From Candidatus Saccharimonadota bacterium (GTDB taxonomy: Bacteria > Patescibacteriota > Saccharimonadia > Saccharimonadales > Saccharimonadaceae): 64,000 bases of DNA. Below are positions 1 through 64,000 of the stretch, piece by piece. The stretch spans positions 62,001 through 126,000 of the forward strand of contig JAUCSD010000001.1 of assembly GCA_030445245.1 (NCBI GenBank), written 5' to 3'. Under the pieces are notes generated by a model. That model worked only from the letters and a program-made list of their open reading frames with translations, searched no databases and was not told where the DNA came from. Each line of letters opens with the position of its first letter. Position 1 is the first letter of the stretch. Both the position numbers and the translations under genes were made by a program.

Positions 1-58
1 GAAACTCAAGCCGGCTACCCATAGATCGTTGATGTCTACAGGCTGGGGTGGAGGGGGG

Positions 59-316
59 TTATCTGCGAGGCACGAGGGCCGTCATCACGAGGACGAATGC
101 CAACGTCATGGATAATATCCCTGCGATAAGGGAGATCACATCCATTGTCGTATGGGTCTCGCAGCCCTGGGTATGGGGTTGAACCGACTCGCACAGCAGG
201 ACTAGCTTCAGGGCGACGTGCCTCAGTGCTACGCCCATGGCGATCAGAAGACCCGCCGCGACCAGCAGCAGGACTCGTGCGCGCAAGGGCATTTTGATTT
301 CAAACTCCCAAACCAT
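59..316 (-). CDS. small two-TM membrane protein in a GC-rich islet
   Basis: I do not recognise this protein of about 85 residues. It has a short basic N-terminus, a hydrophobic segment at about residues 10-30 (VLLLVAAGLLIAMG), a central loop with two cysteines, and a second hydrophobic segment near the C-terminus followed by PRR, so it should span the membrane twice. I chose the ATG at 316-314 because a GGGGGAG ribosome site lies about 10 nt upstream; a TTG at 325 is also in frame. The DNA is visibly richer in G and C than the rpsB operon beside it. Its promoter resembles that of another GC-rich islet gene at 23201-23515. Function unknown; acquisition from a high-GC source is an inference. 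Confidence 0.55.
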   Translation of the reverse strand: MVWEFEIKMPLRARVLLLVAAGLLIAMGVALRHVALKLVLLCESVQPHTQGCETHTTMDVISLIAGILSMTLAFVLVMTALVPRR

Positions 317-354
317 CTCGATCAACTCCCCCGTAGGACATTCGACATTATATA

Positions 355-383
355 TTTATGCACTTTTATGTTTATTTCGTCAA
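355..383 (-). promoter_or_regulatory. probable promoter of the 59-316 gene
   Basis: On the minus strand a TTGACG -35 is followed after 18 nt by ATAAAT. The spacer holds TAAACATAAA, which also occurs in the spacer of the promoter at 23581-23609. Confidence 0.4.
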
Positions 384-457
384 TTTTTAGTAAGTATCTA
401 TGGTGTTAATCGAAAGAATATGGTATATTTAAAGACGTAACAATTATTAACGACACA

Positions 458-508
458 ACCGTCCGGCATACTCCTGAATCTCAGGGCCCGACGGTGAGGA
501 ACAAGGAG
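458..508 (+). promoter_or_regulatory. rpsB 5' leader with nested hairpins
   Basis: Outer arms ACCGTC (458-463) and GACGGT (490-495) enclose an inner hairpin CCTGA-ATC-TCAGG (473-485), just before the AAGGAG ribosome site at 503-508. Leaders of rpsB operons in several bacterial groups bind S2 or otherwise control the operon, so an autoregulatory element is plausible. Pairing was judged by eye. Confidence 0.45.
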
Positions 509-519
509 TTCAAAACATT

Positions 520-1227
520 ATGGCAGTAACTGTCGATATTAAAGCATTGCTCGAAGCTGGTGTTCACTTTGGACACAAAACGAGCCGTTGGCATCCTAAA
601 ATGGCCAAGTACATTCACTCTAAGCGTCAGGATAGCCACATTATCGACCTGACAAAGACTGTTGAAGGTCTTGATAAGGCGCTCCCATTCCTTACAAAGG
701 TTGCGGCAAGTGGCAAGCAAATCCTATTCGTAGGTACTAAAAAACAGGCCAAAGACATCGTTCGTCTTGCAGCTGAACAGTCTAACCAGCCATTCGTTAC
801 TGAACGATGGATCGGTGGCATGCTTACAAACGTTAGTACTGTAACTCAGCAAATCAAGAAACTTAAAGATCTTGAAAAGCGAATGGATGCAGGTGACCTT
901 GAAAAGCGCTACAACAAGCTTGAAGTTCAACGTTTCCAAGAAGAAATTGATGAATTGAACATTAAATACGGTGGTATCAAAGATCTTAACGGTAAGCCAG
1001 GTGCAGTTATCGTTGTTGACGTCATTACAGACGCTAACGCTGTTAAAGAAGCTCAGACTCTTGGCGTACCTGTTGTTGGTATCGTTGATACTAACGCTGA
1101 CCCAACTCCAATCGATTACGTTATTCCTGCAAACGATGACGCAATCAAGGGAATACAATTACTACTAGATTACTTCGTTGCAGCCGTCGCTGAAGGTGCT
1201 GTAGCGGTTAACAAAGAGGAGAAATAG
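520..1227 (+). CDS. rpsB: 30S ribosomal protein S2
   Basis: Ribosomal protein S2 joins the 30S subunit late and bridges head and body. The 235-residue length is normal. The N-terminal signature LEAGVHFGHKTSRWHPKM is at residues 11-28, the VGTKKQAK motif at 71-78, RWIGGMLTN at 96-104, and GVPVVGIVDTNADP near 182-195. The ATG follows an AAGGAG ribosome site by 11 nt. It is the first gene of an rpsB-tsf pair separated by 4 nt, the classic arrangement, and that transcript ends at the hairpin at 1848. The nested hairpin leader suggests post-transcriptional control. Identification is secure. Confidence 0.98.
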   Translation: MAVTVDIKALLEAGVHFGHKTSRWHPKMAKYIHSKRQDSHIIDLTKTVEGLDKALPFLTKVAASGKQILFVGTKKQAKDIVRLAAEQSNQPFVTERWIGGMLTNVSTVTQQIKKLKDLEKRMDAGDLEKRYNKLEVQRFQEEIDELNIKYGGIKDLNGKPGAVIVVDVITDANAVKEAQTLGVPVVGIVDTNADPTPIDYVIPANDDAIKGIQLLLDYFVAAVAEGAVAVNKEEK

Positions 1228-1231
1228 ACAA

Positions 1232-1831
1232 ATGGCAGCTGTTTCAATTGAGGACATCAAGAAACTGAAAGAACTAACTGGTGTTGGTCTTACCGACGCA
1301 AAGAACGCACTTGTTGAAGCTGAGGGCAATTTTGACAAGGCTCTTGAAGCAATGCGCAAAAAGGGTTTGACCCGCGCAGAGAAAAAAGGTGACCGTGAAG
1401 CCCGTGAAGGTATTATCGATAGCTACGTTCACAGTGGTCGTATTGGCGTTATTGTTGAAGTAAACTGTGAAACTGACTTCGTAGCTCGTCTTGACGCGTT
1501 CAAGTCACTTGCTCATGAAATTGCGCTTCAGATTGCAGCAATGAACCCAATCTATGTAAGTGAGGCTGATATTCCTGTTGAGGAAATTGAGCGTGTTCGC
1601 AAAGAAGCTAAGGATCGAGTTATTGCTGAAGGCAAGCCAGCAGAGATTGCTGAAAAGATCGTTGATGGACAGGTGAAGAAGCATTTTGCCGAGAAGGTAC
1701 TTATGCAACAAACTTACATCAAGGATGACAAGCAGACCGTTGCTGACTTCATTAAAGCAAACATCGCTCAACTTGGTGAAAATATTGTTGTTCGCCAGTT
1801 CAAGCGTATCGAGCTTGGCGTAAACGAATAA
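1232..1831 (+). CDS. tsf: elongation factor Ts, short form
   Basis: EF-Ts recycles EF-Tu by exchanging GDP for GTP. The N-terminal UBA-like domain (ELTGVGLTDAKNALVEAEG, about residues 14-32) and the EF-Tu-contacting TDFVAR motif (81-86) are present. At 199 residues it is about 80-90 residues shorter than the E. coli protein and resembles the short form known from Thermus, which keeps the N-terminal and one core domain. It follows rpsB by 4 nt, with AGGAGAAA overlapping the end of rpsB as ribosome site, and is followed by a strong terminator. Confidence 0.97.
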   Translation: MAAVSIEDIKKLKELTGVGLTDAKNALVEAEGNFDKALEAMRKKGLTRAEKKGDREAREGIIDSYVHSGRIGVIVEVNCETDFVARLDAFKSLAHEIALQIAAMNPIYVSEADIPVEEIERVRKEAKDRVIAEGKPAEIAEKIVDGQVKKHFAEKVLMQQTYIKDDKQTVADFIKANIAQLGENIVVRQFKRIELGVNE

Positions 1832-1847
1832 GATTTGTTTACTTGAT

Positions 1848-1877
1848 AAAAACGCCCGATGTACATCGGGCGTTTTT
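1848..1877 (+). terminator. rpsB-tsf terminator
   Basis: A 30-nt perfect palindrome with GC-rich arms (ACGCCCGATG / CATCGGGCGT) flanked by five A and five T residues, 16 nt after tsf. It could work in both directions. Confidence 0.9.
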
Positions 1878-1912
1878 GATTGTTTGATTTGTTTGATGCA
1901 TAAATTAGCCTC

Positions 1913-2023
1913 ATGATTAAGCTAACGTTGACGTGTACTAGGGATAAATGGGCCGATCTCGACGGCACACAAGCCACATTCGAAAAGTATCGATATTATG
2001 TGCTTGGTCGTAGCAGTTATTAA
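1913..2023 (+). CDS. possible 36-residue ORF between tsf and frr
   Basis: An ATG-initiated ORF of 36 codons beginning MIKLTLTCTRDKWADL and ending GRSSY fills most of the tsf-frr gap. There is no convincing ribosome site and I recognise no family. It could equally be chance coding in a spacer. Confidence 0.2.
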   Translation: MIKLTLTCTRDKWADLDGTQATFEKYRYYVLGRSSY

Positions 2024-2048
2024 GAAGAGGATATGGTAAAATAAAGAC

Positions 2049-2603
2049 ATGTTTAACACGGACTCTTACGAAGAAAAGATGCGCTTGGCGCTCGTTCATT
2101 TTGAAGACGAACTTAAAAAAGTTCGCACTGGCCGCTCACACCCAGGAATGCTCGATGGCATTACTGTTGAGGTGTATGGCCAGAGAATGCCGTTGAATCA
2201 AGTGGCGAATATCACCGCACCAGAACCCCAGCTTTTGCAGATTACAGCGTTCGATCCAAGCAATGTGCAGTCGATTGCTGCTGCTATTCGTGCGGATCAG
2301 TCACTTGGGTTTAATCCAAGTGATGATGGACGTATTGTTCGCGTTCCAGTGCCGCCGCTTACAGAGGACCGTCGCAAGCAGCTGGTTAAGCAAACTAGTG
2401 AAAAGGTAGAAGAGGCTCGTATCGCCCTCCGTAACATTCGCCAGGACGGCTTGAAAGATGCGAAGCGTAAAAAGGATGCAAAAGAACTGAGCGAAGATGA
2501 CGTTAAGGCTATCGAAAAAGAATTCGATAAACTTATGAGTAGCTACCAAGAGAAGATCGAAGTTGCTTTCCGGAACAAAGAGAAAGATATCCTTACAATC
2601 TGA
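2049..2603 (+). CDS. frr: ribosome recycling factor
   Basis: RRF acts with EF-G to split post-termination ribosomes. Its 184 residues match the family length. The KVRTGRSHPGMLDGI stretch (residues 24-38) and the C-terminal helical NIRQDGLKDAKRKKDAKE region are typical of its three-helix bundle. A TAAAAT -10 box at 2037-2042 lies only 6 nt before the ATG and no ribosome site is visible, so the mRNA may be leaderless. The stop codon overlaps the uppS start (TGATG), making it the first gene of an frr-uppS-rseP-CPBP operon. Confidence 0.97.
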   Translation: MFNTDSYEEKMRLALVHFEDELKKVRTGRSHPGMLDGITVEVYGQRMPLNQVANITAPEPQLLQITAFDPSNVQSIAAAIRADQSLGFNPSDDGRIVRVPVPPLTEDRRKQLVKQTSEKVEEARIALRNIRQDGLKDAKRKKDAKELSEDDVKAIEKEFDKLMSSYQEKIEVAFRNKEKDILTI

Positions 2604-3292
2604 TGCCAGGCCACTTGCCAAAACATGTTGGTTATATTATCGACGGTAATCGTCGCTGGGCGAAAACTCACGGTCTTCCTGTGTACGAAGGTCACCTAGC
2701 TGGGTATGGTGCGATTAATGAGGTCGTCCAGGCCTCGTTTGATGCCGGTATCGAGTATGTTTCGGCATACATTTTTAGTACCGAGAACTGGAAACGAAAT
2801 GAACAAGAAGTGAATAAACTGATGAGTCTTGTTCTCAGGCTACTTACTTCCGATTTACATTTGTTTGATGAAAATAATATCAAACTTAAGGTTCTTGGTT
2901 CGCGTGAGAGAGTGAGTGAAAAGATTCTTGATGCGATCGATAAGGCTGAAGCTCAGACTGCAAACAACACTAAAGGTACGCTGGCGATATGTTTTAACTA
3001 CGGCGGGCAGCTTGAGATTACTGATGCTCTTAAAAAAATCATTCTATCTGGTGTTGCAAGTGAGGACATCACGCCCGAACTTATTACTCAAAATCTCTAT
3101 GTACCAGAGGTGCCTCCACTCGATTTGATCGTTCGCACGAGTGGGGAGCAGCGTATGAGTAATTTTATGTTGTGGCGTGCAGCTTATAGTGAATTTTTAT
3201 TTCTCGAAAAGCTTTGGCCTGACATGACAAAAGACGACGTGACCGCTATACTAGAAGAATATTCACGTCGAGATAGGCGTATTGGAGGATAG
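2603..3292 (+). CDS. uppS: undecaprenyl diphosphate synthase
   Basis: A cis-prenyltransferase that extends farnesyl diphosphate with isopentenyl units to make the C55 lipid carrier for peptidoglycan and wall-polymer precursors. The catalytic motif YIIDGNRRWAK is at residues 11-21 with the essential Asp at 14, and the substrate motif RTSGEQRMSNFMLWR lies near 180-195. The C-terminus ends in the usual arginine-rich SRRDRR region. Length (229 aa) is normal. The start overlaps the frr stop and the stop directly abuts rseP, so the genes are translationally coupled. Confidence 0.96.
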   Translation: MPGHLPKHVGYIIDGNRRWAKTHGLPVYEGHLAGYGAINEVVQASFDAGIEYVSAYIFSTENWKRNEQEVNKLMSLVLRLLTSDLHLFDENNIKLKVLGSRERVSEKILDAIDKAEAQTANNTKGTLAICFNYGGQLEITDALKKIILSGVASEDITPELITQNLYVPEVPPLDLIVRTSGEQRMSNFMLWRAAYSEFLFLEKLWPDMTKDDVTAILEEYSRRDRRIGG

Positions 3293-4441
3293 ATGGAACT
3301 GATATTTGGTATTATTTTAGGCTTGTTAATACTGGTCTTTTTAGTGGTTGTTCATGAACTGGGTCATGCAATTGTTGCTCGTCGTAATGGGGTAGTAGTG
3401 GAAGAGTTTGGTGTCGGTTTTCCTCCTCGCGTGGCAGGAAAGAAACTAAAGAATGGCGTGCTGTTGACGCTTAACTGGTTGCCACTTGGTGGGTTTGTAA
3501 AGCTGCAGGGTGAGCATGATGCTGCTGATAAAAAAGGCGACTACGGTGCGGCCTCGTTTTGGCAGAAAACCAGGATCCTACTTGCAGGTGTAGCAATCAA
3601 CTGGCTAGTAGCAGCTGCGTTGTTGTCTATTTTGGCCTGGACTGGCTTGCCAAAAATCCTGTCGAATCAATTCTCGATTGCAAGTGATACTACGGTGATT
3701 AAGAAGCCTGTTGAGATAACGACCGTCGCTAAGAACTCTCCAGCAGAGCAGGCCGGACTTAAAGCGGGTGATCAAATTGTTCGATTTGCTGGTGAGCCTG
3801 TGTTGACAGCTGAAGCGTTTTCGTCTCAGACCAAAAATCAAAAGGGTAAAAAAGTTGAAATCATTTACTCACGCAGCGGGATGGAGCAGACAACTACCGC
3901 TACGCTCAGGGCTGATAACAAGGATATGCAAGGCTACCTTGGAGTTGGCTCTGGTCAGCGCGAACAGATCAAAGCTAGCTGGTCAGCACCACTCGTTGGT
4001 ATTGTCACTACGGGTCAGTTCACGCTGGTAACTTTGCAAGGCCTCGGTGATCTCGTCGTTAATCTTGTAACGGGGATTGTGATGCAATTCAGTCCGAATC
4101 AAGTGACACGTTCTGAAGCTCAACAGAATCTGGCGACAGTCGGCAGTAGTGTTGCGGGTCCAATTGGGATTCTGGGTACGATCTTCCCAGCTGCTGAGCA
4201 GGCAGGATTGACACAACTGGTATTCCTGACTGCGATTATTTCATTAACGCTTGCAGTTATGAATGTGTTGCCGATTCCAGCGCTTGATGGAGGCCGCTGG
4301 TTCGTGATGGCTGCGTATCGTTTATTGAAACGGCCCCTCACAAAAGAACGCGAAGAGAAAATTCAAGGAACGGGATTTTTAATCCTCATGGCATTAGTAG
4401 TAGTTGTGACGGTAGCAGATGTCGGCAAACTCTTTAAATAA
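3293..4441 (+). CDS. rseP: site-2 intramembrane zinc metalloprotease (RseP family)
   Basis: An M50-type protease that cuts membrane-bound substrates within the bilayer, for example anti-sigma factors or leftover signal peptides. The zinc motif HELGH (21-25) lies in the first membrane segment, one PDZ domain follows at about residues 130-215 (NSPAEQAGLKAGDQIV), and the second active-site motif LPIPALDGGRW is near 325. At 382 residues with one PDZ it is the shorter form found in Gram-positive bacteria. It begins at the base after the uppS stop, and its end overlaps the next gene by 23 bp. Confidence 0.95.
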   Translation: MELIFGIILGLLILVFLVVVHELGHAIVARRNGVVVEEFGVGFPPRVAGKKLKNGVLLTLNWLPLGGFVKLQGEHDAADKKGDYGAASFWQKTRILLAGVAINWLVAAALLSILAWTGLPKILSNQFSIASDTTVIKKPVEITTVAKNSPAEQAGLKAGDQIVRFAGEPVLTAEAFSSQTKNQKGKKVEIIYSRSGMEQTTTATLRADNKDMQGYLGVGSGQREQIKASWSAPLVGIVTTGQFTLVTLQGLGDLVVNLVTGIVMQFSPNQVTRSEAQQNLATVGSSVAGPIGILGTIFPAAEQAGLTQLVFLTAIISLTLAVMNVLPIPALDGGRWFVMAAYRLLKRPLTKEREEKIQGTGFLILMALVVVVTVADVGKLFK

Positions 4442-5222
4442 ACAGCTCTCTGACCGGCCTCCTGTGCCGACAGAGACAACGAAAAAGATACCACGGTCAC
4501 GTCTATGGTTAGCTGTCGCACTTCCGCTATGGGTGGTCGTCGGCTTCGGACTTGCGCAGGTGGTACTTACCGCGCTAATACTCAGTCTTCATGCAATGGG
4601 TGTTCCATTTAATACGATAAATCCAGCTGTGCTAAATTCGTCTCTCGCTGCGGTCAGCTATATTCTAAGCGTTACGTTTGTCGTTGGATTACCGTGGTGG
4701 ATTAAAAGCTATCGCACTACCAAACAGGACGTCGGTCTAACTCGTTTACCAAGTTGGATGGATATTACTTTAGCGCCAGCAGGCGGGGTAGTGTATATCG
4801 TTTGTTCGATTGCTCTACTTGCGTTTGTTAAGGCATATATTCCAGCTATTGATTTAGATCAAGTTCAGCAGACTGGATTTGTTAATTTATCGTCTTACTA
4901 TGAATACCTTCTAGCTTTCATTACGTTGATTGTGATTGCACCAGTATTTGAAGAAGTACTCTTTCGAGGTTATCTTTACGGTAAGATACGCAAAGTTGTA
5001 CCAGCTTGGGTAGCTATTGCTATTGTAAGCGTAGTGTTTGCGGCCATACACGGCCAATGGAATGTGTCGCTGGATGTGTTTGCGCTTAGTGTAGTGTTAT
5101 GTATTTTACGCGAAATGACCGGAAGTGTATGGGCGGGTATTTTGCTTCATATGTGTAAAAATGGTTTAGCCTTCTATTTCCTCTTTATAAATCCTGATTT
5201 ATTGCGTACAATGGGAGGGTAA
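4419..5222 (+). CDS. CPBP-family intramembrane glutamic protease
   Basis: A CPBP (CAAX protease and bacteriocin-processing, ABI) family membrane protease. The Glu-Glu motif EEVLFRG is at residues 178-184, with the second motif FAAIHG about 25 residues later and a third His in LLHMCKN. Hydrophobic segments at about 30-60, 75-95, 118-140 and 160-178 fit the family topology. The coding region overlaps rseP by 23 bp, so two different intramembrane proteases are coupled. The substrate is unknown. Confidence 0.85.
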   Translation: MSANSLNKQLSDRPPVPTETTKKIPRSRLWLAVALPLWVVVGFGLAQVVLTALILSLHAMGVPFNTINPAVLNSSLAAVSYILSVTFVVGLPWWIKSYRTTKQDVGLTRLPSWMDITLAPAGGVVYIVCSIALLAFVKAYIPAIDLDQVQQTGFVNLSSYYEYLLAFITLIVIAPVFEEVLFRGYLYGKIRKVVPAWVAIAIVSVVFAAIHGQWNVSLDVFALSVVLCILREMTGSVWAGILLHMCKNGLAFYFLFINPDLLRTMGG

Positions 5223-5275
5223 TGATGAAACCAATCCTTCCATCTATTCTTTCGCGCATGCCGGCTGGCCGGTAG
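5222..5275 (+). CDS. possible proS leader peptide
   Basis: A 17-codon ORF starts at the TAATG overlapping the CPBP stop and reads MMKPILPSILSRMPAGR, with three prolines and its stop 66 nt before proS. The last codons form a GC-rich self-complementary stretch (CCGGCTGGCCGG at 5261-5272). This resembles a leader peptide whose ribosome stalling could report charged tRNA-Pro, but it may be a chance ORF. Confidence 0.3.
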   Translation: MMKPILPSILSRMPAGR

Positions 5276-5341
5276 TTTCTTTTCCGTATACAGCTTATTG
5301 TCAGCCTAAAGTCTTAAATTTTTAACAGGAGCTAAAAAATC

Positions 5342-7048
5342 ATGCGAGTATCGCAATTATTCACAAAAACGAGCAAAACTGTACCAAGCGATGAAGTGGC
5401 AAAGAACGCCCAGCTTCTGATTCGTGCTGGTTTTATCCATAAGGAAATGGCAGGCGTTTATGCATATCTGCCACTTGGATTACGGGTGCTTGAAAATATC
5501 AAAAAAATTGTCCGCGAAGAAATGAACGCAATCGGTGGCCAAGAGGTCATGATGACCACGCTTCAGCCAAAAGATATATGGGAAAAGACTGATCGATGGG
5601 ATGATGCAAAAGTAGATAACTGGTTCAAGACGAAACTAACTAATGGAACAGAACTTGGCGTTGGTCTTACGCACGAAGAGCCTGTCGTAGATGCACTTTC
5701 CGCCTATATCAATTCATATAAAGATCTGCCAATTTTTACGTATCAGATTCAAAACAAATTCCGCAACGAATTGCGTGCCAAGAGTGGACTCTTACGTGGT
5801 CGTGAATTTGTCATGAAGGATATGTATAGTTTTGCACGTAGCCAAGAAGAACATGATGAAATGTATGAGCGTGCAGCCGTGGCTTACCATAAGGTATACC
5901 GACGTCTTGGACTCGGGGATTTTACTTACCGAGTTAAGGCCGATGGTGGTATATTTACTGAGCGATTTAGTGATGAGTTTCAGACGCTGAGTTCTGTTGG
6001 TGAGGATACATTGTTCCACGTGCCTGATACGGATGAATACTTTAATGAGGAAGTTGCTCCAGCACAAGCTCCCGCGGTCACGCCTGTTCCTGATGAGTCT
6101 CTCGCTGAGTTTGAAGAAGTAGAAGCCGCCGGTGTTATTGGTGTAGCTGTGCTTGCTGAGCTTCTCGGCATTCCATTTGAAAAAACCACCAAGACTATGC
6201 TTTATACGAGCGACACAGGGGAGACTATTGCGGCGGTAGTTCGCGGTGGATATGATATTAACGAGATTAAGCTCCGAAAAATAGTCGGGGCACGTAAGCT
6301 AGTTCTTGCTGATGAAGCAACAGTTAAGCGGGTTACCGGTGCAGAAGTAGGATATGCCGGCATTTTGAACCTTGCTGCCGATGTGCGAGTTATCGTTGAC
6401 GAGTCATGTGCTAATCGAACTAACTTTGAAATGGGTGCAAATCGTACTAATTTCCATGCGACGAATGTTAACTGGGGTCGCGACCTACCTCTTCCTGAAG
6501 AGTTTTACGATATTAAGGTTGCCCGCAAGGGGGATGTTCATCCTGAATCAGGTAAAACCTATGAGTTACACCGTGCTGTTGAGGTAGGTAATATTTTTCC
6601 ACTTGAATCTAAGTATACCGATGCCCTCGGTGTTTACTATACAAATGAAGAGGGTAAACAAGAGTCTATTATCATGGGTTGTTATGGGATTGGCGTGAGC
6701 CGTCTCATGGGTGTTATTGCCGAACACTTCAGTGACGATAAGGGACTTGTATGGCCTGAAAATATTGCTCCCGCCAAAGTGTACCTTGTACGTATCGGTG
6801 GGGAAGTGGCCACTAAGCACGCTGATGAGCTTTACGATGAGCTTATGGGAAAAGGTATTGAAGTTATGTATGACGACCGTGATGAACGACCAGGTACAAA
6901 GTTTGCCGATAGCGAGCTAATCGGTATCCCACACCGCGTTACTGTGAGTGATCGATTAATAGAGGCAGACAGCTATGAATATACACCTCGAATGAGTGGC
7001 GTGTCAGAGGTGTTGACACACGACCAGCTGCTTGGTAAACTTAATTGA
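5342..7048 (+). CDS. proS: prolyl-tRNA synthetase
   Basis: A class II synthetase that charges tRNA-Pro. Its 568 residues match the bacterial type, with an editing (INS) domain between motifs 2 and 3. Motif 2 is seen in FRNELRAKSG...REFVMKD at about residues 140-160, motif 3 in GCYGIGVSRLMG near 445-455, and an anticodon-binding domain fills the last 100 residues (DRDERPGTKFADSELIG). The ATG follows an AGGAG ribosome site. It is preceded by a short proline-containing ORF that may control it. Confidence 0.97.
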   Translation: MRVSQLFTKTSKTVPSDEVAKNAQLLIRAGFIHKEMAGVYAYLPLGLRVLENIKKIVREEMNAIGGQEVMMTTLQPKDIWEKTDRWDDAKVDNWFKTKLTNGTELGVGLTHEEPVVDALSAYINSYKDLPIFTYQIQNKFRNELRAKSGLLRGREFVMKDMYSFARSQEEHDEMYERAAVAYHKVYRRLGLGDFTYRVKADGGIFTERFSDEFQTLSSVGEDTLFHVPDTDEYFNEEVAPAQAPAVTPVPDESLAEFEEVEAAGVIGVAVLAELLGIPFEKTTKTMLYTSDTGETIAAVVRGGYDINEIKLRKIVGARKLVLADEATVKRVTGAEVGYAGILNLAADVRVIVDESCANRTNFEMGANRTNFHATNVNWGRDLPLPEEFYDIKVARKGDVHPESGKTYELHRAVEVGNIFPLESKYTDALGVYYTNEEGKQESIIMGCYGIGVSRLMGVIAEHFSDDKGLVWPENIAPAKVYLVRIGGEVATKHADELYDELMGKGIEVMYDDRDERPGTKFADSELIGIPHRVTVSDRLIEADSYEYTPRMSGVSEVLTHDQLLGKLN

Positions 7049-7131
7049 TTGTAAATCTATTTTAGGGATTTACACTATATCTAGCGTGTGTAGTGATTTG
7101 AAAACACTATTGTAGGAAAGTAAGGGATTTA

Positions 7132-7587
7132 ATGAAAAAAACATATCAGATCACAGAAGAAGGCAAGCATGAACTTGAAGCCGAGCTCGACGAGCTCAAA
7201 GGCCGACGTGGCGCAATTGCTGAGAAAATTGCAGAAGCGCGTGATTTTGGCGACTTAAGCGAAAACGCTGAATATGACAGTGCTCGTGAAGAGCAGGGTC
7301 TTGTTGAAAGTCGTATTGCCGAAATTGAAGATATTCTCTTGAATGCAGATATCATTAAAGCCGGCAAGAGCTCAAAGGTAAGTCTTGGTAACAAGGTTGA
7401 GCTTCGTACTGGCAAGAAAACAGTCACGTACACTGTTGTTGGTCCCGTTGAAGCCGACCCTCTTGAAGGCAAGATTAGCAACGAATCACCAATCGGTGAA
7501 GCATTGATGGATAAAAAAGTAGGTGATAGTGTTACGATCACAACGCCTAAGGGTGAGATCACGTACGAGCTCGTTTCGATCAAATAA
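7132..7587 (+). CDS. greA: transcription elongation factor GreA
   Basis: GreA enters the RNA polymerase secondary channel and stimulates cleavage of backtracked RNA. The 151 residues begin with the coiled-coil stalk; its acidic tip is visible as DFGDLSENAEYDSAREEQ (about residues 38-55). The FKBP-like C-terminal domain follows (SPIGEALMDKKVGDSVTI). It has an AAGGGA ribosome site and stands alone, with its own promoter region and a terminator immediately downstream. Confidence 0.97.
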   Translation: MKKTYQITEEGKHELEAELDELKGRRGAIAEKIAEARDFGDLSENAEYDSAREEQGLVESRIAEIEDILLNADIIKAGKSSKVSLGNKVELRTGKKTVTYTVVGPVEADPLEGKISNESPIGEALMDKKVGDSVTITTPKGEITYELVSIK

Positions 7588-7608
7588 ATTGAAACATGTT
7601 TCTATTAA

Positions 7609-7640
7609 TAAATAACCACTTTTTCGGAAGCGGTTATTTA
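7609..7640 (+). terminator. greA terminator, bidirectional
   Basis: Arms TAAATAACC and GGTTATTTA with an inner CTT/AAG stem. It overlaps the stop codon of the converging gene and probably ends both transcripts. Confidence 0.75.
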
Positions 7641-8230
7641 TATAGGAGTAATGGAGCCGTATCTTCTTCTAGGAGATCTATAAGTGCCCCTGTTTCTTGA
7701 TTGCGATGTTGCTCTCGAATGGCTGCCTGTCGTGAAGCAAGATTTATTTGTTCAGTCGTTTCGATGAGTGGATCGATCGGGTGGCCAAAATGCGTCCATG
7801 CTTCTTCTAGTGCACTCGGAAAGGAGAGTGTCGGGGATGTGCGTCGTATCGCACGTCGTCGCGTCGCGATGTCAGTACGATTGAGCTGATTAGTCGTTGG
7901 ATCCTTAGTAACGGGATAGGCAATTTTTAGGGCTCTTCGAGATAATCCTGCGATGGTGCGCATATTATTATGCCATCTAAAACCACCTGCTCGAATATTC
8001 GCATGGGCCGCATTAAGAACATGCAGTTTTTCGAACATTGGTGCCGCACTAGTTGCAAGAAAAAGGGCATCGTGACCGAGACGAATAATCGTTCGCTCCG
8101 GGTGAGGATCAGCTCCTCGTCGTATTTCCTCTGAGCTTAGCATGAGTTCTTTGCGAAGCGCTTCGATCCGTAGCGCTTCGCCGGGAAGCGCTGAGGCTGT
8201 GGGATGAATATCGTGAACATTGTAGGTCAT
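7634..8230 (-). CDS. hypothetical protein, 198 residues
   Basis: I do not recognise a family. The reading frame is open upstream to 8344, but I place the start at the ATG at 8230-8228 (MTYNVHDIHPTASAL) because the upstream part overlaps the lysS promoter and a TATATT box lies 10 nt before this ATG. The protein is soluble and rich in Arg and Ala, with a central SRRALKIAYPV...RTDIATRRRAIRR region that looks helical and basic, and an acidic end. No membrane segment or signal peptide is visible. It converges on greA and diverges from lysS. Confidence 0.6.
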   Translation of the reverse strand: MTYNVHDIHPTASALPGEALRIEALRKELMLSSEEIRRGADPHPERTIIRLGHDALFLATSAAPMFEKLHVLNAAHANIRAGGFRWHNNMRTIAGLSRRALKIAYPVTKDPTTNQLNRTDIATRRRAIRRTSPTLSFPSALEEAWTHFGHPIDPLIETTEQINLASRQAAIREQHRNQETGALIDLLEEDTAPLLLYK

Positions 8231-8329
8231 GGTGGTATTTAATATAATTAAATCATAAGTAGTATAATAATGCAATAGCTGTCGTTTTAAAAAGACTTTT
8301 TTCAAAGAATACGGTATACTGTAACAGAT

Positions 8330-9856
8330 ATGGCAACACTTCAAGATTACCGTGATGAACGACTACGAAAACTCGAAACCCTGAAGGGTTTAGGTATTAA
8401 CCCATACCCCGCTAAGAGTAATCGTACAATTGGGGCTGGTGAGGTTGCACCTCAATTCGACACTTTAGAGGGTAAAGAAGTAACGGTAGCTGGCCGAGTA
8501 ATGGGTCTGCGTAAATTCGGCAAATTAGCATTTATCGTTCTTAAGGACTTTAGCGGTCAAGTGCAGCTATTCCTTCGCGATGGAGATGTGAGTGAGCTTG
8601 ATGCGAGCGCTGGAGTATTAGGCATGAAAGAACTGCCACTTCTTGACACGGGTGATTTTATTGAAGCAACAGGTGAGATTATCAAGACTAAAACAGGTGA
8701 AATATCAGTTGGCGTAAAGACTTTACGTTTACTAACAAAGAGCCTACGGCCAATGCCAACAGAGCTTACTAATAAAGAAGAGCGTTTGCGTCGTCGTTAC
8801 GTGGATATGAACGTAAATCAAGAAGTGCGTGATCGGTTTGTGCGCCGTTCAAAATTCTGGCAGGCGACGCGTAATTTTCTGACTCAGAATGATTTCCTTG
8901 AGATCAACATCCCAATCTTGGAACATACAGCGGGTGGAGCTGACGCTAATCCATTCGTTACCCATATGGATGCATTAGACCAGGACTTTTTCCTTCGCAT
9001 TAGCCACGAATTACCGCTTAAACGTCTGCTTGTAGCTGGCTATGAAAAAGTGTTTGATATTGGTGCGCGCTTCCGTAATGAGAACTATAGTGATGAGCAT
9101 CTTCCAGAGCATGTTGCTATGGAATGGTACTGGGCCTATGCAGACTGGGAGAAGGGTATGGAGTTCACTGAACGAATGATTCGTTTCATCGCCGATCATA
9201 CCTGGGGATCACGTCAATTTACACTTGATGACGGCACGACGATCGACTTTGGTAAAGACGACGTCCACTTTCCACGAATTAGTTTTGTCGAAGTTCTAAA
9301 GCAGCAGTATGATATTGATGTTTTCAATTCATCAATCGAAGATATTGCTGCTAAGCTCAAAGAGCATAAGCTAGAGGTTGAAAAACAAGATAATCGTCAA
9401 CGCAGTCTTGATAAACTTTGGAAGAAATACCGTAAAACGCTCGCAGGCCCAGCATTCTTAGTAGACATGCCTACGTTTATGCAGCCGCTCGCTAAAGTGC
9501 AGCCTGGCAACCCAGAACTAACTGAGCAGTTCAACCTTGTATTTGGCGGCAGTGAAATGTGTAAGGCGTTCTCGGAGCTAAATGATCCAATCGATCAGTA
9601 CCAGCGTTTCCTTGAGCAGCAAAATATGCGTGATGCAGGTGACGATGAGGCTCAGATGATGGATATAGATTATGTGGAAGCGCTTGAATATGCGATGCCA
9701 CCAGCTTGTGGACTTGGCTTTTCAGAGCGAATCTTCTGGTCACTTGAGGGTGTTACAGCTCGAGAAGGTGTACCGTTCCCACAACTTCGACCGGAGATCG
9801 ATAGTATCACGAAGGATATATATCCTGAAGTAGCGTTTGAGTCTACGCAGAAATAA
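8330..9856 (+). CDS. lysS: lysyl-tRNA synthetase, class II
   Basis: Charges tRNA-Lys. An N-terminal OB-fold anticodon domain (about residues 45-145, EGKEVTVAGRVMGLRKFG) is followed by the class II core. Motif 2 covers ARFRNENYSDEHLPEHVAMEWY near 245-265, and motif 3 covers GLGFSERIFWSLEGVTAREG near 463-482. The 508 residues are normal length. A TATACT -10 box at 8315-8320 lies 9 nt before the ATG with no ribosome site, so a leaderless mRNA is likely. A terminator follows the stop. Confidence 0.97.
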   Translation: MATLQDYRDERLRKLETLKGLGINPYPAKSNRTIGAGEVAPQFDTLEGKEVTVAGRVMGLRKFGKLAFIVLKDFSGQVQLFLRDGDVSELDASAGVLGMKELPLLDTGDFIEATGEIIKTKTGEISVGVKTLRLLTKSLRPMPTELTNKEERLRRRYVDMNVNQEVRDRFVRRSKFWQATRNFLTQNDFLEINIPILEHTAGGADANPFVTHMDALDQDFFLRISHELPLKRLLVAGYEKVFDIGARFRNENYSDEHLPEHVAMEWYWAYADWEKGMEFTERMIRFIADHTWGSRQFTLDDGTTIDFGKDDVHFPRISFVEVLKQQYDIDVFNSSIEDIAAKLKEHKLEVEKQDNRQRSLDKLWKKYRKTLAGPAFLVDMPTFMQPLAKVQPGNPELTEQFNLVFGGSEMCKAFSELNDPIDQYQRFLEQQNMRDAGDDEAQMMDIDYVEALEYAMPPACGLGFSERIFWSLEGVTAREGVPFPQLRPEIDSITKDIYPEVAFESTQK

Positions 9857-9891
9857 AAAATATCGTCCGTAATAAAACGGGCGATATTTAA
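9857..9891 (+). terminator. lysS terminator, shared with the opposing gene
   Basis: Arms AAATATCGTCCGT and ACGGGCGATATTT with one G-T pair around an AATAAA loop, between the two converging stop codons. Confidence 0.8.
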
Positions 9892-9908
9892 TGGTATTTA
9901 TAGGATAG

Positions 9909-10217
9909 TTAGGCTGCTTTATTAATGCCGTCGGTGTTCTCGGCGAGTTCACCTAGAACGATGTCGATCTCATCTTGAACGATCTGCTCAAACTCTGGAA
10001 CGTTCTGCTTAAGCCATTCGCCGATCTCTTCATCGGTGGCTTTTTCCTGCATATCAACAAGTGTTTTTAACTGCACATCATTGAGTGATTCGGTAATTTC
10101 TGAGCCAACACGCTCTTCGAGAGTATCGTTTAGATGGACGAGTAGGGAATCAATGTCTTGGCCTTCTAGGTTAATGCCAAGGTTCGTTAGTGACTCTTTA
10201 GTGATGAATTCTTGCAT
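9909..10217 (-). CDS. DUF5663 protein
   Basis: A 102-residue acidic protein that I match to DUF5663, a family I know mainly from Patescibacteria. The sequence shows two helical halves, LNDTLEERVGSEITESL (about 29-45) and EIGEWLKQNVPEFEQIVQDEI (64-84); the WL...VPEF pattern is characteristic. There are no membrane segments. An AAAAGGAA ribosome site precedes the ATG. The biochemical role is unknown. It lies downstream of, and in the same direction as, the repeat protein at 10274-11290. Confidence 0.7.
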   Translation of the reverse strand: MQEFITKESLTNLGINLEGQDIDSLLVHLNDTLEERVGSEITESLNDVQLKTLVDMQEKATDEEIGEWLKQNVPEFEQIVQDEIDIVLGELAENTDGINKAA

Positions 10218-10273
10218 GATTATATTCCTTTTTATTTTTTAAAATTATACGTTAGCCTATGATCTATTATACT

Positions 10274-11290
10274 CTAGGCTGACTGAGCCCAAGCTTCTTT
10301 ACCGGCACCAACTGCTGCACTAGCTGCGGCGCGACCAGCAGCCGCGGTACGCTTGATCATTTTTAGGGCAGCATGGCCAAATCGTTTAGCGCCAGACTTG
10401 GCTCGTCCGTAGAGTTCACTACTCTTATCACGGATATTGCCACGCATTTCCTTGCGGCGAGCTTTATGGGCAAGAGCAGCTTCTCTTCGCTCTCGAAGTT
10501 TACGTAATTTATTAAATCGCTCATCATCTTCACGCGCTTCGGCATGGTCTTCAGAGTATGCGATATTAGACTCGTAAGAGTCAAAAGCGGTTTCTTGGTC
10601 GGCTTTCTTCTGCTCGTTTATATCATATGCTTCAGCATGATCTTGGGAATATCGTACGTTTGGTCCGTATGACATCTCGGCATATTCTTGATCAGCCTTC
10701 TTTTGAGCATTCATATCGAGTGCTTCAGTATAATCTTGGGAATATTGTACGTTAGGCTCGTATGAAGCGAACGCATTGTCTTGGCTTTCTCTGTTACGGC
10801 GGTTTTCTTCACGATAGGCGGCACGTTCCGCAAAACGTTGTCGGGCCTTCATGGCTATCTCCATAACCTTCCCACGAACCTGTACGCTACTATCAGCAAC
10901 AAGCTCAACAGTAAGAACGCTCATACCTAAAGTAAAGAGGCCTGTATTTTTAGCACCTTTAAGTGCGCCACGTCCTGCTTTTACAACTGTCTCTTTAGCT
11001 GTTTCCATTTTTTCTGCACGGGCTTCCTGGCGAGCATCTTTGCCAGCAGAGAGTTTTTCGAGAAGGGCAGCAACACGCTCCGCACTGCTACGAAGCATGG
11101 TAGCACTACTTGTATATAAGTCGGGTGCAGTGGCGGGCTGTATGTCGCTACTATTATGGGGTGTTTCTGTTGAGTACTCTGCCTCAAACTCGTCCATTGG
11201 AACATCGCTACTGTTGTCATTTAGCTCTGCTTCTAGAACCTCGTTGCTAGGTGAGACTGGAGCTTGTGGTGCTGCTTCTGCGCTACGCAT
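10274..11290 (-). CDS. 31-residue-repeat protein, function unknown
   Basis: A 338-residue highly charged protein with no family I recognise. The first 60 residues are acidic and low in complexity. A Lys/Arg/Ala-rich helical stretch (about 65-165) contains one weakly hydrophobic segment near 115-135. Three tandem repeats of exactly 31 residues follow (SYEPN at 176, SYGPN at 207, SYESN at 238, each with YSQDHAEA-like continuation), and the C-terminus is strongly basic and Ala-rich. This alternation of acidic and basic parts suggests a structural or nucleic-acid-associated protein, but that is inference. AGGAA lies about 9 nt before the ATG. Confidence 0.65.
   Translation of the reverse strand: MRSAEAAPQAPVSPSNEVLEAELNDNSSDVPMDEFEAEYSTETPHNSSDIQPATAPDLYTSSATMLRSSAERVAALLEKLSAGKDARQEARAEKMETAKETVVKAGRGALKGAKNTGLFTLGMSVLTVELVADSSVQVRGKVMEIAMKARQRFAERAAYREENRRNRESQDNAFASYEPNVQYSQDYTEALDMNAQKKADQEYAEMSYGPNVRYSQDHAEAYDINEQKKADQETAFDSYESNIAYSEDHAEAREDDERFNKLRKLRERREAALAHKARRKEMRGNIRDKSSELYGRAKSGAKRFGHAALKMIKRTAAAGRAAASAAVGAGKEAWAQSA
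10511..10789 (-). repeat. three tandem 93-bp coding repeats
   Basis: The three 31-residue units of the gene at 10274-11290 are encoded by 93-bp repeats that are still recognisable in the DNA, for example the recurring ATCTTGGGAATAT and TTCTGCTCGTT-like stretches. They suggest fairly recent internal duplication. Confidence 0.65.
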
Positions 11291-11447
11291 ACTATTTCTA
11301 TTCCTGTTTATTTTTAGATGTTTATCTATAAATTACATTAGCATAAACAGTATATAAAGTCAACTAGCAAGACACTTAATATGCAAGTAGTCTATATGAT
11401 GTAAGAGATATATTATCAAAAAAAGTGTATGCCAAAAATGTTCCAGA

Positions 11448-11490
11448 ATACTTTATTAAGTAAAGTATATTTGCTATACTAAATATAGTA
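11448..11490 (+). promoter_or_regulatory. promoter and palindromic operators of the FMN reductase
   Basis: ATACTTTA-TTAAG-TAAAGTAT (11448-11468) has perfect 8-bp arms, and a second inverted repeat TACTAAATATAGTA (11477-11490) overlaps the TATACT -10 region. Paired palindromes over a promoter are typical of MarR/HxlR-type repressor sites. In Bacillus, YodB controls an azoreductase of this protein class through TACT-AGTA palindromes; equivalence here is inference. Confidence 0.5.
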
Positions 11491-11512
11491 AATAAAGAAA
11501 TGAGGAAATAGA

Positions 11513-12058
11513 ATGACCACAATTGCAGTTCTTGTAGGTAGCCTACAAGAGAAGTCTTTTAATAAACGCTTAGCGAAAACACTTGAGAATGTAGCACCGG
11601 AAGGTGTAACATTCAAGTATGTCGACATTAATATGCCACTTTATAATCAGGATCTTGAAGCAAATTACCCAGAGAGCGCACAAGCCGCTAAAGACATTAT
11701 AGGTAATGCTGATGGCGTACTGATCTTAACTCCTGAATATAATCGTAGTATTCCAGGAGTATTAAAGAATGCCATCGATTGGGTGAGTCGTCCGTATGGG
11801 ACAAACTCGTTCGCAGGTAAGCCAACTGGGGTTGTGGGTATTTCACCAACACCTGTAGGTACAGCAATGGCCCAAGCAAGTTTGCGACCCGTCCTAGCAT
11901 TTCTAGAAACAAAACAACTTGGCCAGCCTGAAGTGTATGTCGCGCTTGCAACGGATGACATGTTTGACGAACAGGGAATAATGACCGATGAGCGTTGGCG
12001 TAAAAACCTGACGGCTTATATGGAAACGTTTGCCGAGTGGGTTAGAAAAGAAGCCTAA
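11513..12058 (+). CDS. NADPH-dependent FMN reductase family protein
   Basis: A flavodoxin-fold oxidoreductase that binds FMN and reduces quinones, azo compounds or similar electrophiles. The N-terminus VLVGSLQEKSFNKRLA (about 6-21) is the phosphate-binding loop, and ILTPEYNRSIPGVLKNAIDW (about 74-93) is the family signature. Length is 181 residues. It has a GAGGAAA ribosome site and its own promoter with two palindromes. It is monocistronic, ending at a 15-bp hairpin. A role in detoxifying electrophiles or in redox balance is likely; the substrate cannot be read from sequence. Confidence 0.88.
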   Translation: MTTIAVLVGSLQEKSFNKRLAKTLENVAPEGVTFKYVDINMPLYNQDLEANYPESAQAAKDIIGNADGVLILTPEYNRSIPGVLKNAIDWVSRPYGTNSFAGKPTGVVGISPTPVGTAMAQASLRPVLAFLETKQLGQPEVYVALATDDMFDEQGIMTDERWRKNLTAYMETFAEWVRKEA

Positions 12059-12072
12059 TTAAAAACCATTTG

Positions 12073-12110
12073 ATACCAAAACGGACGTGTTAAGGCGTCC
12101 GTTTTGGTAT
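12073..12110 (+). terminator. 15-bp hairpin, terminator overlapping the next promoter
   Basis: Perfect arms ATACCAAAACGGACG (12073-12087) and CGTCCGTTTTGGTAT (12096-12110) with an 8-nt loop. The last bases of the 3' arm form the start of TATAGT (12108-12113), the likely -10 box of the next gene. Confidence 0.8.
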
Positions 12111-12119
12111 AGTAAAGAC

Positions 12120-13916
12120 ATGAAACGATTTCTTCTTGGGTTTGGGGTAGGGCTGGCACTTGTCATAACGAGCTTGACGAGCGTATTAGCGAGACCCGTA
12201 GCGGCACAGAGTGGTGTTGATAACTTTACGATTAATATGTTCGATGCAGACTACTATCTCGCTAAGAATAGCGAAGGTCGTTCAACACTTAAAACAATTG
12301 AACGGATTACAGCGGTATTTCCTGCATTTGACCAAAATCATGGTCTGGAACGTGCGATACCTGAGAGTTATGACGGACACTCAACAAACCCGCAAATTGA
12401 TTCAGTTACTGATGGCTCGGGCCGAAAACTTTCTTACTCAGACGGACAGTTGAGTGATAATCTCGTACTACGCATAGGTGACGCGAATACGTATGTCCAT
12501 GGCGAGCAAACATATGTTATTACATACTCGCAACGTGATGTGACTCGATCATTTACTGACACAAACGCTGATGAGCTTTATTGGGACGTCAATGGAACGG
12601 AGTGGGGGCAGCCTATAAATACGATTCGCGCACGTATTCATGTACCTACGGCACTTAATTCAAGTCTCACGGGTAATATAAGCTGCTATCAAGGAGTGGC
12701 GGGCAGCACGGCTATGTGTCCAATTGAGCGACAGTTAGCCGCAAATGAGACTATTTTCTCGTTGCAGGCTAGCAATCTTCAGCCGCAAGAGAATGTAACA
12801 TTTGCGATTGGATTCGCATCGAATACATTTGTAGGGTATCAACAAACATGGCAAGAGAAAATGTGGTCAATGGTATTAGCTGTTTGGTTTTTAATATTAG
12901 TGATTAGCTCGATCGCTGCCGTCATTTTGCTTATATGGATGAGTGTTAAATACTATAAAGTCATGCATAGAATTCAAGGTCGCGGTACGATTGTGGCTGA
13001 ATATTTGCCTCCTGAGAATACGAGCGTACTGGTGAGTGCGCGAATACTTGGGAATGTCACATCGGATATAACGGCACAGTTAATTGATCTTGCTGTCAGA
13101 CACTACTTGAAAATCTATCAGACAAAAGAGAAGACACTATTCCAAGCTGCTGAATACGAGCTCGAGATTGTTAAGAACATTGACGATTTGAAACCAGAAG
13201 AGCAGCAGCTCTTAAAGGACCTATTCGGCAGTACGGGCGTGACACCGGGTAGCCGCTTTAATATGGCAACACTGCGTAAGAAGTATTCGATTAGTACGAA
13301 GTTAGCGGCTGGTCGAAAGGCTGTTCGTAAGAGCGCGCGTGGTGATTACGCGCTATATGAGCGTGCTGAAGCAGAGGCACACCGCTTTAACGTTATCGGC
13401 CTTATAGCACTTGCGATTGGTGTTGTGACGGTGTCACCGTTTGTGGTCATTGTGGCTGTCGTAGCATTTGTCTTTGCAGCTACGGCATGGCCGCTTACTC
13501 AAAAAGGAGTAGAGCTAAAGGATTACCTAAAAGGCCTCAAGTTGTACATTAGTGTTGCGGAAAAAGATCGTATCAAAATGCTTCAAAGTCCGGAAGGGGC
13601 AGAGAAGGTGGGGGAACAAATTGATCGTAAAGATCCCGCTAAGCTAGTAAAACTATACGAGCGTGTACTGTCGTATGCTGTCTTGTTCGGCATTGAAAAA
13701 GAGTGGACGAAACAACTCGGTACGTATTATGAGACGTCGGGTCAGCAGCCTGATTGGTATGCTGGCAGTGGTGTTTTTAATGCTATTATATTTAGCTCAG
13801 CATTAGATAGCTTTAGCAGCCAAAGTTCGGCGTACAGCTCATCAACCAGCTCCTCGTCAGGTGGCTCGGGCGGCGGCGGCTTCTCTGGTGGCGGCGGTGG
13901 TGGTGGCGGCTGGTAG
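12120..13916 (+). CDS. DUF2207 membrane protein
   Basis: A 598-residue predicted membrane protein of the DUF2207 family. A signal peptide (GFGVGLALVITSLTSVLARPVAA, about 6-29) leads into an extracytoplasmic domain, a membrane segment near 255-280, a cytoplasmic region, two membrane segments near 430-465, and a Ser/Gly-rich tail ending in a run of glycines and a tryptophan, which is typical of the family. I start at the ATG at 12120 because the longer frame from 12087 begins inside the terminator hairpin and TATAGT lies 6 nt upstream. Function is unknown; it is probably an envelope protein. Confidence 0.85.
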   Translation: MKRFLLGFGVGLALVITSLTSVLARPVAAQSGVDNFTINMFDADYYLAKNSEGRSTLKTIERITAVFPAFDQNHGLERAIPESYDGHSTNPQIDSVTDGSGRKLSYSDGQLSDNLVLRIGDANTYVHGEQTYVITYSQRDVTRSFTDTNADELYWDVNGTEWGQPINTIRARIHVPTALNSSLTGNISCYQGVAGSTAMCPIERQLAANETIFSLQASNLQPQENVTFAIGFASNTFVGYQQTWQEKMWSMVLAVWFLILVISSIAAVILLIWMSVKYYKVMHRIQGRGTIVAEYLPPENTSVLVSARILGNVTSDITAQLIDLAVRHYLKIYQTKEKTLFQAAEYELEIVKNIDDLKPEEQQLLKDLFGSTGVTPGSRFNMATLRKKYSISTKLAAGRKAVRKSARGDYALYERAEAEAHRFNVIGLIALAIGVVTVSPFVVIVAVVAFVFAATAWPLTQKGVELKDYLKGLKLYISVAEKDRIKMLQSPEGAEKVGEQIDRKDPAKLVKLYERVLSYAVLFGIEKEWTKQLGTYYETSGQQPDWYAGSGVFNAIIFSSALDSFSSQSSAYSSSTSSSSGGSGGGGFSGGGGGGGGW

Positions 13917-14024
13917 AGCCTGGACTGTCTCCCTTCACCCCGTTTTCTTAAGGTCTAATCGTTGTAGGTGGAAGCGATTATTTAGTATATTGACAAAATA
14001 CAGTACCTTGTATAACATAGAACT

Positions 14025-14369
14025 ATGACACAACAAGAACTAACCAGTGAAGAGTATGCCGAGCAAGTTGCCGTGCAGCTACGCAAGGGCTTCTTGGCCT
14101 ATTGTGTTTTGCGGGTGTGCAGCGGCACTCCAGTATATACAAGCGACATCATTCGTCGTCTTAGCAACGCTGAGCTTGTGGTAGTGGAGGGAACAATTTA
14201 TCCTCTACTGAGCCGACTGCAAAAAGACGGCTTGCTTGCACATGAGTGGCAAGAGTCGGAACAGGGACCTCCTCGTAAGTACTATCGTATTACCGATTTT
14301 GGTTCTCAGGTCATGGTTCATGTCACTAAGAAAATCAGTACCCTAAATGCAACGCTAAAGAAATTATAA
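14025..14369 (+). CDS. PadR-family transcriptional regulator
   Basis: A 114-residue winged-helix repressor. The PadR pattern is clear: YCVLRVCSGTPVYTSDIIRRL (about 26-46), then VVEGTIYPLLSRLQKDGLL (about 53-71) as recognition helix and wing, then GPPRKYYRIT. It has TTGACA at 13990 and TATAAC at 14011, 8 nt before the ATG. It heads an operon with a PspC/DUF2807 protein and an ABC transporter, an arrangement common in Gram-positive bacteria where the regulator senses envelope stress or antimicrobials and represses its own operon. The ligand is unknown. Confidence 0.9.
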   Translation: MTQQELTSEEYAEQVAVQLRKGFLAYCVLRVCSGTPVYTSDIIRRLSNAELVVVEGTIYPLLSRLQKDGLLAHEWQESEQGPPRKYYRITDFGSQVMVHVTKKISTLNATLKKL

Positions 14370-14379
14370 AGGAAGTAGC

Positions 14380-16029
14380 ATGAAAGAAATCACACGCATT
14401 CACATTGCCAAGGTTGTCTACGACGTAGAACTAGCAGCTAAAAAAGACCTCGAAGCCTATTTAAAAACACTCGAGGCATACAGTAGTGATACTGAAATTA
14501 TTGAAGATATCGAAATTCGAATTACAGAAATTCTTGCCGAACGGGGCATTAAAAAAAGTGGCGTAATAACCGAAGCTGATGTGAGTGCATTGAAACATCA
14601 ACTTGGTGAACCTCGCGAATTTATGACTGACGGTGATATTTCTGTTGGCCCTGAGAATGAGGCAAGAATAGCAGATGATTCTGTGCGCAAATTATATCGT
14701 AATCCTGATAACGCTGTCCTTGGCGGTGTACTGAGCGGTATGGCGAGTTTCTTTAAAATAGATACAGTGTGGGTACGTCTTGCGTTTATCGTTTTATTGT
14801 TCGCATCATTTGGTACGGCGATCTTGGTGTACATCGTTCTTTGGATCGCTGTGCCGCCAGCTCGTACTGCGGCTGATAAGCTACAGATGGCGGGGCGTGC
14901 TGTTACGGTCGGTTCGATTCGCGAGTTAAACGAGAATGAGGCAAGTCGCCCAACACCTCGCACAAATCCTACGACTCGTCGCGCGTTTGCGGTCATCGCA
15001 GGTATCGGTTCCGTAATAGGCGCAACAGGTGCTGCTATGATTACCGCTGCAGCTGTCGTCGCTATGTTACCTGGAGGTCAGCGAGGCAATATAATAAGTG
15101 ATGGCACCCCCGGTGAAGGATTCATCATAGCCGCCGCTGTGCTTGCGGTCATCAGTGGGCTACTCCTTACAGTATTATTTATCCTTGGTGCATATGCTGC
15201 GTTTGCTCAAAAAATGACACGCAGAGTACTCATTAGTGTCTGTGTCGTTATCGTACTGGGACTTGTGTCTTTCGGAACAGCGACCGGTCTTGCGCATTAT
15301 GGCGGTGTTCAACGTAATCAATCGATCCAGGCTAATACTCGCGAGATTAACGTTGCACTCCCAGCGGGTACTGAAAGGGTATCATCACTCGTTGTTGATG
15401 ATACCCAAAGCCTTGACGTAATGTATATTGTTACGAGTGATAAGCCGAGTGCGACACTGAAGACGGTCTTGCGAGATGGCGTTGTTATTCCTCAGCCGAC
15501 GGTTACGTTAGAAAATGGCGTGCTTCACATTAAAGCCGCCCAGATTACTGATAATAGTTGTGATTCTATGTGGTGGTGTGAACGTTCGCAGCAGGCAATT
15601 ATTATCCGCGGACCAGCGCTTAAGCAAGTTACAGCCAATGAATCAGCTACGGTTAGCTATGGAGCAATCGAACAAGATGCGCTAACTATTCTTGCAGAAA
15701 AAAATGCCAATGTGACAGTGTCTTCCGGTATAGTTAAGACGCTTAAAGTTACGGCACGGGAGGATTCGACCGTAGCCGCCGCCGTAGCAACAGTACAGAC
15801 GCTTGAAGCTGACATACGAGCATCGGCACAGGTTGATGCAGGTGTCGTGCAGGATCTTGTAGTTACCAACTTGAATTCATGTCCAGCACGGACGAGGGAG
15901 GCTCAAGTAAGCGTAGTAGATGTAGCAAGCAAGATGATGACATTGAACGGCGTATCACAATCAGCTCATTCAAGTGATTCTGGTTGTGCTGGAATTGACA
16001 TTCAAAGGGAGGGAAAGAATAATGATTGA
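14380..16029 (+). CDS. PspC-domain and DUF2807 membrane protein
   Basis: A 549-residue protein with an N-terminal cytoplasmic helical region (1-90), a PspC domain (about 105-165, LYRNPDNAVLGGVLSGMASFF then a membrane segment), further membrane segments near 205-230, 245-275 and 285-310, and a C-terminal beta-helix domain like DUF2807 (about 330-520) that should lie outside the cell. It follows the PadR gene by 10 nt with an AAAGGAAG ribosome site. PspC-type proteins take part in envelope-stress responses. Its C-terminus overlaps the ABC ATPase gene by 8 bp. Confidence 0.85.
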   Translation: MKEITRIHIAKVVYDVELAAKKDLEAYLKTLEAYSSDTEIIEDIEIRITEILAERGIKKSGVITEADVSALKHQLGEPREFMTDGDISVGPENEARIADDSVRKLYRNPDNAVLGGVLSGMASFFKIDTVWVRLAFIVLLFASFGTAILVYIVLWIAVPPARTAADKLQMAGRAVTVGSIRELNENEASRPTPRTNPTTRRAFAVIAGIGSVIGATGAAMITAAAVVAMLPGGQRGNIISDGTPGEGFIIAAAVLAVISGLLLTVLFILGAYAAFAQKMTRRVLISVCVVIVLGLVSFGTATGLAHYGGVQRNQSIQANTREINVALPAGTERVSSLVVDDTQSLDVMYIVTSDKPSATLKTVLRDGVVIPQPTVTLENGVLHIKAAQITDNSCDSMWWCERSQQAIIIRGPALKQVTANESATVSYGAIEQDALTILAEKNANVTVSSGIVKTLKVTAREDSTVAAAVATVQTLEADIRASAQVDAGVVQDLVVTNLNSCPARTREAQVSVVDVASKMMTLNGVSQSAHSSDSGCAGIDIQREGKNND

Positions 16030-16714
16030 AGTAAAAAGCATTACTAAGACGTATGGTAAAAAACAAAATGCCTTTACAGCTCTCAGTGATACGACGTTTA
16101 CCATTCCAGATGGAGCCAGCGTAGCCATTCTAGGCAAATCAGGCTCGGGAAAATCAACCCTTATGCATGCAATGAGTGGTCTTGACCGACCGGAAACAGG
16201 TGAGGTTATTATCAATGGGCAGGACATTTTAAAGCTGAAGCCGAAACAGATTGACGAATTTCGCTCGCGTCAGATGAGTTTCATCTTTCAAAGCTTCTTT
16301 GTGCAGGCGAATGAGAGTTGTTATGACAATGTCAGTTTGCCGCTCGAGATTGCTAACATGCCGATAGGTAAGCGACACCAAAAGATCAATGAGGCGCTGA
16401 GTGCTGTAGAATTACTTGATAAGAAGATGTCTCGTGCGCGTGATCTCTCAGGTGGACAAAAGCAACGACTTGCGGTTGCCAGAGCTATCGTAAATGACCC
16501 TAAGATATTATTCGCAGACGAGCCGACCGGTAACTTAGATAGCGTAACAGGCGGAGTCATCGAGGATCTGTTGTTCGGCTATAACAAGTCACGTGGCGTT
16601 ACGCTTATTATCGTTACGCATGATCCAGAACTTGCCCAAAAATGTGACATACAGATCCATATTAAAGATGGCAAAGTTGAAACAATTAAGACGAGAAAGG
16701 GAGTGAAGTCATGA
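16022..16714 (+). CDS. ABC transporter ATP-binding protein (MacB/LolD type)
   Basis: A 230-residue ATPase subunit. Walker A GKSGSGKST is near residues 38-46, the signature LSGGQKQR near 141-148, and Walker B ILFADEPTGNLDS just after. I choose the ATG at 16022 because GGAGGGA lies 6-12 nt upstream and family homology starts there, although the frame is open further upstream. It overlaps the previous gene by 8 bp and the permease by 4 bp. With the permease it forms an exporter or mechanotransmission complex of the MacB/FtsEX superfamily. Confidence 0.93.
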   Translation: MIEVKSITKTYGKKQNAFTALSDTTFTIPDGASVAILGKSGSGKSTLMHAMSGLDRPETGEVIINGQDILKLKPKQIDEFRSRQMSFIFQSFFVQANESCYDNVSLPLEIANMPIGKRHQKINEALSAVELLDKKMSRARDLSGGQKQRLAVARAIVNDPKILFADEPTGNLDSVTGGVIEDLLFGYNKSRGVTLIIVTHDPELAQKCDIQIHIKDGKVETIKTRKGVKS

Positions 16715-17988
16715 AAGTTCGAGATATAGTTCGAAGGGCAGGACGAAGCTTGCGTCAAGCAAAGGCTCGAACATTATTAACAAGTTTGGCTATTAGCGTC
16801 GGTGCTTTTACGGTAACTGTCGCTCTCGCAGCAGGTGCTGGAGGTCAGGCATATACCGACTCCTTGATTAAAAATAATGGTGATGCTCGTAACCTATCTG
16901 TATATATTAGAAATGACAGTAGCAAGAGTGATCAACCACAAGAACATGGAACAGCAAGCGAGGCTAATCGTCAAGGATTGTTAAGTGGTAGTGACATTGA
17001 AAAACTCAAGAAAATAAACGGTGTCGCCCAAATTACTCCAGCATATAACGTCAGTGCCGCATATATGACGCGAGACGATAGCGCAAAGCAATATGATACG
17101 CCTTTGAGTATTAAGGCAGATCATACGACCTTGCCGCTTGCTGCCGGATCACTGAATGATAATCAAGTGTCTGTCGGTGGTGTCGTTATTCCAGAATCGT
17201 ATCTAGGTGTGCTTGGGTTTAAGAGCGCAGGGGATGCGATTGGTCAGTCGCTCATCGTTCATATCGAGAAACCATCCCTGATGGTTGGTGGTAAAAGCAC
17301 CGAGGCAATGGATAAGACTTTTCGGATTGAAGCTGTAGACAAAAAATCATCCACAATTCTCCACTATCAAAGTGCATTACGCATTTCAAGTGAAGACGGT
17401 AAAACGATTTATGAATACCAGACTGCAGGAATGCCACAAAGTGATCAGTATTATTCACTCGATGTTCAGGTAGCGGCTAGCGCGGATGTAGCCAAGGTAC
17501 AAGGATCGATTAAGGATGCTGGTTATGATGTATTCTCTTTGCAGGATATCCAAGCCGCACTGTTTACATTCATAAACGTGGTTCAGTATGGAGCAGCTGG
17601 GTTCGGCTTACTTGCTATCTTGGCGTCTGTATTTGGAATCATTAATACCCAGTACATTAGCGTACTCGAGCGCACACAGCAGATTGGCCTTATGAAGGCA
17701 CTGGGTGCTCGTCGTAAAGATATTGGTCGGCTATTTCGTTATGAAGCTGGCTGGGTAGGATTCCTTGGTGGCGCAATTGGTACGCTCTTAGCGGTGCTGA
17801 CGGGTTTGTTGAATCCTTTAATCGCTCAAAAGTTGAATCTCGAAAGGGGAACCGAGCTGCTGCAGTTTAATCCAGTAACGAGCCTCCTTCTTATTGCAGG
17901 TTTGGTTCTTGTCGCTATCATGGCTGGTTATTTCCCAGCTCGAAAGGCTGCAAAACTTGATCCGATCGAAGCGCTTCGCACTGAGTAG
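16711..17988 (+). CDS. ABC transporter permease (MacB/FtsX superfamily)
   Basis: A 425-residue permease. The first membrane segment (about 22-45) is followed by a large extracytoplasmic domain (about 50-285) and three C-terminal membrane segments with the family ERTQQIGLMKALGARRKDIG loop near 325-345. It ends in the usual FPARKAAKLDPIEALR motif, typical of MacB-like permeases. It starts 4 bp inside the ATPase gene. The PadR gene and PspC protein upstream suggest an exporter answering envelope stress; the substrate is unknown. Confidence 0.92.
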   Translation: MKVRDIVRRAGRSLRQAKARTLLTSLAISVGAFTVTVALAAGAGGQAYTDSLIKNNGDARNLSVYIRNDSSKSDQPQEHGTASEANRQGLLSGSDIEKLKKINGVAQITPAYNVSAAYMTRDDSAKQYDTPLSIKADHTTLPLAAGSLNDNQVSVGGVVIPESYLGVLGFKSAGDAIGQSLIVHIEKPSLMVGGKSTEAMDKTFRIEAVDKKSSTILHYQSALRISSEDGKTIYEYQTAGMPQSDQYYSLDVQVAASADVAKVQGSIKDAGYDVFSLQDIQAALFTFINVVQYGAAGFGLLAILASVFGIINTQYISVLERTQQIGLMKALGARRKDIGRLFRYEAGWVGFLGGAIGTLLAVLTGLLNPLIAQKLNLERGTELLQFNPVTSLLLIAGLVLVAIMAGYFPARKAAKLDPIEALRTE

Positions 17989-18009
17989 AGGAACTCTTCG
18001 ACTCACATT

Positions 18010-18042
18010 AAAAATAAAGATCCTTTATCGGATCTTATTTTT
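18010..18042 (+). terminator. bidirectional terminator
   Basis: AAAAATAAAGATCC and GGATCTTATTTTT (one bulged A) around TTTATC, between converging genes. Confidence 0.8.
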
Positions 18043-18571
18043 AGTTGCCGTCGCGTTTCATTTCTTCAAGATGTTTCCATACAAGATCAATATCATCTCG
18101 ATCTTTCTTCCTATTGCGTTCAGCACTTCGCATTTTGCGTTCTAATACGAGATCTGGAGGAAGAAAAGGGTATCCTTCAAACATTTCATATTGTCGCAGC
18201 TCTGTTTCGAATTCAGCATCACTTCCGTAATCTCTTTTAGGAGTGGTGATATCAACATGCATAATATCTTCTTGACGGGGTTTATCGTATGTTTCAAGAA
18301 CAGGGTAGATAGTATGCGCTTTGAGTCGCAGGCGCATGCCACTTGGGGTCGCGTACGGAGTGTTGTATCTAATTGAATGGTAGACGTATTCAGGTATGAT
18401 GAGATCGACGTCACCTGCGGGTCGTAGGCCCGCGAGTGCAAGAGCGCTTCCTCCCATAATGAGTGTACTTTCCGGGCTTAATCCCGTTTCTCTGACTGTT
18501 TCAATAACACTACGAGCCGAAGCTGAAATTTGCTCAGGTGATGGAGGTTGGTTGCGTTTTAACAAGCTCAT
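18041..18571 (-). CDS. nucleotidyltransferase-fold protein
   Basis: A 176-residue protein resembling small nucleotidyltransferase-fold (MNT/AbiEii-like) proteins. The core motif IMGGSALALAGLRPAGDVDLII (about 38-59) has the G-S...D-x-D pattern that binds metal and nucleotide, with a possible third acidic residue in IMHVDITT (about 103-110). The end is rich in charged residues (RKKDRDDIDLVWKHL). There is no obvious partner such as an HEPN protein or antitoxin beside it. It may be a stand-alone nucleotidyltransferase or the remains of a toxin-antitoxin pair. Confidence 0.6.
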   Translation of the reverse strand: MSLLKRNQPPSPEQISASARSVIETVRETGLSPESTLIMGGSALALAGLRPAGDVDLIIPEYVYHSIRYNTPYATPSGMRLRLKAHTIYPVLETYDKPRQEDIMHVDITTPKRDYGSDAEFETELRQYEMFEGYPFLPPDLVLERKMRSAERNRKKDRDDIDLVWKHLEEMKRDGN

Positions 18572-18674
18572 TATTTAAATACTGTAACATAAAAGCGTAA
18601 GCTTATCAATATTTATGTTTTAATATATTTAAGTTCGGTATGTTTTTCAGATCTCAAAGGGTATAATAGGATGT

Positions 18675-19970
18675 ATGTTAGATATCCGCTTTATCCGAGA
18701 GAATGCCGAGGGTGTGCAAGAAAATGCGCGCGTTAAAGGCTACGACGTCAATATTGAAGAATTACTGCGTCTTGACCAATCAAAGCGCCAGCTGCAGCAG
18801 CAGGCGGACGAACTACGTGAGAAGCGTAACGAAATAGCTTCACGTATGAAAGGTGGGAAACCATCTGACGAGCTTATTGCCGAAGGTAAAGCAATCAAAG
18901 ACCAGTTAGTGGACTTCGAAAAGGCGCTAAAAGAGGCCGAGTTGTCTTTTATGACCCTTCTTAAGAAAGTGCCGAATATGGCACTTAGTGACGTGCCAGT
19001 TGGTAGTTCTGAAGATGATAATGTCATCGCAAAGACTGTAGGTGAGCCAACGAAATTTGTTTTCACTCCAAAGAATCACGCAGAGATTGCGGAGGCGAAA
19101 GGCTGGCTCGATAAAGAGCGTGCAGTAAAGGTGGCCGGAGCCCGATTTGCGTACCTAAAGGGCGATTTAGTAATGCTCGATTGGGCGATGAATATGTTTG
19201 CGCTTTCGCAGCTTACTAATCGCGATTTGATTGCACGGCTCATCAAAGAAAATAATCTAAATCTCTCCGATAAACCATTTGTGCCTGTACAACCTCCAGC
19301 CGTAGCGCGTACTAATGTATATGATGCTACGGGGCGCCTTAATAAAGAGGAGCAGACCTATAAGTTGGCTGACGACGATCTGTGGCTGAATGCCAGCGCA
19401 GAACACGTCATGGCGCCGATGTATATGAACGAGACTCTAAGTGAAGACGATTTGCCTCATCGATATGTCGGTTATACGACAGCATTTCGTCGTGAGGCAG
19501 GAACATATGGCAAAGATATGGAAGGCTTTTTCCGTCTTCATCAATTTAATAAGCTCGAGATGGAAGTATTTTCAACAGCTGAAACGTCACTTGACGAGCA
19601 CTTCTTAGCCATCGCTATTCAAGAGCACCTTATGACTCAGCTTGGGTTGCCGTATCGCGTAGTTCAAAAATGTACAGCAGATATTGGCGGTCCAAATGCG
19701 CGCGGTGTAGATATTGATGTCTGGCTTCCAGGTCAGGATCAGTATAGGGAAACGCACACTGCAGATCTCATCACGGACTATCAGACGCGCCGTATGCAAA
19801 CAAAAGTACGTCGTGCGGACGGTACGCTAGAACTCATCCATACTAATGACGCCACCGCTCTCTCGCAGCGACCACTCATCGCTATTCTTGAGAACTATCA
19901 GACTGAGGATGGAGATGTACGCGTGCCAGAAGCTCTGCGCCCATACCTCGGTGGACGCGAAATTCTATAA
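18675..19970 (+). CDS. serS: seryl-tRNA synthetase
   Basis: Charges tRNA-Ser and, if selenocysteine is used, tRNA-Sec. The N-terminal long coiled-coil arm that grips the tRNA variable arm spans about residues 25-105. The class II core follows: motif 2 is visible as FRREAGTYGKDMEGFFRLHQF (near 275-295) and motif 3 near the C-terminus as NATALSQRPLIAILENYQ-like sequence (actual start NDATALSQRP). Length is 431 residues. TATAAT at 18662-18667 lies 7 nt before the ATG with no ribosome site, so the mRNA is probably leaderless. Confidence 0.97.
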   Translation: MLDIRFIRENAEGVQENARVKGYDVNIEELLRLDQSKRQLQQQADELREKRNEIASRMKGGKPSDELIAEGKAIKDQLVDFEKALKEAELSFMTLLKKVPNMALSDVPVGSSEDDNVIAKTVGEPTKFVFTPKNHAEIAEAKGWLDKERAVKVAGARFAYLKGDLVMLDWAMNMFALSQLTNRDLIARLIKENNLNLSDKPFVPVQPPAVARTNVYDATGRLNKEEQTYKLADDDLWLNASAEHVMAPMYMNETLSEDDLPHRYVGYTTAFRREAGTYGKDMEGFFRLHQFNKLEMEVFSTAETSLDEHFLAIAIQEHLMTQLGLPYRVVQKCTADIGGPNARGVDIDVWLPGQDQYRETHTADLITDYQTRRMQTKVRRADGTLELIHTNDATALSQRPLIAILENYQTEDGDVRVPEALRPYLGGREIL

Positions 19971-20018
19971 GAGAGTGATATACTAGGAGTACCACCAAAT
20001 CCTAATAAGGAGGGTCGC

Positions 20019-20393
20019 ATGATTGATTCAATCGACATTACTGGTTTTAAGTACGAGATAGACGACACTACTAGAAAGTACGTTACCAAGAAAATCGGAA
20101 GACTCGACCGCTATTTACCAAAACATGCTCGTAAGAGCGCAGTGGCTGAGGTACGACTTAAGGAAGTCAATCGTGATCATGGTAACAAGTACGAGGCTGA
20201 AGTAGTACTTAATGTGCCAGGACACATCCTAACAGCGACAGATTCAACAGTTAACATGTTAGCTGCCGTTGATATCGTCGAAGCGAAATTGATCGCACAG
20301 TTACGGAAATACAAACAAAATACGATTCCACACATTGGTCATCGCGGTATGCTCGGACGTTTTAAGCGTAGTTACGCACGCGAAACACAGTAG
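20019..20393 (+). CDS. ribosome hibernation factor, short HPF/RaiA type
   Basis: A 124-residue HPF/YfiA-family protein that binds the decoding region of the 30S subunit and silences ribosomes under stress. The sequence shows the beta-alpha-beta-beta-alpha order, with TRKYVTKKIGRLDRYLPKH (about 19-37) and YEAEVVLNVPGHILTATDST (about 58-77). It lacks the C-terminal dimerisation domain of long HPF, so it is the short type. It has the strongest ribosome site in the area (AAGGAGGG), unlike the leaderless genes around it. A terminator follows. Confidence 0.9.
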   Translation: MIDSIDITGFKYEIDDTTRKYVTKKIGRLDRYLPKHARKSAVAEVRLKEVNRDHGNKYEAEVVLNVPGHILTATDSTVNMLAAVDIVEAKLIAQLRKYKQNTIPHIGHRGMLGRFKRSYARETQ

Positions 20394-20405
20394 GCTCTGA
20401 GACTT

Positions 20406-20442
20406 AAAGAAAACCCTCCTTGCATAATGGAGGGTTTTCTTT
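20406..20442 (+). terminator. terminator after the hibernation factor
   Basis: Perfect 14-bp arms AAAGAAAACCCTCC and GGAGGGTTTTCTTT around a 9-nt loop. Confidence 0.9.
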
Positions 20443-20528
20443 TGAGAGACTACTTTTATCTGATACGGAAACAGCGTATAATACAAACTAGTATTTGACA
20501 GAAGTTGCAAAGAGTAAGGGGTTTTACC

Positions 20529-23144
20529 ATGGTTAGTAGACAAAAAGCACTCACGAAAGTGTTTGGCGATCCGCAAGCGCGGATTTTGAAGACGTTAGAA
20601 AAAAAAGTCGGTGCGATAAACGCATTAGCCGATACTTATAAAAAAATGACAAAGCCAGAACTCAAGAAACAGACTGCTGTCTTGAAAGAACGTCTTGAAA
20701 AGGGTGCAAAACTTGATGATCTTTTGCCTGATGCCTTTGCGCTCGTACGCGAAGCCAGTGACCGTGTACTTGGTATGCGTCACTTTGATGTACAGCTAAT
20801 TGGTGGTATGGCGCTTCATGAAGGCAATGTGGCTGAGATGAAGACGGGCGAGGGCAAGACGCTCGTTGCAACGCTTCCAAGCTATCTCAACGCTCTTGAA
20901 GGCAAGGGTGTTCACGTGGTCAGTGTAAACGACTATCTCGTTCAGCGTGATGCTGGTTGGATGGGTGAACTGTATGATTTCCTCGGTCTAAGTACGGGTG
21001 TGATTGTGAATGATGCCTCATTCCTTTACGACAAGGATTTTGATAATGATGCTCACGAGGATCCTCGTATGCGGAAACTCCGTCCAGTAACTCGTAAAGA
21101 AGCTTATGCCGCTGACATTACCTACGGTACTAACAATGAGTTTGGCTTTGATTACCTACGCGATAACATGGTGAACGAAGTAGATTTGCTTCGTCAACGT
21201 GAGCTTAATTATGCGATCGTGGACGAGGTCGACTCAATCCTTATCGACGAAGCTCGTACGCCGCTGATTATTAGCGCTCCAGCTGCTGAAAATCCTGATA
21301 GTTATTATCAGTTCTCCAAGATTGCCGCTAAACTAACTCCTGAAGACTATACACTTGATGAAAAGCGTCGCAGCACGGCACTTACCGATGAAGGCGTTGA
21401 GAAAGTTCAGAAAATGTTGGGTATAAAAAACTTATACACACCTGATTATGTCCGTTCTGTCTATCACATGGACCAAGCACTGCGTGCACAAACATTGTTC
21501 AAACGTGATAAAGATTATGTGGTAACTAATGAAGGCGAAGTGATCATCGTTGACGAGCACACAGGGCGTCTAATGCAAGGTCGTCGTTATAACGAAGGTC
21601 TGCACCAGGCGATTGAAGCTAAAGAGAATGTTCCAGTACTCCAGGAAAGCATGACGCTTGCGACAGTCTCGTTCCAGAACTACTTCCGTCTTTATAGCAA
21701 ATTGTCAGGTATGACCGGTACGGCTTTTACCGAAGCAGAAGAATTCCAGCAGATTTACAGTCTGGATGTAATCCAGATTCCATCCAACAGGCCACTTGCT
21801 CGTGAAGACAAGGAAGATCTAATCTTTAAGACTGAAAAAGGTAAGCTAAAGGCCGTAGCGGAAGCTATTAAGGAATACCACAAAGTTGGTCGTCCAGTGC
21901 TAGTAGGGTCAGCTTCAATTACGAAGAACGAGATGATTGCTACATGGCTCGATAAAGAGAAAGTTCCATACGAAATTCTAAACGCAAAAAATAACGAGCG
22001 TGAAGCGGCTATTATTGAAAAAGCAGGTGAAAAGGGTGCTATTACTCTGGCTACAAACATTGCCGGTCGTGGTACTGACATTAAACTTGGCGAAGGTGTT
22101 GTTGAACTTGGCGGTCTTGTCGTGATTGGTTCGGAACGTCACGAATCACGTCGAATTGACAACCAGCTTCGTGGTCGTGGTGGTCGTCAAGGTGATCCAG
22201 GAGAAACGCAATTCTACGTTTCAACTGAGGATGACCTTATGCGTATCTTCCAAGGTGATCGTATCGCCAGCTTAATGGACAGACTTGGCGTTGACGAAGA
22301 TCAGCCAATTCAGAATAAGGCTGTATCTAAAACTCTTGAATCTGCGCAAAAACGCGTTGAAGGGTACAACTTTGATACTCGTAAAAATGTGGTGCAGTAT
22401 GATAATGTTATCAACCGACACCGTCGTGTTGTTTATGTGATGCGTCGAAAAATTCTTGAAGGTATAGATATCAAACCTGAGATCCAGCGCCTGATTGATA
22501 ACAAATTGCGTGAATTGACTGCGCTACCTGTGAAGAATAATCCTAAATTTGCTGATGAATTTAAGTCAGTCTTTCCACTTGATGATAAAGAAGTTGATGT
22601 TATCGGAGCTGAAAAGAAGGACAAGATTCGTTACGAATTAGCGTACTCTGCTGTTGAGAGTTTGTACCGAGGCAAAGAAGACGAGCTAACCGAAGAAGTT
22701 ATGCGTAAAGTCGAGCGAGAAGTATATTTGCAGGTGCTTGATACGCTTTGGATGCAGCATCTTGAAAATATGCAGCATCTACGTGAAGGAATTCACTGGC
22801 GTAGTATTGGTCAGCGTGACCCACTTGTTGAGTACCGTGCTGAGTCAGCTACGTTATTTGATAGCTTACAGGCTACACTTCGTGATGAAGTGCTTCGAGC
22901 AGTCATGCACGTTCATGCGCATGATGTCGTCGCTGAAGAGGAAGAAGACCATGACACTGAATTGACTCGTCTAGCTGAGACAGCTGTTGAGCGCGGTGTT
23001 AACGAGGTGACCGGTGGATCTGAAAACCGTGACGGTGACTTTAAGACTAAAAAAGCGGTTAGCGCTACTGCTGCAAACAAGCAAAAGAATGACGCTCGCA
23101 AAAAGAAGAAGACGCAACGTCAAAACCGTAAGAAGAAACACTAG
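20529..23144 (+). CDS. secA: preprotein translocase ATPase SecA
   Basis: The motor that drives unfolded proteins through SecYEG. Walker A MKTGEGKT is at residues 104-111, Walker B VDEVDSILIDEARTP near 218-232, and helicase motif NIAGRGTDIKLGEG near 510-525 with RGGRQGDPGE following. The scaffold and wing regions occupy the C-terminal third. It ends in a Lys/Arg-rich tail and lacks the Cys-rich zinc-binding SEC-C motif of proteobacterial SecA. I start at the ATG at 20529 (MVSRQKALTK); the open frame upstream has no support. TATAAT at about 20475 gives a leader of some 45 nt. Confidence 0.96.
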   Translation: MVSRQKALTKVFGDPQARILKTLEKKVGAINALADTYKKMTKPELKKQTAVLKERLEKGAKLDDLLPDAFALVREASDRVLGMRHFDVQLIGGMALHEGNVAEMKTGEGKTLVATLPSYLNALEGKGVHVVSVNDYLVQRDAGWMGELYDFLGLSTGVIVNDASFLYDKDFDNDAHEDPRMRKLRPVTRKEAYAADITYGTNNEFGFDYLRDNMVNEVDLLRQRELNYAIVDEVDSILIDEARTPLIISAPAAENPDSYYQFSKIAAKLTPEDYTLDEKRRSTALTDEGVEKVQKMLGIKNLYTPDYVRSVYHMDQALRAQTLFKRDKDYVVTNEGEVIIVDEHTGRLMQGRRYNEGLHQAIEAKENVPVLQESMTLATVSFQNYFRLYSKLSGMTGTAFTEAEEFQQIYSLDVIQIPSNRPLAREDKEDLIFKTEKGKLKAVAEAIKEYHKVGRPVLVGSASITKNEMIATWLDKEKVPYEILNAKNNEREAAIIEKAGEKGAITLATNIAGRGTDIKLGEGVVELGGLVVIGSERHESRRIDNQLRGRGGRQGDPGETQFYVSTEDDLMRIFQGDRIASLMDRLGVDEDQPIQNKAVSKTLESAQKRVEGYNFDTRKNVVQYDNVINRHRRVVYVMRRKILEGIDIKPEIQRLIDNKLRELTALPVKNNPKFADEFKSVFPLDDKEVDVIGAEKKDKIRYELAYSAVESLYRGKEDELTEEVMRKVEREVYLQVLDTLWMQHLENMQHLREGIHWRSIGQRDPLVEYRAESATLFDSLQATLRDEVLRAVMHVHAHDVVAEEEEDHDTELTRLAETAVERGVNEVTGGSENRDGDFKTKKAVSATAANKQKNDARKKKKTQRQNRKKKH

Positions 23145-23153
23145 TAAAAATTG

Positions 23154-23190
23154 AAAATGCCCGGATCTCCTGAAGGAGTCCGGGCATTTT
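23154..23190 (+). terminator. bidirectional terminator after secA
   Basis: AAAATGCCCGGA and TCCGGGCATTTT with an inner CTCC-TGAA-GGAG hairpin. It sits between secA and the opposing islet gene and can serve both. Confidence 0.9.
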
Positions 23191-23200
23191 CATCGTAGAG

Positions 23201-23515
23201 CTACATAAAGAAGGAAGTGATCCAGTCGATCGGGTGGATCGCGCCGGAGAGTCCCAGTATCCCGATGCCGAGGGTCAGGCAGACCGCCGCGGTGACTGAG
23301 AGGGTCGTGTCGAGGCCGGCTCGACGAGGCTGACACGCCTGACGGCGGAATGTGACCGGATCGGTTAGGATGCTCTCGATGAGACCCGGAATGGTCATGA
23401 TGGTTGTCTCGCTAGGGTCCACCGGCTCAATACTCATGATGAGCGTGGCATCAGGGTCACCCATGCAGGTAGTAGTAACTGCTGCGGTGGTACGACCAAA
23501 GATAGAACAACGCAC
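23201..23515 (-). CDS. small membrane protein in a GC-rich islet
   Basis: A protein of about 104 residues that I do not recognise. I start at the GTG at 23515-23513, because GAGGAG lies about 6 nt upstream and because the promoter at 23581-23609 places the transcription start inside the longer frame that begins at 23590. The N-terminal half is soluble with Thr-rich stretches and two cysteines. One hydrophobic segment (SVTAAVCLTLGIGILGLSG) lies about 20 residues from the C-terminus. The DNA is clearly more GC-rich than secA or the M16 gene beside it, and the strong Shine-Dalgarno and consensus -35 differ from local style. Confidence 0.55.
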   Translation of the reverse strand: MRCSIFGRTTAAVTTTCMGDPDATLIMSIEPVDPSETTIMTIPGLIESILTDPVTFRRQACQPRRAGLDTTLSVTAAVCLTLGIGILGLSGAIHPIDWITSFFM

Positions 23516-23580
23516 GTCTAACTCCTCGAACTTATATGGGCTTACGATGAAAATAACGTCGCATTTGCGCGATCTTTTGG

Positions 23581-23609
23581 ATTTTATCACATTTATGTTT
23601 AATTGTCAA
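23581..23609 (-). promoter_or_regulatory. strong promoter of the 23201-23515 gene
   Basis: On the minus strand TTGACA (23609-23604), a 17-nt spacer and TAAAAT (23586-23581). It is one of the few consensus -35 boxes in the window. Confidence 0.65.
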
Positions 23610-23715
23610 TGATATCAGATTGAAATCATGTAAAAAGGTGGTAATCGAGGCCAAAAAGTGCCACAATGGAATGCAGTATTCCAGCGAGAACTCGTTATTG
23701 CAGTAGGAGAGCATT

Positions 23716-25005
23716 TTGAAACACACAATAGAAGAAGTGAAGTTGCCCAATGGCGCCCGAGGCCTATTAATTGATATTCCCGGTGCAACCGTGATGAGCT
23801 TTCAATTCCAGTTTAGAGCTGGGAATTGTTATGTTCGAGATAAAGATATTTATGAAACTGCTCACGTAATGGAGCACATGGCCTTTGGTGCCAACGCCAA
23901 GTTTAAGAGCGAGCATGAATATGAAGCCGAGTTTACTAAAAATGGCGCGTATCACAATGCCTACACGAGCGACCTTTCGATGGTATATGTCGCAGATTGT
24001 GCCGATTTTGAATGGGATCGCATTTTTGCGTTGCAACGTGTTGCTATTTGCCAGCCTAAGTTCAATGAACCTGAACTAGAAGCTGAAAAGGGCAATGTAA
24101 AAAGTGAATTAACTGGTTATCTGAATAATCATAACCGTGTGCTCTGGCCAAAGATTCAGCAGTTGCTCGGTGAGGACGTATATACATTCTGGCAGCGACT
24201 ACAGACTATTCCGAATGTGACGCTTGCGGACATTCGTGAACATCATAAGCGAACTCACACGGCGAAAAATATGTGTTTTGTAATTGCCGGCAAATTGAAC
24301 GGTCGTAAGGCTGAGATTAAGCGTCAGCTAGCTGAGTGGGAGCTACCCGATGGTGAACGCTTCGAAGTACCAAAGAGCGTTCTAACTAGTGCTAATCCAA
24401 ACCTTATCCGCCGCAAAGAGGCATCAAACCTTACCTTTGGTTGGTCGATGACAATGCCACGTGAACTCAGCGACGAAGAAGCAGAGGCGATGAACTGTCT
24501 TGATCAGATCCTCACGGGCACAATGCATTCACGTATCTACGGTGCTGCTCGTAAAAAAGGCTTGGCATACGGGGTCTTTTCGGATACATCAGTGGGCTTT
24601 TATGACAGCAGTTGGGACTTTGGTGGTCAGGTGAATCTTGAAACCTCCGCCGCTCTGTTTGACATTATCGTCCGCGAGGTAAAATGCGTGCTTGATGGCA
24701 AAATAACAGAAGCCGAACTTGATGCCGCTAAGTCATATGCACTCGGTCGTTACCAGATGGGGGCTCAGACTGTTGCTCAGATTAGTAGTTTCTATACGGG
24801 TCGATATTTTGCCGACGGTGTCGTAAAGGACTACGACAAAGTACCTCAGTCGATTATGCGTACGTCACGTGATCGTATGATTACGACAGCTCGTGAGTTT
24901 ATCGCTAGTGATGCTTGGGTACTTGCTGGCGTAAGTAGTGGCGAGAAGAGTGAGATCGTGGCGTTAAACGATAAGCTGACAACCTTGTTTACATCGCAGA
25001 AATAA
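23716..25005 (+). CDS. M16-family zinc peptidase (pitrilysin/processing-peptidase type)
   Basis: A 429-residue member of peptidase family M16. The inverted zinc motif HVMEH is at about residues 49-53, with the third zinc ligand expected in the LEAEKGNVKSEL stretch near 117-128. The C-terminal domain carries the GLAYGVFSDTS substrate-binding arginine/tyrosine-type region. It keeps the active site, so it is likely a working protease rather than a subunit. No signal peptide is visible, so it is cytoplasmic. AGGAGAGC lies before the start; I read the initiator at 23716 as TTG. Confidence 0.88.
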   Translation: MKHTIEEVKLPNGARGLLIDIPGATVMSFQFQFRAGNCYVRDKDIYETAHVMEHMAFGANAKFKSEHEYEAEFTKNGAYHNAYTSDLSMVYVADCADFEWDRIFALQRVAICQPKFNEPELEAEKGNVKSELTGYLNNHNRVLWPKIQQLLGEDVYTFWQRLQTIPNVTLADIREHHKRTHTAKNMCFVIAGKLNGRKAEIKRQLAEWELPDGERFEVPKSVLTSANPNLIRRKEASNLTFGWSMTMPRELSDEEAEAMNCLDQILTGTMHSRIYGAARKKGLAYGVFSDTSVGFYDSSWDFGGQVNLETSAALFDIIVREVKCVLDGKITEAELDAAKSYALGRYQMGAQTVAQISSFYTGRYFADGVVKDYDKVPQSIMRTSRDRMITTAREFIASDAWVLAGVSSGEKSEIVALNDKLTTLFTSQK

Positions 25006-25040
25006 TAGTTTGCTACAATAGAGAAAAGAGAAAGGGAGCT

Positions 25041-26126
25041 ATGCAGCCACTGTCAAAACGGCTTGATATATTACGACAGGCCATTGCGGTCGCCTATGAT
25101 CAGCTGGCAATTGATGCCAAAGCTGAACAGGCGAGCATCGTGGAGCATGAACTCAGTAGTCCTGAAATTTGGAATAATCCTGCCTATGCTCAAGAGAAAA
25201 GCAAGCAGTTAGCAGCGCTTCACGCTATGGTTGAGCCATGGCAAATACTCAAGACACAGACGAATGATATCAATGAGTTGATGGAACTTGGTGATGATAG
25301 TTTATTGCCTGAATTTGAAGGTCAGATTAGTGCTTTAGAGCTTGAACTTATTGAACGTAAGAAGGAACTCCTTTTTAATGGTAAGTATGATGACCATAAC
25401 GCTATTCTACGTCTTAGTGCGGGAGCTGGCGGAACTGATGCTCAAGACTGGACTGAAATGCTTGAACGCATGTATCTGCGCTGGGTAGAGAAGGCGGGTT
25501 TCAGTGCGAGCATTGTCGAACGATCTCCTGCTGACGAAGCGGGTATTAAAGCCAGTGTTATTCAGGTAACTGGCCCATATGCCTATGGACGACTACGCTC
25601 GGAGAATGGCGTCCATCGTCTTGTGCGTCTGAGCCCATTTAATAGTGATAATCTACGTCAAACAAGCTTCGCTCTTGTTGAGGTTCTTCCGCAGATCGAT
25701 GCACCAGATGAAATTACTCTTGATGACAAGGAGCTTCGAATTGACGTCTACCGAGCTGGCGGTCATGGCGGACAATCCGTTAACACAACAGATAGTGCTG
25801 TTCGCGTAATGCACTTGCCAACGGGTATTACCGTGGCAATTCAAAATGAGCGCTCTCAGCTGCAAAATAAAGAGACAGCTCTTAAAATTTTACGTTCTAA
25901 ATTAGCCCAATTACAGCTTGAACAACACACTGAGAACATTAGTGAGCTTCAGGCGGGTGAGTCGGCTAATTGGGGCAGTCAGATTCGCAACTATGTCCTT
26001 CATCCTTATACTCTTGTAAAAGATACGAGGACTAAATACGAAGATCGTGATGCGTCCGGGGTTCTTGACGGTAAGCTCGACGGCTTTATGACCGCCTATC
26101 TTGAGAAACATATGGATAGTAAATAA
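25041..26126 (+). CDS. prfB: peptide chain release factor 2
   Basis: RF2 ends translation at UGA and UAA. The anticodon-like SPF tripeptide is seen in RLSPFNSDNLR (about 200-210) and the peptidyl-hydrolysis GGQ in GGHGGQSVNTTDSAVRV (about 241-257). The 361 residues read straight from an ATG with an AGGGAG ribosome site; the programmed frameshift with an early in-frame UGA found in many prfB genes is absent. The presence of RF2 and the many UGA stops here show the standard code, not the UGA-glycine code of Gracilibacteria and SR1. Confidence 0.96.
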   Translation: MQPLSKRLDILRQAIAVAYDQLAIDAKAEQASIVEHELSSPEIWNNPAYAQEKSKQLAALHAMVEPWQILKTQTNDINELMELGDDSLLPEFEGQISALELELIERKKELLFNGKYDDHNAILRLSAGAGGTDAQDWTEMLERMYLRWVEKAGFSASIVERSPADEAGIKASVIQVTGPYAYGRLRSENGVHRLVRLSPFNSDNLRQTSFALVEVLPQIDAPDEITLDDKELRIDVYRAGGHGGQSVNTTDSAVRVMHLPTGITVAIQNERSQLQNKETALKILRSKLAQLQLEQHTENISELQAGESANWGSQIRNYVLHPYTLVKDTRTKYEDRDASGVLDGKLDGFMTAYLEKHMDSK

Positions 26127-26179
26127 TACACTCCCGTGAGGGTAGAAGTTATACTGGTAATGTTATACTATAGATAGTA

Positions 26180-26863
26180 ATGATTCTTCTAGATAGGGTA
26201 ACAAAGTCATACGGCAAAGACATGAAACCGGCCATAAACCGTGTAAGTTTGCATGTCGAGCCAAAAGAATTTGTCATTTTAGTTGGTACCAGTGGTGCCG
26301 GTAAGACGACGCTCCTTCGTCTCTTAACTCGTGAAGAGAAGCCGACTAGTGGCAAGATTGTTGTAGGCGGTATCGACTACGATACGCTCAAGGATAAGCA
26401 CATCCCGTTACTTCGCCGTAAAATTGGTGTAGTCTTCCAGGACTTTAAACTATTACCTCAACGAACGGTCTTTGAGAATGTTGCCTTTGCCCTAGAGATT
26501 GCCGGTATGACTAACCGTGAAATCAAGAACACTGTGCCTAAAGTAATTGAGCTTGTTGGTCTTACGGGTAAAGAGAAACAATTTCCACACCAACTCTCGG
26601 GTGGCGAACGTCAGCGTGTTGCTATCGCACGTGCCGTTGTGCGTCAGCCAAAGATTCTAATCGCCGATGAACCAACTGGTAACCTTGACCCGAAACATAG
26701 CTGGGACATTGTGCGTTTACTTGAAAAGATTAACAAATACGGTACAACCGTATTACTTACTACTCACAACGTCGATATCGTTAACAAGCTAAAGCGTCGT
26801 GTTGTAACACTTGAACATGGAAAGATTACCAGTGACCAAGCGCAGGGGAGCTATAGACAATGA
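26180..26863 (+). CDS. ftsE: cell division ATP-binding protein FtsE
   Basis: The ATPase of the FtsEX complex, which uses ATP hydrolysis to switch on cell-wall hydrolases at the septum. Walker A GTSGAGKTT is near residues 36-44, the Q-loop motif GVVFQDFKLLPQRTV near 80-94, the signature LSGGERQRVA near 139-148 and Walker B ILIADEPTGNLDP. Length is 227 residues. TATACT at 26164-26169 lies 10 nt upstream of the ATG without a ribosome site. It overlaps ftsX by 4 bp, and the CHAP hydrolase downstream is the probable FtsEX target. Confidence 0.95.
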   Translation: MILLDRVTKSYGKDMKPAINRVSLHVEPKEFVILVGTSGAGKTTLLRLLTREEKPTSGKIVVGGIDYDTLKDKHIPLLRRKIGVVFQDFKLLPQRTVFENVAFALEIAGMTNREIKNTVPKVIELVGLTGKEKQFPHQLSGGERQRVAIARAVVRQPKILIADEPTGNLDPKHSWDIVRLLEKINKYGTTVLLTTHNVDIVNKLKRRVVTLEHGKITSDQAQGSYRQ

Positions 26864-27843
26864 GCAAGCGAAAATTAGACGCTAAGGCATTCGCGCATCA
26901 AAAACGCAAACGCCGCCAGTGGATAACGTTTTTACGTATGTGCCGCTACGGTGTTAATAACTTCAGTCGTAATGCATGGCTTACGATTGCAGCAACGGCG
27001 GTAATGACTATTACGTTACTTGTTGTTTTCATGACCCTTTCTGCTCGTAATGTTTTGCTAGACACGGTAACAGAAATTCGTGACAAGGTAGATATGTCTA
27101 TCTATGTTAAAACCGATACGAGCAAAGAGGACGCGGATAAGATTAAAGCTGGTCTTGAGAAGCTAACCAAATCTGTACGTAGTGTTACCTATGTGACGCC
27201 CGAAGAGGGACGAGCTGATTTTGCTCAACAAAATAAATCCGAAGCAGGTACACTGAATGCCCTTAATGAGGCGACGAATGAATTTCCTGGTATTTTCAAG
27301 ATTAGTCCGGTTGACATAAACAACACCGCAGAACTTCGCAAATTTGTAGATACCGATCCAACTCTTAAAAAACAGATTGATCCTAGCCACGATCCATCTT
27401 TTGCCGGTGACCGACGTTCGGCAATTGAAAATATCGGACGGGGAATTGGTTTTGCTGAAAAGGCAGGACTTGTTGCGAGCGTCGTATTCATCGCCATCTC
27501 CTCTTTGATCGTCTTCAATACTATCCGTATGGCGATCTTTAACCGCAAAGATGAAATTCAAATGATGAAGTTAATTGGTGCGGATCGAAGCTTTATCCGA
27601 GGACCCTTTGTCGTAGAGGCGGTGGTGTACGGGTTTATTGCCGCTATTATTGCGACAGGAATGGGGATTGCTATTCTATACGCATCAAGTGAGAAACTTA
27701 CTTCTTATGGTCTAGTAGTACAGGGAACGCTTGATTTTGCAACAGTCTACATCTCTCTTGTACTCCTTGGAATGATTGCACTCGGTGGAGTTATCGGTAT
27801 CATCTCATCTTTACTCGCTACACGTCGTTATCTGAAAATCTAA
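26860..27843 (+). CDS. ftsX: cell division protein FtsX
   Basis: The membrane partner of FtsE. A basic cytoplasmic N-terminus precedes membrane segment 1 (about 46-68), an extracytoplasmic domain (about 75-200) that in other bacteria contacts the hydrolase, and three more membrane segments in the C-terminal half around IFNRKDEIQMMKLIGADRSF (about 228-247). The 327 residues are a normal FtsX length. The start lies in the 4-bp overlap with ftsE. Confidence 0.95.
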   Translation: MSKRKLDAKAFAHQKRKRRQWITFLRMCRYGVNNFSRNAWLTIAATAVMTITLLVVFMTLSARNVLLDTVTEIRDKVDMSIYVKTDTSKEDADKIKAGLEKLTKSVRSVTYVTPEEGRADFAQQNKSEAGTLNALNEATNEFPGIFKISPVDINNTAELRKFVDTDPTLKKQIDPSHDPSFAGDRRSAIENIGRGIGFAEKAGLVASVVFIAISSLIVFNTIRMAIFNRKDEIQMMKLIGADRSFIRGPFVVEAVVYGFIAAIIATGMGIAILYASSEKLTSYGLVVQGTLDFATVYISLVLLGMIALGGVIGIISSLLATRRYLKI

Positions 27844-27877
27844 ATATACTCTGAGTCTATAAAGCTCGGTTTAGCGG

Positions 27878-27906
27878 TTGACATTCCATTACGCTTATGC
27901 TAATGT
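27878..27906 (+). promoter_or_regulatory. promoter of the CHAP hydrolase gene
   Basis: TTGACA (27878-27883), a 17-nt spacer and TAATGT (27901-27906), 7 nt before the ATG. This is a near-consensus promoter that predicts a leaderless mRNA. Confidence 0.7.
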
Positions 27907-27913
27907 AAATGTA

Positions 27914-29107
27914 ATGAAACACAGGTCCACCACACCAGTTTCAAAAGGGTTAGTCACAAGGTCCATACTTGTGGCAGCGGCCGTTTTGATGATTGTGTCT
28001 GGCCCTATCAGCCTCTCGCCTCGTGTATCAGCTGATCAATATGATGAGCAAATCAAGGCACTACAGCAGGAAATCGATGCTTACCAAGATCAAGCACGCA
28101 AATTAAAAGATCAAGCCGACTCGTTGCAGGTACAGTTGGATGTGCTCAATAATCAAAAAATTCAGATTCAAAGTCAGATAAACTTGAGCCAAGCAAAGTT
28201 TGACCAATTACAGCAGCAAATTAAAGATACAGAAAAGACTATTGCTGATAATCAAAAAGCGCTAGGTGATACACTCGCAAACTTATATATCGACGATAAG
28301 ATAACACCTCTTGAAATGCTTGCGAGTAGCAAGAATATCGGTGATTATGTCGATAAACAAGAATATCGTACATCAGTACGTCAGCAACTTTCCAAAACGA
28401 TTGATAAAATAAAGACACTTAAGAAGTCATTAGAACAGCAAAAAGTAGATGTTGAACGTATTCTTGGTGATCAGACAAACGCCAAGAATGCCCTGAGCTC
28501 TAAACAGGCCGAACAACAAGGCCTAGTCGCTGCGACACGCGGTGAAGAGGGTGCGTATCAACAACTATCTGCTCAGAGCAACGCTAAAAAATTACAAATT
28601 CAACAACAGCAACAGGCAGCAATTGAGGCGGCAATGAAGCGCGCAAGTGGTGGTGGTTCGGTCAATATTTTGCCAGGCGATCCAAACAAAGGTGGCTATC
28701 CATGGGAAGAAGGTTGTTATGTTGACGGTAACGCCGTCTCTCACGGTGGTTACGATGGCAACGGTGGTGATCCACTAGGATATGGATGCCGTCAGTGTGT
28801 TAGCTATGCGGCTTGGAAGGTAATCGATAAGACTGGCTATAGGCCTATGTATTGGGGCAACGCAAACATGTGGCCAGGAAGTGCTCGTGCTGCCGGCTTC
28901 TCTACGGGCAGTGTGCCCCGAGCCGGCTCTTTAGGGGTTATCTCAGCTGGCCAGTATGGACATATTGTCTATGTCGAAGCTGTTAATGGTGACGGAACGC
29001 TTGATATTAGTCAGTACAATTACTACAATGCTGGTGGCCCGGGTTGGGGTAACTATAGTAAGATGCGTGTTTCGAGTAGTACCTACGATACATACATTTA
29101 TCTTTAA
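27914..29107 (+). CDS. secreted coiled-coil peptidoglycan hydrolase with CHAP domain (PcsB-like)
   Basis: A 397-residue secreted protein. A signal peptide (about 12-40) is followed by a long coiled coil (about 42-245) made of Gln/Lys/Asp heptads, a Gly-rich linker, and a C-terminal CHAP amidase/endopeptidase domain with catalytic Cys in GCRQCVSYAAW and His in QYGHIVYVEAV. This is the PcsB/CwlO design, in which FtsX contacts the coiled coil and releases the hydrolase. The position right after ftsEX supports that role. I start at the ATG at 27914, because the promoter overlaps the longer open frame. Confidence 0.92.
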   Translation: MKHRSTTPVSKGLVTRSILVAAAVLMIVSGPISLSPRVSADQYDEQIKALQQEIDAYQDQARKLKDQADSLQVQLDVLNNQKIQIQSQINLSQAKFDQLQQQIKDTEKTIADNQKALGDTLANLYIDDKITPLEMLASSKNIGDYVDKQEYRTSVRQQLSKTIDKIKTLKKSLEQQKVDVERILGDQTNAKNALSSKQAEQQGLVAATRGEEGAYQQLSAQSNAKKLQIQQQQQAAIEAAMKRASGGGSVNILPGDPNKGGYPWEEGCYVDGNAVSHGGYDGNGGDPLGYGCRQCVSYAAWKVIDKTGYRPMYWGNANMWPGSARAAGFSTGSVPRAGSLGVISAGQYGHIVYVEAVNGDGTLDISQYNYYNAGGPGWGNYSKMRVSSSTYDTYIYL

Positions 29108-29128
29108 AGATAAAAAGCTTACGTCTAA

Positions 29129-29158
29129 TATAGCGCACACCGCTGGGAGTGCGCTATA
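29129..29158 (+). terminator. terminator with an embedded downstream -10 box
   Basis: Perfect 10-bp arms TATAGCGCAC and GTGCGCTATA. The 3' arm runs into TATACT (29155-29160), the likely -10 box of the protease gene downstream, as seen at 12073-12110. Confidence 0.75.
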
Positions 29159-29196
29159 CTTATATAAGTTCTAGTGAAATAAGGGGGTTTCTAATT

Positions 29197-30414
29197 GTGG
29201 CTGATGATAAAAAGGATTTACTCGTGCATCGTAAAGAGCGTCGAGGTATATCAAAAAACGTATATTTTCTGACAATCGCACTAACTGTATTAATAGGATT
29301 CGTTGCCGGAACACGTAGTAATGAGCTTGTCGCTCTTGTTGCGCCAGTTCTTGGATTTAAGGTTAATACGAGTACATTAGACTTGAAATCAATTCAGTCG
29401 ACCTATCAACAGCTAAAAGCTAACTATGATGGCACGCTTGATACTCAAAAGTTAATTGACGGTGCCAGTCGGGGTTTGGTTGCGGCAGCCGGTGATCAAT
29501 ATACGGTGTTTATGGATGCAAAAGAAGCCGATACATTTGATAAAGATCTGAGTGGTGATATTGGTGGTGGCATTGGCGCCGAAATTGGTATACGTAATGA
29601 TCATCCGACGATTTTACGGGTACTCGATAACAACCCAGCTCAGAAGGCTGGCCTACAGGCAGGCGATGTGATTGCGACAGTTAATGATCAATCGGTTGCT
29701 GACTGGACTGCTGACAAAACGGCCAGCGCTGTACGCGGTGATGTAGGTACGACTTTGAAAATAACAGTGGTGAGAGCTGAACAAACGGAGGCTTACACGA
29801 TTACACGCCAGAAGGTTACGAACCCAAGTGTTGAAAGTAAAGTTGAAGATGGTCTGGGAATTCTAACGATTAGTCGCTTTGATGATCAAACATCGGATCT
29901 TACTCGAACGGCTGCTGAAAGCTTCAAACAGCAGAATGTTCGTGTCGTCATCCTCGATTTGCGTGGCAATGGTGGTGGCTACCTCACGGCAGCACAAGAT
30001 GTTGCAGGGCTATGGCTTAAAGACAAGGTGGTCGTGTCTGAGCGTTCCAACGGCAAAGTAGTTGATGAACTCCGTTCTGGTCAAGATTCGCTTCTTGCAG
30101 GTCTTCCTACGGTCGTTCTAGTCAACGGTGCTAGTGCTAGCGCAAGTGAGATTGTAGCGGGTGCACTTCAAGACTATAATGCCGCCACGCTTATTGGAGA
30201 AAAGACGTTTGGTAAAGGAACAGTCCAGAAAGTACTTGACCTTGGTGCTGGCACGAAGTTGAAGGTAACTGTCGCTCGTTGGTATACGCCAAACGGCAAG
30301 AATATCACCAAAGAGGGCATTATGCCAAACCAAAAAATAGAATTAAGCGCCGCGGATGTTAATAGCAACAAGGACCCTCAGCTTGACGCTGCAAAGGCGT
30401 ACCTCAATAAGTAG
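29197..30414 (+). CDS. ctpA: C-terminal processing protease, S41 family (CtpA)
   Basis: A membrane-anchored serine protease that trims secreted proteins or wall hydrolases. A single N-terminal membrane anchor (about 25-45) is followed by a PDZ domain (about 115-195, NNPAQKAGLQAGDVIATV) and the S41 catalytic domain with nucleophile Ser in VNGASASASEIVAGAL and Lys in GEKTFGKGTVQ. I start at the GTG at 29197 because AAGGGGGT lies 8 nt upstream and the TATACT promoter at 29155 rules out the longer frame. In other bacteria Ctp proteases control PcsB-like hydrolases, so its position after the CHAP gene is suggestive. Confidence 0.92.
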   Translation: MADDKKDLLVHRKERRGISKNVYFLTIALTVLIGFVAGTRSNELVALVAPVLGFKVNTSTLDLKSIQSTYQQLKANYDGTLDTQKLIDGASRGLVAAAGDQYTVFMDAKEADTFDKDLSGDIGGGIGAEIGIRNDHPTILRVLDNNPAQKAGLQAGDVIATVNDQSVADWTADKTASAVRGDVGTTLKITVVRAEQTEAYTITRQKVTNPSVESKVEDGLGILTISRFDDQTSDLTRTAAESFKQQNVRVVILDLRGNGGGYLTAAQDVAGLWLKDKVVVSERSNGKVVDELRSGQDSLLAGLPTVVLVNGASASASEIVAGALQDYNAATLIGEKTFGKGTVQKVLDLGAGTKLKVTVARWYTPNGKNITKEGIMPNQKIELSAADVNSNKDPQLDAAKAYLNK

Positions 30415-30457
30415 GAGCTTGTGCTTTTGATAAACATTGAGTACTATAGAGGTAGTT

Positions 30458-30841
30458 ATGGACACAAAGAAAAAAATATTACTTGTTGAAGACGATACGG
30501 CACTTGCTGCCGTATATCGGTCAAGGCTTGAGCTCGAAGGTTTTGACATTCGGGAAGTAAACAATGGCGAAGACGCATTAACGGCTGCAATTGAGTTTAA
30601 ACCGAACCTGATCTTGCTTGATGCAATGATGCCAAAAATTAGTGGTTTTGACGTGTTGGATATTCTACGTAATACGCCGGATACGACAAACATCCGGGTT
30701 ATTATGTTGACTGCACTGAGTCAACCTAAGGATAAAGAACGTGCCGAATCTCTTGGAGCTGATGATTATCTTGTTAAATCACAGGTGGTAATTGGCGACG
30801 TTGTTGAACGCGTCAAATTCCATCTTGGCATGACCAAATAG
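30458..30841 (+). CDS. single-domain response regulator
   Basis: A 127-residue receiver domain without an output domain. The acidic pocket is in VEDD (about 9-12), the phosphoacceptor Asp in LILLDAMMP (about 54), the switch Thr in VIMLTAL, and the conserved Lys in DYLVKSQ. It probably signals by protein contact or as a phosphorelay member. I start at the ATG at 30458, which has a CTATAG-type -10 element just upstream. No kinase lies next to it; the soluble kinase at 36085 is the nearest. Confidence 0.9.
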   Translation: MDTKKKILLVEDDTALAAVYRSRLELEGFDIREVNNGEDALTAAIEFKPNLILLDAMMPKISGFDVLDILRNTPDTTNIRVIMLTALSQPKDKERAESLGADDYLVKSQVVIGDVVERVKFHLGMTK

Positions 30842-30870
30842 AACTGTAGAAGGTTTTAACGTTTATATAT

Positions 30871-30904
30871 AAAATCCGCCAGTATTCGCTAGCGGATTTT
30901 ATTG
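30871..30904 (+). terminator. terminator of the response regulator gene
   Basis: AAAATCCGC and GCGGATTTT around a 12-nt loop, followed by a short T-rich stretch. Confidence 0.75.
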
Positions 30905-30918
30905 TTATTGATAATAAA

Positions 30919-30945
30919 AAAATACTCTCACTGGGAGAGTATTTT
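30919..30945 (-). terminator. rpmA terminator
   Basis: AAAATACTCTC and GAGAGTATTTT around a 5-nt loop, just past the rpmA stop on the minus strand. Confidence 0.85.
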
Positions 30946-30964
30946 CAAAAGAATGTATACCTTG

Positions 30965-31246
30965 TTACTTGGCGTTAACAACACTAACTTGTGTACGAGG
31001 TACTGTTTTGCCTGTGAAGTGACCTTTTCGTACTTTTGTGAAGCTAACAACACCATCAACGGCAGCGTGGATAGTGAAGTTCTTGCTGATAAAGGTACCA
31101 GGACCGGCAACCTTGGTGCTACCAGTTTGACGGACGATAATTTCGCCAGTGTTTACTGTTTGGCCACCAAAGCGTTTAACACCTAGACGGCGTCCGGCAT
31201 TGTTGTGGATATTTTTGGCTGAACCACCTGCTTTAACGTGTGACAT
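30965..31246 (-). CDS. rpmA: 50S ribosomal protein L27
   Basis: L27 reaches the peptidyl transferase centre with its N-terminus. The 93 residues show the family sequence GRRLGVKRFGGQTVNTGEII (about 19-38) and RQTGSTKVAGPGT, then the GKTVPRTQVSVV end. The N-terminus begins MSHVKAGGSAKN with no Firmicutes-type cleavable extension. An AAGGAG ribosome site precedes the ATG. rplU, its usual partner, is not adjacent. Confidence 0.96.
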   Translation of the reverse strand: MSHVKAGGSAKNIHNNAGRRLGVKRFGGQTVNTGEIIVRQTGSTKVAGPGTFISKNFTIHAAVDGVVSFTKVRKGHFTGKTVPRTQVSVVNAK

Positions 31247-31307
31247 GGATTACTCCTTAATGTTTCTAAATCAATCTGTTCTATTGTACGTGAAAGGGGC
31301 TATTTCG

Positions 31308-32513
31308 TCAAGACTTTACGAGTACGAGTAATTCACGGGCAACAACTTGATCCTCACGGTAGTATAAAAGATCTTTTTGATCAATATTTTTAAATGAATA
31401 TAATTCGAATCCATATTTATTAAGCTCACTCACAAGTGATAGGTGAGTGAAGCGGCCATCCGTAGCGCGCCATGCAGGAACGGCAATACATAGAGGTGTC
31501 CCTGTATTGAGCTGCGAACTGATGTTCTCAAGAAATGCACCAATGATGTGGTTGCAGTTACGGCGGACCTGATCAAGTTTTGAAGGTGATGGCGGAGCGC
31601 TAAATGGCTGGCCGAGATAACTTTCGCAAACTACTGCATCGATTGGTGGATTCCATTTGGTGTCCATAGCATCTCCTTGATGAAGTGTTGCGTCGACGTC
31701 AACTCGATGCGATGTTGCTAGCCATTCAAGATTTGTCCGCGAGAAATCGATCATCTTATCGGCAATATCTGTGCCATAAACAGCGTGGCTCATAAGCGCA
31801 GCTTCCTGTAAGATAACGCCAGTGCCACAGAATGGATCAAGAACGCGAAGGGAGGGCTGTTGTTCATCAGGGATTTGCTTTATAGGCAGACGGCTCGATA
31901 AAGGTAGGGTAAGGTTAATCATAATTTGAGCGAGCTTGGGCGGCAGCATGCCGACAAAAGCGTCACGTTTTGGTCGTTCTTGGTCTCGCTTAGCATATGC
32001 CGTGATATTTTGAGCGCCGACACTTTCACTGACAATAACACGACCATTACGGGCACGAACGACGATTAACTCTACCTTATTGTCAGATAGTCCGAGTTTA
32101 TTGTGGTGAGAAGTAGCACTGTTCATAGCGGGTTCGGCATTCGGGATGAGGCGTACACTGATGCCATTCTTCTTTAGTCGCTGCTTAAGAATTATGCCGG
32201 TTTGCTGGACGTCTCGTGCTGATACATCAAAGCCATAGGCACTGATGCCTAGCGTTAGTTTGCCTTCGAAGTTCGACCAAGTTCGAGCATATTCTTGTGC
32301 AATTTTCGTGCTGACCTGATGCCAGTCACTATTAGCAAGCTCGATAGTAATGCGAGCCGCCTTCTGTGTGCCTCCTAAAAAGTTAATGGAGAAATCATGC
32401 GTGTCAATAATAGCCGACTGGTCCGAAAACCAGCGGGTTTTGTCATTGCCATACAAATGTTCGAGCTCGGCCATGCCGAGGGCGGGTTGTCTTCCTAAAA
32501 TCGCGATATACAT
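31308..32513 (-). CDS. RNA methyltransferase of the UPF0020/Trm-G10 type
   Basis: A 401-residue protein with a class I SAM-dependent methyltransferase domain in its C-terminal half: motif I DPFCGTGVILQEA (about 225-237), the acidic motif YGTDIADKMI, and a catalytic motif that reads CESYLGQP where relatives have N/D-PP-Y/F. The N-terminal half may hold a THUMP-like RNA-binding region. This makes tRNA or rRNA guanine/adenine N-methylation likely; the altered catalytic motif means the exact activity is uncertain. It is divergent from the next gene with only 23 bp between start codons. Confidence 0.8.
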   Translation of the reverse strand: MYIAILGRQPALGMAELEHLYGNDKTRWFSDQSAIIDTHDFSINFLGGTQKAARITIELANSDWHQVSTKIAQEYARTWSNFEGKLTLGISAYGFDVSARDVQQTGIILKQRLKKNGISVRLIPNAEPAMNSATSHHNKLGLSDNKVELIVVRARNGRVIVSESVGAQNITAYAKRDQERPKRDAFVGMLPPKLAQIMINLTLPLSSRLPIKQIPDEQQPSLRVLDPFCGTGVILQEAALMSHAVYGTDIADKMIDFSRTNLEWLATSHRVDVDATLHQGDAMDTKWNPPIDAVVCESYLGQPFSAPPSPSKLDQVRRNCNHIIGAFLENISSQLNTGTPLCIAVPAWRATDGRFTHLSLVSELNKYGFELYSFKNIDQKDLLYYREDQVVARELLVLVKS

Positions 32514-32520
32514 TGTCTTT

Positions 32521-32530
32521 AGTATATACT
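32521..32530. promoter_or_regulatory. palindromic bidirectional -10 element
   Basis: The palindrome AGTATATACT supplies TATACT on both strands, 6 nt before the plus-strand ATG at 32537 and 7 nt before the minus-strand ATG at 32513. Two leaderless promoters appear to share the same 10 bp. Confidence 0.65.
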
Positions 32531-32536
32531 AGAACT

Positions 32537-33583
32537 ATGTCATTTCGTGCTTGGTTAAGTGTTGTCACACTACTTTTCATCGCTGTTATCATTTATCTCT
32601 CACGCCATGAGCTTATGCATGCATGGCATTTACTCAAGCATGTCCATATTTGGATACTACTTCTGCTTATTCCGGGACAGATTTTAGTTTATTATGCCGG
32701 GGGTGAGATGCTTTTTTCGTATCTACGAGCTAAAAAATCAATTGATCGCATACCACCGCTTGGTTTGGCGCGAATGTCGCTTGAGATGAATTTTGTGAAT
32801 CACATCTTGCCAAGCGGCGGCGTTAGCGGTATTTCGTACATGACGTGGCGGCTGGGTAAGCATGGTGTGCCTGCAAGTCGTGCTACGATGTCGCAAGTGG
32901 TGCGATATGCTATGTCGTTTACTGCTATGATTGTTCTCATCGCAGTATCGGTCATTATTGTAACAATCGATGGTAGTATCAATCGATGGATGATCCTTAT
33001 GAGTTCATTCTTAGTATCGACCATGATCGGTGCTATTTTGGGCTGTGTTTATCTCATTAGTAGCCCAAGCCGAATGACTATGTTCGGGAACTGGCTCGTG
33101 CGTATTGTTAATAGGGTTGTTCGCAAAGTAACGTTTGGACGAAAAGAGCATGTGCTCAATCATACTAAGGTAACTCTATTCTTCTCAGAACTGCATCGCG
33201 ATTTTGCATCCCTAAGGGAAGATAAAAGCATACTTCTCCGACCGTTTATCTGGGGCATTGTGTTTACACTCGCTGACGTGGGTCTATTTATGATTACTTT
33301 TTGGGCACTCGGCGCTCCGATTAACCCGGCACCAATCCTGATCGCGTATGGGGTAGCGTCAATCGCCGGATTTTTTGTCGTAACCCCAGGCGGGGCAGGG
33401 GCTTACGAAGCAATTATGGTTGGATTCCTTGCCGTTGCGGGTATTTCGCAGGGCCTTGCAATCGCCGGAATTGTTTTGACGCGTGTTATTCTCCTCCTCG
33501 GTACGATTATTTTTGGGTATGTATTTTACCAGTTAGCGATTATTAGATATGGAAAAACCGACCAGTCTCCAATTCAGCGTTAG
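32537..33583 (+). CDS. LPG synthase-type integral membrane protein (UPF0104)
   Basis: A 348-residue polytopic membrane protein of the lysylphosphatidylglycerol synthase transmembrane-region/UPF0104 family. About eight hydrophobic segments are visible, with NHILPSGGVSGISYMTWRL (about 92-110) and TPGGAGAYEAIMVGF (about 282-296) as the family motifs. It lacks the cytoplasmic aminoacyl-transferase domain, so it is probably a flippase-like or polyprenyl/lipid-related membrane protein. I start at the ATG at 32537, 6 nt after TATACT. Its end overlaps xseA by 35 bp. Confidence 0.85.
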   Translation: MSFRAWLSVVTLLFIAVIIYLSRHELMHAWHLLKHVHIWILLLLIPGQILVYYAGGEMLFSYLRAKKSIDRIPPLGLARMSLEMNFVNHILPSGGVSGISYMTWRLGKHGVPASRATMSQVVRYAMSFTAMIVLIAVSVIIVTIDGSINRWMILMSSFLVSTMIGAILGCVYLISSPSRMTMFGNWLVRIVNRVVRKVTFGRKEHVLNHTKVTLFFSELHRDFASLREDKSILLRPFIWGIVFTLADVGLFMITFWALGAPINPAPILIAYGVASIAGFFVVTPGGAGAYEAIMVGFLAVAGISQGLAIAGIVLTRVILLLGTIIFGYVFYQLAIIRYGKTDQSPIQR

Positions 33584-34649
33584 CGACTTTATCGCGCTTA
33601 CCAATCAAACACTCGAATATGCATATCCGAGTGTTGAAGTTGAGGGTGAAGTGGCAAGCTTTAAGGTCAATCAGGGTAAATATGTCTTTTTCGACATAAA
33701 GGATGCTGGCGGTAGTATTGGTTGCTTTATGACCGTATGGCAGTTGCGTGTGCCGATTGAAGACGGTATGAAGGTAATTGTGACGGCTACACCAAAGCTC
33801 ACTCAATGGGGAAAGTTTAGCCTAACGGTGCGAGCTATTCGACCAAGTGGCGAAGGCAGTCTCAAGAAAAGCTTCGATATTTTACGTGCCAAGCTCGATC
33901 AAGAGGGGTTATTTGCTCCCGAGCGCAAGCGTCCGTTGCCAGCATTACCCCGTCAGGTAGCTATAATTAGCAGTACCCAGGCGGCCGGTTATGCAGACTT
34001 CATAAAGATTTTGAATGATCGTTGGGGCGGACTTGAGCTTCGAGTAGCTCAAGTTCAGGTGCAGGGAGCGGGAGCACCGGATCAAATGATAGAAGCGCTC
34101 AAATACTTCAACTCAGGTGAGGTATTGCCAGATGTAATTGTTCTGATTCGTGGTGGTGGTAGTGCAGATGATTTAAGTGCATATAACGATGAGTTGCTTG
34201 TACGGGAGATCGCCGCTAGCCGCGTGCCAACACTCGTAGGCGTCGGACACGAAAATGATATAAGCCTTGCTGATATGGTAGCGGATCGTCGGGCAGCTAC
34301 GCCAAGTAACGCGGCCCAGATCCTAGTTCCCGATAAGATGGAGCTCATTCGCAGCGTGCGACGTCAGGTTGGATCGATGTTGCCGCGAACGGAACAAGCG
34401 ATCGAGCGACGAAGACAAGAAATTTACGATCAATTACGGAGGTCTGTTAGTGCGATTGATCGTCAGGTTAATCAGTACGACCAGCAGTTAGCAGGTATTG
34501 CTCGAGTACTAGCCGAACTTGACCCTCGGAAGGTGCTTGCAAGAGGTTATGCACTTGTACGAGGTGATATTAAGCCGGGTGTAATGATTGAAATTGAAAA
34601 ACACGATATACTAATTCAAGCGGAGGTACGCCATGTCAACAAAAAATAA
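33549..34649 (+). CDS. xseA: exonuclease VII large subunit
   Basis: The catalytic subunit of exonuclease VII, which degrades single-stranded DNA from either end. An N-terminal OB fold (about residues 8-105, VEGEVASFKVNQGKYVFFDIKD) is followed by the nuclease domain with IISSTQAAGYADFIKIL (about 139-155), VIVLIRGGGSADDLSAYND (about 196-214) and GVGHENDISLADMVADRRAATPS. At 366 residues it is shorter than the 456-residue E. coli subunit, mostly in the C-terminal coiled coil. It overlaps the gene before by 35 bp and xseB by 17 bp. Confidence 0.95.
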   Translation: MEKPTSLQFSVSDFIALTNQTLEYAYPSVEVEGEVASFKVNQGKYVFFDIKDAGGSIGCFMTVWQLRVPIEDGMKVIVTATPKLTQWGKFSLTVRAIRPSGEGSLKKSFDILRAKLDQEGLFAPERKRPLPALPRQVAIISSTQAAGYADFIKILNDRWGGLELRVAQVQVQGAGAPDQMIEALKYFNSGEVLPDVIVLIRGGGSADDLSAYNDELLVREIAASRVPTLVGVGHENDISLADMVADRRAATPSNAAQILVPDKMELIRSVRRQVGSMLPRTEQAIERRRQEIYDQLRRSVSAIDRQVNQYDQQLAGIARVLAELDPRKVLARGYALVRGDIKPGVMIEIEKHDILIQAEVRHVNKK

Positions 34650-34842
34650 TCTTACAATTGCCGAAAAGACTGCTAAATTGGACGAACTAGTCGCGTGGTT
34701 TGACGCTGAAGACTTTGAGCTTGAACGAGCCCTCGACGTGTTTAAGGAAGCTGAAAAACTGGCTCGGGAAATTGAGCAGGATCTGCAAGGGCTTAAAAAT
34801 AATATTGAAATTGTCAAAACAAAGTTCTCAGAGACGGAATAA
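34633..34842 (+). CDS. xseB: exonuclease VII small subunit
   Basis: A 69-residue all-helical protein that binds the XseA coiled coil. The family pattern is clear: AEKTAKLDELVAWFDAEDFELERALDVFKEAEKLAREIEQ... begins near residue 11 (seen in parts AKLDELVAWFD and ELERALDVFKE). The start lies within xseA with a GGAGG-like site (GCGGAGGTACGCC) upstream. The stop overlaps the start of the next gene (TAATG), so the three genes are translationally coupled. Confidence 0.93.
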   Translation: MSTKNNLTIAEKTAKLDELVAWFDAEDFELERALDVFKEAEKLAREIEQDLQGLKNNIEIVKTKFSETE

Positions 34843-35363
34843 TGACGATTGCTTTCTGGATATTTGCGAGTGTTGTATTGGCATTTGGCTTTGTCGTCTT
34901 CTGGGGTGCGCCGTATGTACCTAGTAAAAAGAAGGATCTTGCTCGAGCGCTTGACGAGCTGTATCCTGTGAATAAACATGACGTATTGATCGATATTGGT
35001 TCGGGAGATGGTGTAGTGTTGCGCGCGGCGGCACGTCGTGGGGCTAGGGCAATCGGATACGAGCTTAATCCGATTCTTGTTGCTATTGCTACATGGCTGT
35101 CACGCGGACAGGCCAGAGTAAGCTCGCATGTCGCAAATTTTTGGCACGTCCAATTGCCGGCAGAGACCACTGTAATTTATATATTTGCCGTCTCACGTGA
35201 TATCGCCAAAATCACTCGAAAGCTCGACACTGAAGCGACAAGGCTTAATAAAAATCTGAAGGTTATAACGTATGGCTGCGAGGTGCCGGGTCGAAAGGCA
35301 ATTGGTACGCTTGGTGCTCATAATCTATACGAATTTACACCTTTACAGACAGAGAAAGCGTAA
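34842..35363 (+). CDS. membrane-anchored class I methyltransferase-like protein
   Basis: A 173-residue protein with one N-terminal membrane segment (about 3-24) and a short Rossmann-fold methyltransferase domain. The SAM-binding motif is DVLIDIGSGDGVVLRAAARR (about 47-66), followed by GYELNPILVAIA. Similar small proteins are often annotated as class I SAM-dependent methyltransferases without a known substrate; the overall design resembles small histone-lysine-methyltransferase-like (DOT1-type) prokaryotic proteins. It starts at the xseB stop. Confidence 0.7.
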   Translation: MTIAFWIFASVVLAFGFVVFWGAPYVPSKKKDLARALDELYPVNKHDVLIDIGSGDGVVLRAAARRGARAIGYELNPILVAIATWLSRGQARVSSHVANFWHVQLPAETTVIYIFAVSRDIAKITRKLDTEATRLNKNLKVITYGCEVPGRKAIGTLGAHNLYEFTPLQTEKA

Positions 35364-35376
35364 GTATAATAACGTC

Positions 35377-36039
35377 ATGAATACAACGCATACTCGTACA
35401 TATGAACAGGGCGGCGTGAGTGGCTCGCTTCTTGCAATTATCGGTTTAATCGTGCTCGTTCTCGTGGCCGGTTCGTTTGCAATCTGGGCTTATCTTAATT
35501 ACAACGAACAGAAGACGAATGTTGACGGTAAAATTGATCTTGCTGTTGTTCAGGGAAAGAAAGTACAAAGTGATGAAGATGAAAAGAAGTTTGCTGAACG
35601 CGAAAAAGAACCGAACCGTCAGTTTGTCGGCCCAGACGACTATGGTCGTTTAACATTTGACTATCCAAAAACATGGAGTGTCTACGAAGCTACTGACATC
35701 TCAAAGGGTGGGGATTACGAAGCTTACCTAAACCCAATTACAGTTCCACCCGTTACTAGCACGCAACAGTATAGTCTTCGTGTTCTGATCCAGCAAAAAG
35801 ATTACGACCAGATAGTTAAGTCTTACGAGGCACTTGTTAAAAAGGGTGACCTACGAAGTACTGCCACGAGCGCCGATGGTAACAACGGCACACGTTTTGA
35901 TGGGAACTTCTCGAAGAATATTCGTGGGTCTGCGGTGATTTATCGAATTCGCGACAAAACGCTTACTGTACAAACAGACGCTGACACATTTAAGCCTGAT
36001 TTTGAAAACATCATCAAAACGATCAAATTCAACCAGTAA
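35377..36039 (+). CDS. membrane-anchored extracytoplasmic protein, PsbP-like
   Basis: A 220-residue protein with one N-terminal membrane segment (about 14-38, LLAIIGLIVLVLVAGSFAIWAY), a charged linker (about 45-85), and a C-terminal domain with YGRLTFDYPKTWSVYEA near 90-105 and IRDKTLTVQTDADTFKPDFENIIKTI at the end. The FxYPxxW pattern and terminal IIxTIKF recall PsbP-like extracytoplasmic proteins. Function unknown. I start at the ATG at 35377, 6 nt after TATAAT (35365-35370). Confidence 0.7.
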   Translation: MNTTHTRTYEQGGVSGSLLAIIGLIVLVLVAGSFAIWAYLNYNEQKTNVDGKIDLAVVQGKKVQSDEDEKKFAEREKEPNRQFVGPDDYGRLTFDYPKTWSVYEATDISKGGDYEAYLNPITVPPVTSTQQYSLRVLIQQKDYDQIVKSYEALVKKGDLRSTATSADGNNGTRFDGNFSKNIRGSAVIYRIRDKTLTVQTDADTFKPDFENIIKTIKFNQ

Positions 36040-36084
36040 TAGTGCGCAACACATGCCATTGCTCGTGATACACTAGAGAGTAGT

Positions 36085-36825
36085 ATGAGAGGGAATAGGT
36101 GGCATTTCGAACAAAGCCAAGAGGGGGTATCTCTTGGGAGTATACCCTTTGTGGTTACGGCTGCCCACGAGTTAAAGGCGCCACTTGCGCTTGTACGCCA
36201 GCTATCCCTTACGCTGGAGCAAGGAAGTGTGACGCCAGCTGAACGCGAGCGTATGTTGAGACAAATCGTACTGGTTAGTGAGCGAGCACTACGTCTAACA
36301 ACAGACCTCTCACGTTCATCTCGACTTCAGGACAGTCTATTCGAGCTTGAGCCACTCAACCCTCAGCAGATATGCGAGGAGGTTGCTCATGAACTGACGC
36401 CGCTCTATAAAGCACGCGGACGCGAAATTCACGTCACGTCACGATATCGTCCAATGCTTGTAGTGGCTAACCGCGATTTACTACGTCGAATTATGCTTAA
36501 TTTTGGTGATAACGCTCTCCATTACGGTGATGAGGGCGCGCCAGTCGAACTGCGAGCTGGCGTGCGTGAAGACGGTGCGCGTATTCGTCTTGGCGTACGT
36601 GACTATGGTCCAGCAGTACCGATTGATATGTGGCAACAATTGCAATCTCATCTAGGCTCAAGTACACAGGTGCTTCACGCTCGACCTCAAAGTAGCGGCC
36701 TAGGTCTTTATGTAGCTGGACGGTTCGCCGAGGCTATGCAAGGTAAGATTGGGGCGACCCGCCATCGAGACGGAGCAACATTTTACGTTGATTTAACTGC
36801 TTCTACGCAGATGAGTTTATTATGA
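36085..36825 (+). CDS. soluble sensor histidine kinase
   Basis: A 246-residue kinase made almost only of the catalytic core. The H-box VTAAHELKAPLALVRQ (about 24-39) carries the phospho-accepting His; the N-box NFGDNALHYGDEGAP, G1 box GVRDYGPAVP and G2 box SSGLGLYVAGRFAEAM form the ATP-binding domain. There is no membrane segment or recognisable sensor domain, so it must take its signal from another protein. It overlaps the receiver gene by 4 bp, its likely partner. Confidence 0.88.
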   Translation: MRGNRWHFEQSQEGVSLGSIPFVVTAAHELKAPLALVRQLSLTLEQGSVTPAERERMLRQIVLVSERALRLTTDLSRSSRLQDSLFELEPLNPQQICEEVAHELTPLYKARGREIHVTSRYRPMLVVANRDLLRRIMLNFGDNALHYGDEGAPVELRAGVREDGARIRLGVRDYGPAVPIDMWQQLQSHLGSSTQVLHARPQSSGLGLYVAGRFAEAMQGKIGATRHRDGATFYVDLTASTQMSLL

Positions 36826-37196
36826 CAAAAACACCATATGTATTAATTGTAGAAGATGATGATTGGTTGGCTGAGCAGCATATTCGTACATTAAGTGCTG
36901 CTGGTATCCGTGCTGAGTATGTCCCGCATGCCCTTGCGGCCATTGACGCTATTGATAACAATGTGCCAGATGCAATCGTACTCGACGTGCTTCTTGCCGG
37001 GCCAAATGCATTTACGCTACTTCATGAGCTACAATCTCATGCTGACCTAGCGAGTATACCGGTTATCTTATGCACAAATAGTGCCGATCAGTTGGCTGAT
37101 GAAGATGTGGTCGCCTATGGTGTGCGTCGTGTGCTTGATAAGGCGATTATGGTTCCGGGCGACCTAGTAGCTGCGATTAAAAAGGTACTGCCATGA
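36822..37196 (+). CDS. single-domain response regulator
   Basis: A 124-residue receiver without an output domain. The acidic pocket VEDDD is at about 10-14, the phosphoacceptor Asp in AIVLDVLLAGP (about 53), and the conserved Lys in RVLDKAIM. It overlaps the histidine kinase before it and recO after it by 4 bp each. Phosphotransfer from the neighbouring kinase is likely, but the downstream target of the signal is not evident. Confidence 0.88.
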   Translation: MTKTPYVLIVEDDDWLAEQHIRTLSAAGIRAEYVPHALAAIDAIDNNVPDAIVLDVLLAGPNAFTLLHELQSHADLASIPVILCTNSADQLADEDVVAYGVRRVLDKAIMVPGDLVAAIKKVLP

Positions 37197-37867
37197 CAAC
37201 GATTCGTACGCGAGCAATCGTGCTGCGTCGTACGAATTATGGTGAAGCAGATCGAATCCTCCAATTGCTCACGCCTGAGGGTAAGCGTAGTGTGATGGCT
37301 AAGGGGGTGCGTCGTGAAAAGAGCCGACTAGCAGGTGGTATCGAATTGTTTGCGATTAGTGACATTGTCATTATGGAAGGCAAAGGTGATCTAGGGATCC
37401 TAACCTCGGCGAGGCTCGTTCAATTCTATCGTCATATTCTTGAAGACTACGACGGGATGCAGTTTGCCTATGAGGCCATGAAGCAGGTAGGTAAGGCGAG
37501 TGAAATGATGGATGAGCCTGAGTGGTATGATGTACTCTCGGAAGTGTTGATGGCTCTTGATGTTCGCTCGATTCCACTGCAGCTAGTACAGACATGGTTC
37601 TACTTACATTACGCCGATTTACTTGGTCATGGATTAAGTCTAACCCATGATGTTAATGGCGAAGTGTTGCTCGCGGATGCCCGCTATACGTATGACGTAA
37701 GCGAGAAGGGATTACGCGAGTCACGTAGTGGTGAGCTAACTGCGGATCATGTCAAGTTTATGCGTCTTATTAGCGTCAAATCGCTCAAGATTCTTGCTCA
37801 AATCGGAGGGATTGAATTAATTTTACCTGATTGCTGGTTAGCCGCTCGTCAGCATGCGGCGGTGTAG
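37193..37867 (+). CDS. recO: DNA repair protein RecO
   Basis: RecO anneals single strands and helps load RecA with RecR. The N-terminal OB fold is seen in TRAIVLRRTNYGEADRILQLLTPEGKRSVMAKGVRR (residues 6-41, e.g. RRTNYGEADRIL), followed by SRLAGGIELFAISDIVIMEGKGDLGIL. A helical C-terminal domain completes the 224 residues; the zinc-finger cysteines of some RecO proteins are not evident. It ends a kinase-receiver-recO overlap operon, which is an unusual setting. Confidence 0.93.
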   Translation: MTTIRTRAIVLRRTNYGEADRILQLLTPEGKRSVMAKGVRREKSRLAGGIELFAISDIVIMEGKGDLGILTSARLVQFYRHILEDYDGMQFAYEAMKQVGKASEMMDEPEWYDVLSEVLMALDVRSIPLQLVQTWFYLHYADLLGHGLSLTHDVNGEVLLADARYTYDVSEKGLRESRSGELTADHVKFMRLISVKSLKILAQIGGIELILPDCWLAARQHAAV

Positions 37868-37935
37868 GTGATAGTGACTGTATCTAGGTAGCGCCTGTGT
37901 ATAAGTGGTTAAAAAGCGTGTGTCAATTATGTGTA

Positions 37936-37961
37936 GTAGATATTTATTTTTGAATATCTAC
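37936..37961 (+). terminator. AT-rich hairpin after recO
   Basis: Perfect 9-bp arms GTAGATATT and AATATCTAC around TATTTTTG. It may end the recO operon or serve as an operator for the islet gene downstream; AT content and position do not decide. Confidence 0.45.
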
Positions 37962-38020
37962 ATCTTATACTTATATGTAGCCCTGTGGCATCAGACCCAG
38001 GCCAACGGAAGGGATACGCC

Positions 38021-38272
38021 GTGGATTCGATCAGGCAGGAGGGTGGCGCGCGGCTTCTTCAGCTGTTCGTGATTCTCTACTGGCAACTGGCGGTGCTTGA
38101 GCCGGCAGCAACGGGTAAGACAAATTGCTCGGACTGCACTCATGCTCGTCGGCAGCACTCGGCCAATGGGTGCACGTACCTCGAAGTTAACGGCCAGAGG
38201 TGCACATGCAAGACGAAGTACATGGATCTGCACGTATCGGACCCATCGGAGTCGGCGCTTGTGAGTGCGTGA
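38021..38272 (+). CDS. small zinc-ribbon-like protein in a GC-rich islet
   Basis: A protein of about 83 residues. A hydrophobic stretch (LLQLFVILYWQLAVLEP, about 13-29) is followed by a Cys/His motif: NCSDCTHARRQH (about 36-47), GCTYLEVNG and CTCKTKY, i.e. C-x2-C-x-H-x4-H then C...C-x-C. This spacing looks like a small zinc-binding module of a kind I associate with high-GC actinobacterial phages and plasmids, which is recall, not a search. I prefer the GTG at 38021, behind GGAAGGG; an upstream GTG at 37985 lacks a ribosome site. TATACT lies at 37966. Coding DNA is clearly GC-rich. Function unknown. Confidence 0.55.
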   Translation: MDSIRQEGGARLLQLFVILYWQLAVLEPAATGKTNCSDCTHARRQHSANGCTYLEVNGQRCTCKTKYMDLHVSDPSESALVSA

Positions 38273-38379
38273 AGAGCGTCGGATCGCAGAGCTGTGACAT
38301 GTGCATGATTGACAGTATTCGTTTGGGCGCGATACGTTCGTCTCACGACCTTATGGATTACTAGCTACATGTCACTACG

Positions 38380-38415
38380 GATAGGCCCACTTCATGAGAG
38401 GTGGGCCTATCTTTT
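38380..38415 (+). terminator. terminator of the zinc-ribbon-like gene
   Basis: Perfect 11-bp arms GATAGGCCCAC and GTGGGCCTATC, then a T run. Confidence 0.88.
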
Positions 38416-38480
38416 GCTTAGTGAAATTGGTCAATATGTTTTCTGATAACATACAGCCCGTATAAATAATGCGGGAATTG

Positions 38481-38520
38481 AGGCCCGCTCTAGGAATTTC
38501 TCATCTAGAGCGGGCCTTTA
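38481..38520 (-). terminator. terminator-like hairpin before the 38600 gene's stop
   Basis: Perfect 13-bp arms AGGCCCGCTCTAG and CTAGAGCGGGCCT around an 11-nt loop. Position suggests it serves the minus-strand gene at 38600-38842; the T run is weak on both sides. Confidence 0.7.
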
Positions 38521-38599
38521 ATGCTTGTCGGTCTGAGTAGCGGGAGGGTAGTTCTTGGGTTACTCGTGTATCTATTGCGAGGAAGGAGAACCTTCTAAT

Positions 38600-38842
38600 T
38601 CACCTCGCGTTGAGCGCTTGGAGAAGCTCGTCAGGGCGGCACTCGACGTAGAAGGCGATCACCCCGTTGAGGTGTTCGCGGTACTCGTCGTCGGAGCAGT
38701 ACTCACGGGCCATGTCTTCGCAGAACTGCGCCTCGTGGAGGTCTCCACGGGCACGTGCCTGATTAGCCAAACCAAACCAGCCGTCGACCAAGGCCAGGCG
38801 AGCCGCCTCGCTGGTGATATCCCAGGTGCGCTCAGTAGACAT
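38600..38842 (-). CDS. small acidic helical protein in a GC-rich islet
   Basis: An 80-residue acidic, probably all-helical protein (AARLALVDGWFGLANQARAR at about 13-32, then AQFCEDMAREYCSDDEYREHLNG) with no membrane segment. The helix-loop-helix rhythm resembles a TPR-like or short helical adaptor, but I recognise no family. AGGA lies 8 nt before the ATG and TATAAT at 38885-38880. The opposite-strand frame (38555-38920) is taken as a shadow because it lacks a good start. Composition is GC-rich like the other islet genes. Confidence 0.5.
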   Translation of the reverse strand: MSTERTWDITSEAARLALVDGWFGLANQARARGDLHEAQFCEDMAREYCSDDEYREHLNGVIAFYVECRPDELLQALNAR

Positions 38843-38952
38843 TCACGTTCCTATCATCTCAGCGGACAATACGCGTATATTATAACATATTTAAGTATAT
38901 CAATACAATGTGCTCTGTGATTTTTGTCTGTCTCTGTTATAATCAATCTATT

Positions 38953-40317
38953 ATGGCAGGACAGAAAAACGAGAAAATGGAAGCAATTATATCTTTGGCA
39001 AAACGCCGTGGGTTTGTCTACCCAGGATCAGAAATCTACGGTGGTATGGCTGGTATGTATGATTTCGGCCCGTACGGTGTAGAGCTCATGAATAATCTAA
39101 AAGCTGCATGGTGGAAAGAGTACGTTCAAAAGCGAGACAATTATGTCGGTATTGATTCGGCTATGTTTAAAGATCCTCGAGTATGGGATGCCTCGGGTCA
39201 TACGAGTGGTTTCTCAGATCCATTATCAGAGTGTAGAGTCTGTAATACACGTATTCGTGTTGATAAAGAACTTGAGAAGATTGGCGTTGCTGCGGATGAG
39301 AAGATGTCAGAAGCTGAATTGAACAGGCTTTTTGACGAGAACCGTTCTAAGATCAAGTGTCCAAAATGTGGCGCTATGGACTTTACTCCTGTCCGTGCCT
39401 TTAACTTACTCGTAAAGACAAACATGGGTGACCTAACTGGCGATAACGCAGAGCCAACGTATCTGCCAGGAGAGGCATGTCAGGGTATTTACTTGAACTT
39501 TAAGAATGTCGTCGATACGACACGCATGAAGATTCCTTTCGGTATTGTACAGATCGGTAAGGCGTTTCGTAACGAAATATCACCTCGCAACTTCCTTTTC
39601 CGTACCCGAGAGTTTGAACAGGCTGATACTCAATATTTCGTACGTCCACACGAGAATAAAGAAGCATACGAAAAGATCAAACAGGATCGCTTTGATTGGT
39701 ATGTAAAAATGGGTATAAAAAAAGAAAATCTTCGCTTGCATCAGCACGATAATCTTGTCTTCTATGCATCAGATGCTTGGGACATTGAATATAACTATCC
39801 ATCGTATGGATTTGATGAGCTAGAGGGTGTTCATGATCGTACAGACTATGATCTAACGCAACACTCGAAGTTTTCGGGTACCGACCTTTCGTACAAAGAT
39901 CCGTATACAGGGGAGAAATACATACCTTGGATACTCGAAACCTCGGTTGGTCTTGGACGTATGTTTCTTGCATTCATGTCTGACGCATATCAGGAAGAGG
40001 AGATTAATGGTGAGACTCGAACTGTTCTTAAATTAAAGCCAGAGTTAGCACCCGTTAAGATTGCAGTCTTTCCGCTACTTAAGAATAAGCCAGAGCTGGT
40101 CGCTAAGGCACGTGAAGTTTATGACATGCTTAAGGAAAACGTACGATGTGAGTGGGATGATAACGGTAATATCGGTAAACGTTACCGTCGTCAGGATGAA
40201 ATCGGTACTCCTCAATGTGTTACGATTGATTTTCAAACGCTCGAAGACAATACAGTAACTGTTCGCGATCGTGATACGACCCAGCAAAAACGTGTAGCTA
40301 TTAAAGATCTTAGCTAG
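38953..40317 (+). CDS. glyQS: glycyl-tRNA synthetase, single-chain dimer type
   Basis: Charges tRNA-Gly. It is the alpha2-type enzyme (454 residues) rather than the alpha2-beta2 type. The N-terminal RRGFVYPGSEIYGGMAGMYD (about 18-37) is diagnostic; a zinc-binding pair CRVC and CPKC (near 95 and 138) sits in the insertion. Motif 2 is in FRNEISPRNFLFRTREFEQAD and the C-terminal anticodon domain covers the last 100 residues. I start at the ATG at 38953 because TATAAT (38938-38943) lies 9 nt upstream. Confidence 0.96.
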   Translation: MAGQKNEKMEAIISLAKRRGFVYPGSEIYGGMAGMYDFGPYGVELMNNLKAAWWKEYVQKRDNYVGIDSAMFKDPRVWDASGHTSGFSDPLSECRVCNTRIRVDKELEKIGVAADEKMSEAELNRLFDENRSKIKCPKCGAMDFTPVRAFNLLVKTNMGDLTGDNAEPTYLPGEACQGIYLNFKNVVDTTRMKIPFGIVQIGKAFRNEISPRNFLFRTREFEQADTQYFVRPHENKEAYEKIKQDRFDWYVKMGIKKENLRLHQHDNLVFYASDAWDIEYNYPSYGFDELEGVHDRTDYDLTQHSKFSGTDLSYKDPYTGEKYIPWILETSVGLGRMFLAFMSDAYQEEEINGETRTVLKLKPELAPVKIAVFPLLKNKPELVAKAREVYDMLKENVRCEWDDNGNIGKRYRRQDEIGTPQCVTIDFQTLEDNTVTVRDRDTTQQKRVAIKDLS

Positions 40318-40376
40318 TATACGCTTAGTATATAAGCAGCAGGGTTGTGTGCCTTGCTATTAGCTCTTTGGGACGG

Positions 40377-40778
40377 CTATGATGACCGATTTTTTGGGAA
40401 AAGATACTGAACTGCTACAAGCAGCATGATAGTGATTTGAGCGATAGTAACAGAGGTAAGCAGTTTAAAGCTCCATTCCTCAAGCGAGAATCCAAACAAA
40501 TGTGTCGCTTGAAAAAAAGAGAATACGAATATAAGCACTGTTTCGCTAGCTAAAAAGGTAAATAGTCTATTAAGGGTGATCTTTTTAAGACGGATATCCT
40601 GTTCGGTATCGTCGTTTTTCAATTTTTTCTCACGGGCAATTTCCCTTGAAATACTTGAACGTTCGGGTGAGTGGGTAGTGCTAGAGGCAACAGGGAACTG
40701 CTCGGGGTCGGCAAGAAAATTATAATACTTTTGTAGCTTAGCTGGATTAGTAGTTGTGCTTCGTTGCTTCTTTGCCAT
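40377..40778 (-). CDS. two-TM membrane protein downstream of ImmA
   Basis: A 133-residue protein. The first 75 residues are hydrophilic and basic (AKKQRSTTTNPAKLQKYYNF), followed by two membrane segments (about 75-95 and 105-125) and a short basic end. No family recognised. It begins 4 nt after the ImmA-like metallopeptidase gene and is surely in the same transcript, so the two probably work together; a membrane-held substrate or anchor of the peptidase is one possibility. Confidence 0.65.
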   Translation of the reverse strand: MAKKQRSTTTNPAKLQKYYNFLADPEQFPVASSTTHSPERSSISREIAREKKLKNDDTEQDIRLKKITLNRLFTFLASETVLIFVFSFFQATHLFGFSLEEWSFKLLTSVTIAQITIMLLVAVQYLFPKNRSS

Positions 40779-40782
40779 GGGT

Positions 40783-41313
40783 TTAGCTCACGAGTCCTAG
40801 CTCAGTCAGGCGGATAGTCATAGCAATGGTAGAGACATTGAACAGCTTGGCGCATTCTTCAATATCATGAACCACCTCCCAGGCTTCACTCACGAGTTGC
40901 GAAGGCATAAGTAGCGCTGCAGCGAAGTGATTGGCCTCTGTCTCGTATGTACTCTGTTGGGCATCGTCGAGCCGGTATAAAATATTACTCGTATCAAGTG
41001 AGTTGTCGCTATCGATGAAGCCTTTTTCTTGTTTTAACACGTCTTGATGTAGGAAGTAGTGGCCGAGTTCATGACCAAGCGTAAAGTTCTGTCGATTCGA
41101 ATGTTTGGTAGCGTTAATCAGTATGCTGAATTTATCTTCGATCTCTTCGTATAAAATAACTCCAGATACATTGTCGTCATCTGGGTCGAGATATAAAATA
41201 TCAAGATCATGGTGAGTTTTGGTGATATTTTCATATGGGAACGGCGTTAAATTATCTGAATTATAGATAGACGCGTATTTTTCAGCCAAATCATTTATTT
41301 CTCGGTAGGTCAT
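40783..41313 (-). CDS. ImmA/IrrE-family metallopeptidase
   Basis: A 176-residue zinc peptidase. The motif NFTLGHELGHYFLHQ (about 85-99) contains HExxH, and YETEANHFAAALLMP (about 131-145) carries the third ligand; both are family signatures. ImmA/IrrE enzymes usually cut a repressor encoded next door, but no HTH gene is adjacent here; its partner is a small membrane protein. I start at the ATG at 41313 because TACAAT lies 7 nt upstream and the longer frame overlaps the divergent gene. Confidence 0.85.
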   Translation of the reverse strand: MTYREINDLAEKYASIYNSDNLTPFPYENITKTHHDLDILYLDPDDDNVSGVILYEEIEDKFSILINATKHSNRQNFTLGHELGHYFLHQDVLKQEKGFIDSDNSLDTSNILYRLDDAQQSTYETEANHFAAALLMPSQLVSEAWEVVHDIEECAKLFNVSTIAMTIRLTELGLVS

Positions 41314-41367
41314 TACTATTATTGTAGAACCCCCAAGCATGAGAGACAAGGTGTATGATAGATATAT

Positions 41368-41670
41368 ATGAAAGCAATTTGGAAAGACACTGTTATCGCC
41401 GAAGCACCTAAAGAAGACCTCATTCGCATTGAAGGAAACTGGTATTTCCCACCGGATGCTATAAAACAAGATTATTTTAAAGCAAGTGACCATCATACGA
41501 TTTGTCCATGGAAAGGGGAGGCCTCATACTATGATGTTGTCATCGACGGTGAGACGAATGAATTTGGCGCTTGGTATTATCCTGAGCCAAAAGACGGTTC
41601 AATCGAACGTGTCAAAAAGGACTTTGCGAACTACGTAGCCTTTTGGAACGGTATTGAAGTAGTCGAATAA
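41368..41670 (+). CDS. DUF427 protein
   Basis: A 100-residue single-domain protein of the DUF427 family. The family sequence TVIAEAPKEDLIRIEGNWYFP (about residues 8-28, e.g. IRIEGNWYFPPD) and HHTICPWKGEASYYDVVI (about 42-59) are clear, with AWYYPEPK after. The biochemical function is not established. TATGAT at 41354-41359 lies 8 nt before the ATG. It stands alone, divergent from the ImmA gene. Confidence 0.9.
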   Translation: MKAIWKDTVIAEAPKEDLIRIEGNWYFPPDAIKQDYFKASDHHTICPWKGEASYYDVVIDGETNEFGAWYYPEPKDGSIERVKKDFANYVAFWNGIEVVE

Positions 41671-41827
41671 AACGAAATTAAAATTAAAAAATACTCTCAA
41701 TGCGCTCCCCCGTCTGACTACTGTAAAATTCTCATGAGAAAAGATAAATTGCGATATCATGCGTATATTGCACTTGCAATTCTGGTCGCGGTATAATAGT
41801 AGCATCTTAGTGGGAGGGATACACGCT

Positions 41828-42478
41828 ATGAATGAGGACGAAATAATGGGAATATTTAATCCGTTGGACAGTGGGCCACCAAAACGGCCGACGACGTACG
41901 AGTTGTTGGTCCGACAGAGTAAAAAACTAGGTTGGGTGGCTACACGGGCGTTTCACGACATGAAACAGATCCTCCATCAAGAAATTGCCTTGCCGCGCGC
42001 AGGGCAATTTTTGAATAGTTTTCCTCGCGTAGTTCAATCAAAGAAAGAACGCGAGCTAGAAGCTGCAGTGGCACTTAAAAAAGTCGTTAAGAAATCACAT
42101 GAAGTACTCGCGATTGCCCAGACTGTATTTCCCGTCACTCTTTTCCCGGATAGTATCGTTGTTGATCGAACCAAGATTAGCCTAACGAAACGCACCTTCT
42201 TCTGGACATCGAATACGATTAGTTTCCAGATCGAGGATGTTCTAAATGTTTCCTGCGGTATTGGACCAGTGTTCGGCTCACTCACCATTGCCAGCCGAGT
42301 GATGAGCTCAGTGGATCATTATCAAATAAACTACTTATGGCGCAAGGATGCAATCTTCTTGAAACATCTGATGCAGGGCCATATTATTGCAAAAAATAAT
42401 AAACTTCAAACCGATCATCTTACTATTGAAGAGATGATTGAGACGCTTTGTGAGCTTGGAATCGATTCCGATAGATAG
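41828..42478 (+). CDS. hypothetical protein with PH-like C-terminal half
   Basis: A 216-residue soluble protein. The N-terminal half is basic and helical (KKERELEAAVALKKVVKKSHEV... near 75-95, seen as ELEAAVALKKVVKKSHE). The C-terminal half alternates short beta strands (SIVVDRTKISLTKRTFF, ISFQIEDVLNVSC) in a way that recalls bacterial PH-like domains. No family is certain. I start at the ATG at 41828 because GGGAGGG lies about 8 nt upstream and TATAAT is at about 41791. Confidence 0.55.
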   Translation: MNEDEIMGIFNPLDSGPPKRPTTYELLVRQSKKLGWVATRAFHDMKQILHQEIALPRAGQFLNSFPRVVQSKKERELEAAVALKKVVKKSHEVLAIAQTVFPVTLFPDSIVVDRTKISLTKRTFFWTSNTISFQIEDVLNVSCGIGPVFGSLTIASRVMSSVDHYQINYLWRKDAIFLKHLMQGHIIAKNNKLQTDHLTIEEMIETLCELGIDSDR

Positions 42479-42499
42479 TACCTAGGGTATACTGGAGGA

Positions 42500-42913
42500 A
42501 TGATAATCTACTACACTGATGGCAGCTGCAGCCCTAATCCTGGACCTGGCGGATACTCTGTCATAAAAGACATGCAGCCCGCGCTTTTTGGTCACGAATT
42601 AAACTCTACTAACATTCGAATGGAAGGTAAGGCTCTCATCGCAGCTCTTACGGATGCGGACGGTGCAGAGTGTGAAATATATACTGACAGTGAATTTTGG
42701 ATCAATGTCATTACAAAATGGTCATTGGCTTGGGAGAAGACAGGCTGGAAGAAAAAAGGCGGCGAAATCAAAAACCTCGATATCGTACAAGAGGTATGTC
42801 CCTTATATCGTACATCTAAGGCAAAACTTATTTGGGTTCGCGGTCATGTTGGGGATGTCGGTAATGAACTGGCCGATGAATGGGCCAACAAAGCTCGCGA
42901 ACAGCGATTGTAG
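42500..42913 (+). CDS. ribonuclease HI-family protein
   Basis: A 137-residue RNase H fold protein that should cut RNA in RNA-DNA hybrids. Catalytic residues are visible: Asp in IIYYTDGSCSPNPGPGGYSV (about residue 7), Glu in NIRMEGKALIAAL (about 44), Asp in EIYTDSEFWIN (about 63), and the final Asp in GNELADEWANKA. The WVRGHVGDVGNE handle-like motif supports a type 1 enzyme. GGAGG precedes the ATG closely, and TATACT lies at 42488-42493. Confidence 0.88.
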   Translation: MIIYYTDGSCSPNPGPGGYSVIKDMQPALFGHELNSTNIRMEGKALIAALTDADGAECEIYTDSEFWINVITKWSLAWEKTGWKKKGGEIKNLDIVQEVCPLYRTSKAKLIWVRGHVGDVGNELADEWANKAREQRL

Positions 42914-42973
42914 ATTTTTATAGCATACGTGTTCGCTTCTGGACATGTTTGACGCTATAATGGGGTGTATAAG

Positions 42974-43444
42974 ATGGCAGGGAAAGATTTGCAACAAATG
43001 AGTGATGAGGTAAGCGTGGATGAGATCAATGCTCGACTTACTATGCAACTTGCTACGTCACATGATGGTTTGCCGTGGAACTGTACAGTCTACTTTGTTT
43101 TATATGAGGGTAGTTTCTATTGGCTAAGCTTTCCTGGGCGACGCCATAGCCAAGAGTTGGCGGCAAATCCCAATGCTGCCATTGCTATTGTGATACAGCC
43201 CACGCAACCGGTTGTGGGCGTGCAGGCCGAAGGCGTCGTTGCAATTGTTCAGGATATTATCGAGGCCGAAGCGGTACTGGATATATATGTTGGAAAATAC
43301 AATCAGGGCGGTCAATTCATATCGTTGCTAAGGACTGGCAACAACAAGCATAATTTATATCGCCTATCTCCTAAGCGTGTAATGGTGTTTGATGAGCGGG
43401 GAAGTCGAGCGACAATATCACCTAGGGAGCTAAGGATTACATAA
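42974..43444 (+). CDS. pyridoxamine 5'-phosphate oxidase-family flavoprotein
   Basis: A 156-residue split-barrel FMN-binding protein. The family order is seen in MQLATSHDGLPWNCTVYFVLYEGSFYWLS (about 25-53, e.g. DGLPWNCTVYFV), then RRHSQELAANPNAAIAIV and VVGVQAEGVVAIV. Such proteins reduce or oxidise small substrates with FMN or F420; the substrate is not evident. TATAAT at 42956-42961 lies 12 nt before the ATG. It stops just before a flavodoxin-like gene, so the two may be cotranscribed. Confidence 0.82.
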   Translation: MAGKDLQQMSDEVSVDEINARLTMQLATSHDGLPWNCTVYFVLYEGSFYWLSFPGRRHSQELAANPNAAIAIVIQPTQPVVGVQAEGVVAIVQDIIEAEAVLDIYVGKYNQGGQFISLLRTGNNKHNLYRLSPKRVMVFDERGSRATISPRELRIT

Positions 43445-43462
43445 ATGAGAGAGGAGAACGGT

Positions 43463-44173
43463 ATGGTAGACGTAGATTTTAGTGGGCTTAAGGCGTTATA
43501 TTTCAATGGAACACTTAAAAAATCACCAGGGATTAGCAATACGGAAGGCCTATTGGAGGCAAGCCGAGAAATAATGATAAAACATGGCGTACAAACAGAA
43601 GTCATTCGCACGATTGATCATGACATTGCTACCGGTGTGTACCCTGATATGCGCGAGCAGGGCTGGGCGACGGATGAATGGCCAGAAATATATAAAAAAG
43701 TTCAAGCTGCCGATATTCTCGTTGTTTGTGGACCGATTTGGCTCGGGGATAATAGCTCCCAGACTAAGAAACTGATCGAACGACTTTATGGTAATTCAGC
43801 TGAACTTAACGAAAACGGTCAATACGCCTATTACGGTAAAGTCGGCGGTGCTATCATTACGGGTAACGAAGATGGTTTGAAGCACTGTTCAATGAACATT
43901 CTCTATAGCCTGCAGCATATCGGCTGCGTGATTCCGCCTCAGGCTGATGCGGGGTGGATTGGCGAAGTTGGACCTGGACCGAGCTATTTAGATAAAGGAT
44001 CGGGCGGCCCGGAGAATGATTTTACCAATCGTAATGTTACATTTATGACGTATAATCTTATGCATATGGCAAAGATGATCAAAGCGGCTGGAGGTGTCCC
44101 AGCCTATGGCAATCAGCTAGGTCAATGGAAAAAGGGTGAGCATTTTGGTTTTGAAAACCCAGAATATCGATAA
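43463..44173 (+). CDS. flavodoxin-fold NAD(P)H oxidoreductase
   Basis: A protein of about 236 residues of the NADPH-dependent FMN reductase/flavodoxin superfamily. The N-terminal LKALYFNGTLKKSPGISNTEGL contains the FMN phosphate loop (e.g. FNGTLKKSPGISNT), and ADILVVCGPIWLGDNSSQTKKL is the conserved central motif. The C-terminal region is larger than in minimal members. I prefer the ATG at 43463 with AGAGGAG 6 nt upstream, though an ATG at 43445 is in frame. It sits directly after another FMN-linked gene. Confidence 0.85.
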   Translation: MVDVDFSGLKALYFNGTLKKSPGISNTEGLLEASREIMIKHGVQTEVIRTIDHDIATGVYPDMREQGWATDEWPEIYKKVQAADILVVCGPIWLGDNSSQTKKLIERLYGNSAELNENGQYAYYGKVGGAIITGNEDGLKHCSMNILYSLQHIGCVIPPQADAGWIGEVGPGPSYLDKGSGGPENDFTNRNVTFMTYNLMHMAKMIKAAGGVPAYGNQLGQWKKGEHFGFENPEYR

Positions 44174-44194
44174 ATAATAGTTTGCAAGGAGAGA

Positions 44195-44657
44195 ATGAAC
44201 TTGAGTTCACCTGACGTTATCCTAAATGGCCGAGTCGTAAATGGGCGGACGCATCAGAGAGGACGGATCATACGAATCTCTAGACCTTGCCTGGGTGGAG
44301 GTCGGAAGTGAAGTCGTTATTTCAACCGATCAAGGCTCACATACATTAATAAAAGGAAACCACTCGGAGCATGCCGGAGCGCTTGAAGGTTGGGCGCGTT
44401 TGAGGGGTGAGGCTGCGTTAGGCATAACGACACTTGTACTGCTCAATCCTAATAAGGGTGGTGGTACGTCATTTCTTACACAGCGGGTTGTATTGGAAAC
44501 GGGAATCGAAGTGGGCGCCCTTGATCCACTATCCGAACATCCTAATGTTATTAGAAGTCTCGGAATTGTAGCGAACATAGCGTATCGGTCTCCCGAAGAT
44601 AGAGCGAGTTCGTCCCTGGTGAATGATGGTATCGATTCAGATATCGTTATCGCATAA
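44195..44657 (+). pseudogene. hypothetical gene with an apparent frameshift
   Basis: An ATG at 44195 with a good AAGGAGAG ribosome site opens a frame reading MNLSSPDVILNGRVVNGR that ends within 40 codons. The long frame of 138 codons (44241-44657) begins directly after an in-frame stop, without a ribosome site. Joining the two across a one-base shift near 44240 gives a smooth protein, ...LNGRVVN-GRIREDGSYESL. This suggests a frameshift by mutation or sequencing error, or a programmed one. No family recognised; the body is acidic and mixed alpha/beta. Confidence 0.45.
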
Positions 44658-44712
44658 TAATATTCATATTTAATTAAACGAACACGATGTGACAAAAAGG
44701 AGTATGCCTCAT

Positions 44713-45279
44713 ATGAGGGAAATTGAGATAAAAGCACGCGTGGCAGACAAAGCGGCGCTGCTTGCCATATTGAAAGCGCAAAACATCAGTGTAAGTGAGC
44801 CTATTACGCATCATGATCGTGTATTTGGATTGGACGGTGAAGACGGTGGTGGAGTTAATGCAGCTCCATGGTTACGAATCCGTACCGAAATCAGTGCAGG
44901 TAAGAAAAGTGAGATTTTCACCCTAAAGAAGTCGATTACGAATCAGATGGACAGTATTGAGCATGAGACAGAAGTGACAGATGTAGCAGAACTTGAGAAA
45001 ATCATCTTACACATAGGATTTACGCCATATTCTGATCTAACTAAGACCCGCCAAAAAGCTCACCGAGGCGATATTGAGATTTGTATTGATACTATTGAGG
45101 GTTTGGGCGACTTTATCGAGGTAGAGAAGTTAACGAGTGAAGACGTTGATTACAAACACATAGCTGAGGAGCTATGGGCTGTACTCGAGAGCTTCGGCGT
45201 ATCGCGTGATGATCACGTAACTGATGGCTATGATGTACTTATGCGCAAGTACGAGGGCTCGACAGTTAGCGCTCGATAG
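44713..45279 (+). CDS. CYTH-domain triphosphatase
   Basis: A 188-residue CYTH-family protein that hydrolyses triphosphate-containing substrates (inorganic triphosphate, thiamine triphosphate) or acts as a class IV cyclase. The signature ExExK is at the start (REIEIKARV), with WLRIRTE and FTLKKS basic motifs and an acidic EIEVEK-like strand (FIEVEKL) later, forming the tunnel. I start at the ATG at 44713, 10 nt after AAAGGAG; GTG 44689 and ATG 44704 are in frame but badly spaced. Confidence 0.85.
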   Translation: MREIEIKARVADKAALLAILKAQNISVSEPITHHDRVFGLDGEDGGGVNAAPWLRIRTEISAGKKSEIFTLKKSITNQMDSIEHETEVTDVAELEKIILHIGFTPYSDLTKTRQKAHRGDIEICIDTIEGLGDFIEVEKLTSEDVDYKHIAEELWAVLESFGVSRDDHVTDGYDVLMRKYEGSTVSAR

Positions 45280-45307
45280 TATACAATTCAAAATGTTCAA
45301 CAACTAA

Positions 45308-45410
45308 ATATCAAGAGCGCGACGAGGGACTGGCCCTATGACTCGCCGGCAACCAGTGTATTTAAAACATATTTGGTGCCAAATCCAGCCTGAAACTTCA
45401 GGAAAGATGT
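45308..45410 (+). promoter_or_regulatory. SAM riboswitch (SAM-I clan) upstream of metK
   Basis: The S-box core can be read in order: ATATCAAGAG, GAGGGACTGGCCC, CCGGCAACC, TTGGTGCCAAATCC, a CCTGAA-AC-TTCAGG hairpin, and the closing GAAAGATG whose GATG pairs with the 5' TATC. This is the SAM-I consensus. The downstream platform has a T run (45417-45426) and an AACTC...CCTT stretch (45435-45446) that could mask the AAGGAG of metK, so control may be translational. Confidence 0.88.
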
Positions 45411-45480
45411 GCAGATTTCTTTTTTACCCATTGAAACTCATTCCTTCTTGTTGTCTAGGGACAGATGAAAAGGAGTTTCT

Positions 45481-46455
45481 ATGTCTGCAAAACCAAACTA
45501 TTATCGGACCGCTGAGAGTGTATCACCAAAACATCCGGATAAATTATGCGATCAAATCTCAGATGCTGTTCTGGATGCATACTTACGCGAAGATCCACTT
45601 GCGCGCGTCGCAGTTGATGTTGCTGGCGGCCATGGATATGTATTCGTGACAGGAGAAGTAACAAGTAGCGCTAAGAACGTTGATATCGAAGAAATTGTCC
45701 ATCGCCTCGCGGGTGAAGACATGATTGTATATCAGCATGTCGTGGCACAAAGTCCAGAGATTGCACAAGGTGTTGACACTGGTGGGGCTGGTGACCAGGG
45801 TATCATGATTGGCTATGCAACGAGCGAAACACCAGAGCTACTTCCACTTGAAGTTGTACTGTCACGGGGACTCAACCAGTTTCTATTTGCCACATGGCCG
45901 TTTGATGGCAAGACTCAAATTACTCTCTGTGATGATAGTATTGTTTCGGTTGTCGCCAGCTTTCAACACGCTCCAAAAGATGGTCTTCGTAAAGCTGTAA
46001 TAGAGTGGCTCAAGAACTATCAGACAGATAAAGATGTCGTACTTCATATCAATCCAAGTGGTGATTGGAACCAAGGTGGGTTCGACGCCGATGCTGGTTT
46101 GACCGGTCGTAAGTTGATTGTTGATAACTATGGTCCACGTATTTCTATTGGCGGTGGCGCGTTTAGCGGCAAAGATCCAAGCAAGGTTGATCGTAGCGCG
46201 GCCTACATGGCGCGTAAGGTGGCTGTAGACTATCTCCAGCAACGCCACGCAAAAGAAGTTTTCGTACGTTTAGCGTATGCAATTGGTGTAGCCGAGCCAC
46301 TCGAGGCGAGTGTAATCATTGACGGTGTACACGAACAGGTAGCAGGTTACGACCTGACACCCCTAGGCATTATAACTAGTTTGGATCTTCGTCGGCCTAT
46401 ATATGAAGAAACGGCACGTTATGGCCACTTTGGTCATGGTTTTTCTTGGCAATAG
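45481..46455 (+). CDS. metK: S-adenosylmethionine synthetase
   Basis: Makes S-adenosylmethionine from methionine and ATP. The N-terminal ESVSPKHPDKLCDQISDAVLD (about 13-33) carries the catalytic HPDK; the signatures GGAGDQGIMIGYA (about 101-113) and GGGAFSGKDPSKVDRSAAY (about 221-239, phosphate loop) are intact. At 324 residues it is about 60 shorter than the E. coli enzyme, with most of the loss in the central part. AAAGGAG precedes the ATG. It is monocistronic and headed by a SAM riboswitch, so its product closes a feedback loop. Confidence 0.96.
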   Translation: MSAKPNYYRTAESVSPKHPDKLCDQISDAVLDAYLREDPLARVAVDVAGGHGYVFVTGEVTSSAKNVDIEEIVHRLAGEDMIVYQHVVAQSPEIAQGVDTGGAGDQGIMIGYATSETPELLPLEVVLSRGLNQFLFATWPFDGKTQITLCDDSIVSVVASFQHAPKDGLRKAVIEWLKNYQTDKDVVLHINPSGDWNQGGFDADAGLTGRKLIVDNYGPRISIGGGAFSGKDPSKVDRSAAYMARKVAVDYLQQRHAKEVFVRLAYAIGVAEPLEASVIIDGVHEQVAGYDLTPLGIITSLDLRRPIYEETARYGHFGHGFSWQ

Positions 46456-46526
46456 CGCTAGCTTTTCAGACTTGTTTTGCGCTACAATAAAGGACAAGTT
46501 TATAAGCAAAAAAACGAAAGCGAATT

Positions 46527-47510
46527 ATGGAAGCACCACAAACACCCGAACCGACTGATATTTTCCTATGGGCCAACAATATTGATGGAGTTAAGAAAGA
46601 ACTCGACGTTGAATTCTTTTTATTCAATAAGAACTACACGCCATACAGTACTCACTTTGCAACTGATCTGAATGCACAGATTAAGCCATTGTTTTTGTAT
46701 GATCTCGTTAATTTTGTAAATATGGGTGCAGGCACAGGGCTTACGGTGCGTGATTTCGAATTATCTGATGGGGAAGAGAATACATTACTTCGAACTGATC
46801 TAGCTAAGGTCGGACGAGCTGAAACTCTTATCCACTTGATTGAAAAGGAGCGTCACGACATCGTTGAATTCTCCGAAGAGGAGCACGAGTTCAAGCGTGT
46901 TAAAGGAATTGTCGCTAAGTTTACACAGAAGGATGCTCCCGAGAAGACTTTCTACGTAGTAAAGGCAATCTCTCAAGGACAGGTGCTTAGTGGTGCGACG
47001 TCATGGGAGTTTCGCGAAGGCAAGTTCGGTGCTTTTCAGGCCGATGTCGGCCTGAAAATGCCGAGTGACAGCCAGGTGCTTATCGTTGGTAAGGATATCT
47101 TTGTCTTTAATCAAGGTAAATTTGAAAAATTATTTAATTACGATTATAAAAAGCAGGCCTTGGCTGATCAAAAGGTAGAAGAAATTAGTAAGCTATATAA
47201 ATTGAGCTTTCCTGATGGACTTGATTTACAGAGCTTAGTTCGTGAACGCAAGAAGATTGTTACTAAACTGCAAAAAATGGAAATTGGCGGAGTTACCCAG
47301 GAGCAGGCTCTAGAATATGCCGATGACATGAAACTCGAACTAATGGTAGATGACGCGGGCGCAATCATCATTATGGATGGTAATGACCTCGACATGTTCG
47401 TTAATCTTATCAACGAAGACTACATCGTAAGTGAGATTACTGGTAAACGCTATGAAATCAAGAGCAAGAAATTACTTGACGATCCAGAAGGCGAACCACC
47501 TCGCGGCTAG
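46527..47510 (+). CDS. DUF4868 / KwaB-like protein, orphan
   Basis: A 327-residue protein that I match by sequence style to DUF4868, the family of KwaB from the Kiwa anti-phage system. The central FNQGKFEKLFNYDYKKQALAD (e.g. GKFEKLFNYDYK, near 210-222) and the C-terminal YIVSEITGKRYEIKSKKLL (about 296-314) fit that family. KwaB normally works with the membrane protein KwaA, which is not adjacent here. A TACAAT -10 region is at about 46482, giving a leader. Function as lone KwaB is uncertain: defence, or a non-defence relative. Confidence 0.6.
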   Translation: MEAPQTPEPTDIFLWANNIDGVKKELDVEFFLFNKNYTPYSTHFATDLNAQIKPLFLYDLVNFVNMGAGTGLTVRDFELSDGEENTLLRTDLAKVGRAETLIHLIEKERHDIVEFSEEEHEFKRVKGIVAKFTQKDAPEKTFYVVKAISQGQVLSGATSWEFREGKFGAFQADVGLKMPSDSQVLIVGKDIFVFNQGKFEKLFNYDYKKQALADQKVEEISKLYKLSFPDGLDLQSLVRERKKIVTKLQKMEIGGVTQEQALEYADDMKLELMVDDAGAIIIMDGNDLDMFVNLINEDYIVSEITGKRYEIKSKKLLDDPEGEPPRG

Positions 47511-47521
47511 CGATGTGAAGA

Positions 47522-48037
47522 CTAACGTTGTAGCGCGATTCGGCAGAGCACACGTCCTGCACCGTCATCCCAAACGTAGAATGTCGAGTTTGGGCAGTCT
47601 GATGAGCTACCGTCAATGACCATAGTTAGATGGATAACTGTACTGTAGTATTCGACATATGGTCCCACAGATCCATTTACTGGAACTCGAGGTGATCCTT
47701 TTGGTGGATCGTATGTACTCAGTGCGCTCATGAGAGTCGTTGATGCTGATTCGGTATAAAAATTCACAGGCTGAGTATAATCACGACATTTTGCACTCGG
47801 GAATCCCGTTCCCAGACAGTAGCCACCATCGGCCATAGCGGGGTATTGTCCGTTGTTAGCAGCCTTATACTGTATGAATGACTTTTGCCAGGCTCTTAGC
47901 TCCTCAAGCCGAGATGCATTTTGAGCGTGATTACGTGAATTGGTGAATGCAATAATAACGATTGAGGCTAATACACCAATAATTACAATTACAATGATTA
48001 ATTCGACAACTGTAAAACCGCTTGTGGTTTTTCTCAT
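47522..48037 (-). CDS. type IV pilin-like protein
   Basis: A 171-residue prepilin. The class III signal MRKTTSGFTVVELIIVIVII shows the Gly-Phe cleavage site (G7/F8), the conserved Glu5 of the mature protein, and a long hydrophobic helix. The globular domain contains two cysteine pairs (GYCLG...KCRD and DCPN...VLCR) that may form disulfides. TATACT lies 6 nt before the ATG. Assembly genes (pilB, pilC, pilD) are not nearby, so it is probably an accessory or minor pilin of a machine encoded elsewhere. Type IV pili are common in Saccharibacteria. Confidence 0.9.
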   Translation of the reverse strand: MRKTTSGFTVVELIIVIVIIGVLASIVIIAFTNSRNHAQNASRLEELRAWQKSFIQYKAANNGQYPAMADGGYCLGTGFPSAKCRDYTQPVNFYTESASTTLMSALSTYDPPKGSPRVPVNGSVGPYVEYYSTVIHLTMVIDGSSSDCPNSTFYVWDDGAGRVLCRIALQR

Positions 48038-48084
48038 AAAGGTAGTATATCACTTGTTGGGGTGAGTGTTATATACTAGAACTA

Positions 48085-49602
48085 ATGAATCAGGGATTGG
48101 CACTCGAAATAATGCTTTCAGGAGAAAGTGTACTCCTTACTGGTCCGGCAGGGGCGGGTAAGACTTTTGTATTGAATCAATTCGTACGTCTCGCTAAGGC
48201 AAGTGGCAAGCACGTGTCGGTAACAGCAACGACTGGGCTGGCTGCTACTCACCTAGGAGGCACGACAATCCATAGTTGGGCAGGTATTGGCGTCGCAGAT
48301 AGTCTACCCGGTGGTTTTGCCGAGCATGTGGCCAAAGGCCGACGTGAGATTATTGAACACACAGATGTCCTTATTATTGATGAGATTTCTATGTTGCATG
48401 ATTTTCGCTTGGACATGATCGACGAAGCGTGTCGCCTAGTGCGTCGTAAGGATGTGCCATTCGGTGGTATCCAACTTATTATGAGTGGTGACTTCTTCCA
48501 ACTGCCACCGATCAACCGTGGCGACTCTCGGGCGGGTGGTTTTGTCGTGCACAGTGAGGCTTGGCGTGAGCTGGATCCTACAATCTGCTACCTTCAAGAA
48601 CAACATCGACAAGATGATGAGGAACTTCTGGATATATTGAATGCACTTCGCGCTGGTGATATTCGTCGCCATCATGCTGAGAAATTATTAGCACGCGTTG
48701 ACGAACAGCCACCGGCTGACACAATTCTCACCGAGCTTCATACCGTGAATGTTGATGTTGATCGGTTGAATGCAGCGAAACTTAAAGAGCTGCCAGGTGA
48801 CGAACTTTTTTATACAGAGACCACGACAGGAAGTGCGAACTATGTTGAGAATTTACAACGCTCAGTCTTAGCTCCTGCCACACTTCAGCTTAAAAAAGGG
48901 GCATTGGTGATGGCGGTTAAGAATGCTACAGATCGAAAATACGCCAACGGTAGTATCGGTACGGTAGTTGATTTTGAGCCAGGGACTGAATATCCTGTAG
49001 TCGAGTACCGTAGCGGAACAACCGTTACGATGACGCCCGATACCTGGGAGTTGCGTGATGGTGACAAGAAGCGGGCTAGTATCACTCAAATCCCGTTGCG
49101 GCTTGCTTGGGCGATCACTGTACACAAAAGTCAGGGTATGACGCTTGACGCAGCCCGGATTGATCTTCGGAAAGCCTTTGTTGAGGGTATGGGATACGTT
49201 GCGCTTAGCCGAGTAAAAAACTTGCGCAACCTTTATTTATCTGGCATAAATCGAATGGCTCTAGCTATTAGCGAGGACGCCCAAAATATTGATGGTATGC
49301 TACGATCTCGAGCAGCTCATGATAGTGAAAAATTTGCCCATCTTATTGAAAACGCAAAAAATCGTGTGATGGAACCTGTTAAGAAGGATAAGACCGCCAC
49401 AGGTTGGGCTGAGAAAATTGCTAAGATGCGCGAAACTTATCCAAACGCTTATAAGCCATGGCTGCCTCAGGACGACGAATTGTTAAAGCAAGAGTTTCAG
49501 AATGGTGCTTCTGTCAGTGATTTGAGTAGTAAACTCGGCCGACACGAGGGAAGCGTGACAATGCGTTTGCAGAAACATTTCGGTGAAGATGTTGTGTCGT
49601 AG
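48085..49602 (+). CDS. PIF1-like superfamily 1 DNA helicase
   Basis: A 505-residue SF1B helicase. Walker A LTGPAGAGKTFVLN (about 18-31), motif Ia TATTGLAATHLGGTTIHSWAGIG (about 50-72), Walker B VLIIDEISMLHDFR (about 95-108) and the late motif LAWAITVHKSQGMTLD and YVALSRVKNLRNLYL are all present. The last 50 residues form an added helical, HTH-like segment (NGASVSDLSSKLGRHEGSV), which may bind DNA. TATACT lies 7 nt before the ATG. PIF1-like helicases unwind forks, R-loops or G-quadruplexes. Confidence 0.92.
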   Translation: MNQGLALEIMLSGESVLLTGPAGAGKTFVLNQFVRLAKASGKHVSVTATTGLAATHLGGTTIHSWAGIGVADSLPGGFAEHVAKGRREIIEHTDVLIIDEISMLHDFRLDMIDEACRLVRRKDVPFGGIQLIMSGDFFQLPPINRGDSRAGGFVVHSEAWRELDPTICYLQEQHRQDDEELLDILNALRAGDIRRHHAEKLLARVDEQPPADTILTELHTVNVDVDRLNAAKLKELPGDELFYTETTTGSANYVENLQRSVLAPATLQLKKGALVMAVKNATDRKYANGSIGTVVDFEPGTEYPVVEYRSGTTVTMTPDTWELRDGDKKRASITQIPLRLAWAITVHKSQGMTLDAARIDLRKAFVEGMGYVALSRVKNLRNLYLSGINRMALAISEDAQNIDGMLRSRAAHDSEKFAHLIENAKNRVMEPVKKDKTATGWAEKIAKMRETYPNAYKPWLPQDDELLKQEFQNGASVSDLSSKLGRHEGSVTMRLQKHFGEDVVS

Positions 49603-49652
49603 ATGTGTAATTCTTTGTAAAGACAATATATTGGTGACATAGTATAGTCACG

Positions 49653-50306
49653 ATGAGCTTTGAACGTCCATATGTTACTACCTATTATGACAGTGAGGCG
49701 AACGTACAATTTAGGGATGCCCTTATTGACGCCGTGATTGTTCCAGCTGTATTTGCAGCGTCATATAAGGATATTGCCGCAGGGTTGCTGACGGGCGATG
49801 TAATGGCTGAATGTGAAACCACTGATACAGGTGGTGAAGATTATCGTTATCGCACAAGTTATGATTTCTTTGCTGAGCAGGATGATGGAATGATTGTCAT
49901 TACATCTACTGAATATGAAAGATTGCGCGATTTGGATGATCCAGCAGTCTTACTACTGCATGACGAAGTTCAAACATCACTCATAACAGATGAGGTCAAA
50001 GAACGCTATCGAGATAATCTTGAGGCTTTACGTACCAAGGCGATTATCGAGACATTTACGCGTCGTTCATTTTATATACGTAAGATTAATGATTCGAATC
50101 AGGTACGTGTTAGAACTGATTTGGGGTATAGTATTGATCAACTCGACGTAGACTATTTTACTGATGACATGCCGCTCCCTGAGCTTGATCGTGAACGAGA
50201 AACGGTTTTTGAAGTTGCAGAAATTGTCGAAATTGTTCAAGCATTACTTTCGCTCGAGTTGATTACTGAATCACATGCTAAGGAATTTATCGATCGAGAA
50301 TTCTAA
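49653..50306 (+). CDS. hypothetical acidic protein, 217 residues
   Basis: An acidic soluble protein (many Asp and Glu; VRTDLGYSIDQLDVDYFTDD near 150-170) with no signal peptide, membrane segment or motif I recognise. A TATAGT box at 49643-49648 lies 4 nt before the ATG, so it fits the leaderless pattern of its neighbours. It lies between a helicase and a converging LssY-like gene and shows normal local codon use. Function unknown. Confidence 0.7.
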   Translation: MSFERPYVTTYYDSEANVQFRDALIDAVIVPAVFAASYKDIAAGLLTGDVMAECETTDTGGEDYRYRTSYDFFAEQDDGMIVITSTEYERLRDLDDPAVLLLHDEVQTSLITDEVKERYRDNLEALRTKAIIETFTRRSFYIRKINDSNQVRVRTDLGYSIDQLDVDYFTDDMPLPELDRERETVFEVAEIVEIVQALLSLELITESHAKEFIDREF

Positions 50307-50307
50307 T

Positions 50308-51162
50308 TTACTTTAGACGCACTATTTTGATGCCACCGTCAGACACATAATAAGTTCTGAGTTGTTGACCGCGGAAACGGAGTTGCTCCCCAGAGTCACT
50401 GTCATAAATTTCAGAGACAGCCTCGACATCTTTTAGCGACTGAATAATAAAATCACGCTCCTTACCGTCTTCATGGCTTACGCCGTGAGTGATCTGGCCG
50501 GTTGGCCACCTGACTCCATGTGGATGAATATCCTCAGTGGCAGCGCCAATCCACATCTCTTTGCTTCCGACGAACAGATGTTCTAGCTTCTGAATCCAAA
50601 ACCTATAAGCAAGCATATGTTTGTGATGGACAGGGACGAGTGGTTCTTCGAGACGCCAGAATCGTACATGGTGTCGTGTTCGCGCGCTAGCCCGTCCATT
50701 TGTGGGGATTTCAAACCCGATATCATGTGGGCGATTAAACAGATATAAATTGCTTATTGGCGCGGCAGGGTAGCGGGTATTAAAGATAATAGAAACGGCT
50801 TCATGAAAGACGTTTCTGATGGTTGGCTGGTCGGCTACGTACCAGCCTGCTCGTTTCATCTTTTTGATTAGATGTTGTCGGTCTGTAACGATGAGGGCTA
50901 TATTAACGGGATCAGATGGCCAGCCGTCACCAGCAGTAACGTAAAGAGGGACATGATCAGGTTTTATTACGATTCGGAATAATCGGATTAGCAAGGGAAT
51001 AATGCCGTAAGCGAAGAGACAATAAAAGATGAAGACGACTAAAGCGGCAGGTAGGCGACTATCAGCATACCCGTATACTTTTGCAACGAAGAACCATGCC
51101 AACACCACTCCGAGCGCGAATATAAGTACACGCCAAAAGAGTCGAAATATTAAACTAAACAT
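50308..51162 (-). CDS. LssY C-terminal domain membrane protein
   Basis: A 284-residue protein with two N-terminal membrane segments (about 5-28 and 38-65) and a cytoplasmic or external domain resembling LssY_C. Characteristic stretches are RAGWYVADQPTIRN (about 110-123), IGAATEDIHPHGVRW (about 211-225) and ITHGVSHEDGKERDFIIQSL. The LssY family is linked to secretion or lipid phosphatase proteins, with unclear biochemical role. TATAAT lies 9 nt before the ATG. It converges on the 49653 gene with one base between stops. Confidence 0.75.
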   Translation of the reverse strand: MFSLIFRLFWRVLIFALGVVLAWFFVAKVYGYADSRLPAALVVFIFYCLFAYGIIPLLIRLFRIVIKPDHVPLYVTAGDGWPSDPVNIALIVTDRQHLIKKMKRAGWYVADQPTIRNVFHEAVSIIFNTRYPAAPISNLYLFNRPHDIGFEIPTNGRASARTRHHVRFWRLEEPLVPVHHKHMLAYRFWIQKLEHLFVGSKEMWIGAATEDIHPHGVRWPTGQITHGVSHEDGKERDFIIQSLKDVEAVSEIYDSDSGEQLRFRGQQLRTYYVSDGGIKIVRLK

Positions 51163-51207
51163 TGTTGTTCTATTATAGCTTACGTCGATCTATCGTATAA
51201 TAGGATT

Positions 51208-52467
51208 ATGCAGAAAAAGCCTAGGCTCACATTTCCAAAAAAATTTCTATGGGGAGCGGCTACTAGCGCACATCAAATAGAGGGCGATACTCATAACCAA
51301 TGGACGGTATGGGAACTTGAAAATGCAAAATCAAAAGCGGCTCAGGCGAGTTATCATTTTGAGGATCTTGAAAGTTGGCCACAAGTTGCCGCCGAGGCTA
51401 AAGACCCAAATACGTATGTCTCGGGTAAGAGCACCGATCACTATAATCGGTACGAACAAGACTTCGATCTATTAAAGCAAATGAACATGAATGCATTTCG
51501 CTTCAGCATCGAATGGTCGCGAGTTGAGCCAAAGGAGGGTGCATGGAACGTTGCGGCTGTTGAGCACTACAAGCAATATGCTCTTGAGCTTAAGAAGCGC
51601 GGGATCGAACCCGTAGTGACACTCTTTCATTTTACGTTGCCGACTTGGTTTGCTGAACGGGGTGGTTTTGAAAAGCGAAGCAACATACGGTATTTTGTAC
51701 GCTTTGCCGAGAAAATGGTTCGGGAGCTCGGCTCGAGTATTCGCCTAGTTATTACCGTTAATGAGCCAGAGATATATGCCTACGAGAGTTATATGGCAGG
51801 TAATTGGCCACCTAATGTTACAAGCAAACGATCATTATGGCGTGTAATGAATAATTTAGCCCGTGCACATAATGAAACTGCAGCTGTTATTCACGGCATC
51901 AACCGTCGTTATAAAGTTTCTGTTGCAAAAAACTCCTGTTATTTTTACGCGGGTGATGATGCTTGGCTCAGCCGTCGAAGTACTGATATTATGCAATACT
52001 TTCAAGACGATTACTTTCTTAAGAAGGTTATTAAAAACTGCGATTTTATGGGGATGAACTTTTACTCGAGTAATCGAGTGTATGGATACCGTATCCATAA
52101 CCCCGATGAAGTCGTTAGTGATCTTGGTTGGGATGAAAGCCCGGCGGATATTCAACATGCTTTGGAACGTTGGAACGAGAAGTACCATCTACCGATACTT
52201 ATTACCGAAAACGGAGTAGCTGACGGAGAAGATGCTCATCGACAGCAGTGGATTACGAAAACATTGCTTGGTATGCAAAAGGCGATGGAAAGTGGTGTAG
52301 AGCTTGAGGGCTATTTGCACTGGAGTCTGCTCGATAATTTTGAATGGGATAAGGGCCGTTGGCCTCGATTTGGCTTGGCTCAAGTTGATTATGACACCCT
52401 TGAACGCACGCTTCGACCAAGTGCTAAGTGGTTCGGCAAAATCATTAAACATTTAAAAGAAAGTTAA
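51208..52467 (+). CDS. glycoside hydrolase family 1 beta-glycosidase
   Basis: A 419-residue GH1 enzyme hydrolysing beta-glucosides or related beta-glycosides. The N-terminal FPKKFLWGAATSAHQIEGD (about 8-26) is the family signature; the acid/base Glu is in ITVNEPEIYAYESY (about 188), and the nucleophile Glu in ILITENGVADGED (about 331). The aglycone and sugar-binding WSLLDNFEWDKGRWPRFGL is intact. No signal peptide, so it acts inside the cell. TATAAT lies 6 nt before the ATG. The next gene starts 4 nt after, suggesting an operon with yvcK. Confidence 0.95.
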   Translation: MQKKPRLTFPKKFLWGAATSAHQIEGDTHNQWTVWELENAKSKAAQASYHFEDLESWPQVAAEAKDPNTYVSGKSTDHYNRYEQDFDLLKQMNMNAFRFSIEWSRVEPKEGAWNVAAVEHYKQYALELKKRGIEPVVTLFHFTLPTWFAERGGFEKRSNIRYFVRFAEKMVRELGSSIRLVITVNEPEIYAYESYMAGNWPPNVTSKRSLWRVMNNLARAHNETAAVIHGINRRYKVSVAKNSCYFYAGDDAWLSRRSTDIMQYFQDDYFLKKVIKNCDFMGMNFYSSNRVYGYRIHNPDEVVSDLGWDESPADIQHALERWNEKYHLPILITENGVADGEDAHRQQWITKTLLGMQKAMESGVELEGYLHWSLLDNFEWDKGRWPRFGLAQVDYDTLERTLRPSAKWFGKIIKHLKES

Positions 52468-52471
52468 CGAC

Positions 52472-53500
52472 GTGTCCGACACTTACGGTCAAGGTAGTCT
52501 TAAGATCGTAGTGATTGGTGGTGGTACGGGCAGTTTTATGTTGCTGAGTGCTCTTAAGGAATATACCAACTCGATTTCTGCGCTTGTGAATATGGCTGAT
52601 GACGGAGGTAGCACTGGCGTGCTACGTGATGAGCTAGGCACATTGCCGCCGGGAGATGTACGCCAATGCCTAGTGGCCTTAAGCGATTCTCCAAAAATAC
52701 GTGACCTATTTAACTATCGTTTCGAAGAGGGCACATTCGAAGGCCATGCTTTCGGTAATCTGCTTTTGAGTGCGTTAGAAAAAGTAACAGGTAGCTTCTC
52801 TGAGGCCGTCGAAACGGCTTCGGAGATTCTGCGAGTTAACGGCAAGGTAATTCCAGTGACACTCGACAATGTACGTCTTAAGATGGAGTGGAGTGAACGT
52901 AGCGTAATACTGCAAGGTGAGCGGGTGATTGACGCTGATTATTTCGCACATGACCCACGACGAGCGACACTATCCCTCGTTCCAAGTGCACATGCTAATC
53001 CGGACGCTCTAATGGCTATCCGGGCAGCTGACCTAATCGTCATTGCTCCTGGTGATCTTTACACGTCACTTGGGCCATTACTTGTTATCGATGGGATTGG
53101 AGAAGCGCTCCAAGCGGCTACGGCACCAGTTATATATGCTGCTAACTTAGTAACTAAGCAGGGCCAAACTGATGGCTTCACTGTGAGTGATCATGCTGAT
53201 GAGATCGAACGTTTTGCCGGTCGTCCGATTCTCGACTATGTACTGTACAATAGCCAGAAACCGGATAGCGAATTAGCAGAACGCTACAAGCAAGAAGGTG
53301 CGTATTTAGTTGAGGCTGACCCCGAGATACTAGGAAAAAAACCATATCATGGTATTGCAGGTAAGTTTTTGGGCGCAATGGCTTCACGCGATAAGCATAA
53401 AGAAGCTTCGGCGGTAACACGTTCGCTCATACGGCATGATTCTATAGCGGTGGCGCGTGCTATTATAGAGGTATATAAGAATGCGAGGCCAGCAGTATGA
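52472..53500 (+). CDS. yvcK: YvcK/CofD-like protein
   Basis: A 342-residue member of the YvcK (gluconeogenesis factor) family. The N-terminal VVIGGGTGSFMLLSALKEY (about 11-29) and VNMADDGGSTGVLRDELGTL (about 38-57) are diagnostic nucleotide-sugar-binding motifs. In Firmicutes YvcK binds UDP-sugars and links central metabolism with wall synthesis and cell shape. The start is GTG. It overlaps the following HAD gene by 4 bp and follows the GH1 gene by 4 nt, giving a three-gene sugar/wall-related operon. Confidence 0.92.
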   Translation: MSDTYGQGSLKIVVIGGGTGSFMLLSALKEYTNSISALVNMADDGGSTGVLRDELGTLPPGDVRQCLVALSDSPKIRDLFNYRFEEGTFEGHAFGNLLLSALEKVTGSFSEAVETASEILRVNGKVIPVTLDNVRLKMEWSERSVILQGERVIDADYFAHDPRRATLSLVPSAHANPDALMAIRAADLIVIAPGDLYTSLGPLLVIDGIGEALQAATAPVIYAANLVTKQGQTDGFTVSDHADEIERFAGRPILDYVLYNSQKPDSELAERYKQEGAYLVEADPEILGKKPYHGIAGKFLGAMASRDKHKEASAVTRSLIRHDSIAVARAIIEVYKNARPAV

Positions 53501-54183
53501 TTCCTTTTTATGTAATCGACCTTGATCGGACATTGGTCAATACAGAAAAGTTGTATGAGGTACTTGAGCTTGTTCTAGAGCGTGATACAGATGTGGGCAC
53601 GCAACGACTAAACGAAGAGCGAGCGGCAATTGAAGCTAACGGAGAATCATTTGTTATGGTTAACTCACTTCGTCGTATTCTCGAGGCTGCTAACAGTACG
53701 GTTAGCTGGCAAGAGTTGCAGCGGGCATTTATTCTTGAGGCGCAGCATACAGGGGGTGTCCTTGAGCCATATGCGGCTGAATTACTTCAAATACTTAATG
53801 ATAGACAACTTCCATATGGAATCATCACTTACGGCAGCGAGGCCTGGCAGCTTGCAAAGATCGAAGCGGCTGGCTTGATGGATGTGCCACACCTTGTGAC
53901 ACGCATTAAAGAGAAAGGACGATTGCTTACGGGCTGGAAGCATGCAGGGGACACATTTATCATTCCTCCTGCTATGACGCATGATTTTACGCCCCTGGAG
54001 GTCGATTCGATTGTTTTTCTTGATGACAAAGCGGTAAGTTTCAATGACATGCCAACTGGTGTACGTGGTGTATTCGTAAAATCGCCCACGAGGGAGCTTC
54101 TCGAGTCTCAACGCGGAGCGTTGCCCTCGTCTGTGGCGACGGTCGTGGGTCTTAATGGAGCCATTGAATTGCTTTTTAAATAG
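53497..54183 (+). CDS. HAD-superfamily hydrolase
   Basis: A 228-residue HAD phosphatase-like protein. Motif I FYVIDLDRTLVNTEKLYEV (about 4-22) has the catalytic DxD, the Thr/Ser motif II lies in GIITYGSEAWQLAKI (about 108-122), and motif IV in IVFLDDKAVSFND (about 170-182). The helical cap between residues 20 and 85 points to subfamily I. Substrate unknown; a sugar phosphate or nucleotide would fit the yvcK operon. It overlaps yvcK by 4 bp. Confidence 0.85.
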   Translation: MIPFYVIDLDRTLVNTEKLYEVLELVLERDTDVGTQRLNEERAAIEANGESFVMVNSLRRILEAANSTVSWQELQRAFILEAQHTGGVLEPYAAELLQILNDRQLPYGIITYGSEAWQLAKIEAAGLMDVPHLVTRIKEKGRLLTGWKHAGDTFIIPPAMTHDFTPLEVDSIVFLDDKAVSFNDMPTGVRGVFVKSPTRELLESQRGALPSSVATVVGLNGAIELLFK

Positions 54184-54329
54184 TAGTCAGTGTCATTGGG
54201 AAGAACCCCCTCTCGTCAGCTGTGAGGCGGCAGACGAGTCAATGAGTTGAGGTGATCCATCGACGTAGGTCACTAGTATTAACATATTATATTGACAAAG
54301 CGTAACCATTATGCTAAATTAAATATATT
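54184..54329. other. spacer with a hairpin and the next promoter
   Basis: A CTCGTC...GACGAG stem around 54213-54238 may end the yvcK operon. The rest leads to the consensus promoter at 54292-54320. No gene seen. Confidence 0.4.
54292..54320 (+). promoter_or_regulatory. consensus promoter of the 54330 gene
   Basis: TTGACA (54292-54297), 17-nt spacer and TAAATT (54315-54320), 9 nt before the ATG. Confidence 0.7.
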
Positions 54330-54536
54330 ATGACACAAAAAACAAACACAGATTCACCAGCGCAAACCCCACTTCAAGAACAACTACTTGTGGCTTCGCC
54401 ATTGTCTCACGATGTGAAGAACGCCGTTTTAATTGTTTCAGTAGTTGCAAACCTTATCGTTCTTACCACATGGATCGCCATTCAGGTGACGTCACAATAT
54501 GACGTCCAGCTAGCCCGTCTTCTTTTTAACAGTTAG
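54330..54536 (+). CDS. small single-TM protein
   Basis: A 68-residue protein with a polar N-terminus (MTQKTNTDSPAQTPLQ), one membrane helix (AVLIVSVVANLIVLTTWIAIQV, about 32-53, e.g. SVVANLIVLTTWIA) and a short tail. No family recognised. It has a near-consensus promoter and its own strong terminator, so it is a well-expressed single gene. Its place just ahead of the division cluster is suggestive only. No ribosome site is visible. Confidence 0.7.
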   Translation: MTQKTNTDSPAQTPLQEQLLVASPLSHDVKNAVLIVSVVANLIVLTTWIAIQVTSQYDVQLARLLFNS

Positions 54537-54558
54537 CTTCAGTACCTTACTCTATAGC

Positions 54559-54594
54559 AAAAAATACCACAGCCTCCCGTGTTGTGGTATTTTT
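54559..54594 (+). terminator. terminator of the small TM protein gene
   Basis: AAAAATACCAC and GTGGTATTTTT around a 13-nt loop, with flanking A and T runs. Confidence 0.88.
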
Positions 54595-54617
54595 AATACC
54601 CCCGTGAGAAGGTATCG

Positions 54618-54639
54618 TTATCCACAGTCCTGTGGATAA
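54618..54639. promoter_or_regulatory. paired DnaA boxes upstream of mraZ
   Basis: TTATCCACA (54618-54626) and its inverted copy TGTGGATAA (54631-54639) are both perfect DnaA boxes, 4 nt apart and facing each other, between the previous terminator and the mraZ promoter. DnaA may regulate the division cluster from here. Confidence 0.65.
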
Positions 54640-54673
54640 GTAGGGTAGGCAAGGCACAAGCGGTATGAAATTG

Positions 54674-54729
54674 GGGGTTGTCGTGGGTAGTTGTGGGTAT
54701 TATAGTAAGGCCAGTGGAAAGAAGTGGGT
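54674..54729 (+). promoter_or_regulatory. MraZ operator repeats in the mraZ promoter region
   Basis: GGGGT (54674), TGGGT (54684) and TGGGT (54694) recur with an exact 10-nt period, then TATAGT (54701-54706), then TGGAA (54715) and TGGGT (54725), again 10 nt apart. MraZ binds TGGG-type repeats with 10-nt spacing before its own gene in E. coli, so this is very probably the autoregulatory box. Confidence 0.7.
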
Positions 54730-54814
54730 AACCACTCACCAAAACAAACACCACTGAATTAAAAAATAACCTAAACGCACCAACGCCTCTAAGGGCAGAA
54801 GACATACAAAGCGA

Positions 54815-55177
54815 ATGGATTATTTCGAAAGAAAGCTCGATGATAAACGCCGGTTAACCATACCGACTGAGCTTCGAAATGAATTTGCTAGCGGTGTGGT
54901 TCTGACACGAGGGTTTGGACAGTATCTTCACTTGTATCCAAAGACAATTTGGGACAGGGAAGTGGAACCAGCATTAGGCGGCCATATTCTCGACGAGAAG
55001 ATAGCCGATCTAAATGTTCGATTCCGCCGTGGCAAAACGGGCGCAGAACTCGATCAAAAACAAGGTCGGGTCACAATTGAGCAGCACCTGCTTGATTACG
55101 CCGGAATTGACAGGGAACTGATTGCGGTACGGGCAGGCTCATACTGGCGAATTTTGCCAGCAACAGCTGACGTATAG
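54815..55177 (+). CDS. mraZ: transcriptional regulator MraZ
   Basis: MraZ is an AbrB-like (SpoVT/AbrB fold) ring-forming DNA-binding protein that controls the division and cell wall cluster it heads. The N-terminal FERKLDDKRRLTIPTELRNEF (about 4-24, e.g. DDKRRLTIPTELR) is the first swapped-hairpin repeat, and RVTIEQHLLDYAGIDRELIAV near 85-105 the second. At 120 residues it is about 20 shorter than most. Five TGGG-type repeats upstream form its likely operator. No ribosome site is clear; the leader is A/C-rich. Confidence 0.93.
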   Translation: MDYFERKLDDKRRLTIPTELRNEFASGVVLTRGFGQYLHLYPKTIWDREVEPALGGHILDEKIADLNVRFRRGKTGAELDQKQGRVTIEQHLLDYAGIDRELIAVRAGSYWRILPATADV

Positions 55178-55509
55178 ATTATTTCATCAACCAAGCACTT
55201 TAAAAATTCGGATCACAGATAGTAAAAGATATAAACTCTCGAGATCAACTACCTGGCAGTACGAGCAGATGGACGTTTGCGGCACCACATTAAAAAAAGC
55301 CGTCGCACCTTTCTCAAAACACAACACCTCCCAAAAAAACTCCACCTCACACACATAAGTCTCTCAACCAAACGATTATGAGTTACACAGTAACCAAAAT
55401 ACGTTTGGACACTTATTACAAAAACAAACACAACCAAAAAACAAAAAAGCTCTGCTGCCAGATAGGTGATCTCGAGTAAACGCCATTACATGTTATAGTA
55501 AAGGGGTTT
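55178..55509. other. 332-nt A/C-rich spacer between mraZ and rsmH
   Basis: No convincing gene. From about 55280 to 55450 the plus strand is strikingly rich in A and C and poor in G, which would give an unstructured leader RNA. TATAGT at about 55494-55499 is the likely -10 box for rsmH. Confidence 0.55.
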
Positions 55510-56442
55510 ATGAGTATCAAAGAACATCCACCACAAGAAGAGCCCACGACAAAAGAAATTTCGTCGAGTTCTCGATTACATGTTCCAGTTTTACTAGACA
55601 CGACACTTGAAATGCTGAACCCTAAACAAGGTGAGAACTATCTCGACTTGACGGCAGGGTACGGCGGTCATGCTCGACGTGTTTTAGAAAAGACTGAAAA
55701 CTATACTGATTCCGTATTAGTTGACCGCGATAGTTTTGCCATTGCAAAGCTGAGTGAGTTTACTGATAAAGGAGTCAGGCTACTGCATACCGATTTCGTT
55801 AGTGCCGCAAGGCAATTAGTTGAAGAGGGAAGGCAGTTTAGCATCATTCTTGTTGATTTGGGGGTGTCATCACCACAGCTCGATCAAAGTGAACGAGGGT
55901 TTTCTTTTACAAATAGTGGTCCGCTCGATATGCGCATGGATGTCGCGCAAGAGGTAACAGCCGCAACGCTGATAAAAACCGCTAGTGCCGACGAACTAAC
56001 GCGTATCATCATGACCTATGGCGAAGAGCCACTTGGGTTTGCCAGGCGAATAGCCAAAGCAATTACCGAAAGCAGGTCAATCACTACAACAAAGGAACTC
56101 GCTGACTTGATTGTGCAGGCTCATTCTGGCAAGTGGGGTAAAATCCACCCAGCCACACGTACCTTTCAAGCGCTCCGCATTGCTGTCAATCAGGAGCTAC
56201 GGCAAATTGAAGAAGTGCTACCCCTTATTCCTCAGCTTTTAAAGCAGAATGGAAGGGTTGGTATTATCAGTTTCCATAGCCTTGAGGATCGACTCGTTAA
56301 ACAGTACTTCAATGAACAAAAGAATGCTGGATATGAGGCCGAATTGCAGATTCTTACTAAAAAACCGCTTGCAGGGGACATTTACGACGTTCACAATCCG
56401 CGTTCGCGTAGTGCAAAGTTACGCGTCGCAGTGAAAAAATAA
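55510..56442 (+). CDS. rsmH: 16S rRNA (cytosine1402-N4)-methyltransferase RsmH
   Basis: RsmH (MraW) methylates C1402 in the ribosomal P site. After a polar N-terminus the enzyme shows HVPVLLDTTLEMLNP (about 23-37), the SAM motif LDLTAGYGGHARRVLE (about 46-61), ILVDLGVSSPQLDQSERGFSF (about 117-137, e.g. DLGVSSPQLDQSERGF) and GIISFHSLEDRLVKQYF near 255-271. Length is 310 residues. AAGGGG precedes the start by a few bases. It is the second gene of the division cluster, as in most bacteria. Confidence 0.96.
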   Translation: MSIKEHPPQEEPTTKEISSSSRLHVPVLLDTTLEMLNPKQGENYLDLTAGYGGHARRVLEKTENYTDSVLVDRDSFAIAKLSEFTDKGVRLLHTDFVSAARQLVEEGRQFSIILVDLGVSSPQLDQSERGFSFTNSGPLDMRMDVAQEVTAATLIKTASADELTRIIMTYGEEPLGFARRIAKAITESRSITTTKELADLIVQAHSGKWGKIHPATRTFQALRIAVNQELRQIEEVLPLIPQLLKQNGRVGIISFHSLEDRLVKQYFNEQKNAGYEAELQILTKKPLAGDIYDVHNPRSRSAKLRVAVKK

Positions 56443-56469
56443 AACAAAAAAAGAAAGGGCAAAAAAATA

Positions 56470-56535
56470 ATGCCAATTCAAATCCCAGTACAAAACGCAT
56501 CAGTCGAAACAAAAGTAACTGTACGTTTTAAATAA
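56470..56535 (+). CDS. possible 21-residue ORF between rsmH and ftsL
   Basis: A 21-codon ORF, MPIQIPVQNASVETKVTVRF plus a final Lys, follows rsmH by 27 nt with a purine-rich AAAGGGC upstream. Its stop is 7 nt before a strong hairpin. The sequence alternates polar and hydrophobic residues. It may be a small protein or a regulatory uORF; chance cannot be excluded. Confidence 0.35.
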   Translation: MPIQIPVQNASVETKVTVRFK

Positions 56536-56542
56536 GTAGCCT

Positions 56543-56579
56543 TGATACACCCGTTCCAAAAAAATGAACGGGTGTATCA
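56543..56579 (+). terminator. 14-bp hairpin between rsmH and ftsL
   Basis: Perfect arms TGATACACCCGTTC and GAACGGGTGTATCA around a 9-nt A-rich loop. There is no T run, so it may be a processing or stability element within the operon, or a partial terminator, rather than a classic terminator. Confidence 0.6.
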
Positions 56580-56617
56580 CCAAAATAAAAATAAAAAATA
56601 GAAAACAAAAAATAACA

Positions 56618-56968
56618 ATGTCTTACCAACGAACCACACAGTTTAGTTCACGACGCGATAGTAACTGGAATCGAAACCAGAACACGACGCGTTTTGCATC
56701 TAACATCAAACTTGGCCCCGTGACACATACAGTACTGGTTGCTCTTATGATTACAGTGCTTGGTTTGATATACTTGACTCAGGCTACACGTGCGACAGGG
56801 TATGACTACGAGGCTCAGAAGATCGATAGCCAGATTGCTGATCTTACAACTAAAAAGACCGACCTTGAGGTAGAAAATGCTCGCCTAACAGCCCTAGACA
56901 ATGTTCAGAACAGCAGCGTGGCTCGTCAAATGACATCACCGTCTGAGACAAGTTACATCAGTGAATAG
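56618..56968 (+). CDS. ftsL: FtsL-like septum protein
   Basis: A 116-residue bitopic protein with a basic cytoplasmic N-terminus, one membrane helix (about 38-60, TVLVALMITVLGLIYLTQA) and an extracytoplasmic coiled coil (IDSQIADLTTKKTDLEVENA, about 72-91). Size, topology and position between rsmH and ftsI are those of FtsL/DivIC-type proteins, which diverge strongly in sequence. I start at the ATG at 56618, since the longer frame begins inside the hairpin. Its 5' leader is A-rich without a ribosome site. Confidence 0.75.
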   Translation: MSYQRTTQFSSRRDSNWNRNQNTTRFASNIKLGPVTHTVLVALMITVLGLIYLTQATRATGYDYEAQKIDSQIADLTTKKTDLEVENARLTALDNVQNSSVARQMTSPSETSYISE

Positions 56969-56974
56969 AGATAT

Positions 56975-58723
56975 ATGCAATTAGATTTGAAAAAAGGCAG
57001 CCGTTCATATCAACTCGCCATTTTGATCGTTATCATCATGGCGGTTTTTGTCGTTCGGCTGTTTTATTTGCAAGTCATAAAACATGGATATTATGTAGGT
57101 TTGGCGAATAACGAACAGCTTAAACAGCTCGTTATTCCAGCTAAGCGTGGTGAAATATATGCTATGGACGGCACAAGTCCAGTACCTGTAGTGCTCAACG
57201 AGACTGTCTATACTGTGTTTGCCGATCCTAAAGTGATTACAACTTCAAAAGAGATCATTGATACTATCCAGCGGGTTGCCGGTGGAAATGCACGTCCCAA
57301 TCTTGAGGGTTTATTAGCAAAGAAGGAGTCACGCTATCAAATTCTTGCTACGAAAGTGACACGCAAACAAGCCGAATTAATGAAGAATGCGAATCTGAAA
57401 GGTATTGGTTTTCAGGAAGAGAGCCAGCGCGTATACCCAGAAGGTCAGCTTGCCGCTCAGACGCTTGGCTTCGTCAACTCTGAAGGCAAAGGTCAATATG
57501 GTATCGAAGAGGCACTCAATGACCGTCTGACTGGTCAGGACGGTTTATTACAGTCAGTGACTGATGTTAGTAATGTTCCGCTTACAATTGGCAATAACAA
57601 CATTAATAAGCCAGCAAAGAATGGCGATAATGTTGTGATGACTGTAGACCGAAATATTCAGGCATACAGCGAGAAGGCACTTGCGGCTGGTCTTGCTCGA
57701 ACAAAGGCGACTAACGGCAGCGTTATGGTTATGGATCCGCAGTCTGGCAAAGTACTCGCTATGGCAAACCTGCCAACGTACAGCCCGGCCGAATTTAATA
57801 AAGTACAAGATGCAGCTGCATTCAACAACAGTACGATTACCGCTCCGTATGAGCCAGGCTCTGATGTTAAGACACTTACCATGGCTGTCGGTCTGGATAA
57901 AGGAGTTGTTGGGCCAAATTCAACATATAATAACACTGACTCAATTAAAGTTGAAGACCGAACGATTAGTAACGCCACTAAAGGACAGACTGGTAATATT
58001 ACTTTCCAGCATGCCCTTAATTATTCCCTTAACACTGGCTTTGTAACAGTAGCTGAACGACTTGGTGATGGCAGTAATATTACGCTACAAGCACGCAATA
58101 CTATGTATGATTACTTCCATAACAAATTTGGATTAGGTGAGAAAACGGGCATTGAATTAGCTAATGAGGCAAAAGGAACAGTAATTTCACCAACCGACGA
58201 AGACGGTGGGGCAGTGCGCTACTCAAATATGGCTTTCGGACAAGGTCTCGACGTAACGATGGTCCAGGTATGTACCGCCTTTAGTACTATTATTAACGGT
58301 GGCACGCAGTATAAGCCAACAGTACTCGCCGGAACGACAAATGATGATGGCTCGGTATTTACTCCTGCTCCAGCTAAGCCAGCTCAATCTGGCGTCATTA
58401 GTCCAGATGCTTCGAATACGATACGAATCATGGTCCATGATGCTCGGTCGGCATTTTATGCAAGCAGTGACCGGAAAGGCTATTATATTGGCGGTAAGAC
58501 TGGAACATCACAGACACTTGAAAATGGTAAGTATGTAGACGACCAAACAGTCGGTACATACCTAGGGTACGGTGGTGATAGCCAGGCGACACCGAAGTAT
58601 GTCATAATGGTGCAAGTATCAGGTAAGCATATGAATCTTGCAGGTAACACGGATGCGATGCCAATTTTCACTGACATCTCCAACTGGATGATTGACTACA
58701 TGAAGCTACAACCAAAGGGATGA
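56975..58723 (+). CDS. ftsI: division-specific transpeptidase FtsI (class B PBP)
   Basis: Cross-links septal peptidoglycan. An N-terminal membrane anchor (about 12-33) is followed by the dimerisation domain (VIPAKRGEIYAMDGT, about 51-65) and the penicillin-binding domain with SxxK in EPGSDVKTLTMAVG (active Ser about residue 295), SxN in NYSLNTGFVTV (about 350) and KTG in IGGKTGTSQTLENG (about 510). It has 582 residues and no PASTA domains. It follows ftsL by 6 nt. Confidence 0.95.
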   Translation: MQLDLKKGSRSYQLAILIVIIMAVFVVRLFYLQVIKHGYYVGLANNEQLKQLVIPAKRGEIYAMDGTSPVPVVLNETVYTVFADPKVITTSKEIIDTIQRVAGGNARPNLEGLLAKKESRYQILATKVTRKQAELMKNANLKGIGFQEESQRVYPEGQLAAQTLGFVNSEGKGQYGIEEALNDRLTGQDGLLQSVTDVSNVPLTIGNNNINKPAKNGDNVVMTVDRNIQAYSEKALAAGLARTKATNGSVMVMDPQSGKVLAMANLPTYSPAEFNKVQDAAAFNNSTITAPYEPGSDVKTLTMAVGLDKGVVGPNSTYNNTDSIKVEDRTISNATKGQTGNITFQHALNYSLNTGFVTVAERLGDGSNITLQARNTMYDYFHNKFGLGEKTGIELANEAKGTVISPTDEDGGAVRYSNMAFGQGLDVTMVQVCTAFSTIINGGTQYKPTVLAGTTNDDGSVFTPAPAKPAQSGVISPDASNTIRIMVHDARSAFYASSDRKGYYIGGKTGTSQTLENGKYVDDQTVGTYLGYGGDSQATPKYVIMVQVSGKHMNLAGNTDAMPIFTDISNWMIDYMKLQPKG

Positions 58724-58730
58724 AAATAAT

Positions 58731-58802
58731 ATGACACAAAAACAAATAAACGATGAATATTCTTCTTTCCTTCGACTGCTTGTGGAGGCGACGTATAAAT
58801 AA
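58731..58802 (+). CDS. possible 23-residue ORF coupled to ftsW
   Basis: A 23-codon ORF beginning MTQKQINDEYSSFLRLLVEA starts 7 nt after ftsI and ends in TAATG, overlapping the ftsW start by one base. The predicted peptide is an amphipathic helix. Its exact fit between the two genes suggests a translated element that couples ftsW translation, or a tiny division protein. GGAGG inside it serves ftsW. Confidence 0.4.
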   Translation: MTQKQINDEYSSFLRLLVEATYK

Positions 58803-60112
58803 TGCAGACAGCAGGACGACTTAGTAGTAGGGTGAGCACAACTGCTCGTGAGATTGTGCAACGTCGTCACCGACCGGACTATCAGATTGCACTGTACATG
58901 GGGCTTCTTATGCTTCTTGGGTTAATCGTTATGTACGCCATTGGTCCTCAGCGTGCCCATGTGCTCAACAACGCCTATGGAACCGATTACTACACCAGTA
59001 TGTACTTTTTCATTAAGCAGACGGTTAGTCTGATGCTTGCACTCGCTACCTTTATTGCACTTGCACTCATACCGTATAAGTATCTGAAGAAATATGCAGT
59101 AAAGATTCTTTTTGCGGGTCTTGGTACCTGTGTGCTTCTCGCTATCATGGGAAACCTTATGCACTTACCGTTGGCGCAGTGTAGCCTCGGTGCGTGTCGT
59201 TGGTTTGACCTGGGGCCACTCGGCAGTTTGCAGCCTGCTGAATTGCTTAAATTTGGGCTTCTTGTCTTTACGGCTGGCTTCCTAGGTATGCGACTACAAC
59301 AGGGTAAAGTTAACGATCTTCATCGCACGCTTATCCCGCTTGGAGCACTCATGCTTCTCGCTGCCATACTAGTGATTGGCATACAGAAGGATATGGGTAC
59401 GGGTATTGCTATGGTTGCGATATTCGCCAGTATGCTGATGGTTGCTGGTGTAAGTCGGAAAGTTGGTGTCGTTCTCCTGGGTACAGCCCTTGCTTTGGGT
59501 GTTCTTATGATTATTATTGCCCCCCATCGTATAGAGCGTATTATAACGTTTCTTGATGGAGATACTAACGACAGTATGACAGTTGATGATGCAAATTATC
59601 ATATTACTCACGCTAAAATTGCTATTGGTAGCGGCGGGGCATTTGGTGTAGGAATCGGCAACAGCGTTCAGGCCACAGGTTACCTACCTGAAGCGATCAA
59701 TGACTCAGTGTTCGCTATTATGGGTGAGACCTTTGGATTTGTGGGTCTGACGGTCATTCTTATGTTGTTCACTGCATTATTGCTGCGTCTCCTCAAGGTG
59801 GCCGATCATTTGCCGGATCCTTGGATGAAACTTGCCGTAGCTGGTGTGTTCGGTTGGCTCGGTTCGCATGTTATATTGAATGTAGCAGCTATGATCGGTG
59901 TATTCCCACTAACAGGTATCACGTTGCCGTTGCTCAGCTTTGGTGGTACGAGTATGATATTTATCGCCGGAGCTTTAGGATTAGCATTCCAGTTGTCGCG
60001 TTACACCGTTCACGGATCATTAAATAAGGAGAGTAATTATGAAAATCCTAGCAGTCGGCGGGGGCTCGGGCGGCCACGTTACGCCAGTCGTGGCAGTACT
60101 CCGCGAGCTTAA
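58802..60112 (+). CDS. ftsW: septal glycosyltransferase FtsW (SEDS family)
   Basis: Polymerises septal glycan from lipid II together with FtsI. The 436 residues show about ten membrane helices and the SEDS features GPLGSLQPAELLKFGLLVFTAG (about 141-162, e.g. SLQPAELLKFGLL, with the catalytic Asp-type acidic region) and PLTGITLPLLSFGGTSMIF near 370-390. GGAGG lies 8 nt before the ATG, inside the 23-codon ORF. Its C-terminal cytoplasmic tail overlaps murG by 74 bp in another frame. Confidence 0.94.
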   Translation: MQTAGRLSSRVSTTAREIVQRRHRPDYQIALYMGLLMLLGLIVMYAIGPQRAHVLNNAYGTDYYTSMYFFIKQTVSLMLALATFIALALIPYKYLKKYAVKILFAGLGTCVLLAIMGNLMHLPLAQCSLGACRWFDLGPLGSLQPAELLKFGLLVFTAGFLGMRLQQGKVNDLHRTLIPLGALMLLAAILVIGIQKDMGTGIAMVAIFASMLMVAGVSRKVGVVLLGTALALGVLMIIIAPHRIERIITFLDGDTNDSMTVDDANYHITHAKIAIGSGGAFGVGIGNSVQATGYLPEAINDSVFAIMGETFGFVGLTVILMLFTALLLRLLKVADHLPDPWMKLAVAGVFGWLGSHVILNVAAMIGVFPLTGITLPLLSFGGTSMIFIAGALGLAFQLSRYTVHGSLNKESNYENPSSRRGLGRPRYASRGSTPRA

Positions 60113-61202
60113 GCAACGCGATAGTTCAATCGAACTTCGTTTTTGGTGCGATCGTAAATTTGCTCCGCAAGCTCGTGGTATTATGAGCCATTTTGATGAA
60201 TCAATCCCTGTAGAAACGATATTGTCAGGTAAGTTTCGTCGCTACCATAATTTACCAGTATGGCGTCAATTGCTAAGGCCTGTATCTATTGTTCTGCCGA
60301 ATATCCGTGACGCCTTTTTAATTATATGCGGCTTCGTGCAGAGCTTGGTCAAATTACTAATCTGGCGTCCTGATGTCATATTTACTAAGGGTGGATTTGT
60401 TTGTTTGCCGGTTGGTTTTGCGGCAAAACTCCTCAAGATCCCACTAGTGATTCATGACTCTGATGCACATCCAGGTCTTACAAATAGAGTACTAGCCAAA
60501 TGGGCAACGCGTATTGCGACTGGAGCACCACTTAAGCATTACCCCTATAATAAATCCATTTCGAAATATGTCGGTATACCGATTAATAACGAGTTTAGCC
60601 CGCTCGATCCAGAGACTCGCATGAAGCTAAAAGCTGAGCTGGGCTTTGACCCAAAGCGTCCGTTAGTAGTTGTGACCGGAGGCGGTTTAGGCGCACGTCG
60701 GATAAATGATGCAATTGCCAAGAGACTGGACGCTTTGCTCAATATTACGTCAGTCCTGTTGATCTCTGGTAATGCTCAATATGATGAAATGCGAGCTGTT
60801 ACGTCCGAGACCGACCCTCGTTTTCAGCTGCATGCCTTTGTAAGTAGTGGTATGGCCAGTATGCTAGGTGCGGCCGATGTTGTCGTCACTCGTGCCGGTG
60901 CTACTACTATTCTCGAACTTGCTGCATTAGCACGTCCAACCATACTCATACCCAATGGCTACCTTACCGGTGGGCATCAACTCAAGAATGCTGCTGCCTA
61001 TGCTGAGGACGGTGCTGTTGAAGTAATAGATGAGCATGAGCTTGATGCTAATCCACAATTGCTCGTCGACCTCTTAACATCACTCTTTGCGAATCCGGCT
61101 CGTTTACGGCAAATGAGCAAAGCATTTCATGAGTTTGCTAAACCACATGCCGCTTCAGATATGGCTGATATAATCTACGAAGCCGCAGTAAAACAAGCAT
61201 AA
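60039..61202 (+). CDS. murG: UDP-GlcNAc:lipid I N-acetylglucosaminyltransferase MurG
   Basis: Makes lipid II from lipid I at the inner face of the membrane. The Gly-rich N-terminal loop MKILAVGGGSGGHVTPVVAV (1-20) and the second-domain VVVTGGGLGARRINDAI (about 209-225) are the GT28 signatures; the UDP-GlcNAc-binding TRAGATTILELAALARPTIL (about 286-305) follows. It has 387 residues. The AAGGAG ribosome site and start lie 74 bp inside ftsW, an unusually long overlap that is well supported by both proteins. Confidence 0.95.
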   Translation: MKILAVGGGSGGHVTPVVAVLRELKQRDSSIELRFWCDRKFAPQARGIMSHFDESIPVETILSGKFRRYHNLPVWRQLLRPVSIVLPNIRDAFLIICGFVQSLVKLLIWRPDVIFTKGGFVCLPVGFAAKLLKIPLVIHDSDAHPGLTNRVLAKWATRIATGAPLKHYPYNKSISKYVGIPINNEFSPLDPETRMKLKAELGFDPKRPLVVVTGGGLGARRINDAIAKRLDALLNITSVLLISGNAQYDEMRAVTSETDPRFQLHAFVSSGMASMLGAADVVVTRAGATTILELAALARPTILIPNGYLTGGHQLKNAAAYAEDGAVEVIDEHELDANPQLLVDLLTSLFANPARLRQMSKAFHEFAKPHAASDMADIIYEAAVKQA

Positions 61203-61227
61203 GTTTGTTACAATTACAGTAGTAATT

Positions 61228-62166
61228 ATGGCAATATTCTCGAAAAAACAACCGAATCTTCCGCGTCGTCGCTTGCAGACGAGTAAGTTAGCTGAAAGAG
61301 CCACAGAGACCAGTCTAGAAGATCGTTATGCGTTTCGTCGCAACCGTACGATTACAGGGAGTGCCGCATCTGGTGTATCTAGTGCTAATGAGTCGAGTGC
61401 TCAGCTTAAATCGGCTCGTGTCCAGGCGCACGAACTCACAAGTAAACGTCGAAACATCGGTATGACTCTACTGACTGTACTGCTTGGCTGTATGGTGTTA
61501 TTTAGCCTTATCTCTCAATTTACAGCGCGTGCAGTTGTTAAGACCGAAGATAGCTCTATGAAGCTCAACTCCTCTTATGAAGAGATCTTTCAGTCGTACT
61601 TCATGTCTCGACCGATTGAACGACTGCGCTTTCTAACGAATACTAATCAGCTCAATGAGTTCGTGCAATCCAAAGCGCCAGAGGTTGCTAATGTTCAGAT
61701 ATCTGGTGCGGGCGGCTTTGGCGAATCCATTTTCACCCTAACTATGCGTGAGCCGATTGCTGGTTGGAGTATTCATGGTCAGCAACAGTATGTCGACACT
61801 ACCGGTACGGCGTTTACTCATAACTACTTCGCATCCCCCTCGGTGCAGATTGTTGATAACAGCGGTATTCAGGTACAAGCTGGTCAAGCCGTCGCTAGTA
61901 ACCGTTTTCTTGGGTTTGTCGGACGAGCCGTGGGTTTGGCTAAAACTCTTGGGTATAACGTTCAACAAGTAATCATTCCATCTGGCACCACTAGGGAAGT
62001 GGAGCTGCGTGTAGAAGGGGTTGTTTACCCTATAAAGCTTTCAGTAGACAGGCCGGCAGGTGAGCAGACCGAAGATATGACGAGAGTAATCAAGTATCTG
62101 CAAACACGGAGTATAACACCAGAATATGTTGACGTGCGAGTCGCAGGGAAGGCCTTCTATAAATAG
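61228..62166 (+). CDS. ftsQ: FtsQ/DivIB-like division protein
   Basis: A 312-residue bitopic protein with a long basic cytoplasmic N-terminus (1-80), one membrane helix (about 82-104, MTLLTVLLGCMVLFSLI) and an extracytoplasmic part with a divergent POTRA-like section (INQLNEFVQSKAPEVAN-type region near 137-155) and a beta domain (EPIAGWSIHGQQQYVDTTG). Position after murG is standard for FtsQ/DivIB. Sequence similarity in this family is always weak, so the name relies on topology and context. It is the last gene of the cluster and ends at a terminator; ftsA and ftsZ do not follow. Confidence 0.75.
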   Translation: MAIFSKKQPNLPRRRLQTSKLAERATETSLEDRYAFRRNRTITGSAASGVSSANESSAQLKSARVQAHELTSKRRNIGMTLLTVLLGCMVLFSLISQFTARAVVKTEDSSMKLNSSYEEIFQSYFMSRPIERLRFLTNTNQLNEFVQSKAPEVANVQISGAGGFGESIFTLTMREPIAGWSIHGQQQYVDTTGTAFTHNYFASPSVQIVDNSGIQVQAGQAVASNRFLGFVGRAVGLAKTLGYNVQQVIIPSGTTREVELRVEGVVYPIKLSVDRPAGEQTEDMTRVIKYLQTRSITPEYVDVRVAGKAFYK

Positions 62167-62186
62167 GGTAGCAGTCTACCCTATTT
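62161..62186. terminator. bidirectional terminator ending the division cluster
   Basis: Perfect 11-bp arms AAATAGGGTAG and CTACCCTATTT around CAGT, overlapping the ftsQ stop. Confidence 0.85.
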
Positions 62187-62191
62187 AAAAT

Positions 62192-62211
62192 GATGTTCTA
62201 TTTTTGTTCTA
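62192..62211. repeat. 20-bp repeat, copy 1
   Basis: GATGTTCTATTTTTGTTCTA, matching 62922-62941 at 19 of 20 positions. The two copies are 730 bp apart and bracket the sigma remnant and the 62705 gene. Confidence 0.7.
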
Positions 62212-62380
62212 TTATCGTATATCAGCTAAAAATATATACTACTATATCAAAATAACAAAAAAGCAAATAACACAAGGCAAGGGTAGAGAGGAGAGTGGGG
62301 CAGTAAAGGAAGAATAATCCGTGCAGGTGATCAAAAAACTATATAAACATACTTAATTTTAAGGAAAGTCAAATGTTCAT

Positions 62381-62538
62381 ATGACTCGCGGTGTGGATAA
62401 CTATTGCGACGCATATAACAAAATTGCACAACGAGTCGCATCGTCGCCTCGTTGCTGAAGATATGCTTCAGGAGGTTTGTTTGAGAGCGTACGGTTAAAT
62501 GTTTATGTATGAATGTGGTTGTAGATCGTATTAAATAG
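62381..62538 (+). pseudogene. decayed ECF sigma-70 region 2 remnant
   Basis: Three short frames together spell a sigma-70 region 2. From the ATG at 62381 one frame reads NYCDAYNKIAQRVA before a stop; the next frame reads ESHRRLVAEDMLQEVCLRAY (to 62498), which closely matches the AEDLxQEvFLRAyr core of ECF region 2.2; a third frame at 62512-62538 reads NVVVDRIK, like the end of region 2.4. The frame changes and missing region 4 mark it as broken. It may be a relic of an inactivated regulator deleted when the phage-like cassette arrived. Confidence 0.5.
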
Positions 62539-62704
62539 TGAGTATGTACAGGATACCCTGTTTGTAGGAGTAATGTAGTATTTATTGGTTATATGAGGAC
62601 GTATGAGTAATCAACTATATCTCTTATATCTAATGTCGTAAAAGATATATTGTGCGACCCATAATCTCTGGATGTATTACTACCCATAACGTGCAAAGGA
62701 TTTT

Positions 62705-62917
62705 ATGAACGCGGACAATATCGTATCAAAAGTTACACGGGTTTACGTCAAAACTGCCCTATCAAAGAAAACCAACGAAAAGTACTCCCAGCTAAAAATT
62801 GAGTTTGTTAATGGCTATACATTTACAGCCTTTTTAAATGACGAGCAAATCTTTGCCGTTAAAGATGCCATGAAAACTCAAACCAACAATAATGACTTGC
62901 TAGATCAGGTCGACTAG
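62705..62917 (+). CDS. small protein, possible ssDNA-binding protein of the phage-like cassette
   Basis: A 70-residue soluble protein whose sequence suggests a short beta-rich fold: VSKVTRVYVKTALSKKTN (about 7-24), then YSQLKIEFVNGYTFTAFLND (about 27-46) and EQIFAVKDAM. Strand pattern, size, basic N-terminal half and place ahead of the coat genes resemble the gene V-type ssDNA-binding proteins of filamentous phages, but no diagnostic motif is present, so the role is an inference. AAAGGA lies 6 nt before the ATG. Confidence 0.45.
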   Translation: MNADNIVSKVTRVYVKTALSKKTNEKYSQLKIEFVNGYTFTAFLNDEQIFAVKDAMKTQTNNNDLLDQVD

Positions 62918-62921
62918 CAAG

Positions 62922-62941
62922 GATGTTCTAGTTTTGTTCTA
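62922..62941. repeat. 20-bp repeat, copy 2, with a palindrome
   Basis: GATGTTCTAGTTTTGTTCTA, near-identical to 62192-62211. Here it extends into the perfect palindrome GTTCTAGAAC (62936-62945), between the putative ssDNA-binding gene and the first coat-like gene, where an operator or promoter element would be expected. Confidence 0.7.
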
Positions 62942-62971
62942 GAACCTTAACCCTAGAAAGGAATACACACA

Positions 62972-63154
62972 ATGCAACCAGTCGCAACACTTGGCGCAGC
63001 CATATTTGCACCAGCTGACGGTACAGCGCTTATCGGTTCTATCACTACCATGATCACCGATAACCTCCCTGGCCTTCTTGTCCTTATCGGATTTGGTGTC
63101 GGTTTTGCCATTTTCCGCAAGATGTTAAACAAGTCCCACAAGGGCAAAATTTAA
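62972..63154 (+). CDS. putative major coat protein of an inovirus-like element
   Basis: A 60-residue protein with a short polar/Ala-rich N-terminus containing one acidic site (APADGTALIG), an amphipathic stretch (SITTMITDN), one membrane helix (LPGLLVLIGFGVGFAIF, about 32-48) and a basic tail (RKMLNKSHKGKI). This acid-TM-basic plan is that of filamentous phage major coat proteins, although no cleavable signal peptide is obvious. GAAAGGA precedes the ATG. Two related proteins follow in the same cassette. A hairpin after the gene could make it the most highly expressed. A VirB2-type pilin is the main alternative. Confidence 0.55.
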   Translation: MQPVATLGAAIFAPADGTALIGSITTMITDNLPGLLVLIGFGVGFAIFRKMLNKSHKGKI

Positions 63155-63159
63155 CCCCC

Positions 63160-63191
63160 TGTCCCCATTTGACCTCACTCACTTGGGGACA
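63160..63191 (+). terminator. hairpin after the first coat-like gene
   Basis: Perfect 8-bp arms TGTCCCCA and TGGGGACA around a 16-nt loop, without a T run. It may be a partial terminator or RNA-stability element that raises the level of the upstream coat mRNA; in phage M13 a terminator follows the major coat gene at the same place. Confidence 0.5.
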
Positions 63192-63214
63192 CCATATTAA
63201 TTTGAAAGGCAATC

Positions 63215-63328
63215 ATGGAAACATTATTACTCGCTGTCGCAATAATCATCCTCGTACTAACGTACAAAAAGGTGGAAGCAATTTTAAAACTTCTGCTAAT
63301 TGACGAAAAAGAGGCTGATATTAAATGA
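63215..63328 (+). CDS. 37-residue TM protein of the phage-like cassette
   Basis: A tiny protein with an N-terminal membrane helix (METLLLAVAIIILVLTY) and a charged tail (KKVEAILKLLLIDEKEADIK). GAAAGG lies 8 nt before the ATG and the stop overlaps the next gene by 4 bp (ATGA). Size and topology resemble the minor coat proteins pVII and pIX of filamentous phages, small enough to be missed by standard gene finders. Confidence 0.5.
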   Translation: METLLLAVAIIILVLTYKKVEAILKLLLIDEKEADIK

Positions 63329-63507
63329 GTCAGATAATTTCCGGCGAGCAAATGACATTAACTGTCGGTGCGATAGTTAATTTCTTTAAAGAAAATATCT
63401 CAGGTGTTTTACTTCTCGTCGGATTCATTATCGGATTCAGTATTGTCGCAGCATTATTTGATGATTGGAACGAAGAACGTAATTTTAAGAAAAGGTATCA
63501 CCTATAA
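63325..63507 (+). CDS. second coat-like small TM protein
   Basis: A 60-residue protein related to the one at 62972: after EQMTLTVGAIVNFFKEN comes ISGVLLLVGFIIGFSIV, which lines up with LPGLLVLIGFGVGFAIF of the first protein. The tail is charged (FDDWNEERNFKKRYHL) rather than purely basic. It overlaps the gene before by 4 bp and the one after by one base, so the cassette is translationally coupled. Likely a second coat or channel-type subunit of the same particle. Confidence 0.55.
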   Translation: MSQIISGEQMTLTVGAIVNFFKENISGVLLLVGFIIGFSIVAALFDDWNEERNFKKRYHL

Positions 63508-63674
63508 TGACTCCCCTCTCCCCTGCTGATCTTGTTGCTTTGATTACTCAGCAAGTTGCACTATCTATGCCGACGTTAGTGCCGATCATTGCTGCATGTG
63601 CTGGAGTAAAAATCGTATTAGATCTTATTTTTGATTACACCATGGGAATTACTGGCCGAACAAGAGGTCGGTAA
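63507..63674 (+). CDS. third coat-like small TM protein
   Basis: A 55-residue protein starting at a TAATG overlap. PADLVALITQQVALSMPTLV is followed by one membrane helix (PTLVPIIAACAGVKIVLDLI) and an Arg-rich end (GRTRGR). It fits the same plan as the proteins at 62972 and 63325 and is probably a more distant paralogue. Its stop overlaps the next start (TAATG). Confidence 0.5.
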   Translation: MTPLSPADLVALITQQVALSMPTLVPIIAACAGVKIVLDLIFDYTMGITGRTRGR

Positions 63675-63784
63675 TGCCAGATCTTAATTTTTACGACAAG
63701 GTCATTCTGTTAGCTACAGCTGGCATAGATTTTTTAATTATTTGGTACTTTGTACAGAAATTAACAGGTAAACGACGTGACTAA
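63674..63784 (+). CDS. 36-residue TM protein of the phage-like cassette
   Basis: A tiny protein reading MPDLNFYDKVILLATAGIDF at its start, then IIWYFVQKLTGKRRD: one membrane helix and a basic end. Start overlaps the previous stop by one base; its end overlaps the next frame by 8 bp. Comparable in size to pVII/pIX-type minor coat proteins. No independent family evidence. Confidence 0.45.
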   Translation: MPDLNFYDKVILLATAGIDFLIIWYFVQKLTGKRRD

Positions 63785-64000
63785 GGAAACTAAACCATGG
63801 GCAGGACGATTAAAAGCATTGTCATTCGCGTTATTGCTGGCATTATCATCGGTTTGTTCTTTACTTATTTCGCCATTAGCTAAGGCTTCTAGTGATTATG
63901 GAATACGTACTACAACTTCAACTTCTTTAGGAGGTGGTGATTGTCCTGCTACAGATACGACATATATTTGGTCTGAGTACTGGTCTCAAGATCAAAGTCA
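63777..64000 (+). CDS. secreted protein, possible pIII-like adsorption protein (partial)
   Basis: A GTG-initiated frame that stays open to the end of the window (74 codons seen). It starts with a clear signal peptide: basic MTKETKPWAGRLKA, hydrophobic LSFALLLALSSVCSLLIS, and a probable cleavage after PLAKA. The mature part begins SSDYGIRTTTSTSLGGGDC and is Thr/Ser/Gly-rich with aromatic residues (TTYIWSEYWSQDQS). A large secreted protein directly after tiny coat genes is where filamentous phages place their host-attachment protein. The rest lies outside the window. Confidence 0.55.
   Translation, partial: MTKETKPWAGRLKALSFALLLALSSVCSLLISPLAKASSDYGIRTTTSTSLGGGDCPATDTTYIWSEYWSQDQS

Follow-up and report, generated by a model that had tools for sequence, protein, structure and literature searches.

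A 23 bp Intergenic Region with a Palindromic −10 Element as a Probable Bidirectional Promoter of Two Predicted Leaderless Genes in a Saccharibacteria-Type Genome

Introduction

Bacterial bidirectional promoters in which divergent transcripts share a −10 region have been described with an optimal spacing between the two start sites of 18 bp, followed by 10 and 23 bp (PMC12825309). According to the same work, such promoters in E. coli show little competition between their two directions at basal activity, and activating one direction represses the other. Regarding the minimal sequence requirements, a related work states that a T at position −18 can suffice to stimulate transcription without other elements (PMC10268837). 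The “TA-led” leaderless bacterial genes (Zheng et al. 2011, PMC3160421) are a second type of relevant system; in these, a TANNNT signal precedes the start codon by about 12 nt. Literature searches on leaderless genes in Saccharibacteria or Patescibacteria, the Saccharibacteria Shine-Dalgarno sequence and Nanosynbacter start sites gave nothing on the present case, and the same was true of those on overlapping divergent promoters and on leaderless genes combined with a bidirectional promoter. Here, we describe a locus in a 64,000-nucleotide stretch of DNA (the window; positions 62001–126000 of a 1.16-Mb single-contig genome of the Saccharibacteria type), where one palindrome probably serves as the −10 element of two divergent genes.

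The Two Genes and the Region Between Them

The leftward gene (31308..32513, minus strand) encodes a 401 aa RNA-methyltransferase-like protein with a UPF0020/RMKL-like domain, with UPF0020 scoring 32 bits against a Pfam cut-off of 22.3; TIGR01177 scored 58 bits and did not reach its cut-off of 316.55. The rightward gene (32537..33583, plus strand) encodes a 348 aa flippase-like membrane protein, with matches above cut-off to PF03706 and TIGR00374, so the first-pass annotation of the pair as an RNA methyltransferase and a membrane protein was sound. The flippase gene overlaps xseA (33549..34649, plus strand), encoding the exonuclease VII large subunit, which in turn overlaps an xseB-like gene (34633..34842, plus strand) for the small subunit. 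Given these overlaps, the three genes probably form a rightward operon and would be carried on the same transcript.

The ATGs of the two divergent genes lie at 32513–32511 on the minus strand and 32537–32539 on the plus strand, separated by 23 bp (32514..32536) as originally annotated, and the alignments of relatives begin no more than 3 residues from residue 1 for both proteins at most loci. The intergenic region consists of a shared −10 and two spacers of 6–7 nt, with little room for a leader or a Shine-Dalgarno site. At its centre lies TAGTATATACTA (32520..32531), a perfect 12 bp palindrome that is longer than the one first noticed, built around AGTATATACT (32521–32530). The flippase gene has its TATACT −10 hexamer on the plus strand (32525..32530; 6 nt spacer to the ATG) and the methyltransferase gene its own on the minus strand (32521..32526; 7 nt spacer), the two hexamers overlapping on opposite strands by the central TA (2 bp). 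The proposal of a shared palindromic TATACT element at leaderless distance from both genes therefore holds. In dinucleotide-preserving shuffles of the window, TAGTATATACTA appeared in none of 100 and AGTATATACT in three of 100; the genome carries four copies of AGTATATACT and one of TAGTATATACTA, the latter at this locus. No Rfam family was found at 32000–33000.

Promoter Elements and the Leaderless Signature of the Genome

The best TTGACA match at a spacing of 15–19 bp from the −10 was 3/6 in both directions, compared to a background mean of 2.86 of 6 over 5000 random windows, and a consensus promoter scan reported no promoter at the 23 bp site. It had been argued that both −35s must be located within the opposite coding sequence; the corresponding positions are indeed in it, but neither side shows a −35. 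Hidden −35s in the coding ends of the 25 loci in relatives that share the −10 (see below) were considered and rejected, with mean matches of 3.04 and 3.24 of 6 against the same background, which the reverse side slightly exceeds, and we take a clear −35 to be absent in these shared loci. An extended −10 was likewise rejected, as GTA stands where TG would be; the TG typical of this genome's promoters is displaced at the locus by the reverse −10. Assuming that initiation occurs at the A of both ATGs, a T is found at −18 on each strand, and a −10-centred promoter here would fit the statement on this position in PMC10268837.

To place this arrangement in context, a genome sample of 464 kb was used (the 64-kb window and 400 kb in 20 stretches). 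In this sample, 33 of 793 start-region ATGs had TA[TCA]A[ACT]T ahead of them at a distance of exactly 6 nt, versus 4 of 2315 internal ATGs, and the motif was also in excess at 7–11 nt before start-region ATGs. The peak at 6 nt points to leaderless or nearly leaderless starts being common in this genome, and the spacing at the 23 bp locus is typical for it. Promoters located 6–7 nt before an ATG in the sample favoured a TG upstream of the −10 (T 0.53, G 0.48 at 99 sites) and a clear −35 was absent, which suggests that −10-centred promoters occur more widely in the genome.

Two-ended −10s between starts 18–59 bp apart, with both ORFs of at least 60 aa, were found at six places in the 464 kb. Overlapping −10s were present at only two of the six, the 32514–32536 locus and 263322 (22 bp between starts), and the two-ended −10 was rejected as a generally frequent device; the plus ORF at 263322 is 77 aa and may not be a gene. 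Elsewhere, a divergent pair at 438052 of G000 (in L046; ORFs of 773 and 176 aa, 28 bp between starts) has back-to-back TACAAT −10s that are 3 bp apart and do not overlap. Another divergent pair, 47 bp apart at 48037–48084 of the window (about 110038 of G000), has a separate leaderless-type −10 on each side.

A Probable Minimal Bidirectional Promoter

We consider it very probable that the 23 bp constitute a Warman/Grainger-type bidirectional promoter that lacks a −35 and gives rise to two leaderless mRNAs. AGTATATACT would offer one TATACT −10 per strand, overlapping by two bases, and the housekeeping holoenzyme would bind in either orientation without a recognisable −35 or TG element. Initiation would occur in both directions about 7 bp past each −10, on the flippase side at the A of the ATG, and for the methyltransferase gene either at the ATG or at the base just ahead of it, so that both predicted mRNAs would be leaderless or nearly so and would be translated as such. 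The predicted start sites are 23–24 bp apart (the A-to-A distance of the two ATGs is 24), which would place them in the range of 7–25 bp between divergent start sites taken for shared −10 bidirectional promoters; a spacing of 23 bp results when the hexamers have two bases in common and transcription begins 7 bp downstream of each. Since TATACT is non-consensus and neither a −35 nor a TG is present, the promoter may be weak. Two polymerases could not occupy the site at once, and both genes would be expected to be on in the same cells at a modest level.

Conservation in Relatives

A match to the flippase was present in 341 of 394 genomes of the family. We examined 101 loci, counting this genome's own and duplicate records, and in 97 of them a divergent methyltransferase gene lay upstream of the flippase gene. 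Because the pair is kept to this extent and the −10s of the genome peak 6 nt before the ATG, the palindrome and its −10 spacing are not due to chance. The four loci that lacked the methyltransferase gene in the available DNA were L017 and L027, which are at contig ends, and L028 and L029, with ~765 bp and 1500 bp of upstream DNA, respectively. At three more loci, the methyltransferase gene was present and the flippase start was not callable, and of the 94 loci with both starts called, seven duplicates with identical intergenic DNA from a second collection were removed. One internal stop codon was reported in the flippase frame or match of L003, L018, and L065.

The resulting 87 distinct loci, whose counts are not independent of one another, comprised 25 with a shared, overlapping −10, 60 with two separate −10s, and two without a scored pair. 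The starts were 22–29 bp apart at shared loci and 30–890 bp apart at separate loci, where the label and the 29 bp cut for “shared” were chosen after viewing the alignments. Intergenic lengths cluster, with 24 loci at 22–26 bp, then only 29 and 30 bp, then 36 bp upward. The first labelling by script gave 31 of 94 loci as shared; L007, L008, L081, L099, and L101 (48–67 bp) were relabelled as separate owing to degenerate hexamers or other start codons. For L094, the distance is 29 bp with the called start and 23 bp with an ATG located two codons further upstream.

Two types of shared element were observed, one of 10 bp in 21 loci (18 with the exact AGTATATACT, two with AGTATATAAT, and one with ATTATATACT) and one of 8 bp (AGTATACT) in four loci. 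As the two forms differ by one TA unit, slippage could interconvert them. Conservation of the palindrome in relatives, which the first-pass annotation had named as a check, is clear from the 10 bp form, where eight of the ten core columns are invariant across the 21 loci, the other two agree in 20/21 and 19/21, and the surrounding spacer columns are mostly mixed.

Over all scored rows of the orthologous pair, 81 of 86 had a TATAAT or TATACT 4–11 nt ahead of the flippase start, and 77 of 85 had one 5–10 nt ahead of the methyltransferase start. At separate loci, the flippase −10 was TATAAT in 49/60 and TATACT in only 6/60; the shared form therefore changes the flippase promoter. Sharing was associated with TATACT by Fisher's test with relatedness ignored (p = 3e-13 on the flippase side and 1e-4 on the methyltransferase side), and a comparison of six independent pairs had the flippase trait agreeing in direction in a mean of 2.5 and opposed in 0.3, which was not significant.

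Occupancy of the site by polymerase in only one direction at a time had been suggested, and both the geometry and PMC12825309 favour it, as one polymerase footprint would span the whole 23 bp. The further step, in which steric exclusion at the palindrome leads to mutually exclusive expression of the two genes, is not supported. Strong activation of one direction is described as bringing about competition at E. coli bidirectional promoters, but at basal activity the two directions barely compete (PMC12825309), which would lead us to expect modest co-expression and not a switch. The 23 bp show no evident site for a repressor or an activator, and the same pair has two separate −10s in 60/87 loci, so exclusivity is not a conserved need. 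We regard a switch as very unlikely.

The Palindrome Elsewhere in Family Genomes

Across 86 genomes, TAGTATATACTA was found at 20 places, eight of which are this gene pair. The remaining 12 equal the 12 places of a reversed control, which argues that the palindrome is not a widespread operator and rules out the operator of a regulon. This bears on the possibility that the main role of the palindrome is to serve as operator for a dimeric regulator controlling both genes. Its perfect dyad symmetry, extending up to 18 bp in one relative (L094), would suit such a role, as would the TATACT/TATACT combination present at nearly every shared locus, a greater uniformity than two −10s require; set against these are the lack of any enrichment outside the pair and the 60 separate loci, where the joint palindrome is absent and the −10s are retained. 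We regard the operator as very unlikely and give it the least credence of the readings considered here, although a regulator dedicated to this single site is conceivable.

Places where AGTATATACT has an ATG at 5–9 nt on both sides numbered 11 in the 86 genomes, and nine were this gene pair. The other two are probably one-sided: in G095, there is a minus ORF of 101 aa and no plus ORF of at least 80 aa starting there, and in G035, a plus gene (by reading of its sequence, a putative DNA-binding regulator) is present with no minus ORF of at least 80 aa. The concentration on one pair (9/11), together with retention across several genera, at flippase identities down to about 49% and in three parts of the tree, speaks against the palindrome being a by-product without regulatory consequence, forced by two leaderless genes ~23 bp apart. 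In favour of such an origin, any two leaderless starts separated by 22–25 bp force their hexamers to overlap, TA pairing with TA; a TATACT on each side then yields a palindrome automatically, and genome reduction favours short gaps. We judge a pure by-product to be possible but rather unlikely, and the element may have arisen neutrally and then been retained, which would not conflict with its being a bidirectional promoter.

Evolutionary History of the Shared Element

In a quick IQ-TREE tree of both proteins (87 rows, 25 open forks), the shared loci fell in three parts: this genome with g5, g9, g14, g29, and g37; g24; and g16 with g81. A single clade of shared loci, as a group named by its trait, was rejected (p-AU 2.95e-07), and the state changes at least 10 times among the 85 scored rows. 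L065, with a 63 bp gap and two separate TATACT elements, groups with this genome and L002, and as both of these are shared, re-splitting at L065 is likely. In this 63 bp intergenic region (L055/L065), each gene has its own separate copy of AGTATACT, as if a shared element had been split. The compact shared form appears to come and go at the same gene pair in related genera; regarding direction, we infer that the shared state probably arose from the collapse of two separate leaderless promoters, which an insertion could split again.

These loci provide a natural series at one divergent pair, whose leaderless promoters are a single shared one, two that nearly touch, or two that lie apart, and thus allow a direct test of how −10 sharing affects expression level and noise. 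They also suggest a way in which leaderless translation allows the space between two genes to contract to about 23 bp. As a speculation that we consider unlikely, small-genome leaderless bacteria may use the promoter as the whole intergenic region, one palindrome fixing two start codons and coupling expression via polymerase orientation, with collapse and re-splitting recurring because the cell would benefit from having an RNA-modifying enzyme coupled to the flippase-exonuclease VII operon.

Comparison with Known Systems

The closest described systems are the Warman/Grainger promoters, as presented in PMC12825309 and PMC10268837. Like these, the locus has a symmetric −10 that could be read on both strands, lies between divergent genes, where such promoters commonly occur, would exclude two polymerases sterically, and has predicted starts 23–24 bp apart, near the common published 23 bp. 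Unlike these, both mRNAs are predicted to be leaderless, with start codons at the start sites predicted from sequence; the intergenic region is the promoter alone; and the palindrome is perfect over 12 bp, with no recognisable −35 on either side.

With the TA-led genes of PMC3160421, the locus has in common the distance of the first T of TANNNT from the start codon (12 nt there and on the plus side here, 13 nt on the minus side here), and differs in that one TA signal region would serve two genes; a passage search of that paper's text gave no mention of “TM7”. The separate-promoter loci of other Saccharibacteria share the genes, their orientation, and −10s mostly 6–9 nt before each ATG, and differ in having two −10s, 30 to 890 bp between starts, and a flippase −10 that is mostly TATAAT. 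The mechanism is already known.

Follow-up and report, generated by a model that had tools for sequence, protein, structure and literature searches.

The 64,000-nucleotide stretch analysed here (the window; C1:62,001-126,000 of a saccharibacterial genome that is a single contig of 1,164,240 bp) ends inside a 4,988-bp integrated element, located at C1:124,635-129,656, which is very probably a complete inovirus (Tubulavirales-type) provirus lodged downstream of ftsQ, at the one dif-like Xer site of its host. The element encodes the proteins by which Inoviridae and Tubulavirales are recognised, a Zot/pI ATPase, a coat protein and an HUH Rep, and it has the marks of an IMEX phage: no integrase or transposase of its own, and a dif-like attachment site whose 6-bp centre matches that of the host. 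The interpretation first offered from the letters of the window's end, an inovirus-like structural cassette beside a division cluster, is supported. Neither half of this finding is without precedent, for CPR inoviruses (Roux et al. 2019, PMC6813254) and Xer-exploiting inoviruses are already known.

Genes across the window end

The 15 kb following the window were taken as part of a 19-kb locus, L002, in which a window position equals the L002 coordinate plus 60,000. The features of the element and its ends are:

62633..62667 (+): attL, an Xer-type (dif-like) site in full, ATGTCGTAAAA-GATATA-TTGTGCGACCC, together with the remainder of the 26-bp end repeat (62642-62667)
62705..62917 (+): gV-position protein, possible ssDNA-binding protein, 70 aa; also stands first in related elements, with homologues in other genomes
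62972..63154 (+): probable major coat protein, 60 aa, one transmembrane (TM) segment, basic C-terminus; phrog_1646
63215..63328 (+): 37-aa TM protein, from ORF and hydropathy; no homologue found
63325..63507 (+): 60-aa TM protein, possible second coat; weak similarity to the coat of G038 (E 0.025)
63507..63674 (+): 55-aa TM protein, minor-coat-like; 44% identical to the G036 homologue in the same place (E 6e-11)
63674..63784 (+): 36-aa TM protein, minor-coat-like; 53% identical to the G036 homologue in the same place (E 7e-9)
63777..64000 (+; whole gene L002:3777-5222): start of a gIII-like protein with a full length of 481 aa, a signal peptide, a variable ectodomain and a TM at the C-terminus
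L002:5219-5485: gVI-like protein, 88 aa, three TM; overlaps or abuts the gIII-like gene
L002:5485-6270: Zot/pI ATPase, 261 aa, GRQGSGKT; Pfam Zot
L002:6376-6648: 90-aa protein, an ORF between the Zot/pI ATPase and the candidate origin hairpin
L002:6664-6705: candidate origin hairpin, loop TACTTGAGAATA, just upstream of rep
L002:6714-7472: Rep, 252 aa, HUH motif HFHALL; PF23343
L002:7621-7655 (beyond the window): attR, TGTTTGTACAA-GATATA-TTGTGCGACCC

All seven consecutive small genes that the sequence-only reading had placed on the + strand between 62705 and 64000 are found in the ORF calls, with gaps of 54 and 60 bp at the first two junctions and the claimed overlaps of 1-8 bp at the remainder. 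The order of genes in M13 is gV - small coat genes - gIII - gVI - gI. The same order, suspected from the window alone, is borne out when the locus is read across the window end; the element differs from M13/fd in encoding no gIV secretin, in carrying Rep at the other end, in having a pI with no TM recognised by hydropathy, and in integrating. Genes 1, 2, 5 and 6 have homologues in identical order in G036 (E 7e-9 to 1e-16), genes 1 and 2 have them in further genomes as well, and related elements show small TM proteins in a similarly compact array; the seven-gene array is thus more than a product of chance. Genes 3 and 4 (37 and 60 aa) lack any clear homologue elsewhere.

The major coat protein is probably gene 2 (62972-63154) and not, as had been proposed, one of the later small genes. 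This is a short single-TM protein which, by its TM and charge pattern, ends in a basic C-terminus; phrog_1646 ('major coat protein') matches it at E 0.034 alone and matches 5 of its 11 homologues, the best at E 4.8e-6. The suggestion that gene 1 is an ssDNA-binding protein holds as regards position, first in the array, and finds less in the protein itself. Its PHROG matches are weak (one homologue has a weak ssDNA-binding-protein match), and a fold search with its model (predicted alpha-beta3-alpha, pLDDT 73.5) yielded nothing convincing: COMM domains head the results at Z 5.6, with Pur-alpha, a nucleic-acid binder, at Z about 4. A gV function is therefore assigned by position, as a possibility. 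The seventh gene, read as a signal-peptide protein running off the window, does so, and ends at C1:127,222; in relatives its C-terminal part is homologous and its N-terminus divergent, and a structure prediction for the gIII-like protein (L137 with two relatives) has a mean pLDDT of 33, which makes it unusable.

The two genes whose presence downstream would speak for a filamentous phage are both there. The Zot/pI ATPase, with a Walker A motif (GRQGSGKT) in its N-terminal part and a match to PF05707 of 27.2 bits (cut-off 20.3), lies no more than 2.3 kb past the window end; Rep, the rolling-circle replication gene, lies within 3.5 kb and matches PF23343 (REP_ORF2-G2P) at 42.4 bits (cut-off 27.8) as well as phrog_3419; PHROGs agree with Pfam on both. 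As to the TM segment expected in the ATPase, an anchor that is typical of pI but not shown to be universal, a simple hydropathy scan gives none above threshold here or in related elements; the three-TM protein encoded directly upstream could supply the membrane anchor. The outcomes named beforehand as counting against a phage, no Zot gene within ~10 kb or conjugation genes coming next, were checked and neither was encountered; inside the element there is no VirB4, VirB6 or TraG gene. Nor does the element encode a secretin or, by its full ORF list and by profile searches of its larger proteins, which gave Zot and Rep matches only, an integrase, transposase or recombinase. All of its ORFs are open and complete, and its GC content is 0.39, against 0.44-0.45 in the immediate flanks.

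The stem-loop upstream of rep recurs with TACTTGATAATA in the same place in L124 and L137, and in looser form in L122, L128 and L011 (in the last of these downstream of rep); CTTGATAATA resembles the nick site of the pC194 type, which is a lead only. A different hairpin, GGGCTAACTCTTAAAAGCCC (one base varies), is shared by L012, L123 and L125 downstream of rep, and is perhaps an alternative origin or a packaging signal. A perfect 19-bp inverted repeat (L002:6283-6301 and 7228-7246) has one arm in the strong hairpin region that follows zot and the other within rep. Two relatives carry extra ORFs between rep and attR (L011:11342-12055, 237 aa; L125:9658-10185, 175 aa), which are possible cargo genes.

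Attachment sites, host address and host recombinase

Two direct copies of a 26-bp sequence, AAGATATATTGTGCGACCCATAATCT, identical throughout, stand 4,988 bp apart on either side of the genes, so that chromosomal integration, one of several states considered at the outset, is the one in which the element sits here. The 25-bp core of the repeat was not found elsewhere in the 19-kb locus with up to three mismatches allowed, and no tRNA or Rfam feature was found as an attachment site. At attL two dyad arms surround a 6-bp centre, the arm-centre-arm layout by which Xer sites have been described (PMC5357621); attR shares the centre and the right arm, and its left arm is divergent.

The site exists in these chromosomes independently of the element. 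The motif GTCGNAAAAN6TTGTGCGAC occurs in 68 of 101 relatives, from many families, and in one copy in 66 of them, the two genomes with two copies being multi-contig assemblies; the reversed control has no match. Thirty of these loci were read: 22 have the end of ftsQ on the left, 10 a VirB4-like gene on the right and 25 at least one of the two, and a single locus (L053, in the G036 genome) belongs to a known element carrier. Since element-free genomes hold the site between the same ftsQ and VirB4-like neighbours, the element is an insertion into an ancestral address. The stretch immediately outside attR, before the VirB4-like gene is reached, holds a gene for a PF14337 Abortive-infection alpha protein (L002:8087-8761, 4.1-4.8 kb past the window end; 75.5 bits, cut-off 29), possibly a defence gene at the site of phage entry.

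In sequence and in copy number the address has the properties of dif (28 bp, two 11-bp arms, a 6-bp centre, one per chromosome); in position, which for dif is near the GC-skew terminus, it does not. It lies at 124.6 kb and the cumulative skew maximum, computed from fetched stretches of the genome, at ~362 kb, 237 kb away; hence the designation dif-like rather than dif. The distance from dnaA varies little, being about 24-31% of the circle in five genomes (24% in this one). Near the dif-like site (C1 around 112-125 kb) the skew drops stepwise from ~0.11 to ~0.05, and it changes sign only near 362 kb.

This genome (G000) encodes one Xer-type protein, of 314 aa from the first ATG, which scores 249 bits against the NCBIfam XerD model and 246 against XerC, both below the equivalog cut-offs, and 229.6 bits against NF040815, above the cut-off of 220. 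Exactly one Xer was found in each of seven genomes tested (ORF 323-363 aa), and in one element carrier, G320, it is the only tyrosine recombinase found. The tyrosine recombinases of the present genome lie outside the element, and from the single Xer of the host we infer that this enzyme integrates the phage. A second, unrelated tyrosine integrase of 400 aa and an integrase fragment lying about 3.5 kb upstream of it (G000:C1:640373-644419) point to a further integrated element.

Related elements, viral contigs and known systems

Searches for Zot, in the 101 relatives and in 393 genomes from the order, yielded 16 elements, this one included. A Zot-profile match was obtained in 40 genomes, 28 of which, with generic P-loop matches below 26 bits, were left out; the 393 genomes hold 12 strong Zot matches, and most relatives are without the element. 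All 16 element Zots match Pfam Zot, and the order gV-coats-gIII-gVI-gI-rep is the same in close relatives. Every one of the 16 adjoins ftsQ, and in nine the DNA fetched also shows the VirB4-like gene on the opposite flank. In 12 of the 13 elements readable at both ends, again including this one, the central hexamer is equal at attL and attR, and it differs between hosts (GATATA, TATACA, TATATC, CATACA, CGGACA, GATACA, TCTGTA); none of 200,000 shuffles reaches an agreement of 12. The thirteenth is L012, whose hexamers differ; in L122 and L126 one site each was recognised, and in L128 no pair. The closest provirus Zot (63% identical) belongs to a host of another family, with ftsQ 20% identical; in G036 ftsQ is 58% and Zot 56% identical; and over all pairs the identities of Zot and ftsQ correlate weakly (Spearman 0.26). 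At the level of these sequence comparisons, the element family is shown to have spread between host families.

Relatives of the element are also present among viral contigs of IMG/VR (L134, L137 and L138), which a search with a single protein failed to bring up as close relatives and an alignment query found. L137 is an integrated form, with ftsQ. L138 (4,666 bp) starts inside zot and continues through rep - attP - coat genes - gIII - gVI, with no ftsQ, its attP being TTGTCATTCAA GATATA TTGTGCGACAT. A junction of circle type, as an extrachromosomal form would have, is thus present in a relative; it could be that of a circle or of tandem copies. The exact dif-like 24-mer occurs in 3 of 2.9 million viral contigs, two of which are these inoviruses. 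The third is a 43.5-kb contig (L140, IMGVR_UViG_3300025703_000011) with a complete copy of the dif-like site at 6223-6246, possibly a tailed phage, judged by its ORFs. Through the conserved 24-bp site, an orphan viral contig can be given a host of this kind.

CPR bacteria were among the new inovirus host phyla of Roux et al. (2019), whose CPR inoviruses are likewise integrated and were detected through pI/Zot and neighbouring genes; the main text of that paper does not name Saccharibacteria and describes no dif attachment site for these phages (PMC6813254). A mechanistic parallel is with the IMEX inoviruses of the VGJphi and CTXphi types (PMC5357621), which use the host Xer in place of an own integrase, as this element probably does, whose attP likewise has one good Xer arm, a matching centre and one divergent arm, and whose integration likewise leaves an intact dif-like site. 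They differ in that XerC and XerD serve in Vibrio, as against one Xer here, and the site here is away from the GC-skew switch. The attachment site of the Legionella element LME-1 (dif/XerL; PMC9765430) similarly reveals its host's single-Xer site, but LME-1 is proteobacterial, is not shown there to be an inovirus, and its site is invariably close to the terminus. In GenBank, circular genomes with no host assigned, named 'Inovirus sp.' (porcine) and bajarodino virus encode Zots 35-39% identical to that of the element (best E 6e-42), and the bajarodino viruses a related Rep, in a different gene order. The half-site TTGTGCGAC is in none of 13 examined GenBank inoviruses with related Zot, so there is no sign that those phages use this host site.

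Oral TM7 genomes have been run through an inovirus detector, and the relevant passages describe nine phage groups, none stated to be an inovirus (PMC7739484); the main text of a survey of Saccharibacteria phages is without mention of inoviruses (PMC10746230); and the filamentous phage of PMC13059738 is assigned to a gammaproteobacterial host. Neither a saccharibacterial dif/Xer system nor this element came up as the subject of any paper in the literature searched.

Alternatives, proposed cycle and meaning for the host

The element might be thought a domesticated filament, whose coat, gIII and pI genes are kept as a secreted fibre for contact with the cell's own bacterial host, phage replication having been lost; in favour are the supposed episymbiotic habit of the host lineage, the position beside a division cluster and the presence of an element at the same place in several species. 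This is very unlikely: the ends are clean, with Rep and both att sites intact, the sparse distribution noted above leaves most relatives without any such fibre, Zot similarity follows host similarity only loosely, and L138 is a relative existing as a host-free permuted contig. An integrated Rep-bearing plasmid or conjugative remnant, with small TM proteins that are T4SS pilin-like, is scarcely credible. What speaks for it is the VirB4-like gene 1.2 kb beyond attR; but this gene also adjoins empty sites in relatives and, standing beside the site in 10 of the 30 examined, is chromosomal, whereas the Zot and coat profiles match within the element. No T4SS gene lies between attL and attR, and for the element within those limits the T4SS reading was rejected.

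That this is a real inovirus provirus, now defective and immobile in this genome, is improbable. The pI-type ATPase is without TM by hydropathy, this genome offers no second copy or evidence of a circle, and CTX-type IMEX phages unable to excise are known (PMC5357621); on the other hand, no ORF is interrupted or truncated, both att sites are intact with identical hexamers, and the pI proteins of related elements likewise show no TM by hydropathy. The preferred reading, a complete provirus at the dif-like site, has points against it as well: the hydropathy of pI, the distance of the site from the GC-skew maximum, a gV assigned by position, the option of tandem copies in L138, the differing hexamers of L012, and the missing sites in L122, L126 and L128.

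A cycle for such a phage can be proposed. The circular phage genome would carry an attP in which a divergent arm and a good arm enclose the 6-bp central region of the host. Recombination of this attP with the chromosomal site, by the only Xer of the host, would produce an intact dif-like site at the left end and a hybrid one at the right. Rep would nick the hairpin upstream of its gene, with copying by rolling circle, and the gV-position protein would coat the ssDNA. The pI/Zot ATPase and the small coat proteins would extrude the filament through a single membrane (no secretin being encoded), and the gIII-like protein would bind the next host cell.

A bolder proposition, to which we give slightly less than even credence, is that a phage family confined to one episymbiotic CPR order lives off the host's single Xer and thereby marks that order's true dimer-resolution site, which would keep a fixed distance from dnaA, between a quarter and a third of the circle, and stand well apart from the GC-skew terminus. 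If this is true, chromosome segregation in these reduced cells would depart from the textbook scheme. CPR phages are poorly known, and this one would be a chronic, non-lytic filamentous phage of cells that live on other bacteria, which raises the questions of what serves as phage receptor on an ultra-small episymbiont, whether the filament makes contact with the episymbiont's own host, and whether such phages may be used as genetic tools. The element itself provides an attP/dif-like pair, together with candidates for the single Xer and the replication origin.
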